Shown one piece after another: positions 1 through 64,000 of a DNA stretch of 64,000 nt. The stretch comes from an uncultured Clostridia bacterium. Its GTDB lineage: Bacteria > Bacillota > Clostridia > Christensenellales > Borkfalkiaceae. Every line of letters begins with the position of its first letter. Within the stretch, counting starts at the first letter, position 1. The notes below the pieces were generated by a model, which was not told the DNA's origin, did no database searches, and saw nothing but the letters and a program-made list of their open reading frames with translations. The DNA is taken from positions 70,663 through 134,662 of the forward strand of contig CANRDX010000001.1 of NCBI GenBank assembly GCA_947629485.1, in the 5' to 3' direction. The position numbers and the translations under genes were made by a program.

Positions 1-174
1 TGGGACGACGAGTTTGTCGCGGATATCCCCGTTTCGGGCGTGACGAAGGAGGGGAACACCTTCACGTTCACCCTCGCGTCGGACGCGCGCACCTTCACGA
101 TCACGGTAGAGGCCGTGCACGGCGAGGACGGAGCGCTTTCCTTCACCGCCACGCTCACGATTACAAACGGCTGA
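1..174 (+). CDS. C-terminal end of a probable secreted or surface protein (partial)
   Basis: An open frame enters from the left edge and stops with TGA at 172-174, giving 57 residues. The fragment alternates polar and aromatic or beta-branched residues, with repeated T-F-T and T-I-T patterns and no Cys. This suggests a beta-sandwich repeat of an extracellular protein. The start and most of the gene lie outside the window, so family and function cannot be told. A hairpin follows 24 bases later. Confidence 0.6.
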   Translation, partial: WDDEFVADIPVSGVTKEGNTFTFTLASDARTFTITVEAVHGEDGALSFTATLTITNG

Positions 175-197
175 TCGCCCTGAAAAACAAAAAAGAG

Positions 198-223
198 AGA
201 GCCGACGGATCTCCGTCGGCTCT
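198..223 (-). terminator. Perfect hairpin between convergent genes
   Basis: GAGCCGACGGA at 199-209 pairs perfectly with TCCGTCGGCTC at 212-222 around a 2-base loop, and A198-T223 extends the stem. Read on the minus strand it is followed by a pyrimidine tract containing TTTTTT, so it should terminate the mazF transcript. It may also serve the plus-strand gene ending at 174. Confidence 0.75.
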
Positions 224-571
224 TCACTGTTCTTTGAAGCCGAGACTGATGAGAATGGCGCGGTTGACTTTGCTCATCGTGGCGGCGGGCAGTTCGCCGA
301 TGCGCGCCATGAGCCGCTTTTTATCGATCGTTCGGATCTGTTCGAGGAGAATGACGGAGTCCTTTTGCAGCCCGAACGCCTGCGGCAGTTCGATGTGCGT
401 GGGAAGGCGCGCCTTGTGGATCTTGCTCGTCACCGCGGCGGCGATGACGGTGGGGGAATACTTGTTGCCCGTGTCGTTCTGCACGACGAGCACAGGGCGC
501 ACGCCGCCCTGCTCGCTCCCCACCACGGGGGAGAGATCGGCATAATACAGTTCGCCGCGCTTGACCGTCAT
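224..571 (-). CDS. mazF: MazF/EndoA-type endoribonuclease toxin
   Basis: A 115-residue member of the PemK/MazF (CcdB-like fold) family, sequence-specific mRNA interferases that are normally held by a small antitoxin. The family opening is plain: [20 protein letters not shown], then R-P-V-L-V-V-Q-N-D near residue 28. T-S-K follows in the middle, and the end carries [10 protein letters not shown]. The start at 571 is chosen because AAAGGAG (577-583) precedes it at the right distance; a longer frame to 604 lacks a ribosome site. No antitoxin-like frame is seen immediately upstream on the minus strand, where most Firmicutes carry the EndoAI gene. The product could still pair with an antitoxin encoded elsewhere. 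Confidence 0.9.
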
Positions 572-604
572 CGCTTTCTCCTTTGTGAGCTGTTCCGCTA
601 TCAT

Positions 605-933
605 AATATGTATCGGGGCGGAAGTCTGCTCACCGCGCCTCTATGATAGCCCATTTTGCGCCCGTCTATACGCGGCCGTCGGAAATTGCATAAATTTTTG
701 CATAATTATTTTTTATGCAAAAATTTTCACACAATTCTCAAAAAATTTTCCAAAGTTTTTTTTGCGGGACGACTTGCCTGCATAACGGAGGGGCGGATGT
801 TCCACCATATAATTGTATAAAAGCTATATATAAGCGAATAATCTATGCAAAATCACGGAATAAATGAGCGAAAGATTTTAGAAATGTTAGAAAATTACAA
901 TTTCGGTGAATTGCAATCGCAAATCCATTTCGA
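605..933. other. AT-rich intergenic region, no gene supported
   Basis: About 330 bases separate the divergent mazF and the protease operon. The stretch 690-930 is markedly AT-rich with A and T tracts. A 30-codon frame at 845-937 has no ribosome site and is not called. The region probably holds upstream elements for the promoter at 934-962, and I see no operator-like inverted repeat. Confidence 0.5.
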
Positions 934-962
934 TTGACAAGCGCCTTTTTCCGTGATATAAT
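934..962 (+). promoter_or_regulatory. Near-perfect sigma-A promoter of the protease-Opp operon
   Basis: TTGACA at 934-939 and TATAAT at 957-962 are separated by 17 bases, with an extended -10 TG at 954-955. Transcription would begin near 969, leaving a leader of about 135 nt before the ATG at 1105. A strong constitutive promoter is implied unless the leader is regulated. Confidence 0.85.
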
Positions 963-1104
963 TTATTCACGAAAACGCAGCACCGAGGGTGCAATCTTTT
1001 TTTGCGCGCTGAAAAAGCGCTCTATTTTGCGTTGTGAAAGAATTGGTGGGCGGCGGCTTCGGCCGAACCCGCCCGTACGAGATAAAACAGGCAGAAGGTG
1101 AAAG

Positions 1105-4100
1105 ATGACAAAGACAAGAAAGACGTTCAGGAATGTGGCGATCTGTGCGGTCGCCGCTTGCATGGCGGGTACGCTCGTCGCCTCGCAGCTCGTGCCCTCC
1201 TCGGGCAGGAGCACGGATTCCGCGGTCGCAAACGCGGAAGGGGAAATGATCACGGATATTTCGGGGAAGGTCAAGACGGATCTGAGATCGCACTATAATT
1301 CCGAAGTCGTGAAAAAGCTCCCCGAAGGTTTGGACGGCGACAGAGAGATCTCCGTAATCGTCAAGACGGCGGACGAAGGGCTTCTCTCCGCATACTCCGC
1401 GCAGAGCGGCATTTCGCGTTACAGCGAGATCGCCGATTTTGCCGATTCCAAAACGGGCGGCACGGTCGTTTCGCAAATTTCGCGCGCCAACGAGCTTGCG
1501 CTCTCCCGCATCCGCAGTGCGGGCGTGAGCTACACGAAGGGCGCCACGTACGATACGCTCATGGGCGGCTTCGAGCTGGTCGTGAAGGCGAGGGACTATC
1601 TCACCATTTCCGACGTTCTCGAAGGGACGGGCGCCGAAGCGCACATCAGCGAAGAATATCAGCCCGCGGAGGCGAAGTTCGTTGAAAACGTTGTCAACGT
1701 CTATGATACGGGTATCTTCGACAGTTCCGATTCCGAATACGACGGCACGGGCACGCTCGTCGCGGTGCTCGATACCGGTCTCGACTACAAGCATGCGGTG
1801 TTCGATCCCGCGCTCTTCCATGTTGCGCAGTCCGATCTCGCGCTCACCCGCTCGAATCTTGCGAGCGTGATCGGCAACCTGCGCGCGGCGACCACCACCC
1901 GCGGGCTTTCGGTCAACGACGTCTACGTCAACGACAAAGTGCCCTTCATGTACGACTATGCGGATCAGGATCCCGACGCGTATCCCATTTCCGAACAGCA
2001 CGGCACCCATGTCTCGGGCATCATCTTGGGAAGGAACGTCGATACGGACGGCACCCGTTCGCAGTACATGCAGAGCGGCGACGACGTCATCATCGGCGTT
2101 GCGCCCAACGCGCAACTCGCGAGCATGAAGGTGTTCTCCAATAAGGACTCCGGCGCGCGGCAGGCGTGGATCCTCGCCGCCCTCGAAGACTGCATCATGC
2201 TCAATGTCGACGTCATCAACATGTCTCTCGGCTCGTCCGTGGGCTTCTCCGTGGACGACGACGCATATACCGTCGATCTCTACAACAGGATCGAGGAGGC
2301 GGGTATCAGCCTTGTCGTCGCCGCGGGCAACGATTTCAACTCCACCTACGCGTCGGATAAGAACGGGAACCTCGGGCTTACGAGCAATCCCGATTCGAGC
2401 ACCGTCGGTTCTCCCTCCACCTACGAGGCCGCGCTCTCCGTCGCTTCCATCAGCGGCGTAAAGACGCCCTATCTCAAATACGGCAACACGATCATGTATT
2501 TCACAGAGGCTTCCGACGTCGCGGCGCAGCCGAAGGAATTCGTGAAAGACCTCTTCGCCAATCCCACCTTCCAGAGCATGTATGGGCAGCGGGATTCCAT
2601 CGAAATCGAATATGTCACCATTCCCGGCACCGGGGGCTACGGCGACTATTCGGGCTACGACGTGAAGGGCAAGATCGCCCTCGTGAGCCGCGGTTCCAAC
2701 ACCTTTGAAGAAAAGGCGCAGATCGCCGAGCAGATGGGCGCCGTCGGCATCATCATCTACAATAACGTCTCGGGCGACATTGCCATGTCGGTGGGCACCG
2801 TCTCCATTGCGGCATGCTCCATCTCGCAGGATAACGGCAAGATCCTTTCGGCGAATTCCACGGGAAAGATCACAATCAGCAAGAGCCAGGTGGCAGGTCC
2901 CTTCATCTCCGACTTTTCGAGCTGGGGTCCTACGCCCGATCTTCGCATCAAACCCGAGATCACCGCGCACGGCGGCGAGATCCTCTCCGCCGTCCCCGGG
3001 CAGGGGTACGACCGTCTTTCGGGCACCTCGATGGCTTCGCCCAACCAAGCGGGCGTCACGGCGCTTGTCCGCCAATACGTCATGGAGCACTTCGGGCTGA
3101 GCAGCGACGATACGGCGACGCGCCGTAAAGTGGCGTCGCTCGTCAACCAGATCATGATGTCCACCGCGGATATCGCCTACAACGTCAACGGGCTTCCCTA
3201 TTCCGTAAGAAAGCAGGGCGCCGGGCTTGCCAATCTTGCCGCGGCGACCTCTACGCCCGCCTATATCACCACCTACGAGCGCAACGATGCTGCGCTTCGC
3301 TCCGAGGGCAGCCGCTTCCTCGTCGATTCCGAACATGTCATGACGAAGACGAAGATCGAATACGGCGACGACCCCGCGCGCACGGGCAGCTACGAACTCG
3401 TGTTCGCGCTCAACAATACCACGGCGAACGCGCTCACATATAACATCGGCGCGATCGTGATGACCGAGGGCGTGAGCGAGACAAGAACGCTGCGCGGCGA
3501 CACCACCGTGACGCAGGAAGGATATCTGCTCGATCCCGCTTTCAGCGTGACGGATGTTTCGGGCGGCACGGCGAAAGGGGAGAAAGTGACCATCCCCGCA
3601 AACGGCGCGGCGACCGTTACCGTGCTGATCGAACTCTCCGCGGCGGATAAAGAATATCTCGACCGCTCCTTTGAAAACGGAATGTATGTCGAGGGTTACA
3701 TCACGGCGACCCCGCAGAACAAGGACGACGTCTCTTTGAACGTTCCCTTCCTTGCGTTTTACGGCGATTGGACGGCCGCGCCCCTCTTCGACCTCGATTA
3801 TTTCGAGACGGAGACCGACGCGATGAACGGCGCGCTCAATCCCGAAGATACGAGAATGGCGGACTCCGTCGCGTCCCGTCCCATCGGCGGTCTGTACGGC
3901 GACTATATCGCCTATCTCGGCTCTTACAGCTTTGAGACGGATCCTTCCTTGACGCCTATCGCCCCCTCGCGCGATCACATTTCCCTCTCCAATCAGGAGG
4001 ATTCCGTCAACAGTCTCCTTGCTATCTGGGCGGGTATGCTTCGCGGCGCGCGGCACATCGTGATCACGATCACCGATACCACGACGGGCGAGGAGATCTG

Positions 4101-7100
4101 GCGCAAAGACTCCATCTACAACCAGCATAAATCGTTCAACAACAGCGGCTCCATTGTCGATTCGAGTATCGACGTGGGCTTCAACGTTGCGGACCACGAT
4201 CTGAAAAACAACACCAAATATCTCGTGCGCGTTGAGGGCTTCCTCGACTACGCCGAAGAGAGCGACCAGCGCAATGTGAGGAACGTGATCGAATTCCCCT
4301 TCGTCACCGACTTCGAAGCGCCCGTTCTCACCGATTGCGACTTTTATACCGAGTACGACAGATCCACGCAGAAGACCAAGTTCTTCGCGCGGCTCCATGT
4401 CTATGACAACCATTACGCAATGGGCATGTCCGTGGGTCAGGTCTATTGGGACAGCACGTTGGAAGGCGGCGGGTTCGTCATGTCGGGCTTCGGCAGGTAT
4501 CCGACCCCCGTCTACTCCAACTTCAACTCGACGTCGGAAGTCGTCTTTGAACTCACCGATTACATCGACGAACTCGCGCGCTCCTCGATTCCGAACTCGT
4601 TCACCGTGAGCATTCAGGACTACGCGGGCAACGAGGGGACGTATGAGGTCAAGATCCCCGACTCTGTGCGCAAAGTTTACTTCGATCCCAAGAACAGCAA
4701 CAATAAGATCACCTATCCCGACGAGAACTCCGACGAGCCTCTGCTCACTTTAAGCCCCAACGAGACCTTCGTGCTCAATCCCGAAGTCTACCCCGCGGGC
4801 GAGTGGGCGTCCACCCTCCGCTATGAGGTCGCGGACGGCAACGAGGCCCTCCGTATCGTCAACGGCAAGGTGCTCGCGCTCGCGTCCGTCGAGGAAGCGT
4901 ATATCAATATTTGCAGCGCGGACGGAACGCAGATCGGGCGGATCAAGGTCCATGTCCTCAATGAGGAGGATCCCGGGTTCACCCGTATCGATCCTCCCAC
5001 GGTAGACGTGTTCAACCTCACGGGATACATGACGGATAAGGCGTTCTACTTCCAATCCTATTTGGACCGCGATATCGGCGCGCAGGGGTATTCGAGGCTC
5101 TTTGCGGGCGTTTATGCGCTCTCCATGTATCCCTCCGAGCAGGTCACGCTCGAACACGAGCTCATCGCGTTCGTCGATGAGTCCGAGGTCGAGATCGAGT
5201 ATTTGAGCGGAAACGAAATGGTCGTCACCGTAGACGAAAACGGGACGATCATCGCGGTCGCCGAGGGCGTCAGCACCGTCAGTGTCACGGTTTATATCAA
5301 TGGTCGCCCGTGCGCGTATCAGACGATCACGATCGAAGTCAAGAATCCCTACGAACGGCTCGGCCAGAGCCTTACGAACTACTTTGGCTTGGGCGGCACC
5401 GTGGATATCGGCAAGGATCTCGGCCCTGCACACGGGCTTACCGAAATCGGAAGCTATGCCTTCTCGCACTATATCTTTATTCCCAAAGATCTCGCCGCGG
5501 GCGACGTCATCGACGAGGAAGATCCTTACAACGTCAAGATAACCTATGCCGGCGAGAACCAGGACGTGGAAGAGGTCATCATTCCCGAGGGCGTGGAGAC
5601 GATCAGCGCCTACGCGTTTGCGGGCATGAAAGGGCTGAGAAGGGTTCAACTCCCCAGCACGCTCAAGAAGATCCAGACGGGCGCGTTCTACGATTGCACC
5701 TCCCTTGAAGAAGTAGACGGATTGGAAAATGTGCAGTTCATCAACCAGAACGCGTTCCAGAATACCGCGCTCGAAAGCGTAGCGCTCGACTCCGTCATCG
5801 CGATCGGCGAATACGCCTTTGCGAATACCAAACTCTTTGAGGTCACGCTGCCGAGGACGCTCGGCTCCATCGGCGCCTATGCGTTCGCGAACAGCAGCAT
5901 TTTCCGCGTGAATATCCACGCGAGCGAGTTCACGCTCGGCGAGGGCGCGTTCTACGGCTGCACGGGGCTGTATTCCGTCACGGCGATCAACTCCGCTTCC
6001 ATTCCCGCGCGGCTCTTCGACGGCTGCACCAGCCTCGTTTCCGTCTCGCTCGGCGCCGACGTCAACCTGATCGACCGTAGCGCATTCGCGCACACGTCGA
6101 CGAGGCTGGCCGTCTCGATCGACTCCGGGAATCCCTATTTCTCCGCCGCCGACGACGGGAAGAGCTTCTTGAACGCAGAGGGCGACGAGCTTCTCTTCGT
6201 GCTTCCCTCCACCACGGGCGCCTTCACGCTCCCGAACGTCACAAAGATCGGGGCGAACGCCTTCACGAGCAGTTCGGTCACCTCCGTCAACATGCCCGAC
6301 GTCACCGAGGTGGGCGCGAACGCCTTCTACGATTGCGGTAACATCACGTCCGTTACGCTCGGCGCGCTCACTTCGATCGGCGAGTATGCCTTCTACGGCT
6401 GCGGGCTGCGCGCGATGCCCAACATCGCAGGGGTGAAGGAGATCCCCGTCTATGCCTTCTACGGCACATCGGTCACGTCTGTCACGATCCCCGAGGGCGC
6501 GAAGGTGGGAGCAAATGCCTTTGCGCACTGCGAGCGGCTGCAAAGGGTGGAGATCGGCGCGAACGCCGAGATCGGAAACAACGCGTTCGTCGCATACCAC
6601 GAACTTCGTCTCAGCCCGCTTCCCATTTCGGGACACGACGGCTTCTACTATGCCACAGTGTCCTCCGTGACGTCGCTCAGCACGGTCACGGCGGGCGCGG
6701 GCGTCACCATCGGCGACAATGCGTTCGCCTACTCTTCCAGCCTCTCCCGCGTCACGCTCGGCACAGGCACGAAGATCGGCAACTATGCCTTCTACGGCGA
6801 CGGGTGGCTCACTTCCATCGATTTAAGCCAAGTAACGACCATCGGCGACTATGCCTTTGCGGGCTATCTGAATCCCGTGTACTATATCGCTTCCGACGGC
6901 ACCGAGGAATATGCCGGCACCTACGACGGGACGTTCGGCGCCGTCACCGTCGTCAATCTCTCGGCGGCGGAATCCGTCGGCGCGCATGCCTTTGAATACG
7001 GCTCGGTCCGTTCGCTCACGCTCGGATCTGACCTCACGAAGATCGCTCCGTACGCCTTCTACGGCAACACCTATCTCACCTCCGTCGACCTTTCGGGCGT

Positions 7101-8607
7101 CACCGAAGTGGGGGAGGAAGCCTTCGGGCTTTGCTCGCTTTCGGGAACGCTTGACCTCTCCGATGCGGATGTGATCGGCGCGTATGCGTTTGAATCCACG
7201 CCGATCTCCGCCGTCACGTTCAAAGAGGGCGTGCAAGTGGGCGACAGCGCCTTCCTTGCGTGCGAATCGCTTGCGGCCGCCGATCTCGAAAACGTCGCCA
7301 CGTTCGGTTCCTATGCGTTTGCGGGCACCGCGCTTGCGGGAGAGATCGACCTTGAAAACGCGGAATATATCGGCGATTTCGCCTTCCTCGAAACGGAGAT
7401 CGACAGCGTTCTGTTCGGCGAGAAGCTCTTAGACGTCGGCGAAAATCCCTTCGCAGGCAACATTCTCGCACCCTTCTATTTGGAGGAAGGGGAGACCTTC
7501 GGCGGGAAGCCCACGGGCGAGACCCACTATATCACATCTTATAACATCGGGGAGAATCTCTCCGTGATCGACGGCGTTCTGTACCGCAAGATTTGGAAAG
7601 CGAACGGCGATTTCCTCGGCACGCATACGGTGGAAGGTGCGACGGTGAGCGAGACGTACAGCTACGAGCTTGTCGTCTATCCCGCCCTTCGCGAGGGCGA
7701 TGAATACGCCGTCGAAGAGGGGACGATCCGCGTTTCGCCGTGGGCGTTCTCCAACAGCTCGCTCGTGCGCGTCACGCTGCCCGCCTCCCTTCTCGCTCTC
7801 GGCGACAAGGCGTTCTACGGGTGCGAAGATCTCGCGATCGTCACCTTCCTGAGCTACAATGCGCCCATTCTCGAAGAGCAATACAACGAAGATCTCTATT
7901 ATGACAACAACAATGCCACGCTGACGGATGAGAACGGAGAAGAATACTTCTGGCTTCCTCCTTCGGGCGTGCTCGTAGACGTTGACACGGAGACGGGCGA
8001 AAGCACCTATATCCCCGGCCTCGGCATTGTCAAGTACACGATGTGGAACCTCAATCCCACCACCTTCTTCTACGGCGCCACCTTCGGGGATTATATCGGA
8101 TTTGCAAGCGGCGATATCGTCATGGTCCGCCCCAAGAACGGGTTGAACTACGATTCCTTCACGATGGAACAGTATTTCGGACCTGTGATCGACGGCAACG
8201 CGGCGCCCGACGATCTGACGCTCTCCGTCATCCGCGGGATCCGTCAGCTTCCCGAAGCGGTGGATATCAACGAGAGCAATGTAGACGAGATCGAAGCGCG
8301 GGTCGTTGCGCTCCGCGCCGCCTATGAGACGATCTCCTCCGCCGAACAGCAGGCGCTCGTGGAAAACCTCAACCGCCTCATCGCCGCGGAGAACACCATT
8401 GCCTATATCAAGGGCAACGACGAGCCGACGGTTCCCACCGATCCTGAAACGGAAGGCGATTCCGTGAAGACCGCGCTCATTGCCGTCTGCGCCGTTCTCG
8501 GCGCGGCGCTCGTCGCCGTTTCGGTCACGCTCTATGTCGTGACGAGGAAACGCGGCAGCTCCAAAAAAGAAAAAGACGATCTCGAAAACGACAACGATAA
8601 CGAGTAA
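1105..8607 (+). CDS. Giant membrane-anchored subtilase (S8) with PA domain, C5a-peptidase-like Fn3, Ig-like and BspA leucine-rich repeats
   Basis: A 2500-residue cell-envelope serine protease. An N-terminal signal segment (about residues 10-30) precedes a propeptide-like region. The subtilisin triad is readable: D223 in V-L-D-T-G, H299 in H-G-T-H, S642 in G-T-S-M-A-S-P, with oxyanion N409. A protease-associated domain is inserted at about 510-575. Residues about 745-890 resemble the Fn3-like domain of lactocepin and C5a peptidase. Further beta-rich and Ig-like modules lead to about 30 LRR_5 units (roughly 1430-2250). A short helical segment, one transmembrane helix (about 2453-2476) and a Lys-rich then acidic tail end the protein. 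No LPXTG is seen, so anchoring is by the helix. GAAGGTG at 1094-1100 supports the start. It heads an operon with an oligopeptide importer, suggesting it feeds peptides to it. Substrate unknown. Confidence 0.88.
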   Translation: MTKTRKTFRNVAICAVAACMAGTLVASQLVPSSGRSTDSAVANAEGEMITDISGKVKTDLRSHYNSEVVKKLPEGLDGDREISVIVKTADEGLLSAYSAQSGISRYSEIADFADSKTGGTVVSQISRANELALSRIRSAGVSYTKGATYDTLMGGFELVVKARDYLTISDVLEGTGAEAHISEEYQPAEAKFVENVVNVYDTGIFDSSDSEYDGTGTLVAVLDTGLDYKHAVFDPALFHVAQSDLALTRSNLASVIGNLRAATTTRGLSVNDVYVNDKVPFMYDYADQDPDAYPISEQHGTHVSGIILGRNVDTDGTRSQYMQSGDDVIIGVAPNAQLASMKVFSNKDSGARQAWILAALEDCIMLNVDVINMSLGSSVGFSVDDDAYTVDLYNRIEEAGISLVVAAGNDFNSTYASDKNGNLGLTSNPDSSTVGSPSTYEAALSVASISGVKTPYLKYGNTIMYFTEASDVAAQPKEFVKDLFANPTFQSMYGQRDSIEIEYVTIPGTGGYGDYSGYDVKGKIALVSRGSNTFEEKAQIAEQMGAVGIIIYNNVSGDIAMSVGTVSIAACSISQDNGKILSANSTGKITISKSQVAGPFISDFSSWGPTPDLRIKPEITAHGGEILSAVPGQGYDRLSGTSMASPNQAGVTALVRQYVMEHFGLSSDDTATRRKVASLVNQIMMSTADIAYNVNGLPYSVRKQGAGLANLAAATSTPAYITTYERNDAALRSEGSRFLVDSEHVMTKTKIEYGDDPARTGSYELVFALNNTTANALTYNIGAIVMTEGVSETRTLRGDTTVTQEGYLLDPAFSVTDVSGGTAKGEKVTIPANGAATVTVLIELSAADKEYLDRSFENGMYVEGYITATPQNKDDVSLNVPFLAFYGDWTAAPLFDLDYFETETDAMNGALNPEDTRMADSVASRPIGGLYGDYIAYLGSYSFETDPSLTPIAPSRDHISLSNQEDSVNSLLAIWAGMLRGARHIVITITDTTTGEEIWRKDSIYNQHKSFNNSGSIVDSSIDVGFNVADHDLKNNTKYLVRVEGFLDYAEESDQRNVRNVIEFPFVTDFEAPVLTDCDFYTEYDRSTQKTKFFARLHVYDNHYAMGMSVGQVYWDSTLEGGGFVMSGFGRYPTPVYSNFNSTSEVVFELTDYIDELARSSIPNSFTVSIQDYAGNEGTYEVKIPDSVRKVYFDPKNSNNKITYPDENSDEPLLTLSPNETFVLNPEVYPAGEWASTLRYEVADGNEALRIVNGKVLALASVEEAYINICSADGTQIGRIKVHVLNEEDPGFTRIDPPTVDVFNLTGYMTDKAFYFQSYLDRDIGAQGYSRLFAGVYALSMYPSEQVTLEHELIAFVDESEVEIEYLSGNEMVVTVDENGTIIAVAEGVSTVSVTVYINGRPCAYQTITIEVKNPYERLGQSLTNYFGLGGTVDIGKDLGPAHGLTEIGSYAFSHYIFIPKDLAAGDVIDEEDPYNVKITYAGENQDVEEVIIPEGVETISAYAFAGMKGLRRVQLPSTLKKIQTGAFYDCTSLEEVDGLENVQFINQNAFQNTALESVALDSVIAIGEYAFANTKLFEVTLPRTLGSIGAYAFANSSIFRVNIHASEFTLGEGAFYGCTGLYSVTAINSASIPARLFDGCTSLVSVSLGADVNLIDRSAFAHTSTRLAVSIDSGNPYFSAADDGKSFLNAEGDELLFVLPSTTGAFTLPNVTKIGANAFTSSSVTSVNMPDVTEVGANAFYDCGNITSVTLGALTSIGEYAFYGCGLRAMPNIAGVKEIPVYAFYGTSVTSVTIPEGAKVGANAFAHCERLQRVEIGANAEIGNNAFVAYHELRLSPLPISGHDGFYYATVSSVTSLSTVTAGAGVTIGDNAFAYSSSLSRVTLGTGTKIGNYAFYGDGWLTSIDLSQVTTIGDYAFAGYLNPVYYIASDGTEEYAGTYDGTFGAVTVVNLSAAESVGAHAFEYGSVRSLTLGSDLTKIAPYAFYGNTYLTSVDLSGVTEVGEEAFGLCSLSGTLDLSDADVIGAYAFESTPISAVTFKEGVQVGDSAFLACESLAAADLENVATFGSYAFAGTALAGEIDLENAEYIGDFAFLETEIDSVLFGEKLLDVGENPFAGNILAPFYLEEGETFGGKPTGETHYITSYNIGENLSVIDGVLYRKIWKANGDFLGTHTVEGATVSETYSYELVVYPALREGDEYAVEEGTIRVSPWAFSNSSLVRVTLPASLLALGDKAFYGCEDLAIVTFLSYNAPILEEQYNEDLYYDNNNATLTDENGEEYFWLPPSGVLVDVDTETGESTYIPGLGIVKYTMWNLNPTTFFYGATFGDYIGFASGDIVMVRPKNGLNYDSFTMEQYFGPVIDGNAAPDDLTLSVIRGIRQLPEAVDINESNVDEIEARVVALRAAYETISSAEQQALVENLNRLIAAENTIAYIKGNDEPTVPTDPETEGDSVKTALIAVCAVLGAALVAVSVTLYVVTRKRGSSKKEKDDLENDNDNE
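5437..7860 (+). repeat. In-frame array of BspA-type LRR_5 repeats
   Basis: Within the protease gene, about 23-residue units recur with the pattern I-G-x-x-A-F followed by a beta strand such as S-V-T-I or R-V-T-L. Typical examples are I-G-E-Y-A-F, I-G-A-Y-A-F and V-G-A-N-A-F. Such repeats form a solenoid and usually act as adhesion or protein-binding surfaces. The units vary in sequence, so the array is old rather than a recent tandem amplification. Confidence 0.85.
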
Positions 8608-8622
8608 ATTCGGGGAAACAGC

Positions 8623-10419
8623 ATGAAAAAGAGGACGAAACTCATTTTGATCCTTGCGGGCGCGCTTGCCGCGACGGTCACCGTCGCAGCCTGCTCGTCG
8701 CGCAAGGCCTCCATGGAGGACACGATCGACAGATACCTCGCGCAGGGGTACGACGTCGTGATCCGCTACGAGCGTATGGGCGGCGTGTTCGGCGCTTCCA
8801 CCGACGCGAACATCGTCGATATGTTCAAGCACGAGCAGTTCGAGGGCGATGGGATGAAACTCCTCGAACCGGGCGATGCCAAACGGAAGAACGGCTCGGC
8901 GGGGAGCATGCCTTCCCGCAACGGGTATGTTCTGCTCGGCTGGTACGAAAATTGCGAGCCGCGCGTGAACGAACAGGGCGAGCCTCTCGACGATGAGGGG
9001 AACGTCTGCAATATCACGCGCCCCGTCATGCAGGATGTAACGGACGCCGACGGGAACCCCGTCCTCGATGAGGATGGGAACGTGAAGCAGGAGCCTGTTC
9101 TCGATATTCATGGGAATGAGACTTTCGAGTTGGTCTCCGTCCGCGGAAAGACGCAGGGCTACCAATATTCCGATCCGTGGGATTTTGAAAACGACTCCTG
9201 CGTTTTGGGCGAAGATCTCGTGCTCTCGCCGTACGACGACGATCATCCCGATAAGCAAGTCTATATGCTCACGCTCTATGCCGCATGGTGCCCGCAGCCC
9301 TACTACGAGTTCTATGTGGAAGAGAACGAGGAATGGCAGGTCTACGGCACGGTAACGCTGCCCACCGGCTCTGAATACGAGGAAAAGGGACTCAACGTTC
9401 CGAAGTGGGACGAAGATGGGAGCGGCGCGGTAGATTATGCGACGGGAACAGGCTCGTATGTCAACTTTGCCTTCCCGGAATACGTCATTCCCGCCGATCC
9501 CGAGACGCAGACGGAAGAGCAGCGCTTTACGCTCACCGACGTCTATGGCGGGATCGAACAGACGAACGACGGCTACAAGCCCATCGAGCCTTATGCGACG
9601 AATCATCTCTCTACGCGTGATACTTCGAAAGAAACGATCGTCCATCCCATAAAAATCAACTATGAGACGGGCACGGCGACCGACGTCGCGTGCAGCGTGT
9701 ACACCGTTTGGGAAGCGGGCGCGCGCTATCGCATCACAAAAGCCGCACAGCTCAACGACAACGCCTCCGCAGACGGGATCTACGAGATCAATGCGAACCT
9801 CGATTGCAGCGAGATCGACGAGTGGAAATTCTCTGACATCGCCTTCCGCGGTACCATCATAGGGAAGGGCCACACCGTCAGCGGCATTCATTCCACGCAG
9901 TCGAGCGCGGATCAGATCTACTACGGCGGCGTATTCGGCAGGATCCTTGCCGACGCCAAGATCGAAGATATCTCCTTCGACGTCGAATTCACGCTCGCCG
10001 CGGGCACCTACCGCACGACAGGCTCCTACGGCTTGCTTGCGGGAACGCTCAGTTTTGACGCGCACCTCTCCGATGTGACGATCTCGGGCAAGCTGCTCGT
10101 GGGCGGCAGGGATTTTGTGGATCTCTTGGGCGGCTCGATCATGTACGGGCAGGAAGTCACGACCTATTCCGTGGGCGTCGTGAGCGGCAACTGCTTCGGC
10201 GAGAATATCGCCGCAAGAGGGGTGACTGTGGGCGACGTCGAAACGACCTTCACCGAATACGACGGCTATAACGAATTTAACGAGTTGGTCCACGGGCATC
10301 AGACGGACGCGACGTGGAACAGCGACAAAACTTCGAAAGAATACGGAAAGGTCACGATCAGAATTCTGAAATTTTTCGTGGAGGCTGACAAAGAGGAAGC
10401 TTCCGCGAGTATGGAATAA
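8623..10419 (+). CDS. Lipoprotein with InlB-type and GLUG-like repeats, function unknown
   Basis: A 598-residue lipoprotein: Lys-rich start, hydrophobic stretch, and lipobox V-A-A-C with lipidated C24. The middle contains Listeria-Bacteroides (InlB B-type) signatures such as G-Y-V-L-L-G-W-Y and L-T-L-Y-A-A-W. It also holds tandem D-x-x-G-N-P-V-L-type tetra-loop motifs at about residues 105-165. Residues about 360-510 resemble GLUG-type beta-solenoid segments (T-I-I-G-K-G-H, G-G-V-F-G-R-I). It lies 15 nt after the protease and 24 nt before the peptide-binding protein, so it is cotranscribed. It may bind or present peptides or be an accessory of the protease; no enzymatic motif is visible. The ribosome site (GGGGAA) is weak. 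Confidence 0.75.
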   Translation: MKKRTKLILILAGALAATVTVAACSSRKASMEDTIDRYLAQGYDVVIRYERMGGVFGASTDANIVDMFKHEQFEGDGMKLLEPGDAKRKNGSAGSMPSRNGYVLLGWYENCEPRVNEQGEPLDDEGNVCNITRPVMQDVTDADGNPVLDEDGNVKQEPVLDIHGNETFELVSVRGKTQGYQYSDPWDFENDSCVLGEDLVLSPYDDDHPDKQVYMLTLYAAWCPQPYYEFYVEENEEWQVYGTVTLPTGSEYEEKGLNVPKWDEDGSGAVDYATGTGSYVNFAFPEYVIPADPETQTEEQRFTLTDVYGGIEQTNDGYKPIEPYATNHLSTRDTSKETIVHPIKINYETGTATDVACSVYTVWEAGARYRITKAAQLNDNASADGIYEINANLDCSEIDEWKFSDIAFRGTIIGKGHTVSGIHSTQSSADQIYYGGVFGRILADAKIEDISFDVEFTLAAGTYRTTGSYGLLAGTLSFDAHLSDVTISGKLLVGGRDFVDLLGGSIMYGQEVTTYSVGVVSGNCFGENIAARGVTVGDVETTFTEYDGYNEFNELVHGHQTDATWNSDKTSKEYGKVTIRILKFFVEADKEEASASME

Positions 10420-10443
10420 AAAATAAAACGGAGGAAACCGATA

Positions 10444-13338
10444 ATGAAAAAAGGAAAAATCATCAAGGTAGCCGCAACGACGATGGGCGCCGTGTTCCTG
10501 TGCGGAACGCTCACTGCGTTTGCGGGCTGCGGCGGCGGGAAGCCGGAAGCTCTCGTCATCATGACGGAAGAGCTGAACGGGCTGTTCAACCCGTTCTACT
10601 CCACGGCAGGCACGGATATGGATGTCGTCGGGCAGACGCAGGTCTCCATGTTCTCGACAGACAGCAAGGGGGAGATCGCCTATGGCGACGACGAACCCGT
10701 CGTCGTCAAGGACTATTATCTCGACAAAGTTTCGGGCGACGGAGAGAACGCAGTCTACGACTACTACTTCGTCATCAAGAACGGGCTTAAATTCTCTGAC
10801 GGCAAGCCGCTTACGATGAACGACGTATTGTTCAACCTCTACGTCTATCTCGACCCCGCCTATACAGGCTCTTCCACGATGTATTCCACGAAGATCCAGG
10901 GGCTTGCCGACTACCGCTCCCAAACCTTTGGCAGCTCGGGAAGCGGCTCCGAGGATAATATCACGCAGGAAGCGAACAACCGCGCCTTTGCGCGCCGCCG
11001 CACGTTGAGCCAGCTCTTCCAGTATTGCGGCAGATCGTCGCCGACTTCCACCTCCTACTATGTGACGGTGGAAAATATGCGCAACTACATCGCGGGCACG
11101 GCGACGCCCGCCAACGGATACGATGTGGCAACGTATTTGAAGAACGACCGCGGCTATAAGACCGCCATTTGGCCCAACGGCATTCCCACCGCAGACGACG
11201 GGACCGCGATCACCGATCAGGATCAGGTCGTCGCATTGGTGCGCGAGCAGCTCCTCGAAGACTATAACGACATCGTCGGCGATCCCAACGCAACGGAGGA
11301 GGACGACAAGAAGGGGCTCTTCCGCCTCGAACTCGAACGCGACTATGAGGCCGCCGTATCCTCGTATACCGAACCTCCCTATACGAACAAGAACGGCGAC
11401 AACAGGAACAAGACCGATCTCGATTTCAGCGATGAGATCACCGCGTTCCTCGTCACCGAAGGATACATCGAACTCGACTATGTCAACCCCGCCACGGGGC
11501 ACGAGGACAAGGACCTCACTATTTACAGCGTCAAAACGGGCGGAGACCTTCTCAATACGATCAAGAACAAAGAGGCCGCGATCAATTACGTTTATGAAGA
11601 TAAGGTCCATACGGAGCTCAACATGATCCTTGCGGGTTGGGCGACGGGCGAGACCGTGCTCAACAACTACGTCGGTATGGCGAGAGACGTCGTCATGCAC
11701 GAGCAGGCAGGCTCCGACGGCGATTCGCTCAGAGTTCCCAATATCTCGGGCGTGCGCTCTCTCTCCTTAGACCATATGCCCGCAGGCGAGAACCCCGCCA
11801 CAGGCTCCGGCTCCGCCTATCACGACGGCGTCGTCACGATCGACGGCACCAACTATACCGTCGCCACGGCGCATAACCCCGACGGCACGGTTGTAAATCC
11901 CGACGAATACGACGTGCTCCGCATCCGCGTGGACGGAAGCGACCCCAAAGCGGTCTGGAACTTCGGTTTCACCGTCGCTCCTCACCATTATTATTCCGAT
12001 CCCGCCAAATATCCCGTCAATATCAAGAACAACCAATTCGGCGTTTCTTGGGCGGACTTCAAATTCCAGACGCAGGTCTTGCAGGGCACTTCGAGCGCGG
12101 AGTTCGGCAGCGTGAGCAAGAACAAGGTCCCGCTCGGCGCAGGTCCCTATGCCGCGACCAACCGCAGCGAAGACGATTACCCTTCGTCCAGCAGCTTCAT
12201 CAGCAACAACGTCGTCTACTACAAGGCGAACGAGAACTTCTCCCTCGACGGGAAGACGTCTGCGACCCCCAAGATCAGATTGATGCGCTATCAAGTCGTT
12301 TCCGCGAACAACGCGCTCAACCAGCTCGAAAGGGGAGGCGTCCACTTCATCGAGCCGCAGGGCACGAAGGATAACTACGATAAGCTCGACGAGCTGAAAA
12401 AATCCCACTACGACTATGTGGAGAGCTGGACGCTCGGCTACGGCTATATCGGGATCAACGCGGGCAAGATCCCCGATATCAACATCCGTAAGGCGATCAT
12501 GTCGGCAATGAACGTGAGCCTTTCGTTGCAGTACTACAAGCCCGATACCGCGGTCAACATTCAATATCCCATGTCGCTTGTGAGCTGGGCATATCCGCGC
12601 ACGACGCCCATCGATCAGTACGATCCCGAAAATCCTCTTCTCGGAAGAGTCACCAACAACGGCAAAACGTGGACGCAGTTCTCGAACGACGCCAACGCCA
12701 AGACCGCCATTCGCGGCTTCATGCGCGCGGCAAACGTGACCGACGGCGACAGCAGGCTCAAAATCCAATTCACCATCGCAGGTTCCAGCCTCACCGATCA
12801 CCCTTGCTTCGAGGTGTTCAACCATGCGCGCGAACTCCTCAACGACTGCGGCTGGTCGGTGGAAGTGATCCCCGATACCAACGCGCTCATCAAGCTCTCC
12901 ACGGGTTCGCTCGCGGTATGGGCGGCGGCGTGGGGCTCCACGATCGACCCCGATATGTATCAGGTCTATCACAAGAACAGCACGGCGACCTCCGTGTTCG
13001 CATGGGGCTACCGCGAGATCCTCTCCAAAGCGGCTCCCAGCGGATGGACGTATAACTACTCGGAGGAGAACACGATCCTCAACGACCTCTCCGAATTGAT
13101 CGACGACGCCCGCGCCACGATGGTTACCTCGGAACGCGCTCCCATCTACCGCGAAGCGCTCGAAAAAGCGCTCGATCTCGCCGTAGAGCTTCCCGTCTAT
13201 CAGAGAACGACGATCTACGCCTTCAACACCGACGTGCTCAAAGAATCCTCTCTGCCGCACGACGAGCAGGGGAATACGATCATCAATTCGTACAGCTCGC
13301 CGCTCTCCCGCATTTGGGAACTTGAATTCGCAGACTGA
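10444..13338 (+). CDS. oppA: Oligopeptide ABC transporter substrate-binding lipoprotein (family 5), oversized
   Basis: A solute-binding protein of the SBP_bac_5 (OppA/DppA) family. The signal peptide ends in a lipobox with C29 (F-A-G-C). Early residues match the family (E-L-N-G-L-F-N-P-F-Y), followed by L-K-F-S-D-G-K-P-L and D-V-L-F-N. The C-terminal lobe shows V-N-I-R-K-A-I-like D-I-N-I-R-K-A-I and L-P-V-Y-Q-R. At 964 residues it is about 400 longer than typical OppA; the extra material lies mainly between residues about 140 and 500. GGAGG at 10431-10435 precedes the ATG. Encoded directly before the OppB permease, it would capture peptides outside the membrane, possibly products of the upstream protease. 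Confidence 0.9.
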   Translation: MKKGKIIKVAATTMGAVFLCGTLTAFAGCGGGKPEALVIMTEELNGLFNPFYSTAGTDMDVVGQTQVSMFSTDSKGEIAYGDDEPVVVKDYYLDKVSGDGENAVYDYYFVIKNGLKFSDGKPLTMNDVLFNLYVYLDPAYTGSSTMYSTKIQGLADYRSQTFGSSGSGSEDNITQEANNRAFARRRTLSQLFQYCGRSSPTSTSYYVTVENMRNYIAGTATPANGYDVATYLKNDRGYKTAIWPNGIPTADDGTAITDQDQVVALVREQLLEDYNDIVGDPNATEEDDKKGLFRLELERDYEAAVSSYTEPPYTNKNGDNRNKTDLDFSDEITAFLVTEGYIELDYVNPATGHEDKDLTIYSVKTGGDLLNTIKNKEAAINYVYEDKVHTELNMILAGWATGETVLNNYVGMARDVVMHEQAGSDGDSLRVPNISGVRSLSLDHMPAGENPATGSGSAYHDGVVTIDGTNYTVATAHNPDGTVVNPDEYDVLRIRVDGSDPKAVWNFGFTVAPHHYYSDPAKYPVNIKNNQFGVSWADFKFQTQVLQGTSSAEFGSVSKNKVPLGAGPYAATNRSEDDYPSSSSFISNNVVYYKANENFSLDGKTSATPKIRLMRYQVVSANNALNQLERGGVHFIEPQGTKDNYDKLDELKKSHYDYVESWTLGYGYIGINAGKIPDINIRKAIMSAMNVSLSLQYYKPDTAVNIQYPMSLVSWAYPRTTPIDQYDPENPLLGRVTNNGKTWTQFSNDANAKTAIRGFMRAANVTDGDSRLKIQFTIAGSSLTDHPCFEVFNHARELLNDCGWSVEVIPDTNALIKLSTGSLAVWAAAWGSTIDPDMYQVYHKNSTATSVFAWGYREILSKAAPSGWTYNYSEENTILNDLSELIDDARATMVTSERAPIYREALEKALDLAVELPVYQRTTIYAFNTDVLKESSLPHDEQGNTIINSYSSPLSRIWELEFAD

Positions 13339-13350
13339 TAAACTCTCTTT

Positions 13351-13375
13351 CTCCCCCCGCAGGGCGCGGGGGGAG
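13351..13375 (+). promoter_or_regulatory. Intercistronic hairpin between oppA and oppB
   Basis: CTCCCCCCGC at 13351-13360 pairs with GCGGGGGGAG at 13366-13375 around a 5-base loop, with no T-run after it. Such hairpins after binding-protein genes commonly stabilise the upstream mRNA or cause partial termination, so that binding protein exceeds permease. That role is inferred. Confidence 0.6.
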
Positions 13376-13413
13376 GCGGAAAACATACTCCAATCAAAAA
13401 ACGGAGCAGGAAT

Positions 13414-14406
13414 ATGCTGAAATACATTCTTAAACGACTCGGCCTCGCCATTCTCATTCTTGTCGGCGTCTCCCTCATCCTGTATATCCTTGTGCGCCTC
13501 ATGCCCGTGGACTTTGTCCGCAACAAGATCGCTGCGATCAATGTGTCGGGCGTCACGCCGGATGAAGGCTATGTGCAAGCGCTGTATAAGCTATACGGTT
13601 TGGGAGACAACAGCTTCAAGGGGATCCTCGCGGGCTACGGCACGTGGCTGTGGAACCTTTGCAGGCTGGATCTCGGCAATACGTGGTCTACGGGTGTCCC
13701 CGTGATCACGGAGATCGCCGACCATATGACGGTATCCTTTGTCGTCGCGTTCATCGCGATCATCTTTGAATATCTCATCGCCATTCCGCTCGGCGTCACC
13801 GCCGCGACCCATCAGTATTCCATGCGGGACTATGTGGTGACGGTGATCGTCATGGTGGGTATCTCGCTGCCGTCCTTCTTCTTCGGGCGGTTCTTGCAGA
13901 GCGTATTCTCCATGCGCCTCGGGTGGTTCCCGCCCTCCGGCCTTGTAGACGGCACGATGAACTATTCGGGATTCGCTTACATCGGCGACTATCTGTGGCA
14001 TATCTTCCTGCCTCTGCTCGTCATGGTGCTTTTGAGCATCGGCGGTACCATGCGATACATGCGTACCAACATGCTCGAAGTGCTCAATTCCGACTATATC
14101 CGCACGGCGCGCGCGAAGGGGCTTCCCGAGAAGAAGGTCATCTACAAGCACGCCTTCCGCAACACGATGATCCCCATCGTGACCATGCTGGCGGGCGTCT
14201 TGCCCTCGCTGTTCTCGGGCGCCATGATCACCGAGCAGGTGTTCGACCTGCCCGGTATCGGCGGCTTCGCGCTCGATGCCATGAATCACGGCGATATTCC
14301 CTTCATCATGGGCTACAACATGTTCCTTGCGCTGCTCTCCGTCATCGGCGTATTGCTCACCGATCTGATGTACGCCGTCGTCGATCCGCGCGTCAAACTT
14401 TATTGA
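13414..14406 (+). CDS. oppB: Oligopeptide ABC transporter permease OppB/DppB
   Basis: A 330-residue inner-membrane permease of the BPD_transp_1 class, with six hydrophobic segments. The start M-L-K-Y-I-L-K-R-L followed by a long hydrophobic helix and R-L-M-P is typical of OppB/DppB. The EAA loop near residue 235 reads R-T-A-R-A-K-G-L-P-E-K, which contacts the ATPases. It would pair with OppC to form the channel. The ribosome site GGAGCAGG (13402-13409) supports the start. It follows the oppA hairpin and precedes oppC by 13 nt. Confidence 0.93.
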   Translation: MLKYILKRLGLAILILVGVSLILYILVRLMPVDFVRNKIAAINVSGVTPDEGYVQALYKLYGLGDNSFKGILAGYGTWLWNLCRLDLGNTWSTGVPVITEIADHMTVSFVVAFIAIIFEYLIAIPLGVTAATHQYSMRDYVVTVIVMVGISLPSFFFGRFLQSVFSMRLGWFPPSGLVDGTMNYSGFAYIGDYLWHIFLPLLVMVLLSIGGTMRYMRTNMLEVLNSDYIRTARAKGLPEKKVIYKHAFRNTMIPIVTMLAGVLPSLFSGAMITEQVFDLPGIGGFALDAMNHGDIPFIMGYNMFLALLSVIGVLLTDLMYAVVDPRVKLY

Positions 14407-14419
14407 GGAGGAAAGAGTC

Positions 14420-15517
14420 ATGGACGAAGAAATGAAGAACATCTCTGACGAAACATTCCCCATAGAGTCGGCGCCCGAAGAGGCGGACAGCGAGGCGTTG
14501 GTCGCGGCGCAGAGCGAGGATAACGCGCTCGATAAGAACGTGCGTCTGCTCTCGCCCATGCGCATGGTGGCGCGGCGCTTCTTCCGCTCCAAGCTCTCCG
14601 TGGTAGGGCTTGTCATCATCGTCGCGCTCATTCTCTTCTCGTGGCTGGGGCCTGTCTTTTACAGCCAATGGGGGGAGATCGAGCAGGATTTCGATGGCAG
14701 GACGGAATGTACCGTAGAGACCATCGTCGTGGACGGCTCGGGAGAGGAAGAGGGTTATACCTTCCTGCAAGTCAAAGAGACGACATACGAGCTGAACGCG
14801 CTCGACGCGCCCAGCGCCAAGCACCTCTTCGGCACCAACAAGCTGGGGATCGACGTGCTCTCGCAGCTCATGTACGGCGGACGCATCTCGCTCACGATCA
14901 GCTTCCTCGCCGTGTTTGCGGTCACCTTCCTCGGCATCATTTTCGGCGGCGTCGCGGGGTATTTCGGCGGAAAGACGGACGAGGTCATCATGCGTATCTG
15001 CGACGTCTTGATGTGCCTTCCCTCCCTTCCCATCATGCTCATCGTGGGAACGCTGTTCGACGCATGGGAGATCCCGTCGCAATACAGGATCTATCTGCTC
15101 ATGCTGTTTTTGACGCTCATAAGCTGGCCGGGGGAGGCGCGCCTCGTGCGCGGGCAGATCCTATCGCTGCGAGAACAGGAATACATGGTCGCGGCGGAGG
15201 CGATGGGGTTCTCCACCTCGCGGAAAATTTTCAAACATCTCATTCCCAACGTTCTGCCGCAGCTCATCGTCTCGATGACGCTCTCGCTGGGCAGCATGAT
15301 CCTGATGGAGGCGACGCTCTCCTACCTCAACCTCGGCGTAAAGGCGCCGTATGCGGCTTGGGGCACGATGATCAACGCCGCCGAAGATCCGGGGATCTTG
15401 CAGAACTATTTCAACGTCTGGGGGCCTCCCGGGATCTGCATCATACTCGCGGTGCTCGGATTCAACTTTGTGGGCGACGGATTGCGAGACGCGCTCGATC
15501 CTAAGGCGAGGAGGTAA
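14420..15517 (+). CDS. oppC: Oligopeptide ABC transporter permease OppC/DppC
   Basis: A 365-residue partner permease. An acidic N-terminal tail of about 40 residues precedes S-P-M-R-M-V-A-R-R-F-F-R-S-K-L, the usual OppC-N motif, and the first helix. After an extracytoplasmic segment the sequence H-L-F-G-T-N-K-L-G-I-D-V-L-S is the family landmark. The EAA loop near residue 255 reads A-A-E-A-M-G-F-S. It ends G-L-R-D-A-L-D-P-K. GAGGAGGAAA just upstream is a strong ribosome site. The gene sits between oppB and oppD within the operon. Confidence 0.93.
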   Translation: MDEEMKNISDETFPIESAPEEADSEALVAAQSEDNALDKNVRLLSPMRMVARRFFRSKLSVVGLVIIVALILFSWLGPVFYSQWGEIEQDFDGRTECTVETIVVDGSGEEEGYTFLQVKETTYELNALDAPSAKHLFGTNKLGIDVLSQLMYGGRISLTISFLAVFAVTFLGIIFGGVAGYFGGKTDEVIMRICDVLMCLPSLPIMLIVGTLFDAWEIPSQYRIYLLMLFLTLISWPGEARLVRGQILSLREQEYMVAAEAMGFSTSRKIFKHLIPNVLPQLIVSMTLSLGSMILMEATLSYLNLGVKAPYAAWGTMINAAEDPGILQNYFNVWGPPGICIILAVLGFNFVGDGLRDALDPKARR

Positions 15518-15520
15518 GCA

Positions 15521-16876
15521 ATGAGCACGGAAGCAAAAGACGTCAAACAGGCAAAAAAAGAGAGACATTATCTGACGGGCAAGGAGATCCGCGCCATCGT
15601 CAAGCAGAACAATAAGATCACGCGCGCTCTCGAAAAGAAAAAGAAGCGCAAGGCAAAGGAATCGGAGTTCCTCACCGAACTTCGGGATCCCTCCAATATT
15701 CTCGAAGTCGAAGATCTTCATACCTATTTCTTCACCGATCAGGGCATCGTCAAGGCGGTCAACGGCGTATCCTTCGATATCCCGCAGGGCGCGACGGTCG
15801 GCGTCGTCGGCGAGAGCGGCTGCGGAAAATCCGTCACGAGCATGTCTATCATGCAGCTTCTGCAAGGCCCCTACGGGCAGATCTACTCGGGCAGTATCCG
15901 CTTTAAGTCGTACGATTTCAAGCTCGACGAAAAGGGCAAGCCCATTCCCGTATGGGAAGAGGACGCCGAGGGCAACCCCGTTTACGACGAGGTGAAGGAT
16001 CGCAAGGGCAACGTGAAGCGCGACAAGCAGGGGAATCCCGTGCTCGAACGCAGGCAGAAGCGCGACGAATACGGCACCAAGCAGTTTGAAATGGAGGAAA
16101 AGACCTTCGATATCGCGCAAATGCCCATCAAGGAGATGCACCGTCTGCGCGGCAGGCAGATCGCCATGATCTTCCAGGAGCCGATGACGTCGCTCAATCC
16201 CGTCTTTACGATCGGCAACCAGCTCGACGAAGTGACCTTCCTTCACTTCCCCGGTTCCTCGAAGGCAGACGCCAAGCGCCGCTCCATCGATATGCTCAAT
16301 CTCGTCGGCATCGCCATGCCGGAGCGGGTGTATAAATCGTATCCGCACGAGCTTTCGGGCGGCATGCGCCAGCGCGTCATGATCTCTATGGCGCTCGCGG
16401 GGAATCCCCGCCTCATCATTGCCGACGAGCCTACGACCGCGCTCGACGTCACCATTCAGGCGCAGATCCTCGACCTTCTGCGCGATTTGAAGTCCCGTAT
16501 CAACGGCTCTATTCTGCTCATCACGCACGATCTCGGCATCATTGCGGAGATGGCGGACTACGTCGTCGTCATGTACGCCGGCAGGATCATCGAGCGGGGG
16601 ACCGCCTCGGAGATCTTCCATCACCCGATGCACCCCTACACGATCGGGCTTCAAAAGTCCAAGCCTACGATGGATTCGGAGGCGGATTCGCTGTTCAACA
16701 TTCCCGGCAACGTCCCCAATCCCATCGACATGCCGAACTATTGTTACTTCCGCGAACGCTGCTCGCACTGCATCAAGCGCTGCTTCGGAGACTATCCGCC
16801 GATGGTGCAGGTCAGCGATACGCATTGGGTGGCATGCCATCTCTACGATGAGAAGAAGGAGGAGGAGAAGCAATGA
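15521..16876 (+). CDS. oppD: Oligopeptide ABC transporter ATPase OppD/DppD with an unusual insertion
   Basis: A 451-residue ABC ATPase powering peptide import. Walker A G-E-S-G-C-G-K-S lies at about 98-105, the Q-loop M-I-F-Q-E-P-M at about 215, the signature L-S-G-G-M-R-Q-R at about 277, and Walker B with D-E-P-T-T-A-L-D at about 306. The C-terminal oligopeptide-transporter cysteine motif (C-x-x-R-C-S-H-C) is present. Two oddities stand out. There is a basic N-terminal extension of about 45 residues, and an insertion of roughly 60 residues between Walker A and the Q-loop (about 130-195) holds repeated D-x-x-G-N-P motifs. It starts 3 nt after oppC and overlaps oppF by 4 nt (ATGA). Confidence 0.93.
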   Translation: MSTEAKDVKQAKKERHYLTGKEIRAIVKQNNKITRALEKKKKRKAKESEFLTELRDPSNILEVEDLHTYFFTDQGIVKAVNGVSFDIPQGATVGVVGESGCGKSVTSMSIMQLLQGPYGQIYSGSIRFKSYDFKLDEKGKPIPVWEEDAEGNPVYDEVKDRKGNVKRDKQGNPVLERRQKRDEYGTKQFEMEEKTFDIAQMPIKEMHRLRGRQIAMIFQEPMTSLNPVFTIGNQLDEVTFLHFPGSSKADAKRRSIDMLNLVGIAMPERVYKSYPHELSGGMRQRVMISMALAGNPRLIIADEPTTALDVTIQAQILDLLRDLKSRINGSILLITHDLGIIAEMADYVVVMYAGRIIERGTASEIFHHPMHPYTIGLQKSKPTMDSEADSLFNIPGNVPNPIDMPNYCYFRERCSHCIKRCFGDYPPMVQVSDTHWVACHLYDEKKEEEKQ

Positions 16877-18150
16877 GAAATATTCTTGCCGTCGTTTCCG
16901 GCGCAGATACGATCGCCGCTGCCGTCCTTCTCGTTCTGGTCGCCGCGCTCATCGTCGCGGCCGCCGTGCTCTTCGCGCTCGTTCTCAAAAAGCGGCGCAA
17001 GGAGCAGGACGCCATCGTCAACGAAGTTTCCTCGCAGGAGGAGCTGGACGCGCGCAACGCAAAGATCGTTGCCTCGGGCGATTTTTCCGAATTCGACGAC
17101 GAAATAGAGGCCAAGCGCGAGCGGATCTTCCGCGACCGTCAGGCGGCGGCGGACCGCGAACTTCCTCCCGATCCCGACGCACTGCTCGAAGTCCGTCATT
17201 TGAAGATGTACTTCCCGCTGAAAAAGACGATCGGAGGGAAAGTCACGGTCGCCCTTCGCGCCGTAGACGACGTCTCCTTCAAACTGAAAGCGGGAGAGAC
17301 GCTCGGCATCGTCGGCGAGAGCGGCTGCGGAAAGACGACGATGGGCAGGGCGGTGCTCAAACTCTACCATCCCACGGGCGGGCAGATCTTCTTTGAAGGG
17401 CAGGATATCGCGAACTACAAGCCCAAGCAGATGCGCCCCTTGCGCACCAAGATGCAGATCATCTTTCAGGATCCCTATTCCTCCCTTCCGCCGCGCAGTA
17501 CGGTGGGCGGCATTCTCTCCGAACCCGTGAAGGTGCACGGGATCGTGCCGAAGGGGGAAGTGAAGGACTATGTGCTCAACATCATGGAGCAGTGCGGCCT
17601 TCGCGATTACTACTACGAACGCTATCCGCACGAATTCTCGGGCGGCCAGCGCCAGAGGATCTGCATTGCGCGCGCTCTCTCCGTCAAGCCTCAGCTCGTC
17701 ATCTGCGACGAGCCTGTCTCCGCGCTCGACGTATCCATTCAGGCGCAGATCATCAACCTGCTCCGCAGTTTGCAGCAGCAGCTCGGGCTTACTTATATGT
17801 TCATCTCGCACGATCTCTCCGTCGTCAAGCACATTTCGGATAAGATCGGCGTCATGTATCTCGGCTCTATGGTGGAGTTCGGCGATAAGAAGAGCATCTT
17901 CTCCAACCCCATGCACCCCTACACGCAGGCGCTGTTTTCGGCGGTCCCCAACCCCAATCCCGACGTCAAGATGGATCGTATCGTGTTGAGCGGCGATATC
18001 CCTTCGCCCGCCAATCCCCCCACGGGCTGCAAATTCAACACGCGCTGCCCGCATGCGATGGAGATCTGCAAGCACATCGCGCCCAAGTATCGGGAGTACG
18101 AGCCGGGGCATTTCGTCGCCTGCCACTGCTATCCACAGGAGGATGAATGA
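16873..18150 (+). CDS. oppF: Oligopeptide ABC transporter ATPase OppF/DppF with an N-terminal transmembrane helix
   Basis: A 425-residue ABC ATPase. Walker A G-E-S-G-C-G-K-T is at about 147-154, the signature F-S-G-G-Q-R-Q-R at about 255, Walker B with D-E-P-V-S-A-L-D at about 280, and the C-terminal oligopeptide motif includes C-P-H-A. Unlike usual OppF, the ATPase is preceded by about 110 residues. These begin with a hydrophobic helix (about 11-38, rich in A, V and L), then K-K-R-R-K and an acidic, probably helical linker. The start overlaps the oppD stop (ATGA), so the extension is in the expected place for translation coupling. It is not an artefact of a wrong start, though an internal start cannot be excluded. 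It forms the heterodimeric engine with OppD. Confidence 0.9.
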   Translation: MRNILAVVSGADTIAAAVLLVLVAALIVAAAVLFALVLKKRRKEQDAIVNEVSSQEELDARNAKIVASGDFSEFDDEIEAKRERIFRDRQAAADRELPPDPDALLEVRHLKMYFPLKKTIGGKVTVALRAVDDVSFKLKAGETLGIVGESGCGKTTMGRAVLKLYHPTGGQIFFEGQDIANYKPKQMRPLRTKMQIIFQDPYSSLPPRSTVGGILSEPVKVHGIVPKGEVKDYVLNIMEQCGLRDYYYERYPHEFSGGQRQRICIARALSVKPQLVICDEPVSALDVSIQAQIINLLRSLQQQLGLTYMFISHDLSVVKHISDKIGVMYLGSMVEFGDKKSIFSNPMHPYTQALFSAVPNPNPDVKMDRIVLSGDIPSPANPPTGCKFNTRCPHAMEICKHIAPKYREYEPGHFVACHCYPQEDE

Positions 18151-18401
18151 GCAAAAAACAGGAGCCGAAAGAGGGCGAGCGCAAGCGGGAACAGAAGATC
18201 GTATATATCGACGACGGTTCGACGGTCGCCGATATGAGCGGAACGCGCCGCGGCAACGGGCAGCGGAAAAAATCCACCGCCCGCGAGAAGGTGCGCACGT
18301 ATTTTTCCGTCGTCAAGCGCATGATCCTTCCCATGCTCTGCACCCTCCTCGCGTTTACGGTCGTCTTTCTGATCGTTCTCGCAGCCGCGGGAAGACTTTG
18401 A
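18147..18401 (+). CDS. Small single-pass membrane protein, conserved type of unknown function
   Basis: An 84-residue protein starting inside the oppF stop codon (ATGA overlap). The first half is charged. It contains K-I-V-Y-I-D-D-G-S-T-V-A-D-M-S, a phrase I associate with small clostridial membrane proteins. The last 28 residues form one hydrophobic helix. It should be an inner-membrane protein with a cytoplasmic N-terminus. Translational coupling to oppF suggests it belongs to the transporter operon, although a generic envelope role is equally possible. The operon ends here with a terminator. Confidence 0.75.
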   Translation: MSKKQEPKEGERKREQKIVYIDDGSTVADMSGTRRGNGQRKKSTAREKVRTYFSVVKRMILPMLCTLLAFTVVFLIVLAAAGRL

Positions 18402-18415
18402 ATCTTTTGGCAAAG

Positions 18416-18438
18416 AAACGGCGAAGCGCCGTTTTTTT
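18416..18438 (+). terminator. Rho-independent terminator of the protease-Opp operon
   Basis: AAACGGCG (18416-18423) pairs with CGCCGTTT (18427-18434) around AAG, followed by a T-run to 18438. It lies just after the small membrane protein and before the plsX promoter. Confidence 0.85.
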
Positions 18439-18502
18439 GTGCGCTTTTTTCATGCCTCGCGCATTGTTTTCCATTGTTTTTCAACGAACTTCGGTCAAAG
18501 TA

Positions 18503-18531
18503 TTGTGTTTTTTGAGAAAAAATGTTATAAT
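18503..18531 (+). promoter_or_regulatory. Promoter of plsX-rnc-smc
   Basis: TTGTGT at 18503-18508, a 17-base spacer, and TATAAT at 18526-18531 with extended -10 TG at 18523-18524. The -35 is weak and the -10 perfect. Confidence 0.7.
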
Positions 18532-18581
18532 CATTTCGTGCACGCATTTGCGAGACCGTCCGTATCATTCGGGAGTAAAAT

Positions 18582-19610
18582 ATGTTGAAAATCGTTGTAG
18601 ACGCGATGGGCGGCGATAACGCCCCCGCGGAAATCGTGAAAGGCGCGCTGCACGCGCTGGATATGAGAAAAGATCTTTCGCTCGTTCTCACGGGGGATGA
18701 AAACCTCGTCGGCCACGAGCTTGTGAAATATAAGTACGACGCTTCCCGCGTCGAGATCGTACATTGCGCCGAGGTCATCACCAACGACGACATTCCCACG
18801 CATGCCGTCCGCGCCAAGCGGGATAGTTCCCTCGTCGTCGGGTTGAAGCTCTTGAAGGACGACGCGGAAGTGGGCGGATTCGTTTCCGCGGGTTCGACGG
18901 GCGCCGTTCTCACGGGCGGGATCATGCACATCGGCAGGATCAAGGGGGTGCTTCGCCCCGCGCTGTGCCCCGGGATCCCCAATGCCCGCGGCTCGCTCAC
19001 CCTGCTCTGCGACTGCGGCGCCAACGCCGAGTGCAAACCCGCCTATCTTGCGCAGTTCGGCGTGATGGCTTCCGCCTTTGCGCAAGCCGCCTACGGCATC
19101 GAAGCGCCGCGCGTGGGGCTTCTCAACAACGGCACCGAGGAGCACAAGGGGGATCCCCTCCATCAGGAGGCGTATGCGCTGCTCAAAGAGCTTCCCGGCA
19201 TTAACTTTGTGGGCAATATCGAGGGAAGGGACATCATGTACGGCGATGTGGACGTCGCCGTCTCGGATGGATTCTCGGGCAACATTGCCTTAAAATCCAT
19301 CGAGGGCTGCGGCAAGACGGTCTCCGAAGTGCTGAATCGCGAGTTCCGCCGATCGCTCGCGAGCAAGATCTCCTATCTCTTTGCGCGCAAACGGCTGAAC
19401 GGGCTGAAATATATGCTCGACTATTCGCGGTTCGGCGGCTCCGTCTTTCTCGGACTGAAAAAAGTGGTGGTGAAGTGCCACGGCTCCTCGAAGGCGAAGA
19501 GCATTTCCGCGGCTGTGTTGCAGGCGGCGGACGCCTGCAAGGGCGGGCTGATCGGCAACATCTCGGCGATGCTCGAAGAGAGCCGCCTTTCGGTAGGAGC
19601 TGCGGAGTGA
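18582..19610 (+). CDS. plsX: Phosphate acyltransferase PlsX
   Basis: A 342-residue enzyme that converts acyl-ACP and phosphate to acyl-phosphate for membrane phospholipid synthesis. The family signature D-A-M-G-G-D-N-A-P begins at residue 7. G-F-V-S-A-G-S-T-G-A-V, the segment with N-N-G-T-E-E-H-K-G and the late D-G-F-S-G-N-I-A-L-K are also diagnostic. Length is normal. It overlaps the rnc start by 4 nt. The acpP gene that often separates plsX and rnc in Firmicutes is missing here. Confidence 0.96.
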   Translation: MLKIVVDAMGGDNAPAEIVKGALHALDMRKDLSLVLTGDENLVGHELVKYKYDASRVEIVHCAEVITNDDIPTHAVRAKRDSSLVVGLKLLKDDAEVGGFVSAGSTGAVLTGGIMHIGRIKGVLRPALCPGIPNARGSLTLLCDCGANAECKPAYLAQFGVMASAFAQAAYGIEAPRVGLLNNGTEEHKGDPLHQEAYALLKELPGINFVGNIEGRDIMYGDVDVAVSDGFSGNIALKSIEGCGKTVSEVLNREFRRSLASKISYLFARKRLNGLKYMLDYSRFGGSVFLGLKKVVVKCHGSSKAKSISAAVLQAADACKGGLIGNISAMLEESRLSVGAAE

Positions 19611-20263
19611 ACGGCGAGAATTGGACGGAGAAGGAATTCGGCGAGGCGGAGCGCGTCATAGGCTATCGCTTCCGCGACAGATCGCTCCTTCTCACGGCGT
19701 TCACGCATTCTTCCTATGCCGCCGCAACGGGCGCGGAGAGCAACGAACGGCTGGAATTTCTGGGCGACGCGGTGCTTCAACTCGTCGTGACGGAGATGCT
19801 CATCCGCCGCAGCAGCGAGGACGAAGGCGCCCTCACCGAACTGCGCAAGCAATATGTTTCGCGGACGGCGCTCGACGGCGCCGAGGAGCGGACGGGGCTG
19901 ATGCGCTTTCTGCGCTACTTCGGGAGCGAAAGCAATGTGGGCGGCAAGACGCGCTCCAATCTTTTCGAGGCGGTCGCGGGGGCTGTCTATTTAGACGGCG
20001 GATTGGAGGCGGCGCGGCAATTTTTGAAAGAGCATCTTCTCCGTATCGAGACGGAGAACTATAAAACCATTTTGCAGGAATACGTACAGGAGCGCGAAAA
20101 CAAGACGCCCGTGTACCGCACGCAGGAGGCCGAAGAGGGCTTTTTCTGCAAGGTCACGGCGCTCGGCGTTTCGGCGGAGGGCGCAGGCTCGAGCAAAAAG
20201 GCGGCGGAGACCGCCGCGGCGAAGGCGCTCTACGGGAAATTCAAAAAGGGGAATCACGCGTGA
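19607..20263 (+). CDS. rnc: Ribonuclease III
   Basis: A 218-residue double-strand RNA endonuclease for rRNA and mRNA processing. The catalytic signature N-E-R-L-E-F-L-G-D-A-V-L is intact, the second acidic cluster E-A-V-A-G-A-V-Y-L-D is present, and a double-stranded RNA-binding domain closes the protein. The GTG at 19607 is chosen as start because TAGGAG (19594-19599) precedes it and it overlaps the plsX stop (GTGA). Longer in-frame readings run through plsX coding sequence. The last codons overlap the GTG start of smc. Confidence 0.95.
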   Translation: MNGENWTEKEFGEAERVIGYRFRDRSLLLTAFTHSSYAAATGAESNERLEFLGDAVLQLVVTEMLIRRSSEDEGALTELRKQYVSRTALDGAEERTGLMRFLRYFGSESNVGGKTRSNLFEAVAGAVYLDGGLEAARQFLKEHLLRIETENYKTILQEYVQERENKTPVYRTQEAEEGFFCKVTALGVSAEGAGSSKKAAETAAAKALYGKFKKGNHA

Positions 20264-23200
20264 ATTTTAAGGAAGTAAGACTTGTAGGATTCAAATCCTT
20301 CGCAGATAAAACGTCGATCAAGTTCGACGACGGCGTCACATGTATCGTAGGTCCCAACGGGTGCGGCAAGTCGAACGTTGCCGACGCCGTGCGCTGGGTG
20401 CTCGGCGAGCAATCCGCAAAGACGCTGCGCGGCTCGTCCATGCAGGACGTGATCTTCGGCGGCACCGAGACGCGCCGCCAGCTCTCCTTCTGCGAGGTCA
20501 CGCTGGTGTTCGATAACAGCGACCGTCTCTTCGATATCGAATACGAAGAAGTCGCCATGACGCGCCGCCTGTACCGTTCGGGCGAGAGCGAATATCTTCT
20601 CAACATGCAGCCCTGCCGCCTCAAAGATATCGTGGCGCTTCTCCACGGCGTGGGGATCGGCAAAGAGGGCTATTCCATCATCGGGCAGGGCAAGGTCGCG
20701 CAGATCATGAACTCCAAGCCCGAGGACAGGCGCGCCATCTTCGAGGAGGCGACGGGCGTCATTCGCTTCAAGTCCGAAAAAGGGGAGATCGAGCGCAAGC
20801 TCGCGAGCGCGAAGGACAACCTCACCGTCTTCGTCCAGCGCATGGACGAAGCGGAAAAACAGCTTCATCCCCTCGAAAAACAGGCGGAGACGACGAGAAA
20901 ATACAGAGAATACAGCGAACAGCTCCGCTATGAGGAGATCAACGCCTACCTCGTCCGCAGCGACAGTTTCGAGCACGAGACCGCGCGCTACCGCGCGCAG
21001 ATCGCGGCGGCGGAGGGCGAACTCGGGGCGGTGGAAACCCGTCTCGAAGAGGTGGACGCCGAGGAGCTTGCGGGCAGAGAACACATCGCGCAGGCAGACG
21101 ATAAATTGCGCTCCCTCAATGAAAAGCTCCGCCTGTTCGAGGTCGGGATCGAGCGCAAGAGCGGCGACGCGCGCGTCATGAACGCGAAGATCAATTCCTA
21201 CCGCGATCAGCTCGAAGAGGCGGCGGACGACGTCGCATATTCCCAGCGCAGGACGCAGGAGATCGAAACGCTCGTCGCAAACAGCGAAAAGAAGCTCGAA
21301 CGCGGCGAAAAGCGGGCGCGCGAGATCGCCGAGGAGAGCATTCGGCTCAACAAGAAACTGCGGGAAGCGGACGCGCGCGTCTCCGTCTATGAGAAGATGT
21401 CCGACGAGCGACGCGCCAGCGAGATCTCCTCCGTGGAAAACCTCGCCGACGTCCGCGCCAACGTGGGCAGCCTCAACGCCCGCCGCGACGCGGCGCAGAG
21501 CAGGATCGATGAAGTGCGCGAGGCCGTAGAAAAGGCGACCGCGCGGAAAAACGAATATGTCCGTCAGCTCGGCGAGTGCCGCAAGGAGAAAGCGGCGTGC
21601 GAGGCCTTCCTCAACGCACAGCCCGAGCGGGAAGAAGCGATCGCGGAGGAGATCGCCGATCTCACGCGCTCCGTGCGCAAGATCAGCGAGGATATCGTAG
21701 ACTGCAACACTTCGATCGCCAATCTCACCAACAATCTCGAACTCTATCAAAACCTGAAAAACCGTTTCGACGGCTACAAGGAGTCTGTGCGCCGTCTCCA
21801 ACTTGACGCACAGCACAATCCCGAGCTGAACAAGCGCATCCGCGGCTCCATTGCGGATCTTGTCTCCACGGATAAGAAATATGAGGTCGCCATCGAGACG
21901 GCGTTCGGCGCCGCCATGCAGAATCTCGTGACCGCCACGCCCGACGACGCCCGCTATCTGATCGAATATCTCAAACGCACGAACGGGGGCATGGTCACCT
22001 TCCTTCCCGTCGAAGGAATGCGCCCGCGGCAGGATACCCGCGAGGTGGAGCGCGCGCTCTCGGAACAGGGCGCCGTGGGCCTTGCGAACGACCTCGTCCG
22101 CTACGACGAGTATTATTCCAACGTCGTCAAAAACCTGCTCGGCAACACCCTCATCTGCGATACGATCGCGAATGCCACGCGTATCTCCAAGCTCTATCCC
22201 CGCATGTTCAGGATCGTCACCCTCGACGGCGACAACATCGCCACGAGCGGCGCGATGACGGGCGGTTCACACAAGAAGGACAGCGGCAATCTGCTCGCGG
22301 GCGAGCGCCATATCAAGGAGTGCGAAGAGGGGATCGCGCGCAAGAAGGCGGCGGCGGAGAAACTGCGCAAGGCGCTTGCGGAATGCGAGAAAGACCTCGA
22401 AGAGGCGCAGGCGAACCGCGAAAAATTCCGCATCAAAGTGCAGGAGGAGACGGCAAACTTCGCCGTTCTCTCCCAAAAAGAGGCCACGCTCGACGGACTT
22501 ATCTCCGAAACGGACGCCGCGCTCGGCGAATATAACGCGCTCTTGGAGCGCCTGACGAACACGGTGACCGACCTCGAAAGCGCGGTGAATTCCTCCGCGG
22601 AAAACGAGGAACTTCTGAGCCGTATTCGCGCGGAAGCGGCGCAGGAGGCGCAGGCGCAGGAGGCGGAGATCGGCAAGCTCAAAGAGGAGCGCGACCGTCT
22701 CGCCGAACAGCTACATACCCTGCAAGTGGAGGGGGCGACCGTCGCTTCCGTCCGTTCCGCCGAGGAGGATAACATCGCCCGCCTCAACGCGGAGCGCACC
22801 GAACTTCTCAAAAAGATCGAGGAGACGCGCGTCAAGATCGCGCAGACGGAGCGCATCATCGAACAGCTCAAACGGGACGAGGAGAAGGCTTCGCTCACCG
22901 AAGAGGAACAGCGCACCGTCACGGCGCTGCGCACGAGGCTGGAAGAGGTGGAGGCGGAAAAACGCGCCGTCGCCGAGCGCCAGCAGGAGCTTTCCGAAGA
23001 GAAGCGCGCCCTTTTGACGAAACAGACGACCAAGACGGAAGAAAAGCACACCGCCGAACTCGAAATCTCCAAAGCCGAGACGACGCTCGAAAATATGAAA
23101 CAGCGCCTCGAAGAAATGTATCAGCTCGACTACGAGAGCGCGCAGCAGTACCGCGATCCCGACTACGATTTTTCGCAGGCGAATACCAATATCAACTCGC

Positions 23201-23856
23201 TCAAACATAAGATCGCCGCGCTCGGGCTTATCAACCAGACCGCCGTCGAGGACTACGAGAGCCTGCTCTCCCGCTACACCGAAATGCAGACCCAAAAGGA
23301 GGATCTCGATAAGGGGATCGTCGATCTTACGGGCGTGCTCAACGAACTGCGCGATACGATGCAGAAGAAGTTCGACGAAGGCTTTGCGGAGATCAACGAG
23401 AATTTCAGCAAGATCTTCAAGGAGCTGTTCGGCGGCGGAAAGGCGGAAATGCAGCTCGATTATACCGACTGCACCGATCCTCTCGAAGCGGGCGTCGAGA
23501 TCGTCGCTTGCCCTCCGGGGAAGAAGCTCACCAAGATCTCCCTTCTCTCGGGCGGCGAGCAGGCGTTCACCGCGATCGCCATTCTCTTCGCCATTCTCAA
23601 ATCGCATCCCATGCCTTTCTGTATTCTCGATGAGATCGAGGCGGCGCTCGACGAGGCGAACGTGGATCGTTTTGCGAAGTACCTCAAAAAGTTCTCGCAC
23701 GATACGCAGTTCATCGTCATCACGCACAGAAAGCCTACCATGTCGCAGGCAGACGTCCTCTTCGGCGTTACGATGGAGGAGAAGGGCGTCTCGAAGATCG
23801 TCTCCGTCAAGCTCTCCGAAGTGGAAAGCAGATTGGGGGGAGATACGGTGATGTAA
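20260..23856 (+). CDS. smc: Chromosome segregation ATPase SMC
   Basis: A 1198-residue condensin subunit that, with ScpA and ScpB, organises the nucleoid. Walker A G-P-N-G-C-G-K-S is at about 32-39. Two long coiled coils flank a hinge at about 505-670, which has the usual Gly-rich end (T-S-G-A-M-T-G-G). The ABC signature L-S-G-G-E-Q and Walker B with I-L-D-E-I-E-A-A-L-D are near the C-terminus. The start is GTG, overlapping the rnc stop. The order rnc-smc-ftsY is conserved across Firmicutes. The gene is directly followed by a repeat element. Confidence 0.97.
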   Translation: MNFKEVRLVGFKSFADKTSIKFDDGVTCIVGPNGCGKSNVADAVRWVLGEQSAKTLRGSSMQDVIFGGTETRRQLSFCEVTLVFDNSDRLFDIEYEEVAMTRRLYRSGESEYLLNMQPCRLKDIVALLHGVGIGKEGYSIIGQGKVAQIMNSKPEDRRAIFEEATGVIRFKSEKGEIERKLASAKDNLTVFVQRMDEAEKQLHPLEKQAETTRKYREYSEQLRYEEINAYLVRSDSFEHETARYRAQIAAAEGELGAVETRLEEVDAEELAGREHIAQADDKLRSLNEKLRLFEVGIERKSGDARVMNAKINSYRDQLEEAADDVAYSQRRTQEIETLVANSEKKLERGEKRAREIAEESIRLNKKLREADARVSVYEKMSDERRASEISSVENLADVRANVGSLNARRDAAQSRIDEVREAVEKATARKNEYVRQLGECRKEKAACEAFLNAQPEREEAIAEEIADLTRSVRKISEDIVDCNTSIANLTNNLELYQNLKNRFDGYKESVRRLQLDAQHNPELNKRIRGSIADLVSTDKKYEVAIETAFGAAMQNLVTATPDDARYLIEYLKRTNGGMVTFLPVEGMRPRQDTREVERALSEQGAVGLANDLVRYDEYYSNVVKNLLGNTLICDTIANATRISKLYPRMFRIVTLDGDNIATSGAMTGGSHKKDSGNLLAGERHIKECEEGIARKKAAAEKLRKALAECEKDLEEAQANREKFRIKVQEETANFAVLSQKEATLDGLISETDAALGEYNALLERLTNTVTDLESAVNSSAENEELLSRIRAEAAQEAQAQEAEIGKLKEERDRLAEQLHTLQVEGATVASVRSAEEDNIARLNAERTELLKKIEETRVKIAQTERIIEQLKRDEEKASLTEEEQRTVTALRTRLEEVEAEKRAVAERQQELSEEKRALLTKQTTKTEEKHTAELEISKAETTLENMKQRLEEMYQLDYESAQQYRDPDYDFSQANTNINSLKHKIAALGLINQTAVEDYESLLSRYTEMQTQKEDLDKGIVDLTGVLNELRDTMQKKFDEGFAEINENFSKIFKELFGGGKAEMQLDYTDCTDPLEAGVEIVACPPGKKLTKISLLSGGEQAFTAIAILFAILKSHPMPFCILDEIEAALDEANVDRFAKYLKKFSHDTQFIVITHRKPTMSQADVLFGVTMEEKGVSKIVSVKLSEVESRLGGDTVM

Positions 23857-23860
23857 AAGG

Positions 23861-24150
23861 TTTACAAATTTTGTTTTGCGGGTGGGCTACCGTGTCATTC
23901 CGAACCCCCAACGGGGGCGCCCCGCCCGCACGTTCCATTTTGTCGAAGGGCGGCACGAGCCGAAGGCGAAGTAGAGAATCCCCTAATACGAAGTCCATAC
24001 ATCGCAAAACAAAATTTCGTGAGGAAATGGGCTTTTACGCCTTCATTTTCTCGTCTTCTCGTTCGTTTCATCGGACAATAAGCCGAAAGGGTTCGGCAAC
24101 TTGGGGCGCGCAGCGCAGAAGCGTGGTTCTGCTCGCGCCGTAATTTGGAA
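23861..24150 (+). repeat. Structured intergenic repeat, copy A
   Basis: It fills the 353-base gap between smc and ftsY. It starts with TTTACAAATTTTGTTTTGCG (23861-23880), and the near-complement CGCAAAACAAAATTTCGT recurs at 24003-24020. The distal part has hairpins GCCGAA/TTCGGC (24082-24097) and GCAGAA/TTCTGC (24115-24132), and it ends in TAATTTGGAA. This copy carries about 55 extra bases after position 23915. No gene is visible in the gap. Confidence 0.85.
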
Positions 24151-24209
24151 AAGGGAATGGCGGGTGTACGATTCGCCCCATTGCCCACGCATTCAAAGAA
24201 AGGAGCTAT

Positions 24210-25106
24210 ATGGGATTTTTCGGAAAAATCAGAGACGCGCTCAAAAAGACGAAGGATAATGTCGCGCATAAGATGCGGCAGCTTTTTTTGAAAAATAAGA
24301 TCGGAGACGCCTTCTACGACGAGCTGGAAGAGATCTTGATCTCCGCCGACGTCGGCGTTTCGACTGCCGAAGAAGTCGTCGCCGAAGTCAAAGAAGAGGC
24401 GATCGGCAACAAGATAAAGGACGAGGCATTTGTCACCGATCTCTTGAAGGATATCCTCGAAGATACGTTAAACGAGGCACCCATGCCCGAGATCAAGTAT
24501 CCGTGCGTCATGATGTTCGTGGGCGTCAACGGCGTCGGCAAGACGACGACGATCGGCAAGATCGCGAATTGGTTCGTCCGCGAAAAGAAGTCCGTCACGG
24601 TGGCTGCCGCCGATACCTTCCGCGCCGCGGCGATCGATCAGCTCAATATTTGGGCGGATCGCGCAAAGGTGCGCATCGTCAAGCACGAGGAGGGGAGCGA
24701 TCCCTCCGCCGTCGTTTACGACGCCGTTTCCTCCGCGAAGGCGAGGGGAACGGACGTGCTGCTCATCGATACGGCGGGGCGGCTTCATGTCAAAGAAAAT
24801 CTCATGAACGAGCTGAAAAAGATGGATCGCGTGGTGGAGCGGGAATACTCCGAAGCGCACTTCTATAAATTTTTGGTTCTCGACGCCACGACGGGGCAGA
24901 ACGCCTGTTCGCAGGCGAAGGTGTTTAAGGACGCGGTCTCTTTGGACGGTATCGTCTTGACGAAGTTAGACGGTACGGCAAAGGGCGGGTTCGTGTTCTC
25001 CCTTTGCGGCGAACTCAAAGTGCCCGTCGTGTTTGCGGGCGTCGGCGAGAAGATAGAGGATATCGAACTTTTCGACGCCGAACAATTTGTAGAGGGATTC
25101 ATATAG
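24210..25106 (+). CDS. ftsY: Signal recognition particle receptor FtsY
   Basis: A 298-residue SRP GTPase that docks ribosome-nascent chain-SRP complexes at the membrane. The NG domain is complete: G1 G-V-N-G-V-G-K-T-T-T at about 105-114, D-T-A-G-R-L-H near 185-192, T-K-L-D-G-T-A-K-G-G near 250-259, and the closing G-V-G-E-K-I-E-D-I. The acidic A domain found in E. coli is absent, as in many Gram-positives; the N-terminus begins with an amphipathic helix M-G-F-F-G-K-I. AAAGGAG precedes the start. Ffh is encoded 2.7 kb downstream. Confidence 0.96.
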   Translation: MGFFGKIRDALKKTKDNVAHKMRQLFLKNKIGDAFYDELEEILISADVGVSTAEEVVAEVKEEAIGNKIKDEAFVTDLLKDILEDTLNEAPMPEIKYPCVMMFVGVNGVGKTTTIGKIANWFVREKKSVTVAAADTFRAAAIDQLNIWADRAKVRIVKHEEGSDPSAVVYDAVSSAKARGTDVLLIDTAGRLHVKENLMNELKKMDRVVEREYSEAHFYKFLVLDATTGQNACSQAKVFKDAVSLDGIVLTKLDGTAKGGFVFSLCGELKVPVVFAGVGEKIEDIELFDAEQFVEGFI

Positions 25107-25108
25107 GA

Positions 25109-25350
25109 TTCACAAATTTTGTTTTGCGAGGGGGCTACCGCGTCATTCCGAACCCCCAACGGGGGTGAGTGAATCCCCTAATACGAAGTCCATACATCGC
25201 AAAATAAAATTTCGTGAGGGGTTAGCCTGCTACATCTCTCAACTTTATCGCCCGCTGGACTCGGTTGTTCTCAAAGACAATAAGCGTGCGGTGGCGTGGC
25301 AAATGAGGGCGTGCAGCGCAGGGAAACCCTGCTCGCACCGTAATTTGGAA
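25109..25350 (+). repeat. Structured intergenic repeat, copy B
   Basis: It begins 3 bases after the ftsY stop with TTCACAAATTTTGTTTTGCG. The inner complement is at 25198-25216 and the distal hairpin GCAGGG-AAA-CCCTGC at 25318-25332. It ends TAATTTGGAA at 25350. It has the same orientation as the flanking genes. Confidence 0.88.
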
Positions 25351-25356
25351 TAGGGG

Positions 25357-25435
25357 TTCACAAATTTTGTTTTGCGAGGGGTCTACCGCGTCATGTTGAG
25401 CGAAGGCGAAGCTGAAGTCGAAACATCACCTTATT
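25357..25435 (+). repeat. Truncated intergenic repeat, copy C
   Basis: A second start sequence TTCACAAATTTTGTTTTGCG follows copy B after 6 bases. It continues into a GTCATGTTGAGCGAAGGCG-type segment and stops near CATCACC. The inner complement and distal hairpins are missing. Confidence 0.75.
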
Positions 25436-25488
25436 AAAAAGTTGACCCGACCGCGTCACTTCATGCGCATATCAGCGTCATAACCGAA

Positions 25489-25519
25489 AAGAGCAGGGAA
25501 AAATTCCCCGCTCTTTTTT
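25489..25519 (+). terminator. Terminator-like hairpin after ftsY and its repeats
   Basis: AAGAGC (25489-25494) with an inner GGGAA pairs with TTCCCC and GCTCTT ending at 25514, and the T-run extends to 25519. It may end the smc-ftsY transcript. Confidence 0.65.
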
Positions 25520-25537
25520 CGCGGCATTCAGCGATCA

Positions 25538-25557
25538 TTTGGCGACGGTCGAGTTTG
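25538..25557 (+). repeat. Direct repeat matching the 3' flank of the candidate RNA
   Basis: TTTGGCGACGGTCGAGTTTG here is nearly identical to 25789-25809 (TTTGGCGACGATCG then GAGTTTG), 251 bases downstream. The pair brackets the promoter and structured RNA at 25620-25794. Confidence 0.7.
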
Positions 25558-25619
25558 ACACATATATTGAATTTGAAATATACGAATTTTCGCAAGATTT
25601 TTCTTAAAAAAAACTCGAC

Positions 25620-25649
25620 TTGACAAATCTGCCCATTTTGTGATATACT
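25620..25649 (+). promoter_or_regulatory. Promoter of the candidate structured RNA
   Basis: TTGACA at 25620-25625 and TATACT at 25644-25649, 18-base spacer, extended -10 TG at 25641-25642. The expected start, 6-7 bases after the -10, is about 25656, which is the first base of the closing stem of the RNA. Confidence 0.75.
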
Positions 25650-25655
25650 AAATAT

Positions 25656-25848
25656 GCCAAACAATCATGAAAGTCCTTTGCGGGAGCACGGGCTTTTTTT
25701 GCATGACACATACTACCCTTGTGTGAATTTGACAGGACTGCAAATTCCAATGACGAGGGTAGGATGATTCCGTGCTTCATCATGATTGTTTGGCGACGAT
25801 CGGAGTTTGCGTTTTGTAGCGCGTCGGCTTCGGTCGGCGCACTTTTTT
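25656..25848 (+). ncRNA. Candidate structured RNA of about 190 nt (nested stems plus pseudoknot, own promoter and terminator)
   Basis: A perfect 15-bp closing stem pairs 25656-25670 (GCCAAACAATCATGA) with 25780-25794. Nested inside are P2 25683-25691/25770-25778, P3 25713-25722/25753-25762 and P4 25725-25731/25741-25747 with a 9-nt loop. Loop bases 25734-25739 (AGGACT) are complementary to 25672-25677 (AGTCCT) in the bulge between P1 and P2, a potential pseudoknot. A UUCG-capped terminator follows at 25816-25848. The ribosome site and start of the next gene come directly after it, so the element is either a free-standing small RNA or a terminating 5' leader (riboswitch-like). It has 6S RNA-like size and a long closing stem, but I do not recognise the 6S central bubble or any riboswitch core. 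Confidence 0.6.
25816..25848 (+). terminator. UUCG-tetraloop terminator of the candidate RNA
   Basis: GT(A)GCGC at 25816-25822 pairs with GCGCAC at 25837-25842. Inside, CGGC-TTCG-GTCG forms a tetraloop stem (25825-25836), then T6 at 25843-25848. It lies only 6 bases before the ribosome site of the gene at 25866. Confidence 0.7.
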
Positions 25849-25865
25849 ACTTTTGAGGAGGAAAT

Positions 25866-26072
25866 ATGTTCAGAGAGTATCAAGACGTCCGCATTAAGAG
25901 GAATTTGAAATATGTGAAGAGGCTTTCTTTGGTCGCGCTTATTTTATGTGCCCTTCTTATATATACATATCTTTTTTGGAAATGGTATTTGTATGAGGGG
26001 ATGATTTCAAATCCGAATGATCTTTCTTCATCCTATATCAGCCTTTTTGGGGTGGAGAGGATTTTTGGATAA
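25866..26072 (+). pseudogene. N-terminal part of an unrecognised membrane protein, probably split by a frameshift
   Basis: A 68-codon frame with a strong ribosome site (GAGGAGG 25855-25861). It has a basic start, one transmembrane helix (about residues 23-42) and then an outward-facing segment that stops at TAA 26070-26072. Reading shifts into the frame of the following gene at the T5-G4 tract 26044-26052. The shifted reading L-F-W-G-G-E-D-F-W-I-K-I-L-D-K-S-E runs directly into the next gene, which itself has only a TTG start and no good ribosome site. I therefore think 25866-26971 was one gene. A sequencing error in the homopolymer is as possible as real decay. No family recognised. Confidence 0.55.
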
Positions 26073-26077
26073 AAATT

Positions 26078-26971
26078 TTGGACAAAAGCGAGATCGCAGT
26101 CCAATACGGATCTTACGATAACGCTTTGTCTGATGAAATACAATGGGACATTCTCTATTGTTTGTTTTATTTTGAGTTCGCCTTGCTTGGTTATTTTTAT
26201 TCCAAAAGCGCTATGAAAAAGAGGGGATCCCGCAAGAAGCCGAATAAAAATGCGGAAGGGGCGAAAAAGACGGCTGTTTCACAAAGTCGAATAAAACAAT
26301 GGTGGCATGAATGGGTAGAACAATATTCCGTAGAATCAAAGCGAAATAATGATTTATCACATACCTTAACTCATATCCTCTGCATTTTTATTCCCATTGC
26401 AGTATTTGTTGTCATGATTTTTGCATGCCTGATCGCACTCATGGCGGGAACGTACGGAACTATTTCCGACGGTGTAAGATCGACTTCTTTTCATCTCGGT
26501 TATATGCTTCTTTCCCATCTCTTCCTTATTATTTCAAGCGGGTTTCTCATTCAAAACCGCGTTCTCATCAAGCGGGAATGGAAAACAAACCCGCCTCCGT
26601 TTTTGCTTGAAGAACAACAACAAGCGGCAGAGAAACGGCAGAAAGCGGAAGAGGAGGCCCAAAAGCAAAAACAAGAACGGGACACCGCAACTTGCAAAGT
26701 GCTCCTTGAGGAGTGCGGCATGCAGTTTTTCATCGAATACTATCCGCAGATCAAACGGCTTCCCATCCCAGATATCAACGTATCCGACCACTACTTCCCC
26801 GAGCGGCAAGTGCGCCTTTCCGCCGCGAAAAAAATTGTCGATGCGGGGCTGACAGAATGCGCATTGCACTATATCATCGAGACCTTCGGCGACGTTTTGT
26901 CGGGCGAAGTCATCGAGCGGGCAAAATCCTTATTGGAAGAAATAGAAAATAAAAAAGGAGAAACAAAATGA
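26078..26971 (+). CDS. Unrecognised multi-pass membrane protein (probable C-terminal part of the gene beginning at 25866)
   Basis: 297 residues from a TTG with no convincing ribosome site. It has three hydrophobic helices (about 24-42, 95-122, 138-160), a basic loop between the first two, and a long charged coiled-coil-like segment rich in Q, E and K (about 172-203). A C-terminal helical region follows, with E-C-G-M-Q-F-F-I-E-Y-Y and A-K-K-I-V-D-A-G. With the helix from 25866 it would be a four-helix membrane protein with a cytoplasmic tail. GC content and codon choice are lower than in neighbours, suggesting acquired DNA. It overlaps the next gene by 4 nt, so the two work as a unit. Function unknown. 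Confidence 0.6.
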   Translation: MDKSEIAVQYGSYDNALSDEIQWDILYCLFYFEFALLGYFYSKSAMKKRGSRKKPNKNAEGAKKTAVSQSRIKQWWHEWVEQYSVESKRNNDLSHTLTHILCIFIPIAVFVVMIFACLIALMAGTYGTISDGVRSTSFHLGYMLLSHLFLIISSGFLIQNRVLIKREWKTNPPPFLLEEQQQAAEKRQKAEEEAQKQKQERDTATCKVLLEECGMQFFIEYYPQIKRLPIPDINVSDHYFPERQVRLSAAKKIVDAGLTECALHYIIETFGDVLSGEVIERAKSLLEEIENKKGETK

Positions 26972-27354
26972 AAACACTCAAAGCGGGCGAAACCATTTAC
27001 GCCAAAACAAACGCGGAACTCTTGAATACCCTGCTCGGCACCGATTATAAGCGTTATATGAAGGCTTATCGTTTTTTAAGAACGGGCGAAATGCTCTGGA
27101 TGCCGAGATTAGACGGCAAAGTCCGCTCGGGTTGGAGAAATATAATGCAAAATGGGCACATTATCGAAGAATATGTGGGCGGCCAACCGTACCCGCGCGA
27201 AATTGATATGGGGCTTGTGGCGCGAAGGAGAATCGTGTTTGAAAAGTGCGATTGGGGAAAATATTTCGTCTTCCGCGGCGTTTTTGAACTCGAACAGGGT
27301 TCTACGCTTCTGCGCCGCGTCTTGGAATTGGTTTCCGATGAAATCACTTTATAA
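26968..27354 (+). CDS. Hypothetical soluble protein of 128 residues
   Basis: Starts inside the stop of the membrane-protein gene (ATGA overlap) behind AAAGGAG. The product is soluble and basic in the middle. Readable parts are an N-terminal helix with L-N-T-L-L-G-T-D-Y, W-M-P-R-L-D-G-K, G-W-R-N, and a C-terminal K-Y-F-V-F-R-G-V-F-E-L strand. That strand vaguely recalls PUA/SRA-like modules, but this is too weak to name a family. AT-richer than the core genes. It ends at a strong terminator. Likely accessory, linked to the membrane protein before it. Confidence 0.65.
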   Translation: MKTLKAGETIYAKTNAELLNTLLGTDYKRYMKAYRFLRTGEMLWMPRLDGKVRSGWRNIMQNGHIIEEYVGGQPYPREIDMGLVARRRIVFEKCDWGKYFVFRGVFELEQGSTLLRRVLELVSDEITL

Positions 27355-27373
27355 TGCCGTTGAAAAAATTCTT

Positions 27374-27409
27374 GCCCGTCAAGGTAAAATGCTTGACGGG
27401 CGTTTTTTT
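27374..27409 (+). terminator. Strong terminator that contains the next promoter's -35
   Basis: GCCCGTCAAG at 27374-27383 pairs perfectly with CTTGACGGGC at 27392-27401 around an 8-base loop, followed by T7 (27403-27409). The 3' arm includes TTGACG (27393-27398), the -35 of the ylxM-ffh promoter. Confidence 0.9.
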
Positions 27410-27421
27410 CTTTGATATAAT
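27393..27421 (+). promoter_or_regulatory. Promoter of ylxM-ffh nested in a terminator
   Basis: TTGACG (27393-27398), 17-base spacer, TATAAT (27416-27421) with extended -10 TG at 27413-27414. The leader to the ATG at 27443 is about 15 nt with AAGGG as ribosome site. Confidence 0.85.
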
Positions 27422-27442
27422 GGCGATAACAAGGGACGTAAG

Positions 27443-27817
27443 ATGAAGAACTTGAACGACGTACAACTGTTCGATCGCTACGGCGCGCTCCTCACCGAGA
27501 CCCAGCGCGAGATCTGCGAAAAATATTATCTTTACGACCTGTCCCTTTCGGAGATCGCAGAGGAGAAGGGCATTTCCAAGCAAGCCGTTTCCGACGCGCT
27601 CAAAACGAGCCGCGCGCTCATGGGCAGTTTCGAGGCGAAACTGCACTTCAACGCGGAGACGCAGAGGTATTCTCTCGCCGTCTCGGATATGATGACGCGC
27701 GTTACGCGCGCCCTCGGAGAATTTGCGGACGCGCACCCTGAATTTTCCGAAGAGATACGTCCGATTGCAGACATGGTATGCGTTGGTGAGGTCGTAGACC
27801 TCGATAAGGAGGATTAA
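27443..27817 (+). CDS. ylxM: YlxM/p13-like SRP-associated helix-turn-helix protein
   Basis: A 124-residue protein of the UPF0122 family, a sigma-70 region 4-like helix-turn-helix protein nearly always encoded next to ffh and reported to modulate SRP. Typical text: L-L-T-E-T-Q-R-E-I-C-E-K-Y-Y, then D-L-S-L-S-E-I-A-E-E-K-G-I-S-K-Q-A-V-S-D at about 32-50. The C-terminal half is less conserved. The stop codon abuts the ffh start, and AAGGAGG for ffh lies inside its last codons. Confidence 0.92.
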   Translation: MKNLNDVQLFDRYGALLTETQREICEKYYLYDLSLSEIAEEKGISKQAVSDALKTSRALMGSFEAKLHFNAETQRYSLAVSDMMTRVTRALGEFADAHPEFSEEIRPIADMVCVGEVVDLDKED

Positions 27818-29131
27818 ATGGCTCTATTTGAATCGCTCTCGGAGCGTTTGAATCATATCTTTTCCAAACTTACCAAGCGCGGAAAGCTCACCGAGCTTGA
27901 AATACGGCAGGCGATGCGCGAAGTCCGCATTGCGCTGTTGGAGGCGGACGTCAATTTGAAGGTCGCCAAAGAATTCATCGCCGACGTCTCCGAAAAAGCG
28001 GTGGGGCAGAAGGTTTTGGAGTCGCTCAATCCCGCGCAGCAGGTCATCAAGATCGTCAACGAAGAGCTGATCGCGCTGATGGGCCCCTCCAACGCCAAAC
28101 TCGAAGTGGCATCCAAACTGCCGACCGTCATCATGATGTGCGGGCTTCAAGGCGCGGGCAAGACGACGATGTGCGCCAAGCTCGCCGTTCAACTCAAAAA
28201 ACAGGGCAAGAATCCCCTGCTTGCCGCGTGCGATATCTACCGCCCCGCGGCGATCGACCAGCTCAAAGTCGTGGGCGGGAAGGCGGGCGCCGAGGTGTTT
28301 GAAAAGGGCACGCAGGATCCCGTAAAGACGGCGAAACAGGCGGTCGAATACGCGCGGAAGATGGGTTTCGATACCGTGATCATCGATACGGCGGGCCGCC
28401 TTCATATCGACGAAAAGCTCATGCTCGAACTGGAAAATATCAAGCGGGAAGTGGAGGTCACCGAGATCCTTCTCACCGTAGACGCCATGACGGGGCAGGA
28501 CGCCGTCAATGTCGCCGAGACCTTCAACAGCCGCCTCGAACTGACGGGCGTGATCCTCACCAAGCTCGACGGCGATACCCGCGGCGGCGCCTGCCTTTCC
28601 ATTAAGGCGGTCACGGGCAAGCCCATCAAATTCATCGGCGTGGGGGAGAAGATCACCGATCTCGAACCCTTCTATCCCGACCGTATGGCGAGCCGTATCT
28701 TGGGCATGGGTGACGTGTTATCGCTCATCGAGAGAGCGCAGGAGGCCGTTTCGGAACAGCAGGCGAAGGAACTCGAAAAGAAGATGCGCGAGAATTCCTT
28801 CACCCTCACCGACTATCTCACGCAGTTCGAGGCGCTCAAAAAGATGGGCGGCGCGGGCGCGCTCATGAGCATGCTCCCCGGCGCGGGCAAGTATAAGCTG
28901 AAAGAGGGTGATTTCGACGAAAAGCGCGTCGAGCGGATAAGGGCGATCATTCTTTCCATGACGCCGAGAGAACGCGACAACCCGCAGATCATCGGCTCCT
29001 CGCGCAAGCGCAGGATCGCTCTCGGCTCCGGCACCACGGTGCAGGATATCAACCAACTTTTGAAGCAGTTCGAGCAGACGAAACAGCTCATGAAGCAGAT
29101 GAAGGGCGGGAAGAAGAGGCTGCCGTTTTAG
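27818..29131 (+). CDS. ffh: Signal recognition particle GTPase Ffh
   Basis: A 437-residue SRP54 homologue that binds SRP RNA and signal sequences and delivers nascent membrane proteins to FtsY. NG domain: G-L-Q-G-A-G-K-T-T at about 108-116, D-T-A-G-R-L-H-I-D near 190, T-K-L-D-G-D-T-R-G-G near 248. The M domain contains the methionine-rich finger (M-G-G-A-G-A-L-M-S-M-L-P-G). The RNA-binding helix S-G-T-T-V-Q-D-I-N-Q-L-L-K-Q-F is also there. Length is normal. No SRP RNA gene was found in this window. Confidence 0.97.
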   Translation: MALFESLSERLNHIFSKLTKRGKLTELEIRQAMREVRIALLEADVNLKVAKEFIADVSEKAVGQKVLESLNPAQQVIKIVNEELIALMGPSNAKLEVASKLPTVIMMCGLQGAGKTTMCAKLAVQLKKQGKNPLLAACDIYRPAAIDQLKVVGGKAGAEVFEKGTQDPVKTAKQAVEYARKMGFDTVIIDTAGRLHIDEKLMLELENIKREVEVTEILLTVDAMTGQDAVNVAETFNSRLELTGVILTKLDGDTRGGACLSIKAVTGKPIKFIGVGEKITDLEPFYPDRMASRILGMGDVLSLIERAQEAVSEQQAKELEKKMRENSFTLTDYLTQFEALKKMGGAGALMSMLPGAGKYKLKEGDFDEKRVERIRAIILSMTPRERDNPQIIGSSRKRRIALGSGTTVQDINQLLKQFEQTKQLMKQMKGGKKRLPF

Positions 29132-29138
29132 GGAGGTT

Positions 29139-29383
29139 GTTCACAAATTTTGTTTTGCGTAAACGTGTCATCCTGAGCGGAGGCGAAGCCGAAGTCGAAG
29201 GATCCCCTAATACGAAGTCCAAACTTCGCAAAACAAAATTTCGTGAGGGGTTAGCCCTTCACATCTCTCAACCTTATTGCCCGCTGGACTTGGTTGTTCT
29301 CAAAGACAATAAGGCAACAGGGCTTGCCAACTTGGGGCGCGCACGGCGGAAGTGAATTCCGCCTAACGCAAGAATTTGGAAAA
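29139..29383 (+). repeat. Structured intergenic repeat, copy D
   Basis: It starts 7 bases after the ffh stop with TTCACAAATTTTGTTTTGCG. The inner complement is at 29226-29243. Distal hairpins are GGCAA/TTGCC (29313-29328) and GGCGGAA/TTCCGCC (29345-29363), and it ends AGAATTTGGAA. Confidence 0.88.
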
Positions 29384-29387
29384 TGGG

Positions 29388-29498
29388 TTCACAAATTTTG
29401 TTTTGCGAGTGGGTTCCCGTGTCATTCCGAGGCGCGCAGTGCCGAGAGAATCCCCTCAAACGAAGTCCAAACATTGCAAAACAAAATTTCGTGAGGGG
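29388..29498 (+). repeat. Intergenic repeat, copy E (5' half only)
   Basis: It begins TTCACAAATTTTGTTTTGCG and ends with the inner complement GCAAAACAAAATTTCGTGAG at 29476-29495. The distal hairpin half is absent, so this copy is the palindromic 5' module alone. Confidence 0.82.
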
Positions 29499-29577
29499 AT
29501 CGGAGCAAGAAGACCTGCCCCTGTTTACGGGGCGGGGGTCGAACGAAGTGAGACAGGTGGGGGCTATTCTTCGATCC

Positions 29578-29659
29578 GTCATGTTGAGCGGAGGCGAAGC
29601 CGCAGTCGAAACATCACCGCACTATAACAAGGTGATACTTCGACTTCGCTCAGTATGAC
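29578..29659. repeat. Imperfect palindrome of the GTCAT-TGAGCG class
   Basis: GTCATGTTGAGCGGAGGCG at 29579 onward is the imperfect reverse complement of the arm ending CTTCGCTCAGTATGAC at 29644-29659. Both arms carry the GTCGAA and CATCACC-type core. It is related to the segment inside copies C, D and F. Between 29500 and 29790 no gene is visible. Confidence 0.7.
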
Positions 29660-29790
29660 AAAATAAATAAAAATGTCTCCACTACGGTACATCGCCTTCG
29701 GCTCGTGCCGCCCTTCGGTGACATAGAACGTGCGGGCGGAGCTTTTCAACATCAACAAAAAAATCGTAACAATATACGGAGGTAACAATT

Positions 29791-30084
29791 ATGGTCAAAA
29801 TGAGATTGGTGAGAATGGGCGACAAGAAGTCCCCCGTCTACCGTATCGTGGTCGTGGACGCGCGCAAGGCGGCGACGGGCGAGTACATCGATAAGATCGG
29901 CTTTTACGATCCCAAGTCCGAACCCGTGACGCTCACCGTGGACGTCGAGAAGGCGAAGGATTGGCTCGGCAAAGGCGTGCAGCCCACCGAAACCGTGAAG
30001 AGCCTGCTCGTCCGTGCGGGTGCGCTCGAAAAGAGCGAAAAGCTCTCTCCCGCCAAGACGAAGGGCAAGAAAAAGAAGAAGTAA
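29791..30084 (+). CDS. rpsP: Ribosomal protein bS16
   Basis: 97 residues, a 30S subunit protein needed for assembly. The N-terminus V-K-M-R-L-V-R-M-G-D-K-K-S-P-V-Y-R-I-V-V-V-D and the later I-D-K-I-G-F-Y-D-P are diagnostic; the tail is Lys-rich. The ribosome site ACGGAGGT is strong. It lies between ffh and khpA as in many Firmicutes, but repeats fill both gaps. The rimM-trmD-rplS genes that normally follow khpA are not in the window. Confidence 0.97.
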   Translation: MVKMRLVRMGDKKSPVYRIVVVDARKAATGEYIDKIGFYDPKSEPVTLTVDVEKAKDWLGKGVQPTETVKSLLVRAGALEKSEKLSPAKTKGKKKKK

Positions 30085-30093
30085 GCGGAGGAG

Positions 30094-30334
30094 TTCACAA
30101 ATTTTGTTTTGCGTAAACGTGTCATCCTGAGCGGAGGCGAAGCCGAAGTCGAAGGATCCCCCGATACGAAGTCCGAACACTGCAAAACAAAATTTCGTGA
30201 GGGGTTAGCCTACTACATCTCTCAACCGTGTCGCCCGCTGGACTTATCTGTTCTCAAAGACAATAAGCGTGCGGTGGCGTAGCAAATTGAGGCGTGCAGC
30301 GCAGGGAGACCCTGCTCGCACCGTAATTTGGGAA
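30094..30334 (+). repeat. Structured intergenic repeat, copy F
   Basis: It starts 9 bases after the rpsP stop with TTCACAAATTTTGTTTTGCG, and the inner complement is at 30182-30199. The distal hairpin is GCAGGG-AGA-CCCTGC (30301-30315), and it ends TAATTTGGGAA. Confidence 0.88.
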
Positions 30335-30339
30335 GTTGG

Positions 30340-30585
30340 TTCGCAAATTTTGTTTTGCGAGCGGGCGTACGGCGTCATTCCGACCCCACGCAGTGGGGGA
30401 GTGAATCCCCTCAAACGTAGTCCGAACTTTGCAAAACAAAATTTCGTGAGGGGTTAGCCTACTACATCTCTCAACCCCGTCGCCCGCTGGACTTTTCTGT
30501 TCTCAAAGACAGTAAGGCAACAGGGCTTGCCAACTTGGGGCGCGCACGTCGGAAGTGAATTCCGCCTAACGCAAAAATTTGGGAA
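30340..30585 (+). repeat. Structured intergenic repeat, copy G
   Basis: It starts TTCGCAAATTTTGTTTTGCG directly behind copy F. The inner complement is at about 30430-30449. The distal hairpins include CGGAA/TTCCG (30550-30564), and it ends AAAAATTTGGGAA. Bases 30586-30700 up to khpA hold a short duplicate of the GAGGGGTTAGCC motif and no gene. Confidence 0.88.
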
Positions 30586-30715
30586 GTGGGTGAGGGGTTA
30601 GCCTTCAATTTTTCAAAAGCCCCGACGCGCCTTTGGCAGAGCTTTTTTCGGAGGGCTTTTGCCGCGGGCATATTCCTCTTACCGCAAACACACCTTAAAG
30701 AAAGGAGGAGAAAAC

Positions 30716-30955
30716 ATGTTAGAACTCATCAAGTACATCGTGGAACAGTTCGCCGAGGACAAAGAACATATCGGATATGAAGTGGAAGAGACGGAGGAAA
30801 GCATCAACGTCACCGTTCTTCTCGCCGATTCGGATATGGGAAAGGTCATCGGGAAGCAGGGCAAGATCGCAAAGGCGCTTCGCACTTTGGTGCACGCCGC
30901 GACCCCTCGCGATTCCAAGAAGTACAACATCGAGATCAAAGAACGCGAAGCGTAA
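30716..30955 (+). CDS. khpA: KH-domain RNA-binding protein KhpA
   Basis: A 79-residue single KH-domain protein (YlqC family), partner of KhpB/Jag in RNA binding linked to cell elongation and division. The GxxG loop reads I-G-K-Q-G-K at about 42-47, preceded by D-S-D-M-G-K-V. The ATG at 30716 is preferred because AGGAGG lies at 30704-30709; the frame is open further upstream without a ribosome site. It normally sits between rpsP and rimM; here it is the last gene of the block. Confidence 0.94.
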   Translation: MLELIKYIVEQFAEDKEHIGYEVEETEESINVTVLLADSDMGKVIGKQGKIAKALRTLVHAATPRDSKKYNIEIKEREA

Positions 30956-30961
30956 AAAAGA

Positions 30962-30989
30962 GCGCGGCGGGGCATATGTCCCGCCGCGC
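30962..30989. terminator. GC-rich hairpin after khpA
   Basis: GCGCGGCGGG (30962-30971) pairs with CCCGCCGCGC (30980-30989). An A6 tract precedes it, so it has a T-run only on the minus strand and may stop read-through from pgi. The following 100 bases contain several CATATG and CATATGTCCG motifs but no gene. Confidence 0.6.
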
Positions 30990-31166
30990 ATGCTATCCGC
31001 ATATGTCCGCATATGAAAGCGAGGGCTTTTAAGGCCGCAAATTCATATGCGCACAGATGTTTTCCGCCCCATATGTTTCGGACATGGGGGGGGGTATCGT
31101 CGTTTTTGACGGCTTTTTTGCGAATCGGCTCATTTCGCATTCATCATTTTTCCCGAGAACAGAATA

Positions 31167-31203
31167 CGCCCCCGCGATAAACGCGGGGGCGTTGCGGTTT
31201 TTT
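31167..31203 (+). terminator. Terminator between khpA and pgi
   Basis: CGCCCCCGCG (31167-31176) pairs with CGCGGGGGCG (31182-31191), followed on the plus strand by TTGCGGTTTTTT. It is placed between convergent genes. Confidence 0.75.
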
Positions 31204-31210
31204 CCGAAAA

Positions 31211-32638
31211 TTAAACGATATAGTCCTCATCGGGGGCGGCGCTGTCGAGATCGTTCCTTTGAAGCTCGTAGCCGGGCTTGCCGAGGAGGGCGAACGTCGC
31301 CTTCTTGCCCGCCTCTACGCCGGGCTGATCGTAGGTATTGATATTGAACATGGCGCCTGCGTACGCCGTCTGCAACTCAAAGAAGTAGAGGAGCTGTCCG
31401 AGCGTATATTCGTTGATCTCGGGCAGGCAGATGGTGTAGTTGAGCCTTCCCGCCTTCGTGAGCGCATACGCCGTCGCTCTGTTCTCCGCTTGGATCAGTT
31501 CTTCCATCGTGTGCCCGCCGAGGAATCCGACGTCGGGAATGTTCCGGTATCCGTGAGGAATGGGCGTCTTTTCCTTATAGGAGCCGACGGAGAGGAAGGT
31601 GACGACCTTATCGTACGGCCCTTCGGTGTAGAGCTGGACTTGCGAGTGCTGATCGGTGACGCCGAGCGCCTTCACGGGCGTCTGACCGACATGGCAGGGC
31701 TTTCCGTCGAGCGTGACGTTCTTGCCGAGCGATTCCGCCCAGAGCTGGGCGTACCAATCGGCGACGTATTTGAGATTGTCGGAATAGGGCATCATCACGC
31801 CGATGTTCTTGCCGTCCTGCATGGCGATGTATTGCAGCGTCGCCGAAAGAAGGGCGGGATTCTTCGTAAGATCGGAAGATTTGCAGAGTTTATCCATGAA
31901 CGCCGCGCCCTTCAACAGCATCTTGATGTCGATCCCCGCGACCGCCGCGGGAAGAAGCCCCACGGGGGAAAGTTCGGAGAATCTTCCGCCTACGCCGTCG
32001 GGGAGCACATAGCTCTTCACGCCGCCGAGCTGTTTGGAGATCTTGACGAGATTTCCCTTCTTGGCGTCCGTCGTAAAGACGACGTTCTCGCGGATATCCA
32101 CGCCCGCCTTCGTCAAGAGATCGGAGATAATGAGGTACTGCGCCATCGTCTCGCTCGTCGCGCCCGACTTGGAGATGACGTTGAAGCAGGTCTTTGTGAC
32201 GTCGATCACGTCTAAAAGTTCCTTCATGCGGACGGGATCCACATTGTCCTCAACATAGAACTTGGGGCCTTTGCGCTTGGAGCGGGGAAGGTCGTTATAG
32301 TGCAGATGACAGAGCGCGGAGAACGCCATCGAGGGGCCGAGCGCCGATCCGCCGATGCCGAGCACGACGAAATACTCAAAGCGTTTGCGGATGAGCTTCG
32401 CCGTAGTGAGGATATCCGCGACGATCTCGTTTTGATTGTAGGGGAGTTCCGTCCAACCCATGTATAGCTCGTCTTTGCCGCGGTTGGCGCTCACATAGCC
32501 GTGCGCTGCTTTGGCGATCTTCTTGTGCGCGGCGATCGTCTTTTCGGAGATCCCCTTCGCGCCGAGATATTTTTCCGTCATGTTGGTGTAATCTACGGTG
32601 AGACGCATCTGTTTCCGTTGCTGTTCTGTCAGTTTCAT
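31211..32638 (-). CDS. pgi: Glucose-6-phosphate isomerase
   Basis: 475 residues; interconverts glucose-6-phosphate and fructose-6-phosphate in glycolysis. SIS-domain landmarks are V-L-G-I-G-G-S-A-L-G-P-S near residue 100 and I-S-K-S-G-A-T-S-E-T near 165. The C-terminal part has Q-P-G-V-E-A-G-K-K. The start at 32638 is chosen because GGAGG (complement of 32645-32649) precedes it; the frame extends upstream without a ribosome site. Monocistronic, with its own promoter. Confidence 0.94.
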   Translation of the reverse strand: MKLTEQQRKQMRLTVDYTNMTEKYLGAKGISEKTIAAHKKIAKAAHGYVSANRGKDELYMGWTELPYNQNEIVADILTTAKLIRKRFEYFVVLGIGGSALGPSMAFSALCHLHYNDLPRSKRKGPKFYVEDNVDPVRMKELLDVIDVTKTCFNVISKSGATSETMAQYLIISDLLTKAGVDIRENVVFTTDAKKGNLVKISKQLGGVKSYVLPDGVGGRFSELSPVGLLPAAVAGIDIKMLLKGAAFMDKLCKSSDLTKNPALLSATLQYIAMQDGKNIGVMMPYSDNLKYVADWYAQLWAESLGKNVTLDGKPCHVGQTPVKALGVTDQHSQVQLYTEGPYDKVVTFLSVGSYKEKTPIPHGYRNIPDVGFLGGHTMEELIQAENRATAYALTKAGRLNYTICLPEINEYTLGQLLYFFELQTAYAGAMFNINTYDQPGVEAGKKATFALLGKPGYELQRNDLDSAAPDEDYIV

Positions 32639-32666
32639 ACATTTCCTCCAATTTGTTGCAGAAAAT

Positions 32667-32695
32667 ATTATACCATGCTTTTCCGTATAAGGCAA
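32667..32695 (-). promoter_or_regulatory. Promoter of pgi
   Basis: On the minus strand TTGCCT (complement of 32690-32695), 17-base spacer, and TATAAT (complement of 32667-32672) with extended -10 TG. Confidence 0.75.
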
Positions 32696-32723
32696 CTTTT
32701 TTGGAGCAGATTTCCGCGGCGAA

Positions 32724-34253
32724 CTATGTGTGCGCGGCGATCCCTTTTTCCGCGCGGGATCGGCGGCGCAGGGAGAATTTCGCAAACAGCGCGCCGAAGG
32801 AGAAAAGCCCGAGGAGGCGGAAGCACACAAGTTCCGCGAGCGCGAGAACGAAGAGGGTGAGAAGGTGCGCGGGGATATAGCCGAAAAAGAGCATGCACAG
32901 GCGGCGCATTCCCACGCCGAACAGCGCGATGACCGCAGAGCAGAGGGCGATCTTCAAGAAGTATTTTCCCGAACGGAGCCTGCCCGTCTTCTTCACGAGC
33001 AGAATGAGAGAACAGAGCGCGGTTAGGGTATAGTCGCACGCCATTCCCGCGAGCAGGGCGCCGCTTCCGAGATAGGGGGGAAGGATCCAAACGCACGCGA
33101 GCATACACGCCGCCCCCGCGAGGAAGAAGAGGAGGGTCTGTTTTTCGCAGCCCATAGAGTTGAGCATGCTCGTCGAGATCATCGTCACGCTCATGGGGAG
33201 AAGGATGAGCGCGCTGCGTGCGATCAGCTTTCCGCTCTCCGCGTTGGAGTAGAGGAAGATGCCCACGCCTTCGCCACACGCGATGAAGAGAGGGATCAGC
33301 GCGCCCGAGATGATGAGCGCGCTGTTGAGCGCCTTTTTCACGAAATCCGAAAGTTTCTCCCGTTCGCCCCTGTAATAGCATTCCGCCAGCTCGGGCACGA
33401 GCACAAGCGCAATGGAGCCGATGAGGGAATTGGGGATCATGAGCACGGGCATGACCATGCCTCCCACGATGCCGTACGCGCTCATTGCCTGCGAGGAGGA
33501 CATGCCCGCCGACATCAGCAGCATGGGAAAGACGACGGAGATGAGGGAACTGACGAGCGAAGAGGCGGTGCGCATCGCCGTTACGGGGACGGAAGATTTG
33601 AGCAGAGGAAGCAGTTCGCCGCGCGGCGAACGGAGCTTGCCGCCCTTGACCTTGAAATACACGGCGGCGATGGCGAAGGAGCACAGATACGAGACGAGGA
33701 CGGCGATGGCGGCGCGGTTGACGTCGGCGATGGGCGATCGGACGAACACCAAAAGGACGACGCCCACGACGATCATGACGATCTCCTCAATGAGTTCGAT
33801 GAGGGAGTACGCGAAGAAACGCTTATTCCCCCAAAAACTGCCGCGGATGACCGCGTACACCGAGGTGAAGGTCAGCCCCGCGAGAACGATGTAAAACACG
33901 TCGGCGCAGCGGGGATCGGAGAAGATCTTGGAGAAGGGCGCGCGGAGCAAGAAGAGCAAAACGGTAAACGTCCCGCTCACGGCGGCGGTGATGATGAGCG
34001 CCGCCGCCGTCGCCCTGTGTTCGCCCGCCCGATAGCCGTGCGCGCGATGTTTGGAGATGACGCGCGAGAGCGTTATGGGCAGCCCCGAGGAGGAGATGGT
34101 GAGAAAGACCGCAAACACCGAGAGAGCGACCTGATAGACGCCCAGCCCCTCGGAGCCGAGCGTGCGCGAGAGAATGATGCGGTAGACGAATCCGAGTGAG
34201 TGTTCAAAGATCGTGAATACCGTGACGACCGCCGTGGTTTTGTATAAGTTCAT
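32724..34253 (-). CDS. spoVB: SpoVB/MurJ-type oligosaccharide flippase
   Basis: 509 residues, about 14 hydrophobic segments, MOP exporter superfamily (polysaccharide biosynthesis, SpoVB branch). Typical is the N-terminus with F-V-Y-R-I-I-L-S-R-T-L-G-S-E-G-L-G-V-Y-Q and S-S-S-G-L-P-I-T-L-S-R. SpoVB is needed for spore cortex assembly, probably flipping lipid-linked precursors. The start at 34253 (M-N-L-Y-K-T) is favoured by AAGGAA about 13 bases upstream; a frame open to 34298 has no ribosome site. It is divergent from a LysM gene and near a coat-type gene, which supports the sporulation assignment. Confidence 0.85.
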   Translation of the reverse strand: MNLYKTTAVVTVFTIFEHSLGFVYRIILSRTLGSEGLGVYQVALSVFAVFLTISSSGLPITLSRVISKHRAHGYRAGEHRATAAALIITAAVSGTFTVLLFLLRAPFSKIFSDPRCADVFYIVLAGLTFTSVYAVIRGSFWGNKRFFAYSLIELIEEIVMIVVGVVLLVFVRSPIADVNRAAIAVLVSYLCSFAIAAVYFKVKGGKLRSPRGELLPLLKSSVPVTAMRTASSLVSSLISVVFPMLLMSAGMSSSQAMSAYGIVGGMVMPVLMIPNSLIGSIALVLVPELAECYYRGEREKLSDFVKKALNSALIISGALIPLFIACGEGVGIFLYSNAESGKLIARSALILLPMSVTMISTSMLNSMGCEKQTLLFFLAGAACMLACVWILPPYLGSGALLAGMACDYTLTALCSLILLVKKTGRLRSGKYFLKIALCSAVIALFGVGMRRLCMLFFGYIPAHLLTLFVLALAELVCFRLLGLFSFGALFAKFSLRRRSRAEKGIAAHT

Positions 34254-34295
34254 GTGGTATTGTATTCCTTGCGCGCACGTTTTTATGAGTTGGCG

Positions 34296-34303
34296 CATAC
34301 AAT
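34296..34303 (+). promoter_or_regulatory. CATACAAT box, sigma-E-like -10 candidate
   Basis: CATACAAT ends 5 bases before the ATG at 34309. The sequence equals the classical -10 of sporulation sigma-E promoters. No convincing -35 is seen at 14-15 bases upstream, so the call is tentative. Confidence 0.4.
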
Positions 34304-34308
34304 GCTCT

Positions 34309-34593
34309 ATGGATCTTATGCTTTGCCGTTCGGAATTCTACCGCGTGAAGCGGGGGCAGACGCTCGCAAGCGTCGCGGAAGCGTTCCGCATTCCCGCCCG
34401 TCTCCTCGCGGCGGAAAATCTTCTCACCGAAGAAGTCTCTTTCGGACAGATCTTGAAGATCCCCGCGGCGGAGGGGAATCTCTACACCGTGGCGGGCGGG
34501 GAGAGCAAAAAACTTCTGTGCGGCTCGGAGGAAAACTTCGAGAAAAAGAACCGCACGGCATGCCTCTACATCGGCCAGCGCGTCCTGCTGTAA
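34309..34593 (+). CDS. Small LysM-domain protein, probably sporulation-related
   Basis: 94 residues. A LysM motif (F-Y-R-V-K-R-G-Q-T-L-A-S-V-A-E-A-F-R-I) opens the protein and continues to G-Q-I-L-K-I-P at about residue 50. A second, degenerate LysM-like half (L-Y-T-V-A-G-G-E to I-G-Q-R-V-L-L) follows. LysM binds peptidoglycan or chitin-like glycans. There is no signal peptide, as in mother-cell proteins that act on the spore surface. No ribosome site precedes either ATG (34309 or 34318). Neighbouring spoVB and coat-like genes suggest a spore role; that is inference. Confidence 0.75.
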   Translation: MDLMLCRSEFYRVKRGQTLASVAEAFRIPARLLAAENLLTEEVSFGQILKIPAAEGNLYTVAGGESKKLLCGSEENFEKKNRTACLYIGQRVLL

Positions 34594-34612
34594 ACAATCC
34601 GCCCCCGCGCCG

Positions 34613-34620
34613 CATACAAT
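34613..34620 (+). promoter_or_regulatory. CATACAAT box before the coat-like gene
   Basis: The context GCCGCATACAATGGGG is nearly the same as at 55273-55286. It lies 37 bases before the ATG at 34658, a normal leader length. Candidate sigma-E -10; the -35 is unclear. Confidence 0.4.
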
Positions 34621-34657
34621 GGGGTAAACCGATAAGGTTTTTATACGGAGGTAACAA

Positions 34658-35311
34658 ATGTCCTTTTTTTCCAATTTTTCATCGGATCACTGCCCCGGCA
34701 CCATCTCGGGCAATCCCTTGAACGGCCTTTGCGAAAAAGTATGTATTCAGGCGGAGAAGATCTTCGACGCGGGCATCATTCAGACGCGCCTTGAAAACTA
34801 CACCGCCGCGCCCGTGAACTTCGTACCCGCAAATCCTACATATCCTCTCACGTTCGTGAGCGCGCGTTCGACCTCTTCGACGGGCGTCGTCTCCAACGTC
34901 AATGTGGAACGGCAGACGGACAGCTGCTGCGCCCGCGTTCAGGCGACGGTCACCGTGCCCATCGAGATCGCGTATGTCGACGCGAACGGCGTCGAAGGCA
35001 TTGCCGCAAGCTCCATCGTGCTTACCGAGGACGTGCTCATGTACGTTCCGCCCGCATCCGTGATGCCGTTTACGGTGACGAGCGTCGCTTCCTGCGTTTC
35101 GCCCGAGGGGACGTTCGACGCCGCGAGCGGTTCCTTCATCATCAGCGCCTGCGTGACGTGCATTCTCAAAATCGCCATGCAGGTGGAACTGCTCGTGCCG
35201 AGCTACGGCTATTGCGCGATCCCTCCCGCACAGGAGTATTCGCAAGAGGTCTGTACGGGGTTCTTTGAACTGCCGCTCTATCCGCAGGGAAGGGCTTGCA
35301 GCAAAAAGTGA
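34658..35311 (+). CDS. Conserved clostridial protein, probable spore coat or exosporium component
   Basis: 217 residues, no signal peptide. It contains N-P-L-N-G-L-C-E-K-V-C-I-Q, P-L-T-F-V-S-A-R-S-T, an all-beta middle part, and ends with P-S-Y-G-Y-C-A-I-P-P then Q-E-Y-S-Q-E-V-C-T-G-F-F-E-L-P-L-Y-P-Q. I remember these phrases from a conserved Cys-containing protein of spore-forming Clostridia without an assigned enzyme activity. Eight cysteines are spread over the chain, as in cross-linked coat proteins. The ribosome site GGAGGT is strong. It is preceded by a sigma-E-like box and followed by a terminator, so it is monocistronic. Confidence 0.7.
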   Translation: MSFFSNFSSDHCPGTISGNPLNGLCEKVCIQAEKIFDAGIIQTRLENYTAAPVNFVPANPTYPLTFVSARSTSSTGVVSNVNVERQTDSCCARVQATVTVPIEIAYVDANGVEGIAASSIVLTEDVLMYVPPASVMPFTVTSVASCVSPEGTFDAASGSFIISACVTCILKIAMQVELLVPSYGYCAIPPAQEYSQEVCTGFFELPLYPQGRACSKK

Positions 35312-35343
35312 TCTTGAACTTCAAAACATCTACGGAGATCGGA

Positions 35344-35367
35344 AAAGCCGGCGGGATCGCCGGCTTT
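35344..35367 (+). terminator. Terminator after the coat-like gene
   Basis: AAAGCCGGCG (35344-35353) pairs perfectly with CGCCGGCTTT (35358-35367) around a 4-base loop. Confidence 0.8.
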
Positions 35368-35384
35368 CAATTTGAGGAGGGAAT

Positions 35385-36305
35385 ATGGTATATAAAACGA
35401 TTTCGGAGAGAATCGGGCATACGCCCCTCGTCGAGCTTATAAAGTTTGAACGGGCGCACGGCCTTACGGCAAAAATTTTTGCCAAACTCGAAGGATGCAA
35501 CCCCGCGGGGAGCGTGAAGGATCGCATCGCCCTCTCCATGATCGAGGACGCGGAGCAAAGGGGAATTTTGAAAGAAGGGGGCGTTCTCATCGAGCCGACG
35601 TCGGGCAATACGGGCATCGCCCTTGCCGCGATCGGCGGCATGCGGGGGTACCATGTCGTGCTTGTGATGCCAGAAACGATGTCGGCGGAGCGGAGAGCCA
35701 TCATGAAAGCGTACGGCGCGGAGCTTGTCCTCACCGAGGGCGCGAAGGGCATGAAGGGCGCGATCGAAAGGGCGCGGCAGCTCCAAAAGCTCACCCGCGG
35801 GAGCGTGATCTTGGGGCAGTTTGTAAATCCCGCCAATCCCGCCGCGCACTACCGCACCACGGGGCCGGAGATCTGGGAGGATACGAAGGGGAGCGTAGAT
35901 TGTTTTGTCGCGGGGGTCGGCACGGGCGGCACGCTCACGGGCGTCGGCAGATTTCTCAAAGAAAAAGACCCCTCGGTGAAAATCGTCGCGGTCGAGCCTG
36001 CGTCCTCGCCCGTCCTCTCCAAAGGATTTGCGGGGGCGCACAGGATACAGGGCATCGGCGCGGGCTTTGTACCCGAGACGCTCGATAAGACGGTGTACGA
36101 CGAGGTGATCGCCGTAAAAGACGAGGAAGCGTTTGCGGCGGGCAGGGAGATCGCAAGAGAGGGGTTTCTTGCGGGCGTCTCCTCGGGCGCCGCGCTCCAT
36201 GCCGCGGCGGAGATCGCAAAACGCCCCGAAAACGCGGGCAAGACCGTCGTCGTTCTCTTCCCCGACGGCGGCGAAAAATATCTCTCCACCCCGCTCTTCG
36301 CATAG
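35385..36305 (+). CDS. cysK: Cysteine synthase (O-acetylserine sulfhydrylase)
   Basis: 306 residues, a PLP enzyme making cysteine from O-acetylserine and sulfide. The PLP lysine is K45 in P-A-G-S-V-K-D-R. The substrate loop T-S-G-N-T-G-I-A-L begins near residue 70, and the phosphate-binding G-T-G-G-T-L-T-G near 180. Length and domain order are standard. GAGGAGG precedes the ATG. It is the only gene between two hairpins, so it is monocistronic. A nearby cysteine desulfurase (52410-53531) consumes cysteine. Confidence 0.94.
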   Translation: MVYKTISERIGHTPLVELIKFERAHGLTAKIFAKLEGCNPAGSVKDRIALSMIEDAEQRGILKEGGVLIEPTSGNTGIALAAIGGMRGYHVVLVMPETMSAERRAIMKAYGAELVLTEGAKGMKGAIERARQLQKLTRGSVILGQFVNPANPAAHYRTTGPEIWEDTKGSVDCFVAGVGTGGTLTGVGRFLKEKDPSVKIVAVEPASSPVLSKGFAGAHRIQGIGAGFVPETLDKTVYDEVIAVKDEEAFAAGREIAREGFLAGVSSGAALHAAAEIAKRPENAGKTVVVLFPDGGEKYLSTPLFA

Positions 36306-36324
36306 AAGGGCGGCGTTTATGAAA

Positions 36325-36354
36325 GGCGTCCGCGCAACATATCGCGCGGACGCC
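36325..36354. terminator. Bidirectional hairpin between cysK and rqcH
   Basis: GGCGTCCGCGC (36325-36335) pairs with GCGCGGACGCC (36344-36354), an 11-bp perfect stem between convergent genes. Confidence 0.7.
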
Positions 36355-36384
36355 GGAGCGTCAAAAAGTTTTCGAAAAGTATAC

Positions 36385-38025
36385 CTATACCGCGCTCGGA
36401 TCGCCGAGAAGGGTGGAGAAATCGGTGTAGACGACGAAGCCCGCCTTGCTCTTCGGCGGCTTTTTTACATGTTTGACAAAACAGTAGTCGACGGGGATCT
36501 TATCGCCGCCCCCATCCGAATATTTCGCGCAGATATTTGCGGCAAAGGCGAGTACTGTGTCCGAAACAGGCTGCCCGTTTGTGCGGATCACGACGTGGCA
36601 GGAATGGTACCTTTGGGCGTGCAGCCATATGTCGTCGGGCGCGGCTTTGCGCACGAGCGCGTCGTTTTGCAGGTTGTTGCGGCCCGCATACACATGAAAG
36701 CCGCCGCATTCAAAGGTGCGGAAGGGGACTTCGGGCTTTGCCTTTTTGCGCTTTTCCTCGCGCACCTTGATGAGCCCCGCCGCGACGATCTCCTCCTCGC
36801 AGGAAAGAAGATCTTCCTCCGTTTCCGCGGAGGAGATTATAGCGAGAACGCTTTTCAGGTAGTCGAGTTCGGCGCGCGTCTCCGCTTCCTGCGGCGCGAT
36901 CGCCTCCAACGTGCGCTTTTGTTTTCTGTACCGCTTGAAGTAGCTCTGCGCGTTTTCCGAGGGCGTGAGCAGGGGGTCGAGGGCGATCTTCATTGTCCCA
37001 CCCTCTTCGTCGTAATAGTTCATAAGCTCGCAGCCCCGCATTCCCTTCGAGAGGGCGTAGAGATTGGCGGTGAGCAGTTCCCCTTTGACGCGGAGCGTTT
37101 CACACTCCCCGCATTCGAGCTTTTTTTCCAACGTTTGGGCAAGCCGCTTTTCATGTTTTTTGACGGCATGGCGAAGGGCGCCTTCCAACTTTCTGCGAAG
37201 ATCTTCCCGCCGTTTTGCACTTCGCCGTGCGGAATAGAACGCCGTCTGCGCCGCGCAGAGGGTGGGATAGGGCAGGGCGCCCGCGATCGCGCGCGCATAG
37301 AAATCCACGGGCGCGCCGTCGCGGAAGAGCACGCAGGGGGATACCATGTCTGAGAAGATATAGTCGTAAACGTGGTCTGCAAGGGGCTTTTCTCCGCGGC
37401 TTTCGAGGATTTGCCTTGCGGTGACGGGGGCAAGCCCCGCGACGCGCGTAAAGAGGAAGTTCGCAAGGTCTCCCTCGGCGTGCGAGAGCGTTTTTTCGAG
37501 CGCGGCGCGGTCGGAAGGGTTTGTTTTATCCTGCGGCGCGGGAGGGGCGTAGACGATCCCCGCAAAGATCATGCGGCGCGCTTTATCGTCTAACGCGTTC
37601 ATTTTGAGCGCGCCGAGTATGACGCCGTTTTCCGTGAGGATCAGGTTGGAATACTTCCCCATCACTTCGAGGTATAAGATCCGTTCTCCCGAGGTAAAAT
37701 CCGTGGAGGAGCGGAATCGAAAGACGAGGATGCGCTCGAATCCCAAAAGGGAGACGGAGAGGAGTTGGGCGCCTTGCAAGTGCTTGCGCAGCAGCATGCA
37801 GAAGTTGGGCGCGACGGCGGGCGCCGCCGCCTCCGAATCCTCGAAATAGGCGCCGCAGTCCTGCGCGTTCGTGTTCAGAACGAGCTTGCGGGTGCGTTGT
37901 TCGCAATAGAGTATCAGATCGACCTCGTCCTTCGACGGCTCGACGATCTTGTTGACGCGCCCCCCGCGCAGCGTGCGGTCAAGCTCGGCGGCGGTAAGTC
38001 TCAGCGTGAAAGCGTCCTGCGGCAT
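36385..38025 (-). CDS. rqcH: Ribosome quality control factor RqcH (NEMF/Rqc2 family)
   Basis: 546 residues, long annotated as fibronectin-binding protein. RqcH binds stalled 50S-peptidyl-tRNA complexes and directs alanine tailing of the nascent chain. The NFACT-N domain opens with L-T-A-A-E-L and G-G-R-V-N-K-I and continues with N-F-C-M-L-L-R-K-H-L. Coiled coils span about 265-420, and the NFACT-R domain near 440-520 has D-D-I-W-L-H-A-Q and H-V-V-I-R-T. The start at 38025 follows GGGGAGGAAGG. It is divergent from tig-clpP-clpX; ClpXP degrades alanine-tailed chains in B. subtilis, so the neighbourhood is functionally coherent. Confidence 0.93.
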   Translation of the reverse strand: MPQDAFTLRLTAAELDRTLRGGRVNKIVEPSKDEVDLILYCEQRTRKLVLNTNAQDCGAYFEDSEAAAPAVAPNFCMLLRKHLQGAQLLSVSLLGFERILVFRFRSSTDFTSGERILYLEVMGKYSNLILTENGVILGALKMNALDDKARRMIFAGIVYAPPAPQDKTNPSDRAALEKTLSHAEGDLANFLFTRVAGLAPVTARQILESRGEKPLADHVYDYIFSDMVSPCVLFRDGAPVDFYARAIAGALPYPTLCAAQTAFYSARRSAKRREDLRRKLEGALRHAVKKHEKRLAQTLEKKLECGECETLRVKGELLTANLYALSKGMRGCELMNYYDEEGGTMKIALDPLLTPSENAQSYFKRYRKQKRTLEAIAPQEAETRAELDYLKSVLAIISSAETEEDLLSCEEEIVAAGLIKVREEKRKKAKPEVPFRTFECGGFHVYAGRNNLQNDALVRKAAPDDIWLHAQRYHSCHVVIRTNGQPVSDTVLAFAANICAKYSDGGGDKIPVDYCFVKHVKKPPKSKAGFVVYTDFSTLLGDPSAV

Positions 38026-38050
38026 ATCCTTCCTCCCCTGTTCTTTCCCC

Positions 38051-38079
38051 ATTATAACTTAAAATCGCAAATTTGTAAA
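38051..38079 (-). promoter_or_regulatory. Promoter of rqcH
   Basis: On the minus strand TTTACA (complement of 38074-38079), 17-base spacer, TATAAT (complement of 38051-38056), giving a short leader to 38025. Confidence 0.75.
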
Positions 38080-38156
38080 TGAAATCGCTTTCCTTTTCAA
38101 GTTCGTTGTGGTAAAATGTAGCGTGCAAACGAATTCTATCTGCGAGAGGAGTATCT

Positions 38157-39458
38157 ATGAAATACGAAGTAGTACCGGGCGAAAAGAGCACAGTAAAGGT
38201 CACGCTGACGTTCACCCCCGAGGAGTGGACGGCGGCAAACGACAGAGCATACCGCGAAAACCGTTACAAATATTCCGTCAACGGCTTCCGCAAGGGCAAG
38301 GCGCCCAAGTATATTCTCGAAACGTTCTACGGGAAGGGGCTGTTCTATGAGGACGCGCTGAATATTCTGTTCGGCGATAACTATCCCGAAGTTCTCGAAA
38401 GCGAAAAGGAGAACTTCACGGCGGTGGGCGATCCCAGCGTCTCGCTGATCGAAGATTTTTCGGAGACCAACGTCGGGCTTGTCGCCACGATCCCCGTCCG
38501 TCCCGATGTTTCGCTCGGGACGTACAAGGGTATAAAAATAACGGGGTATGAGTATACTGTTACGGACGCAGACGTAGACGCCGAGATCGAAGCCGCGCGC
38601 GATAAGAACGCCGCGACCGTAGAGGTGAAGGACCGCCCCGCCGCGCTCCAAGATACCGTCACCATCGACTTCGTCGGAAAGATAGACGGCAAGGTGTTTG
38701 AAGGCGGCAGCGCGGAGAAGTTCGACCTCACGCTCGGCTCCGGGCAGTTCATTCCCGGGTTTGAAGAAGGCGTCGTCGGCATGAACGTCGGCGAGAGCAG
38801 AGACGTCGCCGTCACCTTCCCCGAGGACTATCAGGCGGAGAACCTTCGCGGCAAGCCCGCCGTATTCACCGTCACCGTCCATAAGATCAGCTGCAAATCG
38901 CTTCCCGCGCTCGACGCCGCATTCGCAAAGAAGATGGGTTCGGAGAGCGTGGAGGCATACAAAGAGAAGGTGCGCGCCCGCCTCGAAAAGAGCGCCGCGA
39001 ACCGTTCCAGAAACGAAACGGAAAATTCCATTCTTTCCGAGATCGCAAAGACGTCGTCTGCCGACATCCCCGAGGCGATGGTCGATCGGCAGGAGGAGCA
39101 GTCTCTGCAACAGCTTGAATACAGCCTGATGGCGCAGGGCGTGAGGCTCGACGACTATCTCTCCTACCTCGGCACATCGCGCGAGGAGTACAAGAAGCAG
39201 TTTGAGGATGAGGCGAGAAAGAGCGTTTTGAACCAGCTCATCGTCGAAAAGATCATCGCCGTCGAGGGCATCGCCGCGACGGAAGAGGAGATCGAAGCGG
39301 CGATCGCGAAACAGGCGGAAAGCGTCGGCAAGGAAGCCGAGGAATACAAGAAGACGATGGATCCCCGTCAGCGCGCCTATCTCGAAAGCGACATCAAGGT
39401 GACCAAGCTCTTCGATTTCCTCAAAGAAAATAATGAGATCGTGAAGGCGAACGTATGA
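38157..39458 (+). CDS. tig: Trigger factor
   Basis: 433 residues, the ribosome-bound chaperone with peptidyl-prolyl isomerase activity. The ribosome-binding signature G-F-R-K-G-K-A-P is at 43-50. The FKBP-type domain (about 150-240) contains [11 protein letters not shown] and F-I-P-G-F-E-E. A helical C-terminal domain completes it. GAGAGGAG precedes the ATG. Its stop overlaps the clpP start by 4 nt, giving the classical tig-clpP-clpX order. Confidence 0.96.
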
Positions 39459-40045
39459 ACAAGAATGTTTTGATACCCTATGTTGTCGAACGCAGAGACG
39501 GCGGCGAGAGAAGCTACGACTTATATTCCCGCCTCCTCGAAGACAGGATCATCTTTTTGAGCGGAGAGATCGACGACGCGACGGCGAACACCGTCGTCGC
39601 CCAGCTCATCTTCCTCGAAGGGAAGGATCCGACGAAAGACGTCATGCTCTATATCAACAGTCCCGGCGGCTCGGTCTCCGCGGGCATGGCGATCTACGAT
39701 ACGATGAACTACATCAAGTGCGACGTTTCCACGATCTGCATCGGTCTTGCCGCTTCGATGGGCGCATTTTTGCTCGCGGCGGGCACGAAGGGGAAGCGCT
39801 ATGCGCTTAAAAACAGCGAGATCATGATCCATCAGCCCCTCGGCGGCGCGCAGGGTCAGGCAAGCGATATCAAGATACAGGCGGAGCATATTCTGCGCAT
39901 CAAGGACAGAATGACGCGCATTCTCGCCGAAAATACGGGCAAGCCCTACGATGTGATCGCGCGCGATACCGACAGAGATAACTATCTCAGCGCGGACGAA
40001 GCGCTTTCCTACGGACTTATCGACAGAGTGTTTGTGAAGCGTTGA
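39455..40045 (+). CDS. clpP: ATP-dependent Clp protease proteolytic subunit
   Basis: 196 residues, a serine peptidase forming the tetradecameric chamber. Catalytic S101 (A-A-S-M-G-A-F) and H126 (M-I-H-Q-P-L-G-G) are clear, and the acidic partner lies in D-T-D-R-D near 171-175. Length is standard, with no long propeptide. Translation is coupled to tig by ATGA overlap; clpX follows after 64 nt. Confidence 0.97.
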
Positions 40046-40109
40046 CGCGCCTTTCTGCACCCCGCATTGCGGACATGGTGGGCACAAAACGCTTTTAGCA
40101 GAGGTAATT

Positions 40110-41342
40110 ATGGCAAAATACGAACAGCGTTGCTCCTTCTGCGGCAAGGAGAAGGCGAAAACAAAGAAGCTCATCGCGGGTCCCGACGGGATCTTTATCT
40201 GCGACGAGTGCGTGGAGCTTTGCAGCGATATGCTTTCTAAAACGCCCTCCAATTCCGCGGCGCAGGAGGTGGAGCTGAAAAAGCCTGCGGAGATCAAAAA
40301 GGAACTCGACGAATATATCATCGGGCAGGACAAGGCAAAGCGCGTTCTTTCCGTCGCCGTCTACAACCACTATAAGCGCATCAACGCGATGATCGCGGGG
40401 AAGAAGGACGACGACGTGGAGATCGAGAAGAGCAACATCCTGCTCCTCGGGCCTACGGGCAGCGGAAAGACGCTGCTCGCGCGTACGCTCGCGAAGATCC
40501 TCAACGTTCCCTTCGCCACCTCCGACGCGACGACGCTTACCGAGGCGGGTTATGTCGGCGAGGATGTGGAAAATATCCTTTTGAAATTGATCCAGAACGC
40601 GGACTACGATATCGAACGGGCGCAGAGAGGGATCATCTATATCGACGAGATCGATAAGATCGCGCGCAAGGGCGAGAACGTTTCCATCACGCGGGACGTC
40701 TCCGGCGAAGGCGTACAGCAGGCGCTCTTGAAGATCATCGAGAGCACGATCGCCAACGTTCCCCCGCAGGGCGGCAGAAAGCACCCCCAGCAGGACTGCA
40801 TGCGCATCGACACAACGAATATCCTCTTCATCTGCGGCGGCGCCTTTGTGGGGCTTGACCGCATCGTGGGCGCCCGCAAAGACGATTCGGGCCTCGGTTT
40901 CGGCGGCAAGGTGAAGCTCGGCGAGCACGAGGTGGATTATACCCTGCTCGAAGAAGTCAAGCCGCAGGATCTCACGAAGTTCGGGCTTATTCCCGAATTT
41001 GTGGGTCGCGTGCCCATCGTTGTCTCCCTGCAAGCGCTCGATGAGAATGCGCTTGTCAACATTCTCACCCAGCCCAAGAACGCCATTATCAAGCAGTATC
41101 AGAAGCTCGTCGGAATGGACGGGGTAAAACTTACCGTCGAAGACGCGGCCGTCCGCGAGATCGCGAGCACCGCGATCCGCTTGAAGACGGGCGCGAGGGG
41201 ACTTCGCACCATTATCGAGGGGCTTATGACCGACGTGATGTACGATATCCCCAGCGAAAAGAACGTGGAGGAAGTCATCATCACCCGCGATTGCGTTGCG
41301 ACGGGCGCGAAACCCACGCTCATCTACAAAAAGACGGCATAA
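40110..41342 (+). CDS. clpX: ATP-dependent Clp protease ATPase subunit ClpX
   Basis: 410 residues, an AAA+ unfoldase that feeds ClpP. The N-terminal zinc finger has C8, C11, C31 and C34. Walker A G-P-T-G-S-G-K-T is at about 114-121 and Walker [11 protein letters not shown] near 175. The pore and ClpP-docking region is present around 255-280. Ribosome site GCAGAGGT. It ends at a strong terminator. Confidence 0.97.
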
Positions 41343-41349
41343 CGGATCG

Positions 41350-41373
41350 CCCGCCCGAAGGGGCGGGTTTTTT
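41350..41373 (+). terminator. Terminator of tig-clpP-clpX
   Basis: CCCGCCC (41350-41356), loop GAAG, GGGCGGG (41361-41367), then T6. Confidence 0.88.
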
Positions 41374-41418
41374 GTGCACTTTTCACAATCGGCGGCGCAT
41401 ATCCCGTGCGGTTTGCCG

Positions 41419-41447
41419 TTGACGCGCGAGAGTTTTTGCGCTATAAT
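41419..41447 (+). promoter_or_regulatory. Promoter of the ABC ATPase gene
   Basis: TTGACG (41419-41424), 17-base spacer, TATAAT (41442-41447). Confidence 0.82.
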
Positions 41448-41477
41448 CATGGTATTCTACAAATCGGAGAAAAAGCT

Positions 41478-42800
41478 ATGGCAAATGTAGTCCTGAAAAA
41501 TATCGGAAAAGTATACCCCGGCGGCACGCAGGCAGTCTACGATCTCGATCTCGAAATCGGGGACAGGGAGCTGTTGGTCATCACCGGTCCCTCGGGCTGC
41601 GGAAAATCCACCGTTCTGCGCATGATCGCGGGCTTGGAGGATATCACTTCGGGCGAGCTTTTCATCGACGGCAAGCCCATGAACGACGTTCCCCCCAAAG
41701 ACAGGGATCTCTCGATGGTCTTTCAGAATTATGCGCTCTACCCGCACATGACGGTCTATGAAAACATGGCGTTCGGGCTTACGCTTCGGAAGGTCCCCAA
41801 AGAGGTCATCGACGCGCGTGTGAAAGAGGCGGCGGCGATCCTCGGCCTCAGCGAGTTCCTCTCCCGCAAGCCGAAAACGCTCAACGGGGGGCAGCGCCAG
41901 CGCGTCGTGTTGGGGCGTACGATCGTGCGCGAGCCAAAAGTGTTCCTGCTCGACGAGCCTCTTTCTCATCTCGACGCGAAACTGCGCGCCCAGATGCGCG
42001 CGGAGATCTCCAAACTGCACCTTCGTTTGGGGACGACGTTCGTCTATGTCACGCACGATCAAACCGAGGCGCTCACGATGGGCAGCCGCGTCGTCGTCAT
42101 GAAGGACGGGTTCATGCAGCAGGCGGATACGCCGCAGAATCTCTATGATTACCCCGTCAACCTCTTCGTCGCGGGATTTTTCGGCTCGCCGCAGATGAAT
42201 TTCCTCCGCGGCGTGAAGATCTCGGAAGAGAACGGGGCGATATTTGCGCTTCTTCCCGGCGGATACAAGCTCCCGCTGCCCGAAGAGGTCGTCTGTCGCT
42301 TCGGCGATCTTGAAAAATACAGGAATACGGAAACGCCGCTCACGCTCGGCATTCGCCCCGAGGACGTTCGTATCGACGCCGCTTCGGAGAGCGGCGCCGA
42401 GGCGACGGTCGAAGTGACGGAGAGCCTCGGATCGGAAACGCTCGTCCATTTCGATCTCGACGATCGGAAGGAGAAGACGATCGTGGACAGCGGCGCGCAG
42501 ATCGTGGCGCGCATGCCCTCGCACACCGAACTTCAAGTCGGCGATACCGTGCGCCTCGGCTTCGACATGCGCCATATCCATTTCTTCGATGAAGAGACGG
42601 AGCTTGCCGTCCTCGGCCGCGACAGCGGCTACGAGGCGATCCCCGAAAACCGCGAGGCGGCTTACATTCCCCCCACCCCCGCCGAGATGAGAGCGCGCGC
42701 AGAGGCGGCGCGCCCCGCAAAGACGAAACAGGCGAAGAAGGGGGCGCGCCGGAGCGCAGACGAGGAACAGCCGAAAGAGGAAGAGGATGGCTCGCTTTGA
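41478..42800 (+). CDS. ABC transporter ATPase of the UgpC/MsmK multi-sugar type
   Basis: 440 residues. Walker A G-P-S-G-C-G-K-S lies near residue 38, the Q-loop M-V-F-Q-N-Y-A-L-Y-P-H near 80, signature L-N-G-G-Q-R-Q-R near 136 and D-E-P-L-S-H-L-D-A near 158. A TOBE/MalK-type regulatory domain follows (about 240-370). This class energises several CUT1 sugar importers from one shared ATPase, and none of their permeases is nearby, fitting an orphan shared ATPase. Odd: an extra charged tail of about 45 residues rich in A, K and E. The ATG at 41478 follows CGGAGA; an upstream open frame would overlap the promoter. Confidence 0.9.
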   Translation: MANVVLKNIGKVYPGGTQAVYDLDLEIGDRELLVITGPSGCGKSTVLRMIAGLEDITSGELFIDGKPMNDVPPKDRDLSMVFQNYALYPHMTVYENMAFGLTLRKVPKEVIDARVKEAAAILGLSEFLSRKPKTLNGGQRQRVVLGRTIVREPKVFLLDEPLSHLDAKLRAQMRAEISKLHLRLGTTFVYVTHDQTEALTMGSRVVVMKDGFMQQADTPQNLYDYPVNLFVAGFFGSPQMNFLRGVKISEENGAIFALLPGGYKLPLPEEVVCRFGDLEKYRNTETPLTLGIRPEDVRIDAASESGAEATVEVTESLGSETLVHFDLDDRKEKTIVDSGAQIVARMPSHTELQVGDTVRLGFDMRHIHFFDEETELAVLGRDSGYEAIPENREAAYIPPTPAEMRARAEAARPAKTKQAKKGARRSADEEQPKEEEDGSL

Positions 42801-42844
42801 GCGGTCTCCCGCGGCGGAAAATGCCTCCGTTTGCGGAGAAATCG

Positions 42845-42873
42845 TTGACAAAGCGGAAAAAAAGGACTAAACT
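42845..42873 (+). promoter_or_regulatory. Promoter of the metal-exporter gene
   Basis: TTGACA (42845-42850), 17-base spacer, TAAACT (42868-42873). A short hairpin CTCCG-TTTG-CGGAG precedes it at 42826-42839. Confidence 0.7.
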
Positions 42874-42903
42874 GAACGAAGAAAGATAGGGGAGGAGACC
42901 GCT

Positions 42904-43866
42904 ATGTGGGATGTCGTATTAGACGCCGTTCTCGATACGCTCAAACTCTTCCCTTTTTTATTGATCTTATACGTCCTCATCGAGCTGTTGGAGCACAACA
43001 CAAGCGTCGGAAAGCCGCGGAAGGCGCTCGCGGGAAGGGGCGCGCCCGCTCTCGGGAGCGCGCTGGGGCTTGTGCCCATGTGCGGATTTTCCGTCATGGC
43101 GGCGAAGCTCTACGAGCACAGGCACATCACATTGGGAACGCTTGTCGCCGTGTTCACCGCGACGAGCGACGAGGGTCTTTTGGTGCTCCTCCTTTCGAGC
43201 GGAATGGGCTGGGAGCGCGTCTTTTCCGCCCTCGCGCTCATAGGATGTAAATTCGTGCTCGGCGTCCTCGCCGGATACGCGCTCGACGGCTTGTTCCGAA
43301 AACATGCGCTTTCGCCCCTTCCCGAAAGCGGACATGCACACCATGTCCGCGAGGAAGGGCATAGAGAGGAAGGGCATAGCGAGGAGGAGCACGGCGAAGA
43401 GGAGCACGAGCACGGCGCGTGCGGATGCGCCGAACTCTCCCCCTGCGAACATAAAAAGAAGAGCGCGGTCACGCTCTATTTCTTCTCGCCCCTTTTGCAC
43501 GCGCTCGAAGTCGCGGCGTTTGTGCTCGCCGTGAATCTCGCCTTCGGCATGCTCTTCTATTGGTTGGGCGAGGCGCGCGTCATTTCCTTTATGCAGGGCG
43601 GCGGATATTGGCTCCAACCCCTCGTATGCGCCCTCGTCGGCGCGATCCCCAACTGCGCTTCGTCCGTCGTGCTTGCCGAGGTCTACGCCCTCGGCGGCAT
43701 CGGCTTCGGCGGGCTTTTGGGAGGGCTTGTCGTCAACGCGGGGCTGGGCTATCTCATTCTTCTCAAAAAGCGCACATGGAAGGAAGGGCTTGCCCTTCTT
43801 TCGGGCATGATCGTGTTCTCCGTTGCGGTGGGATATGCCGCGAACGGGCTGGCATTATTGATATAG
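42904..43866 (+). CDS. ArsP_2-type putative heavy-metal (manganese) exporter
   Basis: A 320-residue membrane protein with two sets of hydrophobic helices separated by a cytoplasmic loop. The loop (about 135-185) is exceptionally rich in His, Glu and Cys (repeated E-E-G-H and E-E-H-G, then C-G-C and C-E-H), a likely metal sensor or chelator. Typical family phrases are G-L-V-P-M-C-G-F-S and G-A-I-P-N-C-A-S-S-V-V in the two halves, indicating an internal duplication. I place it in the putative 10-TM exporter family ArsP_2; the ion is not determined by sequence. GGGGAGGAG is a strong ribosome site. The AraM-like gene follows after 19 nt. Confidence 0.82.
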   Translation: MWDVVLDAVLDTLKLFPFLLILYVLIELLEHNTSVGKPRKALAGRGAPALGSALGLVPMCGFSVMAAKLYEHRHITLGTLVAVFTATSDEGLLVLLLSSGMGWERVFSALALIGCKFVLGVLAGYALDGLFRKHALSPLPESGHAHHVREEGHREEGHSEEEHGEEEHEHGACGCAELSPCEHKKKSAVTLYFFSPLLHALEVAAFVLAVNLAFGMLFYWLGEARVISFMQGGGYWLQPLVCALVGAIPNCASSVVLAEVYALGGIGFGGLLGGLVVNAGLGYLILLKKRTWKEGLALLSGMIVFSVAVGYAANGLALLI

Positions 43867-43885
43867 AAAAATCAGAGAGGTGCAT

Positions 43886-44953
43886 ATGCGGACTGCCGCA
43901 GATCCCGTACGAAAGACGACTTCGGAGGAAAATTTGTACGGAAGCGTCCGTTTCGCGCAGGCGGCGGAGGAGATCGGCAGGTTTTTCGGTCGGACTGCGG
44001 GCAAGATCGTTGCGGTGATCGACGGCTCCGCGCTCTCCGTGCTTTCCGCGGCGTCCTGTGCGCGCACGGTGTCCGTCGTGTTCGAGGGCGACGCACTCCC
44101 CCTGTTCTCCCTTCCCGAGGCGGGCGGCGTGATCGCCTGCGGGGGTGCGGAAACGCTGAAAGCGGCGCGGTTCTTTGCCGGACTGCATCGGATCCCCTGC
44201 CTCGTCGTGCCCTCGCACGCCTCCCTCGAAGGCGCAATATGCCGCACGGGAGAGGTCGTCACGGACGGCGTCAAAGTGCGGGCGGCGCTCGCGGCGGGAG
44301 ACGTCGTTTGCGACCTCGCGCTTCTGAAAAACAGCCTTGCCGCGGCGTACGGCGGCCTCTTGCTCGCCCGCCTTGCGGCGTTTGAAGCGAAGGCGCTCGC
44401 GCGCTTTTCCCTCGGCGTCTATCCCGAAGTATGCGAAAAAGCGGTGGCGGCGCTCGCCTTTGGGGAGGAGCCTGTCGGCTCCGAGATCGTTCTCGCCTGC
44501 GCCGCGCTGCGCGCCTTCGAGGAGGAGGGCATGCCGCAGGGCGAGGGGAAGACGCTTGCGGCGGCGCTCCCCCGCGGCGGGGAGATCGCCGCCTACCGTG
44601 CGCTGTGCGCCCTCTACGCCGCCTTCTTCGCCTGCGGGAAGCCGCGCCGCTACTTCGTGGCGGACTACAAGAAACGCGCGCAGGAGGCGGGTTCGGACTA
44701 TGCCGACGCGCGCATTCCGGCGCGCGCGGAGTATGCCGCCCGCGCCCTTGCGCTCGAAAAGATGCGCGCGGAGTGCAATTTCGAGCTATGCGCGATCATG
44801 CGCAAAAACGACGCGCACCTGCGCACCTTCCGTGCACTGGGCGGAATTATTCCCGAGATCTCCGTCTTGCGCGAACTGCAAATTCTTCCCGAGCTGTGTC
44901 CGCACGGTCTCTCCGCGCTGATGCGGGATTTCGGGCTTATGGAGCTGACATGA
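43886..44953 (+). CDS. AraM/EgsA-like member of the iron-ADH superfamily lacking metal ligands
   Basis: 355 residues. The N-terminal nucleotide-binding half resembles glycerol-1-phosphate dehydrogenases: V-I-A-C-G-G-A-E-T-L-K in place of the family's G-S-G-T-I-N-D-I-x-K, then I-P-C-L-V-V-P-S-H-A-S. In the C-terminal half the Asp of the G-F-G-D-x-x-x-K motif reads G-G-L-L-L. The two His ligands expected around H-x-x-x-H and H-G-E are not found. It is probably a non-canonical or inactive homologue. The ATG at 43886 follows AGAGAGG; a GTG at 43880 is the alternative. It overlaps the HAD-phosphatase gene by 4 nt, the same pairing as araM and araL of B. subtilis. Confidence 0.7.
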   Translation: MRTAADPVRKTTSEENLYGSVRFAQAAEEIGRFFGRTAGKIVAVIDGSALSVLSAASCARTVSVVFEGDALPLFSLPEAGGVIACGGAETLKAARFFAGLHRIPCLVVPSHASLEGAICRTGEVVTDGVKVRAALAAGDVVCDLALLKNSLAAAYGGLLLARLAAFEAKALARFSLGVYPEVCEKAVAALAFGEEPVGSEIVLACAALRAFEEEGMPQGEGKTLAAALPRGGEIAAYRALCALYAAFFACGKPRRYFVADYKKRAQEAGSDYADARIPARAEYAARALALEKMRAECNFELCAIMRKNDAHLRTFRALGGIIPEISVLRELQILPELCPHGLSALMRDFGLMELT

Positions 44954-45726
44954 CGAAAGAGCAACTGCTGCGCGAGACGGATGTGTTTCTTCTCGATTTA
45001 GACGGGACGGTCTATGTGGACGGCGTGCCCGTCGGCGGCATGCGGCAGACGCTTTCGCGCCTGCGCGCCCTCGGGAAGCGCCTCGTCTTTCTCACGAACA
45101 ATTCCTCCAAAACGGAGGATGACTACCGCGCCAAGCTCCTTTCCATCGGGCTGTATGCGGAGGGCGACGCGGTCTATACTTCGGGAATGGCGACGGCGGA
45201 GTATCTTCGCGCGCACTGCGCGGGAAAACGCGTCTTTCTGCTCGGAACGGAGAAACTCAAAGCGAAGTTTTGTGCGGCGGGGATCGTTCTCGACGACGTT
45301 TCGCCCGACATTCTCGTGCTCGCCTACGACGTGGAGCTTACATTTGAGAAGATCAGGCGGTTCGACCGTTTTTTGAGGGCGGGGCTGCCCTTTCTCGCAA
45401 CGCACGCCGACGCGGTGTGCCCGACGGCAGACGGTTCGATGCCCGACGTCGGCTCCTTTCTCGACCTCTTTGAGCGCTCCTCGGGGCGCAAGCCGGACGT
45501 CGTCATCGGCAAGCCGAACGTCTATATGGGGGACGCTCTGCGCAAATTTGCGCCCCATGCGCATATGTGCATGGTAGGCGACCGCCTGTATACGGATATC
45601 CGTTTCGCGCGCAACTGCAACATGAGGAGCATTCTCGTGCTCTCGGGCGAGACGAAGCGGGAGGACGTCGCGCGCGCCTCCGATCAGCCCGATCTCATCC
45701 TCTCCGATCTCAACGAGATCTTCTGA
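44950..45726 (+). CDS. HAD-IIA (NagD/AraL-type) sugar-phosphate phosphatase
   Basis: 258 residues. HAD motif I is D-L-D-G-T-V-Y at about 15-21 and motif II is F-L-T-N-N-S-S-K near 48. The C2 cap lies between II and III. Motif III has I-G-K-P-N and motif IV M-V-G-D-R-L-Y-T-D-I near 212. This class dephosphorylates small sugar or polyol phosphates. It is coupled by ATGA to the AraM-like gene, so glycerol phosphate or a related compound is a plausible substrate by analogy with AraL. Frames further upstream overlap the previous gene and lack a ribosome site. Confidence 0.9.
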   Translation: MTKEQLLRETDVFLLDLDGTVYVDGVPVGGMRQTLSRLRALGKRLVFLTNNSSKTEDDYRAKLLSIGLYAEGDAVYTSGMATAEYLRAHCAGKRVFLLGTEKLKAKFCAAGIVLDDVSPDILVLAYDVELTFEKIRRFDRFLRAGLPFLATHADAVCPTADGSMPDVGSFLDLFERSSGRKPDVVIGKPNVYMGDALRKFAPHAHMCMVGDRLYTDIRFARNCNMRSILVLSGETKREDVARASDQPDLILSDLNEIF

Positions 45727-45809
45727 ATTTTTCAAAAATTGTTTGAAGCCGCTCTTCGGGGCGGTATATATAAAATAGGACCGCGCCTCGGTGCGCGGCG
45801 GAGGTATCT

Positions 45810-46115
45810 ATGCAGGAACTCACAATCCTCTCCCGTTCCCCCGTGCTCGGATTCGGGCTTTCGGGCGAGATCGATTCGCAGAATGCGGAAGAATTCTTCG
45901 GGGAAGTCATGAAGGAATATGCGCTCGCGCCCGCCGATATCGAATTCGACTGCGCCAAACTTGCCTTTATCGACTCGACGACGCTCGGGACCTTCGTCAA
46001 GATCTTAAAGCGCGCCAAAACGGACGGGCATACCGTGTCGCTCAAACGGCTGCAACCCCGCTTGAAAAAGCTGTTCGTCATCTGTGCGCTGGATACCATT
46101 ATGGAGATATCGTGA
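45810..46115 (+). CDS. STAS-domain anti-anti-sigma factor (SpoIIAA/RsbV type)
   Basis: 101 residues, a single STAS domain. The phosphorylatable serine is S56 in F-I-D-S-T-T-L-G. The unphosphorylated form binds the anti-sigma kinase and frees the sigma factor. GGCGGAGG gives a strong ribosome site. It begins a tight four-gene operon (overlaps of 1 nt) with two RsbW-like proteins and a sigma factor. Confidence 0.9.
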   Translation: MQELTILSRSPVLGFGLSGEIDSQNAEEFFGEVMKEYALAPADIEFDCAKLAFIDSTTLGTFVKILKRAKTDGHTVSLKRLQPRLKKLFVICALDTIMEIS

Positions 46116-46474
46116 TGAAAGAGATTACGATGCGCATTCCGCTCAAAAGCGAGATCATGACGACGGTGCGCCTCACGACGGGGGGCGTGTGCTCGCTCGC
46201 GGGGTTGGATATCGACCGCAGCGAAGACTGCAAGGTGTGCGTTACGGAGAGCCTTCTTCTCCTGCTCCACGCGGGATACCGCGAGGCGACGATCGAATTT
46301 GCCGCAGAGGACGGGTTGAAGATCTCCATTGCGGCGGCGGGCGAGAGAGCCGAGGCGGAGCTTGCCCCCGAGGACGAAATTTCCGCGGCGCTTCTCGGCG
46401 CGCTTGCGGCAGACGTGTGCACAGAAAAACGCGGCGGCACGGTGTGCGCCGTCTCTTTCCGCTTCGATTCGTAA
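46115..46474 (+). CDS. Degenerate RsbW/SpoIIAB-like protein without ATP-binding boxes
   Basis: 119 residues. The N-terminal half follows the anti-sigma kinase pattern (I-P-L-K-S-E then V-R-L-T-T-G-G-V, and D-C-K-V-C-V-T-E-S). The asparagine of the N-box is missing: after E the sequence is S-L-L-L-L-L-H. The D-x-G-x-G and G-x-G-L boxes are not found, and the protein ends with V-C-A-V-S-F-R-F as RsbW proteins do. It occupies the position of spoIIAB between the STAS gene and the sigma gene. It may be a scaffold or sigma-binding protein that no longer phosphorylates. Confidence 0.7.
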   Translation: MKEITMRIPLKSEIMTTVRLTTGGVCSLAGLDIDRSEDCKVCVTESLLLLLHAGYREATIEFAAEDGLKISIAAAGERAEAELAPEDEISAALLGALAADVCTEKRGGTVCAVSFRFDS

Positions 46475-47199
46475 TGGAAGAAAGGGAACTTTTTGAAAAA
46501 TACAGGGAAACGGGCGATCCTGCGCTGCGCAACGAGATCGCCGAGAAGTACCTCTATATTGCGGCGGTGATCGCCAAAAAATTCGTGGGGCGCGGCGTGG
46601 AGTACGACGATCTGTATCAAGTCGCGTCGCTTGCGCTCGTCAAGGGCGTGGAGCGTTTTGATCCCTCCAAAGGCATCAAATTCTCCACCTATATCACCCC
46701 GACGATCACGGGCGAGATCAAGAACCACTTCCGCGACCGTTCCCGCCTCGTGCATCTTCCGCGCAAGGTCGCGGAACTGCGCACCGCGATCAGGAAGGAG
46801 ACGGAGCGTTTTTCCGCCGAAATGGGAAGGACGCCGACGGCGCGCGATCTTGCCCTTCGCTTGGGCGTTTCCGAAGAAGAGATCGTGCGAAGCGCGGAGG
46901 CGGGGAGCACCGTCTCGCTCGATCGTCCCGCGCGTGAGGAGGACGGCGGAAGTTTTCACGAGCTGGTGGCTTCGGAAGAGGAGAGCGAGTTCGAGCGCTT
47001 TGAAAACCGCGAGGAACTCCTTTCCGCGCTCGAAGGGCTGAACGATTCGGAGCGCATGCTCGTCCGCCTGCGCTACGGGCAGGAACTCTCGCAGACGGAG
47101 ACGGCGCGGCGCATGAACGTCTCGCAGATGTATATCTCCCGCCTCGAACGCAAGGTCCTCGCAAAACTCAAAGATACGCTGAAAAAGGGAATGGCGTGA
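46474..47199 (+). CDS. Sigma factor of the SigB/SigF/SigG family
   Basis: 241 residues. Region 2 reads D-D-L-Y-Q-V-A-S-L-A-L-V-K-G-V-E-R-F-D-P and F-S-T-Y-I-T-P-T-I-T-G-E-I; region 3 has R-L-V-H-L-P-R-K-V. Region 4 holds a helix-turn-helix (L-S-Q-T-E-T-A-R-R-M-N-V-S-Q-M-Y-I-S-R). The family includes forespore factors and the general stress factor. Gene order resembles spoIIAA-spoIIAB-sigF, so a forespore factor is plausible, but the altered kinase context leaves sigma-B-like control open. The start overlaps the previous stop (TAATG). Confidence 0.88.
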   Translation: MEERELFEKYRETGDPALRNEIAEKYLYIAAVIAKKFVGRGVEYDDLYQVASLALVKGVERFDPSKGIKFSTYITPTITGEIKNHFRDRSRLVHLPRKVAELRTAIRKETERFSAEMGRTPTARDLALRLGVSEEEIVRSAEAGSTVSLDRPAREEDGGSFHELVASEEESEFERFENREELLSALEGLNDSERMLVRLRYGQELSQTETARRMNVSQMYISRLERKVLAKLKDTLKKGMA

Positions 47200-47549
47200 T
47201 GTTGATCGAAGACGGCAACGCGCTCAAAAGGGCGCTTCATGAGATGTGCGAACGCTTGCGGGCGGATATGGTCCCCGAGGCGGCCGTGTTCGACTGCAAG
47301 GTCGTCGCGCACGAACTGATCGAGAACGCGCTACAATACGGCGGCGGGAAGGCGTACTTCTCCTACGAAAGAGCGGGGCGCGAACTTCGCGTCACCGTGC
47401 GCAGCGAGATATCCTTCCGCCCGCCCGATGTCATCGTTCGCGCCGACGTCGAAGCCGAACGTGGAAGGGGGCTGTATCTGGTGGACGCGCTCTCCGCAAG
47501 CCGCAAGTTTTCCGAAAAGGAAGGGATCTGCGCGATCATCGAGATCTGA
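47199..47549 (+). CDS. RsbW-like anti-sigma ATPase with intact N-box
   Basis: 116 residues. The N-box H-E-L-I-E-N-A-L-Q-Y-G (N43) and the G2 box G-R-G-L-Y-L-V-D are readable, as in GHKL anti-sigma kinases. The G1 D-x-G-x-G is replaced by S-E-I-S-F-R-P-P-D. It is short for SpoIIAB (about 145 residues). The GTG at 47196 or the ATG at 47199 overlaps the sigma stop. Lying downstream of the sigma gene instead of upstream is unusual for this family. It ends at a strong bidirectional terminator. Confidence 0.8.
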   Translation: MLIEDGNALKRALHEMCERLRADMVPEAAVFDCKVVAHELIENALQYGGGKAYFSYERAGRELRVTVRSEISFRPPDVIVRADVEAERGRGLYLVDALSASRKFSEKEGICAIIEI

Positions 47550-47559
47550 ATCCCACAAA

Positions 47560-47590
47560 AAAAGCCGCTCCGTGGGGAGCGGCTTTTCTT
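47560..47590. terminator. Bidirectional terminator between convergent transcripts
   Basis: AAAAGCCGCTCC (47560-47571) pairs with GGAGCGGCTTTT (47576-47587), then CTT; A7 precedes it, so it works on both strands. Confidence 0.9.
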
Positions 47591-47598
47591 TACGCTTT

Positions 47599-49368
47599 TC
47601 AGTGGTTGATATGGTCGTAGATCTTGCCGAGCAATTCGGAGGAGATATACGGACGGACCTTGCCGAGGGCGACGAAGAAGATCTTGAAGAATTCCTTGTT
47701 GTCGCCGCCAACGTTGTAGACGGGAAGCCCGAGATCGCCCTTCGTCTGGCCGATGAACAGATTGCCGAACTCATCCTTCTCACTGTTGGTGAGGGAGTTG
47801 AAGAAGGGATCGTATACATAGTTGCTCTGTACGGGCGCGGGCGCAGCCGTAGGTGCGGGTGCAGGCGCGGGAGCGGGAGCAGGCGCTGCCGTAGGTGCGG
47901 GTGCGGGCGTTTCCTCTTCGCCTCTTGCAAGCGAAGCCATTCTGCGCTCGAATTCGCTCATGGGCGTCTCTTCGTAAGGCGTCACTTCCGCGGGAGCGGA
48001 GGCGGGTTTCACGGGCTGAGGCGCGGGTGCGGGTGCGGGCGTTGCCGCAGGAGCGGGCGCGGGCTGAGGCACGGGTACCGCAACGGGCTGAGGCACGGGA
48101 ATGGGCTGATAGTAAGGCATAGAGGGCATGGGCATGGGCATGGGATAGTACATGGGCTGCGGCGCTACGGGCGCGGGCGCAGGAGCGGGCTGAGACGCAA
48201 GCTGAGGCGCGGGAGCGGGCTGCTGATAGATCACCGTTGCGGGAGCGGGTGCAGGTGCAGCCGCAACTGCGGGAGCCGCAGGCGAATTGATGTTGGTGAT
48301 GTAGGTGGGAGCGAACTGGTTCTTCTGGTTGTAGATGCCGTCGTCCTCGTCCTCGCCGCCGTTCTCGCCGTAAAGCTTTTCATACAGCTCGGCGCGCTTT
48401 CTGCGGGTGTTGAGGATCGCAAGAACAAGGAACACAACGAATGCGATGAGCAACGTCGCAAGGAGAATGATATTCGCAATGAGTTCGTCGGTCGAAGGAT
48501 TGAACGCAAGGGCGAAGTCTTCGAGGGCGACGATGAGCGCGATGAAGTAGCCGAGCGTAAGAAGGAACAGCACGCAGTAACGGATCGCGTCGAACACATA
48601 GGCGCGCCCCGTCGTAAGGCGGCAAATGGAGATCGCTACGTTGATGAGAAGCAGATACGTAAGGATGAATCCGATCGCAAGGAATGCGTCTGCGGAGAAC
48701 ACATCGGTGATGCCTGCGAGTGCGGACATGCCAACGCTGTTCAAGGTGAGCGCCGCGGGATAGGAGAGCGCGAAAAAGGCGCCGATCGAAAGGATCATGC
48801 CGATGAAGTTCGCAACGCCCGTGCCCTTCGAGACCGCAAATCCGTGGACGATGAGAATGATGATCGAGACCGCGGAGATGATCGTGAGGGGCAGATCGAA
48901 CATTTCGATGGCGAACGAACCGGTCACCGTCGAGCCGATGAAGTTTGCGATCAATGCAAGGAAGGTGTACGCAATGGCGACGAGAACGCCCGAGACGAGC
49001 GCGCTTTTCTTTGCGGCCTTCTTGGAGCACATCGCCGTAATGAGGCAGATCAGGGAAACGACGACGGAGATGACAACAAGGAACACGAGCACGAGTTCGA
49101 GATATTGCCATAACACAAGGCCTGCCGATCCGCCGTTGAACAGGTTCTCAAAGACGACCCAGATATAGGCGAACAGCGAACCCTGGAAATCCGCGGGAAC
49201 AGTTGTGCTGGTGACGACCGCGTACAACTTACCGACGAAGTAGCCGGAAACCGATTGAAGAAGCCCGAGGAACAAGCCGCCGGCCGCGAGCAAAAAGAAG
49301 ATGACGCTCAGCGTGCGGTATGCGCTTGCATGGGTGCGAACTTCGCCGTTTTCCAATTCATTTTTCAT
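47599..49368 (-). CDS. Multi-pass membrane protein with long Pro/Ala linker and conserved C-terminal domain, unknown function
   Basis: 589 residues. About eight hydrophobic helices fill residues 15-325. A low-complexity linker rich in P, A, V and Q follows (about 350-520), including a run of P-M-P-M repeats and A-P-A-P repeats. The last 70 residues form a folded domain with F-F-N-S-L-T, E-K-D-E-F-G-N-L-F-I, G-D-N-K-E-F-F and K-I-Y-D-H-I. The tail seems conserved in clostridial proteins but I cannot name it. The C-terminus is probably cytoplasmic, tethered by the flexible linker. AGGAGG precedes the ATG, with a hairpin GCTTTCG-TAG-CGAAAGC (49381-49397) just before it, and the promoter is perfect. 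Confidence 0.8.
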   Translation of the reverse strand: MKNELENGEVRTHASAYRTLSVIFFLLAAGGLFLGLLQSVSGYFVGKLYAVVTSTTVPADFQGSLFAYIWVVFENLFNGGSAGLVLWQYLELVLVFLVVISVVVSLICLITAMCSKKAAKKSALVSGVLVAIAYTFLALIANFIGSTVTGSFAIEMFDLPLTIISAVSIIILIVHGFAVSKGTGVANFIGMILSIGAFFALSYPAALTLNSVGMSALAGITDVFSADAFLAIGFILTYLLLINVAISICRLTTGRAYVFDAIRYCVLFLLTLGYFIALIVALEDFALAFNPSTDELIANIILLATLLIAFVVFLVLAILNTRRKRAELYEKLYGENGGEDEDDGIYNQKNQFAPTYITNINSPAAPAVAAAPAPAPATVIYQQPAPAPQLASQPAPAPAPVAPQPMYYPMPMPMPSMPYYQPIPVPQPVAVPVPQPAPAPAATPAPAPAPQPVKPASAPAEVTPYEETPMSEFERRMASLARGEEETPAPAPTAAPAPAPAPAPAPTAAPAPVQSNYVYDPFFNSLTNSEKDEFGNLFIGQTKGDLGLPVYNVGGDNKEFFKIFFVALGKVRPYISSELLGKIYDHINH

Positions 49369-49412
49369 ATCAAACCTCCTGCTTTCGTAGCGAAAGCTAC
49401 CTTATCGCTCCT

Positions 49413-49441
49413 ATTATATCATGGCTTTGTGAAAGTGTCAA
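49413..49441 (-). promoter_or_regulatory. Perfect sigma-A promoter of the membrane-protein gene
   Basis: On the minus strand TTGACA (complement of 49436-49441), 17-base spacer, TATAAT (complement of 49413-49418) with extended -10 TG. Confidence 0.88.
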
Positions 49442-49555
49442 CATCAAAAATAAAAAAAAGACGCTTTATTTGAAATTTGTGCAAAATATTTTTGTATTTC
49501 AGGCACACGCCCGCTTCCCTTTTTTGGCAAATTCGGGCAATTTGGGAAACAATGC

Positions 49556-49584
49556 TTGCAAATCCCGCCTCGGCATGGTATAAT
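49556..49584 (+). promoter_or_regulatory. Promoter of the PucR-type regulator gene
   Basis: TTGCAA (49556-49561), 17-base spacer, TATAAT (49579-49584) with extended -10 TG at 49576-49577. Confidence 0.82.
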
Positions 49585-49593
49585 GCGGGCAGA

Positions 49594-49612
49594 AACGCCG
49601 AGGGCGTTTTTT
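49594..49612 (+). terminator. Short attenuator-like hairpin in the leader
   Basis: AACGCC (49594-49599), loop GAG, GGCGTT (49603-49608), continuing into T's to 49612. It lies immediately after the predicted start near 49591 and directly before the GAGGTG ribosome site. Confidence 0.5.
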
Positions 49613-49622
49613 CGAGGTGAAC

Positions 49623-50567
49623 ATGGAAAACCCCACGCAGCTTTCGGCTTTGCTCGCGCGCATCGCGGAGACGACGGGCGTAAAGGTCTCGCTCGTGCCC
49701 TCGCAGGGGACCGCCGCGTTCCCGCTCTCCTATGCGGGTGAAACGTACACGGCGTACGTCGAGGGCGCGGGGGAGGAAGGAGAAAAGTTGGGCAAACTGA
49801 TCTCCGCGCTCGTCAGCGCTTCCGACGCGCGCCCGCAAGGGGAAAGCGATCTCTACGGCGCCCTTCTCGGCGACGGGGAAAAAGCGAAGCGGTGTATGGA
49901 ACGGTATTCCTTCCCCCGCGGGGCGTGCTATGCGCTCGATCTTTCCGCGCCCCGCCTCGGGGAAAGCGCCGCGCTCCTCGAATCGTTCACGGGCGGGAAG
50001 GGCTTTGCGGTGCAGACGGGCGCGGAACGCTTTGCGATCGTCAAATTCCGCGAAGAGGAAACTCCCGCCGAGTACGCCGAATTTCTCGCGCAGTTCCTTT
50101 TAGAAGAGCTTGGCGTGAAGGCGAGCGTGGGCGTGGGAGGCGCGGTGAGCGGCTTTTCGGAAATCGCCGTATCGTACGCGCAGGCGGTCGCGGCGTCGCG
50201 CATGGGGGGCATGTTCAAAAGAGAGGGCGGGATCTGCTCCTATCGCGAGTTTCTTCTCTGCCGCGTCCTCGAAGAACTTCCGCGCGAAAAACTCGAAGAA
50301 TACATCGCGGAATATTGCGGCGAAGGGGCGGCGGAGATCTTCTCGGACTTCGAGATGACGGAGACGGCGGAGGCGTTCTTCGAGAGCGGCTTCAACCTCT
50401 CCGAGGCAAGCCGCGCCCTCTACATGCACCGCAATACGCTCTCGTACCGCTTGGAGAAGATCGAGCGGGCGACGGGGCTGAACATCAGAAAATTCTCCGA
50501 CGCAGTCACCTTCCGCGCGCTCGCCCTCGCATTTCGGCTGTTGAGGATCCGTCAAGGAGATAAATAA
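49623..50567 (+). CDS. PucR/CdaR-family transcriptional regulator
   Basis: 314 residues. The N-terminal part is a divergent sensory region. A GGDEF-like central segment follows, and a C-terminal PucR helix-turn-helix reads Y-M-H-R-N-T-L-S-Y-R-L-E-K-I-E-R-A-T-G-L-N near residue 275-295. Such regulators usually respond to metabolites such as purines or sugar acids. The ATG at 49623 follows GAGGTG; a GTG at 49617 falls inside that site. It overlaps the S41 protease gene by 1 nt, so the two are coupled. Confidence 0.85.
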   Translation: MENPTQLSALLARIAETTGVKVSLVPSQGTAAFPLSYAGETYTAYVEGAGEEGEKLGKLISALVSASDARPQGESDLYGALLGDGEKAKRCMERYSFPRGACYALDLSAPRLGESAALLESFTGGKGFAVQTGAERFAIVKFREEETPAEYAEFLAQFLLEELGVKASVGVGGAVSGFSEIAVSYAQAVAASRMGGMFKREGGICSYREFLLCRVLEELPREKLEEYIAEYCGEGAAEIFSDFEMTETAEAFFESGFNLSEASRALYMHRNTLSYRLEKIERATGLNIRKFSDAVTFRALALAFRLLRIRQGDK

Positions 50568-51844
50568 TGGATAAACGAAATAAAACGATCGGGCGGCTCT
50601 ATCTTGCGGTCGGCATTCTGCTCGCGTCGGCGGTCGTATTCGCCGCGGGCTGGCTCTCCCGCTGGTTTGCGCTCGGCGACAAGACGCGCAGCCTCATCTG
50701 GGCGATCGACGCGACGAACGATTACTTTTACGAGGACGCGGAGGAAAAGCTCTACGATCGGCTGTTCGACGCCCTTTCCCTCGACCCCTATTCGGCATAC
50801 TATCCCAAACAGGATTACAGCGACGTCGTCTCTTCCAATGCGGGCAACGCGCTCGGCACGGGGCTTTCGCTCTGGTCAGGCTCTTCCACTCCCCGCATTT
50901 ACAGCGTGACGGGCAATTCGCCCGCCGAGCACGCGGGGATCCGCGCGGGCATGACGGTCTATGCCTACGGCGAGAGCGGGGAAACGCTCGTTCCCGTGCA
51001 GGATCGCAACGAGCTTACGTCGTTCGTCGGAAAACAGGAGGATACGTTCTATCTGCGGTGCGGATTTTCCGAGGAGCGGGCAGAGACGTATGCCGTCACG
51101 CCCGCGGCGTTCCGCATGTCGTACTGCCTCTACCGCGACAGCGAAGCCGCCTTCCGCTTCGATCCCGCCGCGCTCACGGAGAAGATCGATGTGGGCGAAG
51201 GGCTTCCCGAACTCGGAGAGAAAACCGCATATATCCGCCTCGAACGGTTCTATGGCACCGCCGCGGAGGAATTCCGCGCCTGTCTCACCGCGATGAGGGA
51301 GCGGGGGAGAACGGATCTCGTCATCGACCTTCGTGGCAACGGCGGCGGCTCGCTCGCCGTGTTCTGCGAGATCGTCTCCCACCTCATGCGCGACGCCGAG
51401 GGCAGCGCACCCGTTGCGGCGCTCGCGCGCTATCGGAACGGCAGCGAAAAATATTTTTACGCCGACGGCAACGATTTCAACAGCTATTTCACGGCGCAGT
51501 CGGAGGTTTACGTGCTCGCGGATATGAATACGGCTTCCGCCTCCGAATGTCTCATCGGCGCGCTCGTCTCGTACAACACGCTGGATCGCTCGCACATCTT
51601 CCTGCGCAAGAATACCGAAAACGACGTCGCGCGCACCTACGGCAAGGGCATCATGCAGACGACGTACACCGATCTTGCGGGCAACGCGCTTAAACTGACT
51701 ACTGCGCGCGTCTATTGGCCGGACGAGAAGACGAGTATCCACGGGGTGGGCGTCACGGAAAACGACGGCGCCTTCGGCTTTGCGGCGTCCGCTCTGCCCG
51801 GCGAGACCGACAAGCTACTCCTCTACGCGCTCGAAAACCGTTAA
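50567..51844 (+). CDS. S41-family carboxyl-terminal processing protease, membrane-anchored
   Basis: 425 residues. One N-terminal transmembrane helix (about 8-30) is followed by a PDZ domain near 90-170 with H-A-G-I-R-A-G-M. The S41 core has the Ser motif N-T-A-S-A-S-E (around S324-S326), the general-base lysine K360 in T-Y-G-K-G-I-M-Q, and D-L-R-G-N-G-G-G at about 262-269. The family cuts C-termini of secreted or envelope proteins. AAGGAG at 50554-50559 supports the start. It is coupled to the PucR-type regulator, so its level may follow that regulator. Confidence 0.92.
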   Translation: MDKRNKTIGRLYLAVGILLASAVVFAAGWLSRWFALGDKTRSLIWAIDATNDYFYEDAEEKLYDRLFDALSLDPYSAYYPKQDYSDVVSSNAGNALGTGLSLWSGSSTPRIYSVTGNSPAEHAGIRAGMTVYAYGESGETLVPVQDRNELTSFVGKQEDTFYLRCGFSEERAETYAVTPAAFRMSYCLYRDSEAAFRFDPAALTEKIDVGEGLPELGEKTAYIRLERFYGTAAEEFRACLTAMRERGRTDLVIDLRGNGGGSLAVFCEIVSHLMRDAEGSAPVAALARYRNGSEKYFYADGNDFNSYFTAQSEVYVLADMNTASASECLIGALVSYNTLDRSHIFLRKNTENDVARTYGKGIMQTTYTDLAGNALKLTTARVYWPDEKTSIHGVGVTENDGAFGFAASALPGETDKLLLYALENR

Positions 51845-52080
51845 AAAGATCCCAAAAACTGCTCAAACACCGATCCCGCGCCGTCCCCTTCCCGGGGGCG
51901 GTTTTTTTCTTGTCCGCATTCTTCCGAAGGGCACTGTTCGGACATGGTACCCTCGTTTTTGGCGAACGCGGTGAGAAAATCGCGGTTTTCGCGGTAAAAG
52001 GCGAGGAAGGAGCGGAAATTTTCGCCGAACTTGGGGTCGTTGCTTGCGGTAAACAGCAAAAAGAGAAGAAGAATGTTCAT
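51841..52080 (-). CDS. Possible small protein overlapping a convergent terminator
   Basis: 79 residues: a hydrophobic start (N-I-L-L-L-F-L-L-F), then F-G-E-N-F-R-S-F-L-A-F-Y-R-E-N-R-D-F. This resembles short conserved clostridial proteins with a similar F-Y-R-E-N-R stretch. The tail is charged and ends V-F-E-Q-F-L. There is no ribosome site; CATACCAT (complement of 52086-52093) lies 5 bases before the ATG. The stop codon overlaps the stop of the S41 protease gene, and the plus-strand terminator lies within its 3' end. Real expression is uncertain. Confidence 0.45.
   Translation of the reverse strand: MNILLLFLLFTASNDPKFGENFRSFLAFYRENRDFLTAFAKNEGTMSEQCPSEECGQEKNRPREGDGAGSVFEQFLGSF
51881..51908 (+). 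terminator. Terminator of the PucR-S41 operon
   Basis: CCGTCCCC (51881-51888) pairs with GGGGGCGG (51894-51901) with one G-T pair, then T7 (51902-51908). Confidence 0.82.
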
Positions 52081-52144
52081 GGTCTATGGTATGCGGGCGC
52101 ACCAAACCGCGGTTCGCTTCATACGATAAAAAAGAGAGGTGACT

Positions 52145-52402
52145 ATGGATTTTGCAAGCTATACGCCCAAAGGAAGCGACGACGATTGGATCAAGGAAGC
52201 GGAGGATGTGCTGGTAAAATACCGCGGGAAAAGCGATGCGGAGATCGTCAAGGCGATCTATGCGCGCGCCGCGGCGGGCAAGAGAGACGGCACGCTCACC
52301 AACGAACAGATCGACGCATTTTACGCGCGCTTTTCGCCCATGCTCGACGGCGCGAAAAAAAAGCGCCTCAAAAAGCTCGTGGAAGAGTTGAAGCGCATGT
52401 GA
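52145..52402 (+). CDS. Small helical hypothetical protein
   Basis: 85 residues, soluble, mostly helical and strongly charged, with D-D-D-W-I-K-E-A-E-D-V-L, a central helix A-E-I-V-K-A-I-Y-A-R-A and a basic C-terminal helix K-K-K-R-L-K-K-L-V-E-E-L-K. AAGAGAGG precedes the ATG. No Cys and no enzymatic motif. I recall similar short proteins in clostridial genomes without function. The next gene is convergent. Confidence 0.7.
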   Translation: MDFASYTPKGSDDDWIKEAEDVLVKYRGKSDAEIVKAIYARAAAGKRDGTLTNEQIDAFYARFSPMLDGAKKKRLKKLVEELKRM

Positions 52403-52409
52403 TCTGTTT

Positions 52410-53531
52410 TCAGGCGCCGATCTTTTTCAGCGCGCCGACGAGGGCGTTTACTTCCCGCATGCTCTGATAGGGGGAGAAGGACGCCCGCACAAGCCCGTCG
52501 GGGAAGGTGCCGAGCGCCTTGTGCGCGAGGGGCGCGCAGTGCAATCCGCCTCGCACGGCGATGTCGAAGCGCTCCGAGAGAATGCCCGCAAGCTCTTCCG
52601 AGGGGATCCTCTCGTGGGAAAACGCCGCGATCCCGCACGGATTGGGGGAGAAATACGCCCGATACGCGGGCAGCGCTTTCAGTGCGGAGGAGAGCGCCGC
52701 GGTCATGCGGAGGAGTTCTTTCGCCCCCTCCGCCCTTCGCGATTTTACGACGAGCGCCCCCTCGAAGAGGGAGCAAACGGCGGGATAGGAGATCGTTCCG
52801 CTTTCGAGGCGGTCGGGATAGAAGGCGGGCATATCGGGGTTGAAGCTCTCGCTGCCCGTCCCGCCGAAGAGCACAGGCTCGGGGGAGAGGCGTTCGGAGA
52901 AGAGCAGAGCGCCTGCGCCCTGAATGGCATGAAGCCCCTTGTGCCCCGCGAGCGCGAGCGCGTCGATCCCCGATTTTCGCATCGAGATCGCGACATGCCC
53001 CGCCCCTTGCGCGCCGTCCGCAAAAAATAGGACGCGCTCAGGCAGTAATTTTCTGATCGCGGGAAGGTCGGGCGTCTCCCCCGTGACGTTGGAGGCGGAA
53101 GTCACGCAGACGGCGCGCGTATTCTCCTTGACGAGCGCGGCGATCGCCTCGGGGCTGCACTTCCCGTTTTCTGAGAGCGGGGCGACGTCGTACTCCACGC
53201 CCGCGGTCTTTTTGAGATGTTCGAGGGGGCGGATCACCGAGTTGTGCTCAAAGGCGGTAACTACGACGTGATCTCCTTGTTTGAGCGTTCCCAAAATGGC
53301 GTAGTTGAGCGCTTCGGTGCAGCTTCTCGTAAAGACTACGCGCTCGTATCCGTATCCGTCGAAAAGCTCGGAGAGCAGATTTCTGCACGCGAGCACGTGT
53401 TCGGCGAGCGCGAGAGAGAGGCGGTGTCCGCTTCTGCCGGGATTTGCGCACATGCGCATGGAAGCAAGTACCGCGCTTTGTACGGACGCGGGTTTGAAGC
53501 CCCCGGTCGCGGCGTTATCGAGATAGATCAT
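52410..53531 (-). CDS. Cysteine desulfurase-family aminotransferase (class V)
   Basis: 373 residues, PLP-dependent. The PLP lysine is K198 in L-A-G-H-K-G-L-H; the substrate-activating cysteine is C332 in R-G-G-L-H-C-A-P. The protein begins I-Y-L-D-N-A-A-T, as NifS/SufS/CsdB proteins do. It would release sulfur or selenium from cysteine or selenocysteine as an enzyme-bound species. The start at 53531 follows GGAGAAGGA. It is divergent from a DUF3343 gene, a pairing known for putative Se/S carriers, so the two probably act together. It is not beside an iscU or sufU gene here. Confidence 0.92.
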   Translation of the reverse strand: MIYLDNAATGGFKPASVQSAVLASMRMCANPGRSGHRLSLALAEHVLACRNLLSELFDGYGYERVVFTRSCTEALNYAILGTLKQGDHVVVTAFEHNSVIRPLEHLKKTAGVEYDVAPLSENGKCSPEAIAALVKENTRAVCVTSASNVTGETPDLPAIRKLLPERVLFFADGAQGAGHVAISMRKSGIDALALAGHKGLHAIQGAGALLFSERLSPEPVLFGGTGSESFNPDMPAFYPDRLESGTISYPAVCSLFEGALVVKSRRAEGAKELLRMTAALSSALKALPAYRAYFSPNPCGIAAFSHERIPSEELAGILSERFDIAVRGGLHCAPLAHKALGTFPDGLVRASFSPYQSMREVNALVGALKKIGA

Positions 53532-53583
53532 ATCCTTCTCCCCATAAAAAGATATTGTATTATACGAAGGCAGGGAATCGATC

Positions 53584-53820
53584 ATGACGGTTTTAGCGGT
53601 ATTCCGTTCCCGCGCGCAGACGTTGGATTTCGTCGCCGCGCTCAAAAGCGCGGGCGTGCCCGCGCAGCCGGTATCCACGCCCAAAGAGGCGGGCGTTGGG
53701 TGCGGGATCTCGGCAAAGTTCGACGCGCGCTTTTCGGAGCGCGCAAAACTCGTGCTCGCAAGAAAGAGTTATTCCTCCTTCTCGGGATTTCTCCGCGGAG
53801 GATCTTATTGGGGCGGTTGA
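53584..53820 (+). CDS. DUF3343 putative selenium/sulfur carrier protein
   Basis: 78 residues. It matches the DUF3343 pattern: a short beta-alpha unit for substrate handling, L-A-V-F-R-S-R-A-Q-T-L-D-F, V-S-T-P-K-E-A-G, then G-C-G-I-S-A-K-F with a single conserved Cys near residue 40 that could carry the chalcogen. The family is frequently encoded beside cysteine desulfurase-like and SelD-linked genes. Here it faces the desulfurase gene across 52 nt and lies 36 nt before nth. Confidence 0.82.
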   Translation: MTVLAVFRSRAQTLDFVAALKSAGVPAQPVSTPKEAGVGCGISAKFDARFSERAKLVLARKSYSSFSGFLRGGSYWGG

Positions 53821-53821
53821 C

Positions 53822-53850
53822 TTGCAATTCGGGCGGGAATGCGCTATAAT
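53822..53850 (+). promoter_or_regulatory. Promoter of nth, predicting a leaderless mRNA
   Basis: TTGCAA (53822-53827), 17-base spacer, TATAAT (53845-53850). The ATG begins at 53857, six bases after the -10, which is where transcription should start. Confidence 0.75.
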
Positions 53851-53856
53851 GTACAT

Positions 53857-54480
53857 ATGAACACGCAAGAGATCTTGAAAACGCTCGCCGAACTCTACCC
53901 CGACGCAAAGCCCGCACTGCACTTTTCCAGCCCCTACGAGCTTCTCGTCGCGGTCATCCTCTCCGCGCAGTGCACCGACGAGAGGGTCAACAAGGTGACG
54001 GCGGTGCTTTTTGCCGAGCACAACACGCCATCTTCCATGCTGCAACTTTCCGCGCAGGAACTCGAACGCTACATCTATTCATGCGGATTCTACCGCAACA
54101 AGGCGGCGCACATTCTTTCCGCCTCGCGCGATATCATGGAAAAGTACGGCGGAGAAGTGCCCTCTACGCTCGAAGAATTGCAGACGCTCGCGGGCGTGGG
54201 GAGAAAGACGGCGAACGTCGTCTATTCCGTCGCGTTCGGCGGCGACGCGATCGCCGTGGATACGCACGTGTTCCGCGTGGCGAACCGCCTCGGGCTTGCG
54301 GAGGGTAAAACGCCCGAAGCCGTCGAACGGGGGCTGATGCAGGCGATCCCGCAAAATTTGTGGTCGGCTTCCCATCACTACCTCATCTGGCACGGAAGGC
54401 GCGTCTGCCATTCGCAGCGCCCCGCATGCGGAGAGTGCGCGCTCGCGCCGCTCTGCAAATACCGCAAGCAGCATCCGTGA
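53857..54480 (+). CDS. nth: Endonuclease III (DNA glycosylase/AP lyase)
   Basis: 207 residues, base-excision repair of oxidised pyrimidines. The helix-hairpin-helix L-A-G-V-G-R-K-T-A contains catalytic K117, D135 in V-D-T-H-V-F is the second catalytic residue, and C184, C191, C194 and C200 form the 4Fe-4S cluster (spacing 6-2-5). The ATG at 53857 lacks a ribosome site and sits at the predicted transcription start; upstream in-frame codons lie inside the promoter. Standard length. Confidence 0.96.
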   Translation: MNTQEILKTLAELYPDAKPALHFSSPYELLVAVILSAQCTDERVNKVTAVLFAEHNTPSSMLQLSAQELERYIYSCGFYRNKAAHILSASRDIMEKYGGEVPSTLEELQTLAGVGRKTANVVYSVAFGGDAIAVDTHVFRVANRLGLAEGKTPEAVERGLMQAIPQNLWSASHHYLIWHGRRVCHSQRPACGECALAPLCKYRKQHP

Positions 54481-54553
54481 AGGCGCCGTATTTTCTTCGC
54501 GCCGCGTATGAAAACCTCCCGCATTGGACAAACCCCTTGCAGGAGGTATTTTT

Positions 54554-54748
54554 ATGACCAATCTGACCGCAAAAGATTTGGATGTGCTCGTCCACGTACT
54601 CACAGGGGAAGAAATGGCATGCAAGAAGGCGAGGATCTATGCCAACACGCTCATCGACGCCGCGCTCGCGGGGGAAATGGAGGCGATCGCGGCGCAGCAC
54701 GAACAGCGCTTCACGGCGCTCTGCGCAATTTTGGGAGGGAAGAAATGA
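54554..54748 (+). CDS. Small protein paired with a CotF-type coat protein
   Basis: 64 residues, helical: L-T-A-K-D-L-D-V-L-V-H-V-L-T-G-E-E-M-A-C-K-K-A-R-x-Y continues to a short second helix. CAGGAGGT (54539-54546) is a strong ribosome site for the ATG at 54554. It overlaps the following CotF-type gene by 4 nt (ATGA). Small helical proteins before CotF domains are common in clostridial coat gene pairs, so a spore-coat role is likely but inferred. Confidence 0.75.
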   Translation: MTNLTAKDLDVLVHVLTGEEMACKKARIYANTLIDAALAGEMEAIAAQHEQRFTALCAILGGKK

Positions 54749-55038
54749 AACAATCCAAGCGAGACACCACACTTTCGGAAAAGGACGCACTTCAAGATCT
54801 GCTCGACTGCGAAAAACTGCTCATGAGCTACTATTCGATGGCGCTCACCGAGGGAAGTTCGCAATCCTTCCGCAAGGCGATCCTCAAAAATTACAGCGCG
54901 CACGCGGAAACGCAGTTTCAGGTGTTCGAGCAAATGCTTTCGCGCGGGTACTACGAGGTCCAGCCCGCCGCAAAGATGATGATCGACCAAAATGCGGAAA
55001 AATTTGAAAAAATAAAAAAGCAGATCTCCGCCCAATGA
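54745..55038 (+). CDS. CotF-family spore coat protein
   Basis: 97 residues, helical bundle of the ferritin-like CotF class: L-S-E-K-D-A-L-Q-D-L-L-D-C-E-K-L-L-M-S-Y-Y, then R-K-A-I-L-K-N-Y and A-E-T-Q-F-Q-V-F-E-Q-M, with G-Y-Y-E-V-Q-P-A near the end. Translation is coupled to the small gene before it. GGGAGGGAAG supplies the ribosome site. A coat structural role in the mother cell is expected. Confidence 0.85.
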   Translation: MKQSKRDTTLSEKDALQDLLDCEKLLMSYYSMALTEGSSQSFRKAILKNYSAHAETQFQVFEQMLSRGYYEVQPAAKMMIDQNAEKFEKIKKQISAQ

Positions 55039-55082
55039 CGTTTATTTTCACAAAAGAGAAGGATACTGTAAAAGAGGGCAAA

Positions 55083-55190
55083 ATGGCAAAGAAAAAGAAG
55101 AAGATCTACGCGCACAATCCGCGCTATTGCATGATCTTACCGGACGCCTCGAAGGATAAGGAAAATATCGCTTCGACGGGGCAATCGTAA
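55083..55190 (+). CDS. Possible 35-residue Lys-rich protein
   Basis: ATG at 55083 follows AGAGGGC and the frame stops at 55190 just before a perfect terminator. It encodes M-A-K-K-K-K-K-I-Y-A-H-N-P-R-Y-C-M-I-L-P and a short polar tail. It is 44 nt after the CotF gene and before the same terminator, so it is probably the third gene of the coat operon. The product may be a small spore protein; there is no family evidence. Confidence 0.5.
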   Translation: MAKKKKKIYAHNPRYCMILPDASKDKENIASTGQS

Positions 55191-55193
55191 CGC

Positions 55194-55224
55194 GATCCGA
55201 CGGAATTCCGTCGGATCATTCTTT
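55194..55224 (+). terminator. Terminator of the coat operon
   Basis: Perfect 24-base palindrome from 55194 to 55217 (arms GATCCGACGGAA/TTCCGTCGGATC), followed by ATTCTTT. Confidence 0.82.
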
Positions 55225-55274
55225 ATTTAGATAAATATCGAAATAGTTGAAAAAAGCATTTCTTCCGCGCCGCG

Positions 55275-55282
55275 CATACAAT
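55275..55282 (+). promoter_or_regulatory. CATACAAT box, sigma-E-like -10 candidate
   Basis: The context GCGCATACAATGGGGC nearly repeats that at 34610-34625. It ends 5 bases before the ATG at 55288. A GCATTT element about 13 bases upstream is a weak -35 candidate. Confidence 0.4.
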
Positions 55283-55287
55283 GGGGC

Positions 55288-55944
55288 ATGACGCTATACG
55301 AGTGCACGACGCGGCAGCTTTTCGATCTCACGCATTCCCTTGCGGGCAGGTTTTTGGCGGAATTTCTCTATCCGTGGCAGATTGTTCCGCATATTTTCGA
55401 CATTATCAACATTATTTCGACATCTATCGAAATAGAATTTGAAGAGGTAAAAACGGGCGTTTTCGTCCATAAAAGCGCAAAAATCGCCCCGACAGCCGCG
55501 CTTGCGCCGCCCTGCGTCGTCTGCGCGGACAGCGAGATCCGCCACGGAGCCTATCTTCGCGGCGGCGTGCTCGTCGGCGAAAACTGCGTCGTCGGCAATT
55601 CTTCCGAGATAAAAAATTGCATTCTCTTCGACGGGGTGCAGCTCCCGCACTTCAACTATGCGGGCGACGCCGTTTTGGGCTATCGGGCGCACCTCGGCGC
55701 GGGGGCGATCGTCTCCAACGTGCGGGGAGATCGGAAGCCCGTCTCCGTACGGATCGGGGAGGAGCGCGTCGAAACGGGGCTGAGAAAGTGCGGGGCGTTT
55801 TTGGGCGACGGCGTTGAGATCGGCTGTAATTCCGTCGTCAATCCCGGCGTCGTCCTCGCAAAGGGCGTGCGCGTTTTGCCCCTCGTCTCTGTCCGCGGCT
55901 CCCACCCCGCGGGTAGCATCGTAAACGACGGCAAATTGCAATGA
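55288..55944 (+). CDS. Left-handed beta-helix (GlmU-like) nucleotidyl/acyltransferase-type protein
   Basis: 218 residues. The first 50 residues carry L-F-D-L-T-H-S-L-A and Y-P-W-Q-I-V-P-H-I, as seen in short clostridial homologues of UDP-N-acetylglucosamine pyrophosphorylase. Hexapeptide repeats then form a left-handed helix (K-I-A-P-T-A, I-R-H-G-A-Y, V-G-N-S-S-E-I-K-N). H-F-N-Y-A-G-D-A-V-L-G and G-A-G-A-I-V-S-N-V match the acetyl-CoA-binding region of GlmU. The uridylyltransferase Rossmann domain is missing. Sugar or amino-sugar acetylation is possible. The start is weakly supported (GGGG only). Confidence 0.8.
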   Translation: MTLYECTTRQLFDLTHSLAGRFLAEFLYPWQIVPHIFDIINIISTSIEIEFEEVKTGVFVHKSAKIAPTAALAPPCVVCADSEIRHGAYLRGGVLVGENCVVGNSSEIKNCILFDGVQLPHFNYAGDAVLGYRAHLGAGAIVSNVRGDRKPVSVRIGEERVETGLRKCGAFLGDGVEIGCNSVVNPGVVLAKGVRVLPLVSVRGSHPAGSIVNDGKLQ

Positions 55945-55959
55945 AAGGCGGCAAAGCTG

Positions 55960-56199
55960 TTATGCAAACAGCGCCTCCATGGGGAGATCAAGCACGCGGG
56001 AGATTGCAAGAACCTCCTTATCTGTGGCGATGCGCACCTGCCCTTCGAGCTTGGAATAGCTCGTCGGGTTGATATCCAGTCCCGCAACTTGCAGGCGGGC
56101 GATAAAATCCTTCTGCGAAATGCGTCGCTCCTTTCTCAGTTTCTCCACATGTTTTCCGATGAGGTTTGCGTCGCCATATTCCCTCTTTCTAATTTTCAT
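55960..56199 (-). CDS. Xre-type helix-turn-helix repressor
   Basis: 79 residues, one Cro/C1 HTH domain: I-G-K-H-V-E-K-L-R-K-E-R-R-I-S-Q-K-D-F-I-A-R, then I-N-P-T-S-Y-S-K-L-E-G and a last helix with I-S-R-V-L-D-L-P. It is divergent from the LRR_5 gene at 56342. The shared intergenic region contains a perfect palindrome inside the opposing promoter, the probable operator. No strong ribosome site is visible, which fits low expression and autoregulation. Confidence 0.85.
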   Translation of the reverse strand: MKIRKREYGDANLIGKHVEKLRKERRISQKDFIARLQVAGLDINPTSYSKLEGQVRIATDKEVLAISRVLDLPMEALFA

Positions 56200-56245
56200 A
56201 CCATTATCCCATATTTCTTTTTCGGAATTTTATCATATGAAAATC

Positions 56246-56274
56246 TTGACATAATTCCGTTTCGGAATTATAAT
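56246..56274 (+). promoter_or_regulatory. Consensus promoter facing the LRR_5 gene
   Basis: TTGACA (56246-56251), 17-base spacer, TATAAT (56269-56274). The spacer is almost entirely an inverted repeat. Confidence 0.85.
56253..56269. promoter_or_regulatory. Operator palindrome for the Xre repressor
   Basis: AATTCCG-TTT-CGGAATT lies between the -35 and -10. A second half-site CGGAATT occurs at 56223-56229 next to the repressor start. Repression by the divergent Xre protein is inferred. Confidence 0.7.
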
Positions 56275-56341
56275 TGACCTATGCGGCGGATTTTATGAGT
56301 TCGCAGGGAGCCAAGTTTTTTCGGCTTGTCAGAGTCATGGT

Positions 56342-57418
56342 ATGCAAATGAAGGAGCGCCCCAACCGCCTCGTCGGGCAATGGTCGTTGGGTCGCCGTAT
56401 GTGCGGCGACTTCGAGCTTGAAGGGGATCACATCACCGTATATAAAACGCGCTTTGGAGAAAGGGCGCTCTTCGGCGTGGGCAGATTTCAAGACGGGGCG
56501 CTTCATCTCAAACTTTCCGCTCTCGACGACTTGGAAGCAGAGGCGGCTTTTGCGGTTGGGCAGCAAGTTCCGAAGGCGCAGGCGGCGATTCTTTACACGA
56601 CGGATGAAAAGAGCGGCGGATGCGTTGCGGCCGGCTCGAAAGAACTCAAAGGCGAGGCCGTTGTTGCGGACATGAGTGGGGGAAAACGCGTCGTGGCCCT
56701 GAAAGAAGGCGCCTTCGAGGGGTGCAATTTCATCACGAAGATCACCCTTCCGACAGGGCTTACTTCCATCGGAGCGCGGGCATTTTTCGGGTGCAAAAGT
56801 CTCAAAAGCGTCGCTCTTCCGAGGGGGCTTCGCCTTATTCCGGAGTACGCCTTTTTCGGCTGCAATGCGCTCGAAGAGCTCACCCTTCCCGAGGGCGTCA
56901 CGGAGATCGGCAGTCATGCGTTCGAGTTTTGCCGCTCGCTTCGGCGCATTTATCTCCCCGCGAGCGTGAAGCGCATCCGAGGCGGCGCGTTCTGGGGGTG
57001 CGACCGCCTCGATGAAGTCGCCATTTCAGACCTTGCCGCGTGGTGTGCCGTCAAATTTGAAGGGGCTGACGCCGGCCCACTCTTTTGCGGGGCGGAGCTT
57101 TTCGTCGGCGGAGAGAGGACGCGCTTTGCCGAGATCCCCGCAGGCGTTTTCGAGATAGGGTCGTATGCTTTTGCGGGGAGCAAGCTCGAAAGGGTGAGCA
57201 TTCCGCAAAGCGTCAAGCGCATTGCGCCGAGCGCATTCGAGAATTGCAGAGCGCTTACCCATATCCAATTCGGGGGAACAGCGGGGGAATGGCTCGCGCT
57301 GGAAAAAAAGAGCTTTGCGGACGGGACGGCGGACTTTACCGTCATCTGTGCAGACGGCAAAATAAAAAAGGGCGGGACGCTCCAAAAAAAACCGAATACA
57401 AAAAAGCCGCCGTTTTAA
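56342..57418 (+). CDS. Cytoplasmic LRR_5 (BspA-type) repeat protein
   Basis: 358 residues without signal peptide or membrane helix. The N-terminal 110 residues are a non-repeat domain (L-V-G-Q-W-S-L-G-R-R-M-C-G-D-F-E-L). About eight BspA-type repeats follow from residue 118 (A-L-K-E-G-A-F-E-G-C, I-G-A-R-A-F-F-G-C, I-G-S-H-A-F-E-F-C), and a basic tail ends it. The repeats are related to those of the giant protease at 1105. The start is either the ATG at 56342 or that at 56348; neither has a clear ribosome site. A strong but operator-bearing promoter suggests tight Xre control. Confidence 0.82.
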   Translation: MQMKERPNRLVGQWSLGRRMCGDFELEGDHITVYKTRFGERALFGVGRFQDGALHLKLSALDDLEAEAAFAVGQQVPKAQAAILYTTDEKSGGCVAAGSKELKGEAVVADMSGGKRVVALKEGAFEGCNFITKITLPTGLTSIGARAFFGCKSLKSVALPRGLRLIPEYAFFGCNALEELTLPEGVTEIGSHAFEFCRSLRRIYLPASVKRIRGGAFWGCDRLDEVAISDLAAWCAVKFEGADAGPLFCGAELFVGGERTRFAEIPAGVFEIGSYAFAGSKLERVSIPQSVKRIAPSAFENCRALTHIQFGGTAGEWLALEKKSFADGTADFTVICADGKIKKGGTLQKKPNTKKPPF

Positions 57419-57435
57419 GGGAAAAGCGACGGCTT
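57404..57435 (-). terminator. Terminator of ychF overlapping the LRR_5 gene end
   Basis: AAGCCG (57404-57409) pairs with CGGCTT (57430-57435), and inside CGTTTT pairs with AAAGCG including one G-T. On the minus strand a T-run follows. The stop codon of the LRR_5 gene lies in the stem. Confidence 0.7.
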
Positions 57436-57457
57436 GATTTCTATATACGGTTTTATA

Positions 57458-58558
57458 TCAAACGTTGAAGCGGAAGAGAACGACGTCGCCGTCCTTCATC
57501 ACATAGTCCTTGCCCTCGGAGCGCACCTTGCCCTTTTCGCGCGCGCCCGCAAGCCCGCCGCATTCGAGCAGCGTCTGCCATTCGACGACTTCGGCGCGGA
57601 TGAACCCTCTTTCAAAGTCGGTGTGGATCTTTCCCGCCGCCTGCGGCGCTTTGGTGCCCTTGACGATCGTCCATGCGCGCGTCTCTTTTTCCCCCGCCGT
57701 GAGGAAGGAGATAAGCCCTAAAAGGGAGTAGGAAGCCCTTACGAGTTTATCAAGCCCGCTCTCTTTCAGCCCGAATTCCTCCAAAAAGAGCGCCCTGTCC
57801 TCTTCGTCCATCTGGGCAAGCTCTTCCTCCGTCTTGGCGCACACAACGATGGTCTCGGCGGCGTGCCGCGCGGCGTATTCCTTGACCGCGCAGACGAGGG
57901 GAAGCTCCGCTTCGTCCCTGCCCATATCGCGCTCGGCGATGTTGGCGCAGTAGATCACGGGTTTGGCGGAGAGCAGGAAGAGGTTGTCGAGGAGGGGTTT
58001 TTCCTCCTCGGTGAGGGGAAGTGAGCTTGCGGGCTGTTCGGCTTCGAGGTGCTTTTGGAGCTTTTCGAGGAAGGCGAACTCCGCGAGGGCAGACTTATCC
58101 GACCCGCCCCGCGCGGCGTTGCGGATGCGATCCTGCCGCTTTTCCACCGCCTCGATATCGGCGAGGATGAGTTCGAGATTGATCGTCGCGATATCGTGGA
58201 CGGGATCGATCTTATTCTCGACATGGGTGATGTTTTCGTCCTCGAAACAGCGGACGACGTGGACGATCGCGTCCACTTCGCGGATGTGCGAAAGAAACTT
58301 GTTGCCCAGCCCTTCGCCGCGGCTCGCGCCCTTTACAAGCCCCGCGATGTCCACGAATTCCACGACGGCGGGCGTCACTTTTTTGCTCGCGTACAGCGCG
58401 GCGAGTTTTTCGAGCCGCTCGTCGGGAACGGCGACGACGCCGACGTTGGGTTCGATCGTGCAGAAGGGATAGTTCGCCGCTTCCGCGCCCGCATGCGTGA
58501 TCGCGTTGAACAGAGTGGACTTGCCGACGTTGGGCAGCCCTACGACACCTAATTTCAT
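57458..58558 (-). CDS. ychF: Obg-like ATPase YchF (OLA1 family)
   Basis: 366 residues, a TRAFAC P-loop ATPase associated with ribosomes and redox stress. It begins with G-L-P-N-V-G-K-S-T at residue 7; the switch region has D-I-A-G-L-V-K-G-A-S-R-G-E-G-L-G-N-K-F-L. The G4 motif diverges from NKxD (around N-I-A-E-R-D), in line with ATP preference. The TGS domain at the end contains R-A-W-T-I-V-K-G and A-G-K-I-H-T-D-F-E-R-G-F-I-R-A-E-V. AAGGAGC precedes the start. Monocistronic. Confidence 0.96.
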   Translation of the reverse strand: MKLGVVGLPNVGKSTLFNAITHAGAEAANYPFCTIEPNVGVVAVPDERLEKLAALYASKKVTPAVVEFVDIAGLVKGASRGEGLGNKFLSHIREVDAIVHVVRCFEDENITHVENKIDPVHDIATINLELILADIEAVEKRQDRIRNAARGGSDKSALAEFAFLEKLQKHLEAEQPASSLPLTEEEKPLLDNLFLLSAKPVIYCANIAERDMGRDEAELPLVCAVKEYAARHAAETIVVCAKTEEELAQMDEEDRALFLEEFGLKESGLDKLVRASYSLLGLISFLTAGEKETRAWTIVKGTKAPQAAGKIHTDFERGFIRAEVVEWQTLLECGGLAGAREKGKVRSEGKDYVMKDGDVVLFRFNV

Positions 58559-58623
58559 ACTTGCTCCTTATCGTTGATCGCATATATTATAGAACATTTC
58601 TTTGCAAACGGCAAGCCATTCGG

Positions 58624-58652
58624 TTGTCAAATTCGGGAAAATATGTTAGAAT
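58624..58652 (+). promoter_or_regulatory. Promoter of argS
   Basis: TTGTCA (58624-58629), 17-base spacer, TAGAAT (58647-58652), extended -10 TG at 58644-58645. Confidence 0.75.
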
Positions 58653-58683
58653 ACCTCTCGAAAAAGATTTGGGAGCAAAAGCA

Positions 58684-60372
58684 ATGGATTACAGAGCATA
58701 TATTGCGGCGCGCATTCAGGCGGGAGGCTTGTCCCGCGAGGAGATCGCGGAGGCGATCACCGTCCCGCCCGATCCCTCTCTCGGGGATTACGCGCTTCCC
58801 TGTTTCAAATTCGCAAAGGCGCTGCGAAAGTCTCCCGCGGCGATCGCAGAAGAGCTGGCGGCGCAATATCCCGCCGATTCCGTCATCGAAAGCGTGGCGG
58901 CGCTCAACGGCTATCTCAACTTCCGCGTGAACAGAGCGGGGCTTGCCGAGGAGACGCTTCTCTCCATCGAAAAGCAAGGATCGGAATACGGTTCTTCGGA
59001 CATGGGTGGCGGGAAAGTCGTCTGTATCGACTATTCTTCGGTGAATATCGCCAAGCCTTTCCACATCGGGCACCTCTCGACGACGGTGCTCGGCGGAAGT
59101 TTATACCGCATCTTCAACTTTCTCGGCTACCGCGCGGTCGGGATCAACCATTTGGGCGACTACGGCACGCAGTTCGGCAAACTCATCGCCGCTTACAAGC
59201 ATTGGGGAGACCGCGAAGAGGTGCAAAAGGGGGGAATTCATGCGATCAACGCGCTCTATGTGCGCTTCAACAACGAGGCGACGGAGGAAATGGAGCGCGA
59301 GGCGCGGGAATACTTCCGCCTGATCGAGAGCGGCGACGCGGAGGCGAACGCCCTCTTTGAATGGTTCAAGGAGCTTACCCTCGCCTATGTGGAAAAGATC
59401 TACGAGCGGCTTCATATCACGTTCGACAGTTACGCGGGCGAGCGTTTCTACACCGATAAAATGCAGCCTGTGATCGACGAACTCGAAGAGAAGGGGCTGC
59501 TTACGGAGAGCCAGGGGGCGAAGATCGTCGATCTCGAACCGTACGGCATGCCGCCCTGCCTCATTCTTCGCTCCGACGGCGCCTCTCTTTACGCGACGCG
59601 CGATCTCGCCGCGGCGATCTACCGCAAAAAAACCTACGATTTCGAGAAATGCCTCTATGTGGTCGCCTATCAGCAAAATCTCCACTTCAAGCAGGTCTTC
59701 AAGGTGCTTGAACTCATGGGGAAGGATTGGGCGAAGGATCTCGTGCACGTCGCATACGGCATGGTGAGCCTCGAAGAGGGCGCCATGTCCACGAGGAAGG
59801 GCAAAGTCGTGTGGCTGGAAGACGTCATTTCCCGCTGTGTGGAGAAGGCGTATACCGTCATTGCGGAGAAGAATCCCTCGCTCGAAAACAAGGAGCGCGT
59901 CGCCGAGCAGGTGGGCGTGGGCGCGGTGGTGTTCGGCGCGCTCTACAACAACAAGATCAAGGATATCGTCTTTTCCTACGATAAGGCGCTCAATTTCGAC
60001 GGGGAGACGAGCGTCTATGTGCAATACACCTGCGCGCGGGCAAGTTCCGTCCTCTTCAAGGCGAGGGAAGCGGGGATCGCCCGGACGGACGCGCTCCTTC
60101 CTCCCTGCGACGCGGAATTCGAGCTTGTGAAGGCGCTCGCCGCCTTCCCCGAGTGCGTCGTTTCGGCGGCGAAAAATTACGAGCCCAGCGTTGTCGCGCG
60201 GTTTGCGGTGGACGCGGCGCAGAAATTCAATAAATTTTATATCGAATGCAAGATCTTGCAGGCGGAGACCGAGGCGCAGCGCGCCTTCCGCCTTCGCCTC
60301 ACCGAAGCGACGCTCACCGTGCTGAAAAACGCGCTCACGCTGCTCGGGATCGGCGTTCCGGAGAAAATGTGA
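58684..60372 (+). CDS. argS: Arginyl-tRNA synthetase
   Basis: 562 residues, class I aminoacyl-tRNA synthetase. The N-terminal Add-1 domain is followed by the HIGH motif F-H-I-G-H-L near residue 125. The KMSK counterpart is A-M-S-T-R-K-G-K near 365, and the DALR anticodon-binding domain closes the protein (Y-V-Q-Y-T-C-A-R-A). The ATG at 58684 follows GGGAGC; upstream in-frame codons overlap the promoter. The stop overlaps the phosphatase start by 1 nt. Confidence 0.96.
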   Translation: MDYRAYIAARIQAGGLSREEIAEAITVPPDPSLGDYALPCFKFAKALRKSPAAIAEELAAQYPADSVIESVAALNGYLNFRVNRAGLAEETLLSIEKQGSEYGSSDMGGGKVVCIDYSSVNIAKPFHIGHLSTTVLGGSLYRIFNFLGYRAVGINHLGDYGTQFGKLIAAYKHWGDREEVQKGGIHAINALYVRFNNEATEEMEREAREYFRLIESGDAEANALFEWFKELTLAYVEKIYERLHITFDSYAGERFYTDKMQPVIDELEEKGLLTESQGAKIVDLEPYGMPPCLILRSDGASLYATRDLAAAIYRKKTYDFEKCLYVVAYQQNLHFKQVFKVLELMGKDWAKDLVHVAYGMVSLEEGAMSTRKGKVVWLEDVISRCVEKAYTVIAEKNPSLENKERVAEQVGVGAVVFGALYNNKIKDIVFSYDKALNFDGETSVYVQYTCARASSVLFKAREAGIARTDALLPPCDAEFELVKALAAFPECVVSAAKNYEPSVVARFAVDAAQKFNKFYIECKILQAETEAQRAFRLRLTEATLTVLKNALTLLGIGVPEKM

Positions 60373-61019
60373 TGATAGAGGCCGCGATCTTCGACCTCGA
60401 CGGGACACTTCTCGACACGCTTCCCGATATCTGCGAGAGCGTCAACGCCATGCTCCGCGCGTTCGGCTATCCCGCGCTTTCGGAGGAAGCCGTCAAGGAG
60501 CGCATCGGGCACGGCGCGCGCTATCTCGTCGAAAGGGCGATCCCCGCGGGCGCCGACGCCTCTTCATGCTACGAATGGTTCTGCACACACCGCGCCGAGC
60601 ACGGAAAAACGCGGCATTTTGCGGGCATGGCGGAGCTGATCGCGGCGTGGAAGAACGATCTCAGGCTCGCCGTCATCACCAACAAGACGCAGAGCACCGC
60701 CGAACGGCTGCTTTTTCGGCACTTCGGCGAGGGGACGTTCGACTATATCGGGGGAGACAACGGCAATTTCCCCTTGAAGCCCGATCCCGCGCAGACGCGC
60801 TATGCGGCGCTGAAACTTCGCGTCGCGCCCAAGAATTGCCTTCTGATCGGCGACGGGGAGACGGACGCGGAGACGGCGCGGCGCGCGGGCATGATCGGCG
60901 TCGCCGCACTGTGGGGATACCGCACGCGGGAACAGCTCGCGGGGGCGGGGGCAAGGCTCTTCGCCGAGACGCCCTCCGATCTTGAAAAAATCCGTCGAAG
61001 TTTTTCGGAAAATTCTTGA
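60372..61019 (+). CDS. HAD-family phosphatase, phosphoglycolate phosphatase-like
   Basis: 215 residues, Gph/PGMB-type HAD enzyme: motif I F-D-L-D-G-T-L-L-D-T at 7-16, motif II V-I-T-N-K near 105, lysine and motif III around K-P-D-P, motif IV I-G-D-G-E-T-D. The C1 helical cap lies between I and II. Such enzymes dephosphorylate 2-phosphoglycolate or sugar phosphates. It is coupled to argS by the overlap of TGA and ATG. The following promoter begins in its last codons. Confidence 0.88.
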   Translation: MIEAAIFDLDGTLLDTLPDICESVNAMLRAFGYPALSEEAVKERIGHGARYLVERAIPAGADASSCYEWFCTHRAEHGKTRHFAGMAELIAAWKNDLRLAVITNKTQSTAERLLFRHFGEGTFDYIGGDNGNFPLKPDPAQTRYAALKLRVAPKNCLLIGDGETDAETARRAGMIGVAALWGYRTREQLAGAGARLFAETPSDLEKIRRSFSENS

Positions 61020-61044
61020 TAAACCCAAAGGAACGTGATATAAT
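61016..61044 (+). promoter_or_regulatory. Promoter of the rubrerythrin gene
   Basis: TTGATA (61016-61021), 17-base spacer, TATAAT (61039-61044) with extended -10 TG. The -35 overlaps the stop codon of the phosphatase gene. Confidence 0.82.
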
Positions 61045-61074
61045 AAAGCCAAATTTTATGGGAGGAAAACAAAG

Positions 61075-61593
61075 ATGAAAAGATGTGCAGTTTGCGGCGA
61101 GATCGTCGCGGACGACGTAGAAGTCTGCCCCGTCTGCAAGGCGAGAAAATTCGAGCCGATCGAGGAGAAAGCCTTTGCATGCGAGCACCATGTCGGCGAC
61201 GGCGTCGTCGAGGATAAGGAAGTCATGGACGGGCTTCGCGCCAATTTCAACGGCGAGTGCTGCGAGGTGGGCATGTACCTTGCGATGGCGCGCGTCGCGG
61301 AGCGCGAAGGGTATCCCGAGATCGCAGAGGCATACAAGCGCTATGCCTTCGAGGAAGCGGAGCACGCCTCCAAGTTCGCCGAACTGCTCGGCGAGGTCGT
61401 GACGCCTTCCACCAAGAAGAATCTGGAACTGCGCGCGGCTGCCGAGGCGGGCGCATGCGAGGGCAAGCTCATGCTCGCAAAACGCGCAAAGGAACTCGGG
61501 TACGACGCGATCCACGATACCGTGCACGAAATGGCGAAGGACGAGGCGCGCCACGGCGCGGGCTTCAAGGGGCTTCTCAAACGCTATTTCTGA
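61075..61593 (+). CDS. Reverse-type rubrerythrin (NADH peroxidase type)
   Basis: 172 residues. A rubredoxin-like N-terminal domain with C4, C7 and C18, C21 (C-A-V-C-G and C-P-V-C-K) precedes a ferritin-like di-iron domain. Di-iron ligands are seen in N-F-N-G-E, E-E-A-E-H-A and D-E-A-R-H. The domain order, rubredoxin first, is that of the reverse rubrerythrins that reduce hydrogen peroxide in anaerobes. This supports a strictly anaerobic lifestyle. GGGAGGAAAAC is the ribosome site; own promoter and terminator. Confidence 0.93.
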
Positions 61594-61616
61594 TCGATAT
61601 CTTTCACAAATGAGAA

Positions 61617-61640
61617 AAGGGGCGGGCAACCGCCCCTTCG
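61617..61640 (+). terminator. Terminator of the rubrerythrin gene
   Basis: AAGGGGCGG (61617-61625) pairs with CCGCCCCTT (61630-61638) around GCAA. Confidence 0.8.
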
Positions 61641-61719
61641 CTTTTGCAAAAAAAGGGGATATTGTTCATTTTGCGATTGGGTAGAGAGGAATTTTCGCAC
61701 TCTACTCACAGTAGAATCC

Positions 61720-61748
61720 TTGACAATCGCGCGCGCACGCTGTATAAT
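61720..61748 (+). promoter_or_regulatory. Promoter of the HTH-membrane gene, predicting a leaderless mRNA
   Basis: TTGACA (61720-61725), 17-base spacer, TATAAT (61743-61748). The ATG starts at 61756, seven bases after the -10. Confidence 0.8.
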
Positions 61749-61755
61749 CGTTCAT

Positions 61756-62367
61756 ATGGAAGAACAGGATCTTGCCGTCATCATAGGGAAAAATATCATG
61801 CGGCTTCGGAAAGCGGCGGATATGACGCAGTCGGAGCTTGCCGAAAAGCTGAATTATTCGGATAAATCCGTCTCCAAGTGGGAACAGGGCAATGGCATCC
61901 CCGATGTGCGCATTCTCGTGCAGATCGCGGAATATTTTCACGTTTCGGTAGACGATCTCCTGCGGGAGCAGCCCGCAAAACCCGTCTTGCCCGCCCGCAC
62001 GAAACTCTTTCGCCGTCTCGTCATTTTGGCGCTTTCGGTGGGGCTGTGTTGGCTTGCCGCCGTCGTTTGTTTCGTACTCGGCGGCATTATCTCGCCCGCG
62101 ACGGGCGGAATGTGGCTCGCGTTCGTCTATGCAGTGCCCGCCTCCGCGGTCGTCGTGGTCGTTTTCAGCTGCGTATGGTCGTGGAAATGGGTGCGCTTTG
62201 TCTCCGTCTCCCTTCTCGTTTGGTCTACGCTCGCCTGCGCCTATCTCACCGTGTGGTGGGTCGTGCCCCATCCCACGCTGTGGCTCATATTTCTCATCGG
62301 CGTTCCCCTGCAATTCCTCGCGGTGTTCGGGCTGCTCGGCTGGAAACGCCTGAGATTCTTCAAATAA
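61756..62367 (+). CDS. Xre-type HTH regulator with a membrane domain
   Basis: 203 residues. A Cro/C1-type HTH is at about 8-62 (I-M-R-L-R-K-A-A-D-M-T-Q-S-E-L-A-E-K-L and V-S-K-W-E-Q-G). Four hydrophobic helices follow to the C-terminus. Such proteins are membrane-tethered one-component regulators of unknown ligand. The ATG at 61756 has no ribosome site and lies at the predicted transcription start. It lies 21 nt before the next membrane protein, so the two may act together. Confidence 0.85.
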   Translation: MEEQDLAVIIGKNIMRLRKAADMTQSELAEKLNYSDKSVSKWEQGNGIPDVRILVQIAEYFHVSVDDLLREQPAKPVLPARTKLFRRLVILALSVGLCWLAAVVCFVLGGIISPATGGMWLAFVYAVPASAVVVVVFSCVWSWKWVRFVSVSLLVWSTLACAYLTVWWVVPHPTLWLIFLIGVPLQFLAVFGLLGWKRLRFFK

Positions 62368-62388
62368 TTCGGAGCAGTGCAAGATACC

Positions 62389-63432
62389 ATGAAGGAAATC
62401 CCTCTCCCGCGGGCGGAAAAGCTCGCCCGCATGCGCGTGCGCGTCAAGCGCAACTGCACCGCGCTCAATCTACTCGCCATCGCCGTTTCCGTGCTTGCGG
62501 CGCTCTCTATGCTCGGCGTGCTCGTCGCCGTGATCGTTGCGGAGTTCAACCGCGGGAGCAGCCGCCTTCTGTACATTCTCGCGGGGTCTCTCGCGGGCGG
62601 CGCGGGCGTTTTTGCGCTGTGCGCAGTCCTTTTCAGCAAACTCTCCGCCCGTGCCGATGAGCGCGCGCTCGATTTCTTTGAACGGTGCGACGGCGAAAAC
62701 AGCTTCTTCGTGGGCGAAGGCACGCTTGCGACCTTCGGCGAAGCGCTTCTTCTGCATGCGGAAAACGGGGGCAGACGGGTGAGCGTTCCCTACGGCGAGA
62801 TCCGCGCCTTCTCCGTGTGTACGAGGCGGCGCCCCCGCGAGCGCGGGGAGTGGTCCGTCGTGTTGGAGATCCCCGCACGCTATCTCATGAAGGACGGGAA
62901 GGGCGACCCCATTCTCATCCAGACGAACGCAAAGGAGCGCCTCTGCCGCGCGCTCGAAGCGCACAATATCCCCCTTCTCGGGGAAGAGCGGAAGGAGCGC
63001 GAAAACGTAAAATTCTCCTGTTTGAAGAAATTTTACCTGCCCGACCGCAAAAAGCGGAAGCGTTCCCTCGCCGTGATGATCGTCGGGATCGCGGCGGCCG
63101 CCGCGTCCGTTCCGCTCGCCGTCTTTCTCGACGCCGCGATCGGCGCCGTGCTCGCCGTGTTCGGCATTTTCGTGGGAGGGAGAGCGGCAGACGTCTTTGT
63201 CCGTTCGCGCGCGCTGTTTGCGATCTACCGCGAGGGCGTCTATTGGCGTGAGAGCGGGCGGGGCGAGAGTTTCTTCCTCAAATGGGAGGAGATCGAAAAG
63301 ATCTCGGCGAAAGAGCGCGAGGGCTACCCCGTTCTCGCCTTTCGGTGCGCCTACGGCGAATACCATGTCCCGCGCGCGGCGGGAGCGTTTGAATCCCTGC
63401 TTGAAATGCAGCGCGAGAAATGCGAAGCGTAG
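62389..63432 (+). CDS. Membrane protein of unknown function with PH-like soluble parts
   Basis: 347 residues. Two transmembrane helices (about 28-50 and 58-80) precede a soluble beta-rich segment of about 130 residues. It has L-A-T-F-G-E-A-L-L-L-H and the phrase V-P-Y-G-E-I-R-A-F-S-V, resembling bacterial PH-like folds. Two more helices (about 220-262) and a second short beta segment (F-L-K-W-E-E-I-E-K-I-S) follow. This suggests an internal duplication of TM pair plus PH-like domain. The ATG at 62389 and a GTG at 62377 are both imperfectly spaced from GGAG. Probably cotranscribed with the HTH-membrane gene. Confidence 0.68.
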   Translation: MKEIPLPRAEKLARMRVRVKRNCTALNLLAIAVSVLAALSMLGVLVAVIVAEFNRGSSRLLYILAGSLAGGAGVFALCAVLFSKLSARADERALDFFERCDGENSFFVGEGTLATFGEALLLHAENGGRRVSVPYGEIRAFSVCTRRRPRERGEWSVVLEIPARYLMKDGKGDPILIQTNAKERLCRALEAHNIPLLGEERKERENVKFSCLKKFYLPDRKKRKRSLAVMIVGIAAAAASVPLAVFLDAAIGAVLAVFGIFVGGRAADVFVRSRALFAIYREGVYWRESGRGESFFLKWEEIEKISAKEREGYPVLAFRCAYGEYHVPRAAGAFESLLEMQREKCEA

Positions 63433-63499
63433 AAAAAAGAGCCGGGAGCGGAGGAAACCGCTCGGAGCTTGCAGAATAATTCGAGGTGCTTGAACAGAT

Positions 63500-63997
63500 A
63501 TGCTCTGCACAAGCTGCGGGAAATATCCCGCAAAAACGTATACGAGAGAGGTGGGCGGAAAGAAGCTCGTCTTAGAGCTGTGCCCCGCCTGCTTTGAAAA
63601 GCTGTACCCCGAGCGGGAGGAGGACAGCGACTTTTTCGCGACCTTCGTGCGGGCGGATTCCGCATGGGACAGGGCATGCCCCGCCTGCGGGACGACGCTC
63701 GACGACTTCCGCCACACAGGGCTGTTGGGCTGTGCGTTCTGCTATACCGCGTTCCGCAAAGAACTTCTCCCTTCCGTGCAATATGCGCAGGGAAAGGTGC
63801 GGCACGAGGGGGGATCTCCCAGCGGAGGGGCGGACGACGCGCGCTACGATCTCATCCGCGCCCTTGTCCACGAGCAGGAGCAGCTCAAAGCGCGTATCCG
63901 CGCGGCGGAGGAGGAGGGCGAAAGAGACGTCGTGCGGCAGCTCAAAGCGCAGCTCTCCGCGATCAATAAGCGGCTGTACGGCGGGGAGGGCGTGTGA
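63500..63997 (+). CDS. mcsA: McsA, activator of the McsB arginine kinase
   Basis: 165 residues. Four C-x-x-C pairs (C-T-S-C, C-P-A-C, C-P-A-C, C-A-F-C) form zinc-binding modules, followed by a UVR motif (about 123-160, L-K-A-R-I-R and V-V-R-Q-L-K-A-Q-L). McsA works with McsB and CtsR in protein arginine phosphorylation and heat-shock control. The next gene's ATG (63997-63999) overlaps the stop and is cut by the window edge; mcsB is expected there. Unlike the usual order, ctsR is not directly upstream. A hairpin GAGCGG/CCGCTC lies at 63446-63463 before it. Confidence 0.92.
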   Translation: MLCTSCGKYPAKTYTREVGGKKLVLELCPACFEKLYPEREEDSDFFATFVRADSAWDRACPACGTTLDDFRHTGLLGCAFCYTAFRKELLPSVQYAQGKVRHEGGSPSGGADDARYDLIRALVHEQEQLKARIRAAEEEGERDVVRQLKAQLSAINKRLYGGEGV

Positions 63998-64000
63998 TGG

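Follow-up and report, generated by a model that had tools for sequence, protein, structure and literature searches.

The DNA analysed here (the window; 64,000 nucleotides from an uncultured Clostridia bacterium) carries on its forward strand a 193-nucleotide RNA element at positions 25655–25847, where our model R1 matches with 162.4 bits, the window copy itself being part of that model. All features of the element and of the gene behind it lie on this strand. Pfam identifies ftsY upstream of the element and ylxM and ffh downstream. A previous reading of the DNA letters without database searches (the sequence-only reading) had placed a structured RNA between ftsY and ffh, which is borne out by Pfam SRP54 domains. 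The promoter and the UUCG-capped terminator that it had called are both confirmed. The promoter (TTGACA-18-TATACT, 25620–25649) is of the sigma-70 type, matches 11 of 12 consensus positions and has an extended −10 box, and the transcript is predicted to start at about 25655–25657. The intrinsic terminator (25819–25848), which is supported by sequence and covariation, comprises a hairpin at 25819–25842 with a UUCG loop, followed by a T-run.

The four stems named P1 to P4 in that reading are likewise all present. P1 joins 25656–25670 to 25780–25794 (15 bp; sequence and covariation), P2 joins 25683–25691 to 25770–25778 (9 bp; sequence and swap test), P3 joins 25713–25722 to 25753–25762 (10 bp; sequence and MFE fold) and the apical hairpin P4 joins 25725–25731 to 25741–25747 (7 bp). 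Two further pairings, both marked by covariation, involve the 3′ part of the element. In a pseudoknot, the apical strand GCAAATTCC, which overlaps the 3′ strand of P4, is partnered by a 3′ element, GGAGTTTGC. In an antiterminator, the 5′ strand CGATCGGAG, which overlaps this 3′ element and is also seen in the MFE fold, pairs with CTTCGGTCG within the terminator hairpin.

The window copy has a predicted fold energy of −82.8 kcal/mol, compared with a mean of −53.9 for shuffled sequences (z −6.75; 0 of 200 shuffles as good). The opposite strand is also well folded (z −5.19), which is to be expected of long palindromic stems. The computed MFE structure contains a local hairpin (AAGUCC/GGGCUU) in place of P2 and forms the antiterminator, the terminator being absent. 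Despite this prediction for the single copy, the homologues described below back both P2 and the terminator.

A Shine-Dalgarno sequence, GAGGAGG (25855–25861), lies 7 nucleotides past the matched RNA end at 25847 and precedes the gene that the RNA is proposed to regulate. The first part of this gene is a small open reading frame (ORF) of 68 amino acids (25866–26072) that starts 18 nucleotides past the matched end and encodes a hydrophobic stretch. Its apparent continuation in another frame encodes 297 amino acids (26078–26971), and neither part belongs to a Pfam family. In the relatives L123 and L125 the gene is one longer ORF, which in L123 is a single frame of 351 amino acids at the corresponding place; the split in the window may be a true frameshift or an assembly error. 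The same succession (ftsY, RNA, gene, third ORF, ylxM, ffh) is found in another genome (G152, copy L322), in which the start of the gene differs.

The same region also contains a dispersed intergenic repeat of about 59–112 nucleotides (23973–24031, 25168–25226, 29197–29255 and 29445–29503, with more at 30186 and 30435). Its units are placed between genes around ftsY, ffh and rpsP (S16), together with companion units such as TCATGTTGAGCGAAGGCGAAGC. No link between this repeat and the RNA element was seen in the window.

Homologues of the element in Clostridia

A DNA search of 61 relatives recovered homologues both within the genus and from other families of the order, and several genomes had more than one copy. 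Copies whose match extended into the 3′ half were aligned by plain MAFFT, leaving out L141 (nearly identical to L138), the second tandem copy of L154, L135 and L136 (the same places as L167 and L164) and L166 (a false match to coding sequence). The resulting alignment of 32 copies, called A1, was not fitted to structure and is the basis of R1. The large genome searches with such models scored few candidates per genome under strict filters, so their copy numbers are minimum values and a missing match is weak evidence of absence; the model E-values are rough. R1 matched 87 of 396 genomes of the order (E ≤ 0.01), and a second model, R2, gave matches in 99 of the 391 class genomes searched (E ≤ 0.001). 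In a sample of the phylum, 1 of 299 genomes was matched (E 1e-5), namely that of the window. Homologues across the genus, order and class retain the upstream −10 box, P1, P2 and the intrinsic terminator. The weaker R1 matches follow the same plan, mostly over about 130–190 nucleotides and mostly with a P1 of the form GCNACAC...GUGUNGC.

Deeper scoring of 12 genomes chosen for having matches gave 6, 6, 7, 11, 14, 12, 17, 14, 23, 10, 6 and 1 matches, and thus up to 23 per genome, some of them in tandem. The window’s own genome has 13 matches, which correspond to at least 10 places once mirror hits are removed. All ten show the family plan on reading, and they fall into subtype A (the window copy and C31), subtype B (C11) and subtype C (the other seven). 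The window copy is somewhat atypical, belonging to a subgroup that lacks the AUA common beside P1; this triplet occurs within bases 13–24 in 276 of 350 copies, against 171 after shuffling. A pattern scan matched at least 119 contigs. The 80 whose names were listed are all metagenome-assembled, many from animal guts, and are labelled Clostridia, Clostridiales, Oscillospiraceae, Ruminococcus/Ruminococcaceae, Christensenella or Bacillota. One copy labelled Clostridia (L267) coincides in coordinates and score with a match in a genome of the window’s genus (G366).

For the counts below, 416 matches were reduced to 368 by dropping duplicates and matches lacking a terminal T-run (including C36 of the window’s genome, which was later read), then to 350 by removing antisense mirror hits, and to 338 by omitting copies with less than 150 nucleotides downstream. 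The genome_contigs set consists of the listed matches to an exact 3′-element pattern, and its copies therefore overstate how well this element is conserved; A1 was drawn from other copies.

Tandem pairs less than 400 nucleotides apart number 18, and in 16 of them the gap is 48–124 nucleotides. Tandem arrays of two or three copies were seen at L369, L365, L373, L405, L510, L511, L478, L458 and L499, and these sometimes mix subtypes (by eye, B, A, B in L373). Unlike tandem riboswitches with a shared promoter, the tandem arrays of this family that were read appear to have a separate −10 box for each copy.

Comparison with Rfam 15 revealed no gathering-score match anywhere in the 64-kb window, and around the element nothing scored above 20.3 bits at E values up to 10. 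At family copies in 15 loci, no Rfam family reached its gathering score on a copy, and one copy of each of the three subtypes, together with the window copy, had no match above 20.3 bits. The sequence-only reading had not recognised the class, and these searches agree with it. No description of the RNA family was found in the open-access literature searched, which included passages of PMC11109978 and PMC8632094. The window RNA is one copy of what is apparently a large and undescribed family of Clostridia leader RNAs.

The main alternative named in the sequence-only reading was an unusual 6S RNA. The long hairpin-like shape and similar length do recall 6S RNA (RF00013), but the 6S covariance model does not match at the element and the genome carries a separate 6S RNA elsewhere (60 bits, above the cut-off). 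The 6S assignment was therefore rejected, and because the Rfam results extend to the copies in 15 loci and to all three subtypes, it is very improbable that the family represents either 6S RNA or an established riboswitch class in diverged form.

Covarying stems and a long-range pseudoknot

Alignment A1 reveals extensive compensatory change. Taken together, P1, the pseudoknot and the terminator have 97.8% of cells paired, and 15 of 33 pairs changed on both sides, whereas sliding the partner strand by 1 to 3 columns leaves pairing of only 32–41%. Within P1, 98.1% of cells are paired and 8 of the 13 pairs tested changed on both sides. The P2 zone was assessed by a swap test on 330 distinct copies of 333, in which a copy’s own pairing exceeded the swapped mean in 318 of 330. 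P4 is paired in 86.2% of cells, but its covariation barely exceeds that of slid registers, one of which has a higher covariation score than the true register (0.168 versus 0.147).

The conserved pseudoknot joins the apical strand GCAAAUUCC (25740–25748) to the 3′ element GGAGUUUGC (25802–25810). On A1 its 10 pairs have 98.1% of cells paired, 3 of them changed on both sides, and this pairing is stronger in the alignment than that of P4. By eye, an A-U pair of the pseudoknot is replaced by G-C in L162; in L138 the helix is one base shorter on each side with pairing kept, and the P4 hairpin as drawn is lost. The pseudoknot gives a weaker swap test, with a copy’s own pairing above the swapped mean in 225 of 296 copies overall and in 43 of 76 within genomes, partly because the 3′ element hardly varies. 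For these swap tests, 18 of 350 copies were unparsed, and removal of duplicates left 296.

A different pseudoknot had been proposed from the sequence, between AGGACT in the apical loop and AGTCCT in the first bulge. These two segments are indeed perfect complements in the window, but the pseudoknot that the family conserves is the one described above. In the four closest other copies, AGGACU and AGUCCU retain 4 of 6 Watson–Crick pairs, one copy having an additional G-U pair. Because this pairing is perfect in the window copy only, it was rejected as the pseudoknot of the family.

The covariation in homologues by which the sequence-only reading proposed to judge its RNA was found for P1, the conserved pseudoknot and the terminator on A1, and for the P2 zone in the swap test. 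A conserved structured domain, as evidenced by covariation and by the P2 swap test, lies upstream of the expression platform.

Mutually overlapping 3′ pairings and gene starts

The antiterminator uses part of the 3′ element and the bases just before it, CGAUCGGAG (25797–25805), which can pair with a strand in the terminator loop and 3′ arm, CUUCGGUCG (25828–25836). This pairing is present in 96.5% of cells on A1, with 13 cells changed on both sides, and its covariation score of 0.202 compares with at most 0.092 for slid registers. A copy’s own antiterminator pairing exceeded the swapped mean in 271 of 296 parsed copies. Within single genomes, where the swap test removes differences between species, it did so in 63 of 76, and one genome (G605) gave a tie, 3 of 6. 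The antiterminator was found in 294 of 296 copies. In 284 of these 294 it shares bases with the terminator arms, and in 261 it does so with the pseudoknot. Mean predicted energies are close, −16.8 kcal/mol for the terminator and −17.2 kcal/mol for the antiterminator. The latter is predicted to be favoured in only 170 of 294 copies, and either form may be the default. Thus, the RNA has an intrinsic terminator between promoter and gene, and a covarying antiterminator whose formation excludes that terminator, which is the layout of an attenuation leader.

In 220 of 335 copies with distinct upstream sequence, exactly 5 nucleotides separate the end of the best −10 hexamer from the start of the model, and this distance places the predicted transcript start at P1. 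At the other end, an ORF of at least 40 amino acids preceded by a Shine-Dalgarno sequence starts within 60 nucleotides downstream in 245 of 338 copies and within 200 nucleotides in 295 of 338, compared with 12 of 338 and 90 of 338, respectively, on the divergent upstream strand (a control counted before mirror-hit removal). The median distance to the ORF is 23 nucleotides over the 290 of 350 copies that have one (before antisense hits were removed).

The frequency of Shine-Dalgarno sequences and start codons within 60 nucleotides argues that the RNA is a leader acting in cis and not an independent small RNA. Both had been offered by the sequence-only reading; promoter, terminator and a gene start directly downstream make its ‘terminating riboswitch-like leader’ the right reading, and those gene starts disfavour its small RNA. 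A stand-alone RNA acting in trans, for which the terminator would simply define the 3′ end, would fit the presence of a promoter and terminator, the tandem pairs and the 43 of 338 copies with no qualifying ORF within 200 nucleotides. However, the short distance to gene starts, and a covarying antiterminator, for which a free RNA would have little evident use, make this explanation improbable.

A recombination site or mobile-element end, such as an integron attC-like palindrome with an incidental RNA fold, might also place many long imperfect palindromes before unrelated genes. This is highly unlikely given the conserved promoter distance, terminator, antiterminator and Shine-Dalgarno spacing. 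Moreover, copies within the window’s genome differ strongly from each other, and just 3 viral contigs match the subtype-A pattern. In a separate scan of viral contigs with a 14-base P1 pattern, the matches listed were taken as chance and set aside.

We conclude that the family is probably an orphan class of riboswitch-like leaders that act in cis, attenuating transcription and so deciding read-through into the next gene. The computed basis of this conclusion consists of conservation, covariation, mutual overlap of the 3′ pairings, their near-equal predicted stability, and an adjacent promoter and gene start; from these we infer transcription itself, the on/off direction and the existence of a trigger. 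If this model is correct, three pairings would compete at the 3′ end, namely the pseudoknot between the apical region and GGAGUUUGC, the antiterminator and the terminator. When the pseudoknot is formed, the antiterminator strand would be held and the terminator would stop transcription (off); when the pseudoknot is opened, the antiterminator would form and the gene would be transcribed (on). The direction of this switch is putative in both cases.

Bacillota riboswitches that terminate transcription share with the family a 5′ leader position, a conserved fold, an antiterminator/terminator pair before the Shine-Dalgarno sequence and start codon, and tandem copies. The new family differs in a three-way competition that includes a long-range pseudoknot, and it has no Rfam match in the copies searched. 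T-box leaders, too, hold a terminator/antiterminator switch in a long leader, a trait common to both, but neither the window nor the copies in 15 loci match the T-box covariance model, and aminoacylation or amino-acid target genes, a T-box trait, are absent from the commonest 25 Pfam families of each of the two downstream protein sets described below.

Several subtype-A copies (L134, L164, L152, L158 and L127) contain within the leader a Shine-Dalgarno-like run, a U-tract, and an AUG with a very short frame, which is possibly a minimal ORF or merely a structural U-tract. Attenuation by an upstream ORF was considered for the family and set aside, as by eye such a frame is not general, and subtype-B copies such as L394 lack it.

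Downstream proteins and candidate triggers

To describe the genes behind the RNA, we collected proteins from ORFs starting within 90 nucleotides and kept one per similar N-terminus (n = 243). By a crude rule, 67 of these are lipobox-like and another 74 carry a hydrophobic N-terminus, together about 58%. Among 74 window ORFs of at least 100 amino acids, an imperfect background because the region is mostly housekeeping, none is lipobox-like and 5 have a hydrophobic N-terminus. Pfam searches (E 0.001) were run on two halves of 121 and 122 proteins, and the commonest 25 of 60 and 25 of 57 families, respectively, were listed. BspA-type LRR_5 repeats occur in 17 of 121 and 21 of 122 proteins and the zinc ribbon Zn_Ribbon_1 in 5 of 121 and 6 of 122. 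Also present are Big_2 (3 of 121 and 1 of 122), EcoRI methylase (2 of 121 and 1 of 122), DUF4236 (1 of 121 and 2 of 122), the copper amine oxidase N-terminal domain (4 of 122) and S-layer domains (2 of 122). No metabolic pathway is common to these listed families.

An anti-phage role was also considered and rejected, as PADLOC, run on 122 of the 243 proteins, hit only a single protein for each of the 25 families listed. As a separate observation, residues 202–297 of the protein encoded at 26078–26971 form a C-terminal domain of about 95 amino acids that belongs to no Pfam family and recurs, at least in part, behind RNA copies L124, L126, L160, L163, L156, L174, L193 and L352; several proteins that share it have different N-termini.

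Since the listed families have no pathway in common, feedback by one metabolite seems unlikely. Instead, the varied downstream genes, rich in lipoprotein-like, exported and membrane proteins, suggest that the RNA responds to a general signal rather than serving feedback on a single pathway. The c-di-GMP riboswitches (GEMM) offer a precedent, since a genome can carry many of them and many of their target genes encode surface or exported proteins. The family resembles them in both respects but lacks their covariance-model match. Among 12 genomes that carry the RNA, a search for GGDEF domains gave no match in six, including that of the window (G000, 98% complete; the others are G034, G009, G621, G669 and G551), and matches in the other six, the assemblies being incomplete. 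Because only 6 of 12 carriers, and not the window’s own genome, have GGDEF matches, c-di-GMP is disfavoured as the general signal of the family.

The most likely option for the trigger is a small molecule or ion bound by the domain formed by P1–P4 and the pseudoknot, an assignment in which our confidence is about even. Next comes the same switch operated by a protein, either an antiterminator or an RNA-binding regulator. Dedicated RNA-binding antiterminators exist in Bacillota, and the absence of a pathway shared by the listed downstream families would suit such a protein. Binding sites of the LicT or ANTAR type, however, are short and seem simpler than the large domain conserved here, which makes a protein trigger rather unlikely. 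More speculatively, and with somewhat more doubt than belief, we propose that the family is a new riboswitch class, present in as many as 23 copies in a Clostridia genome, by which a single diffusible signal would select the exported and surface proteins that a cell produces.

If this proposal is true, these bacteria would have a signalling regulon carried by RNA leaders and not by a transcription factor. The family is a large orphan riboswitch candidate, present in about a quarter of the class genomes sampled, many with several copies. Many accessory genes for exported proteins in Clostridia are linked by it to possibly a single RNA-sensed input, and finding the ligand would open this signalling route.
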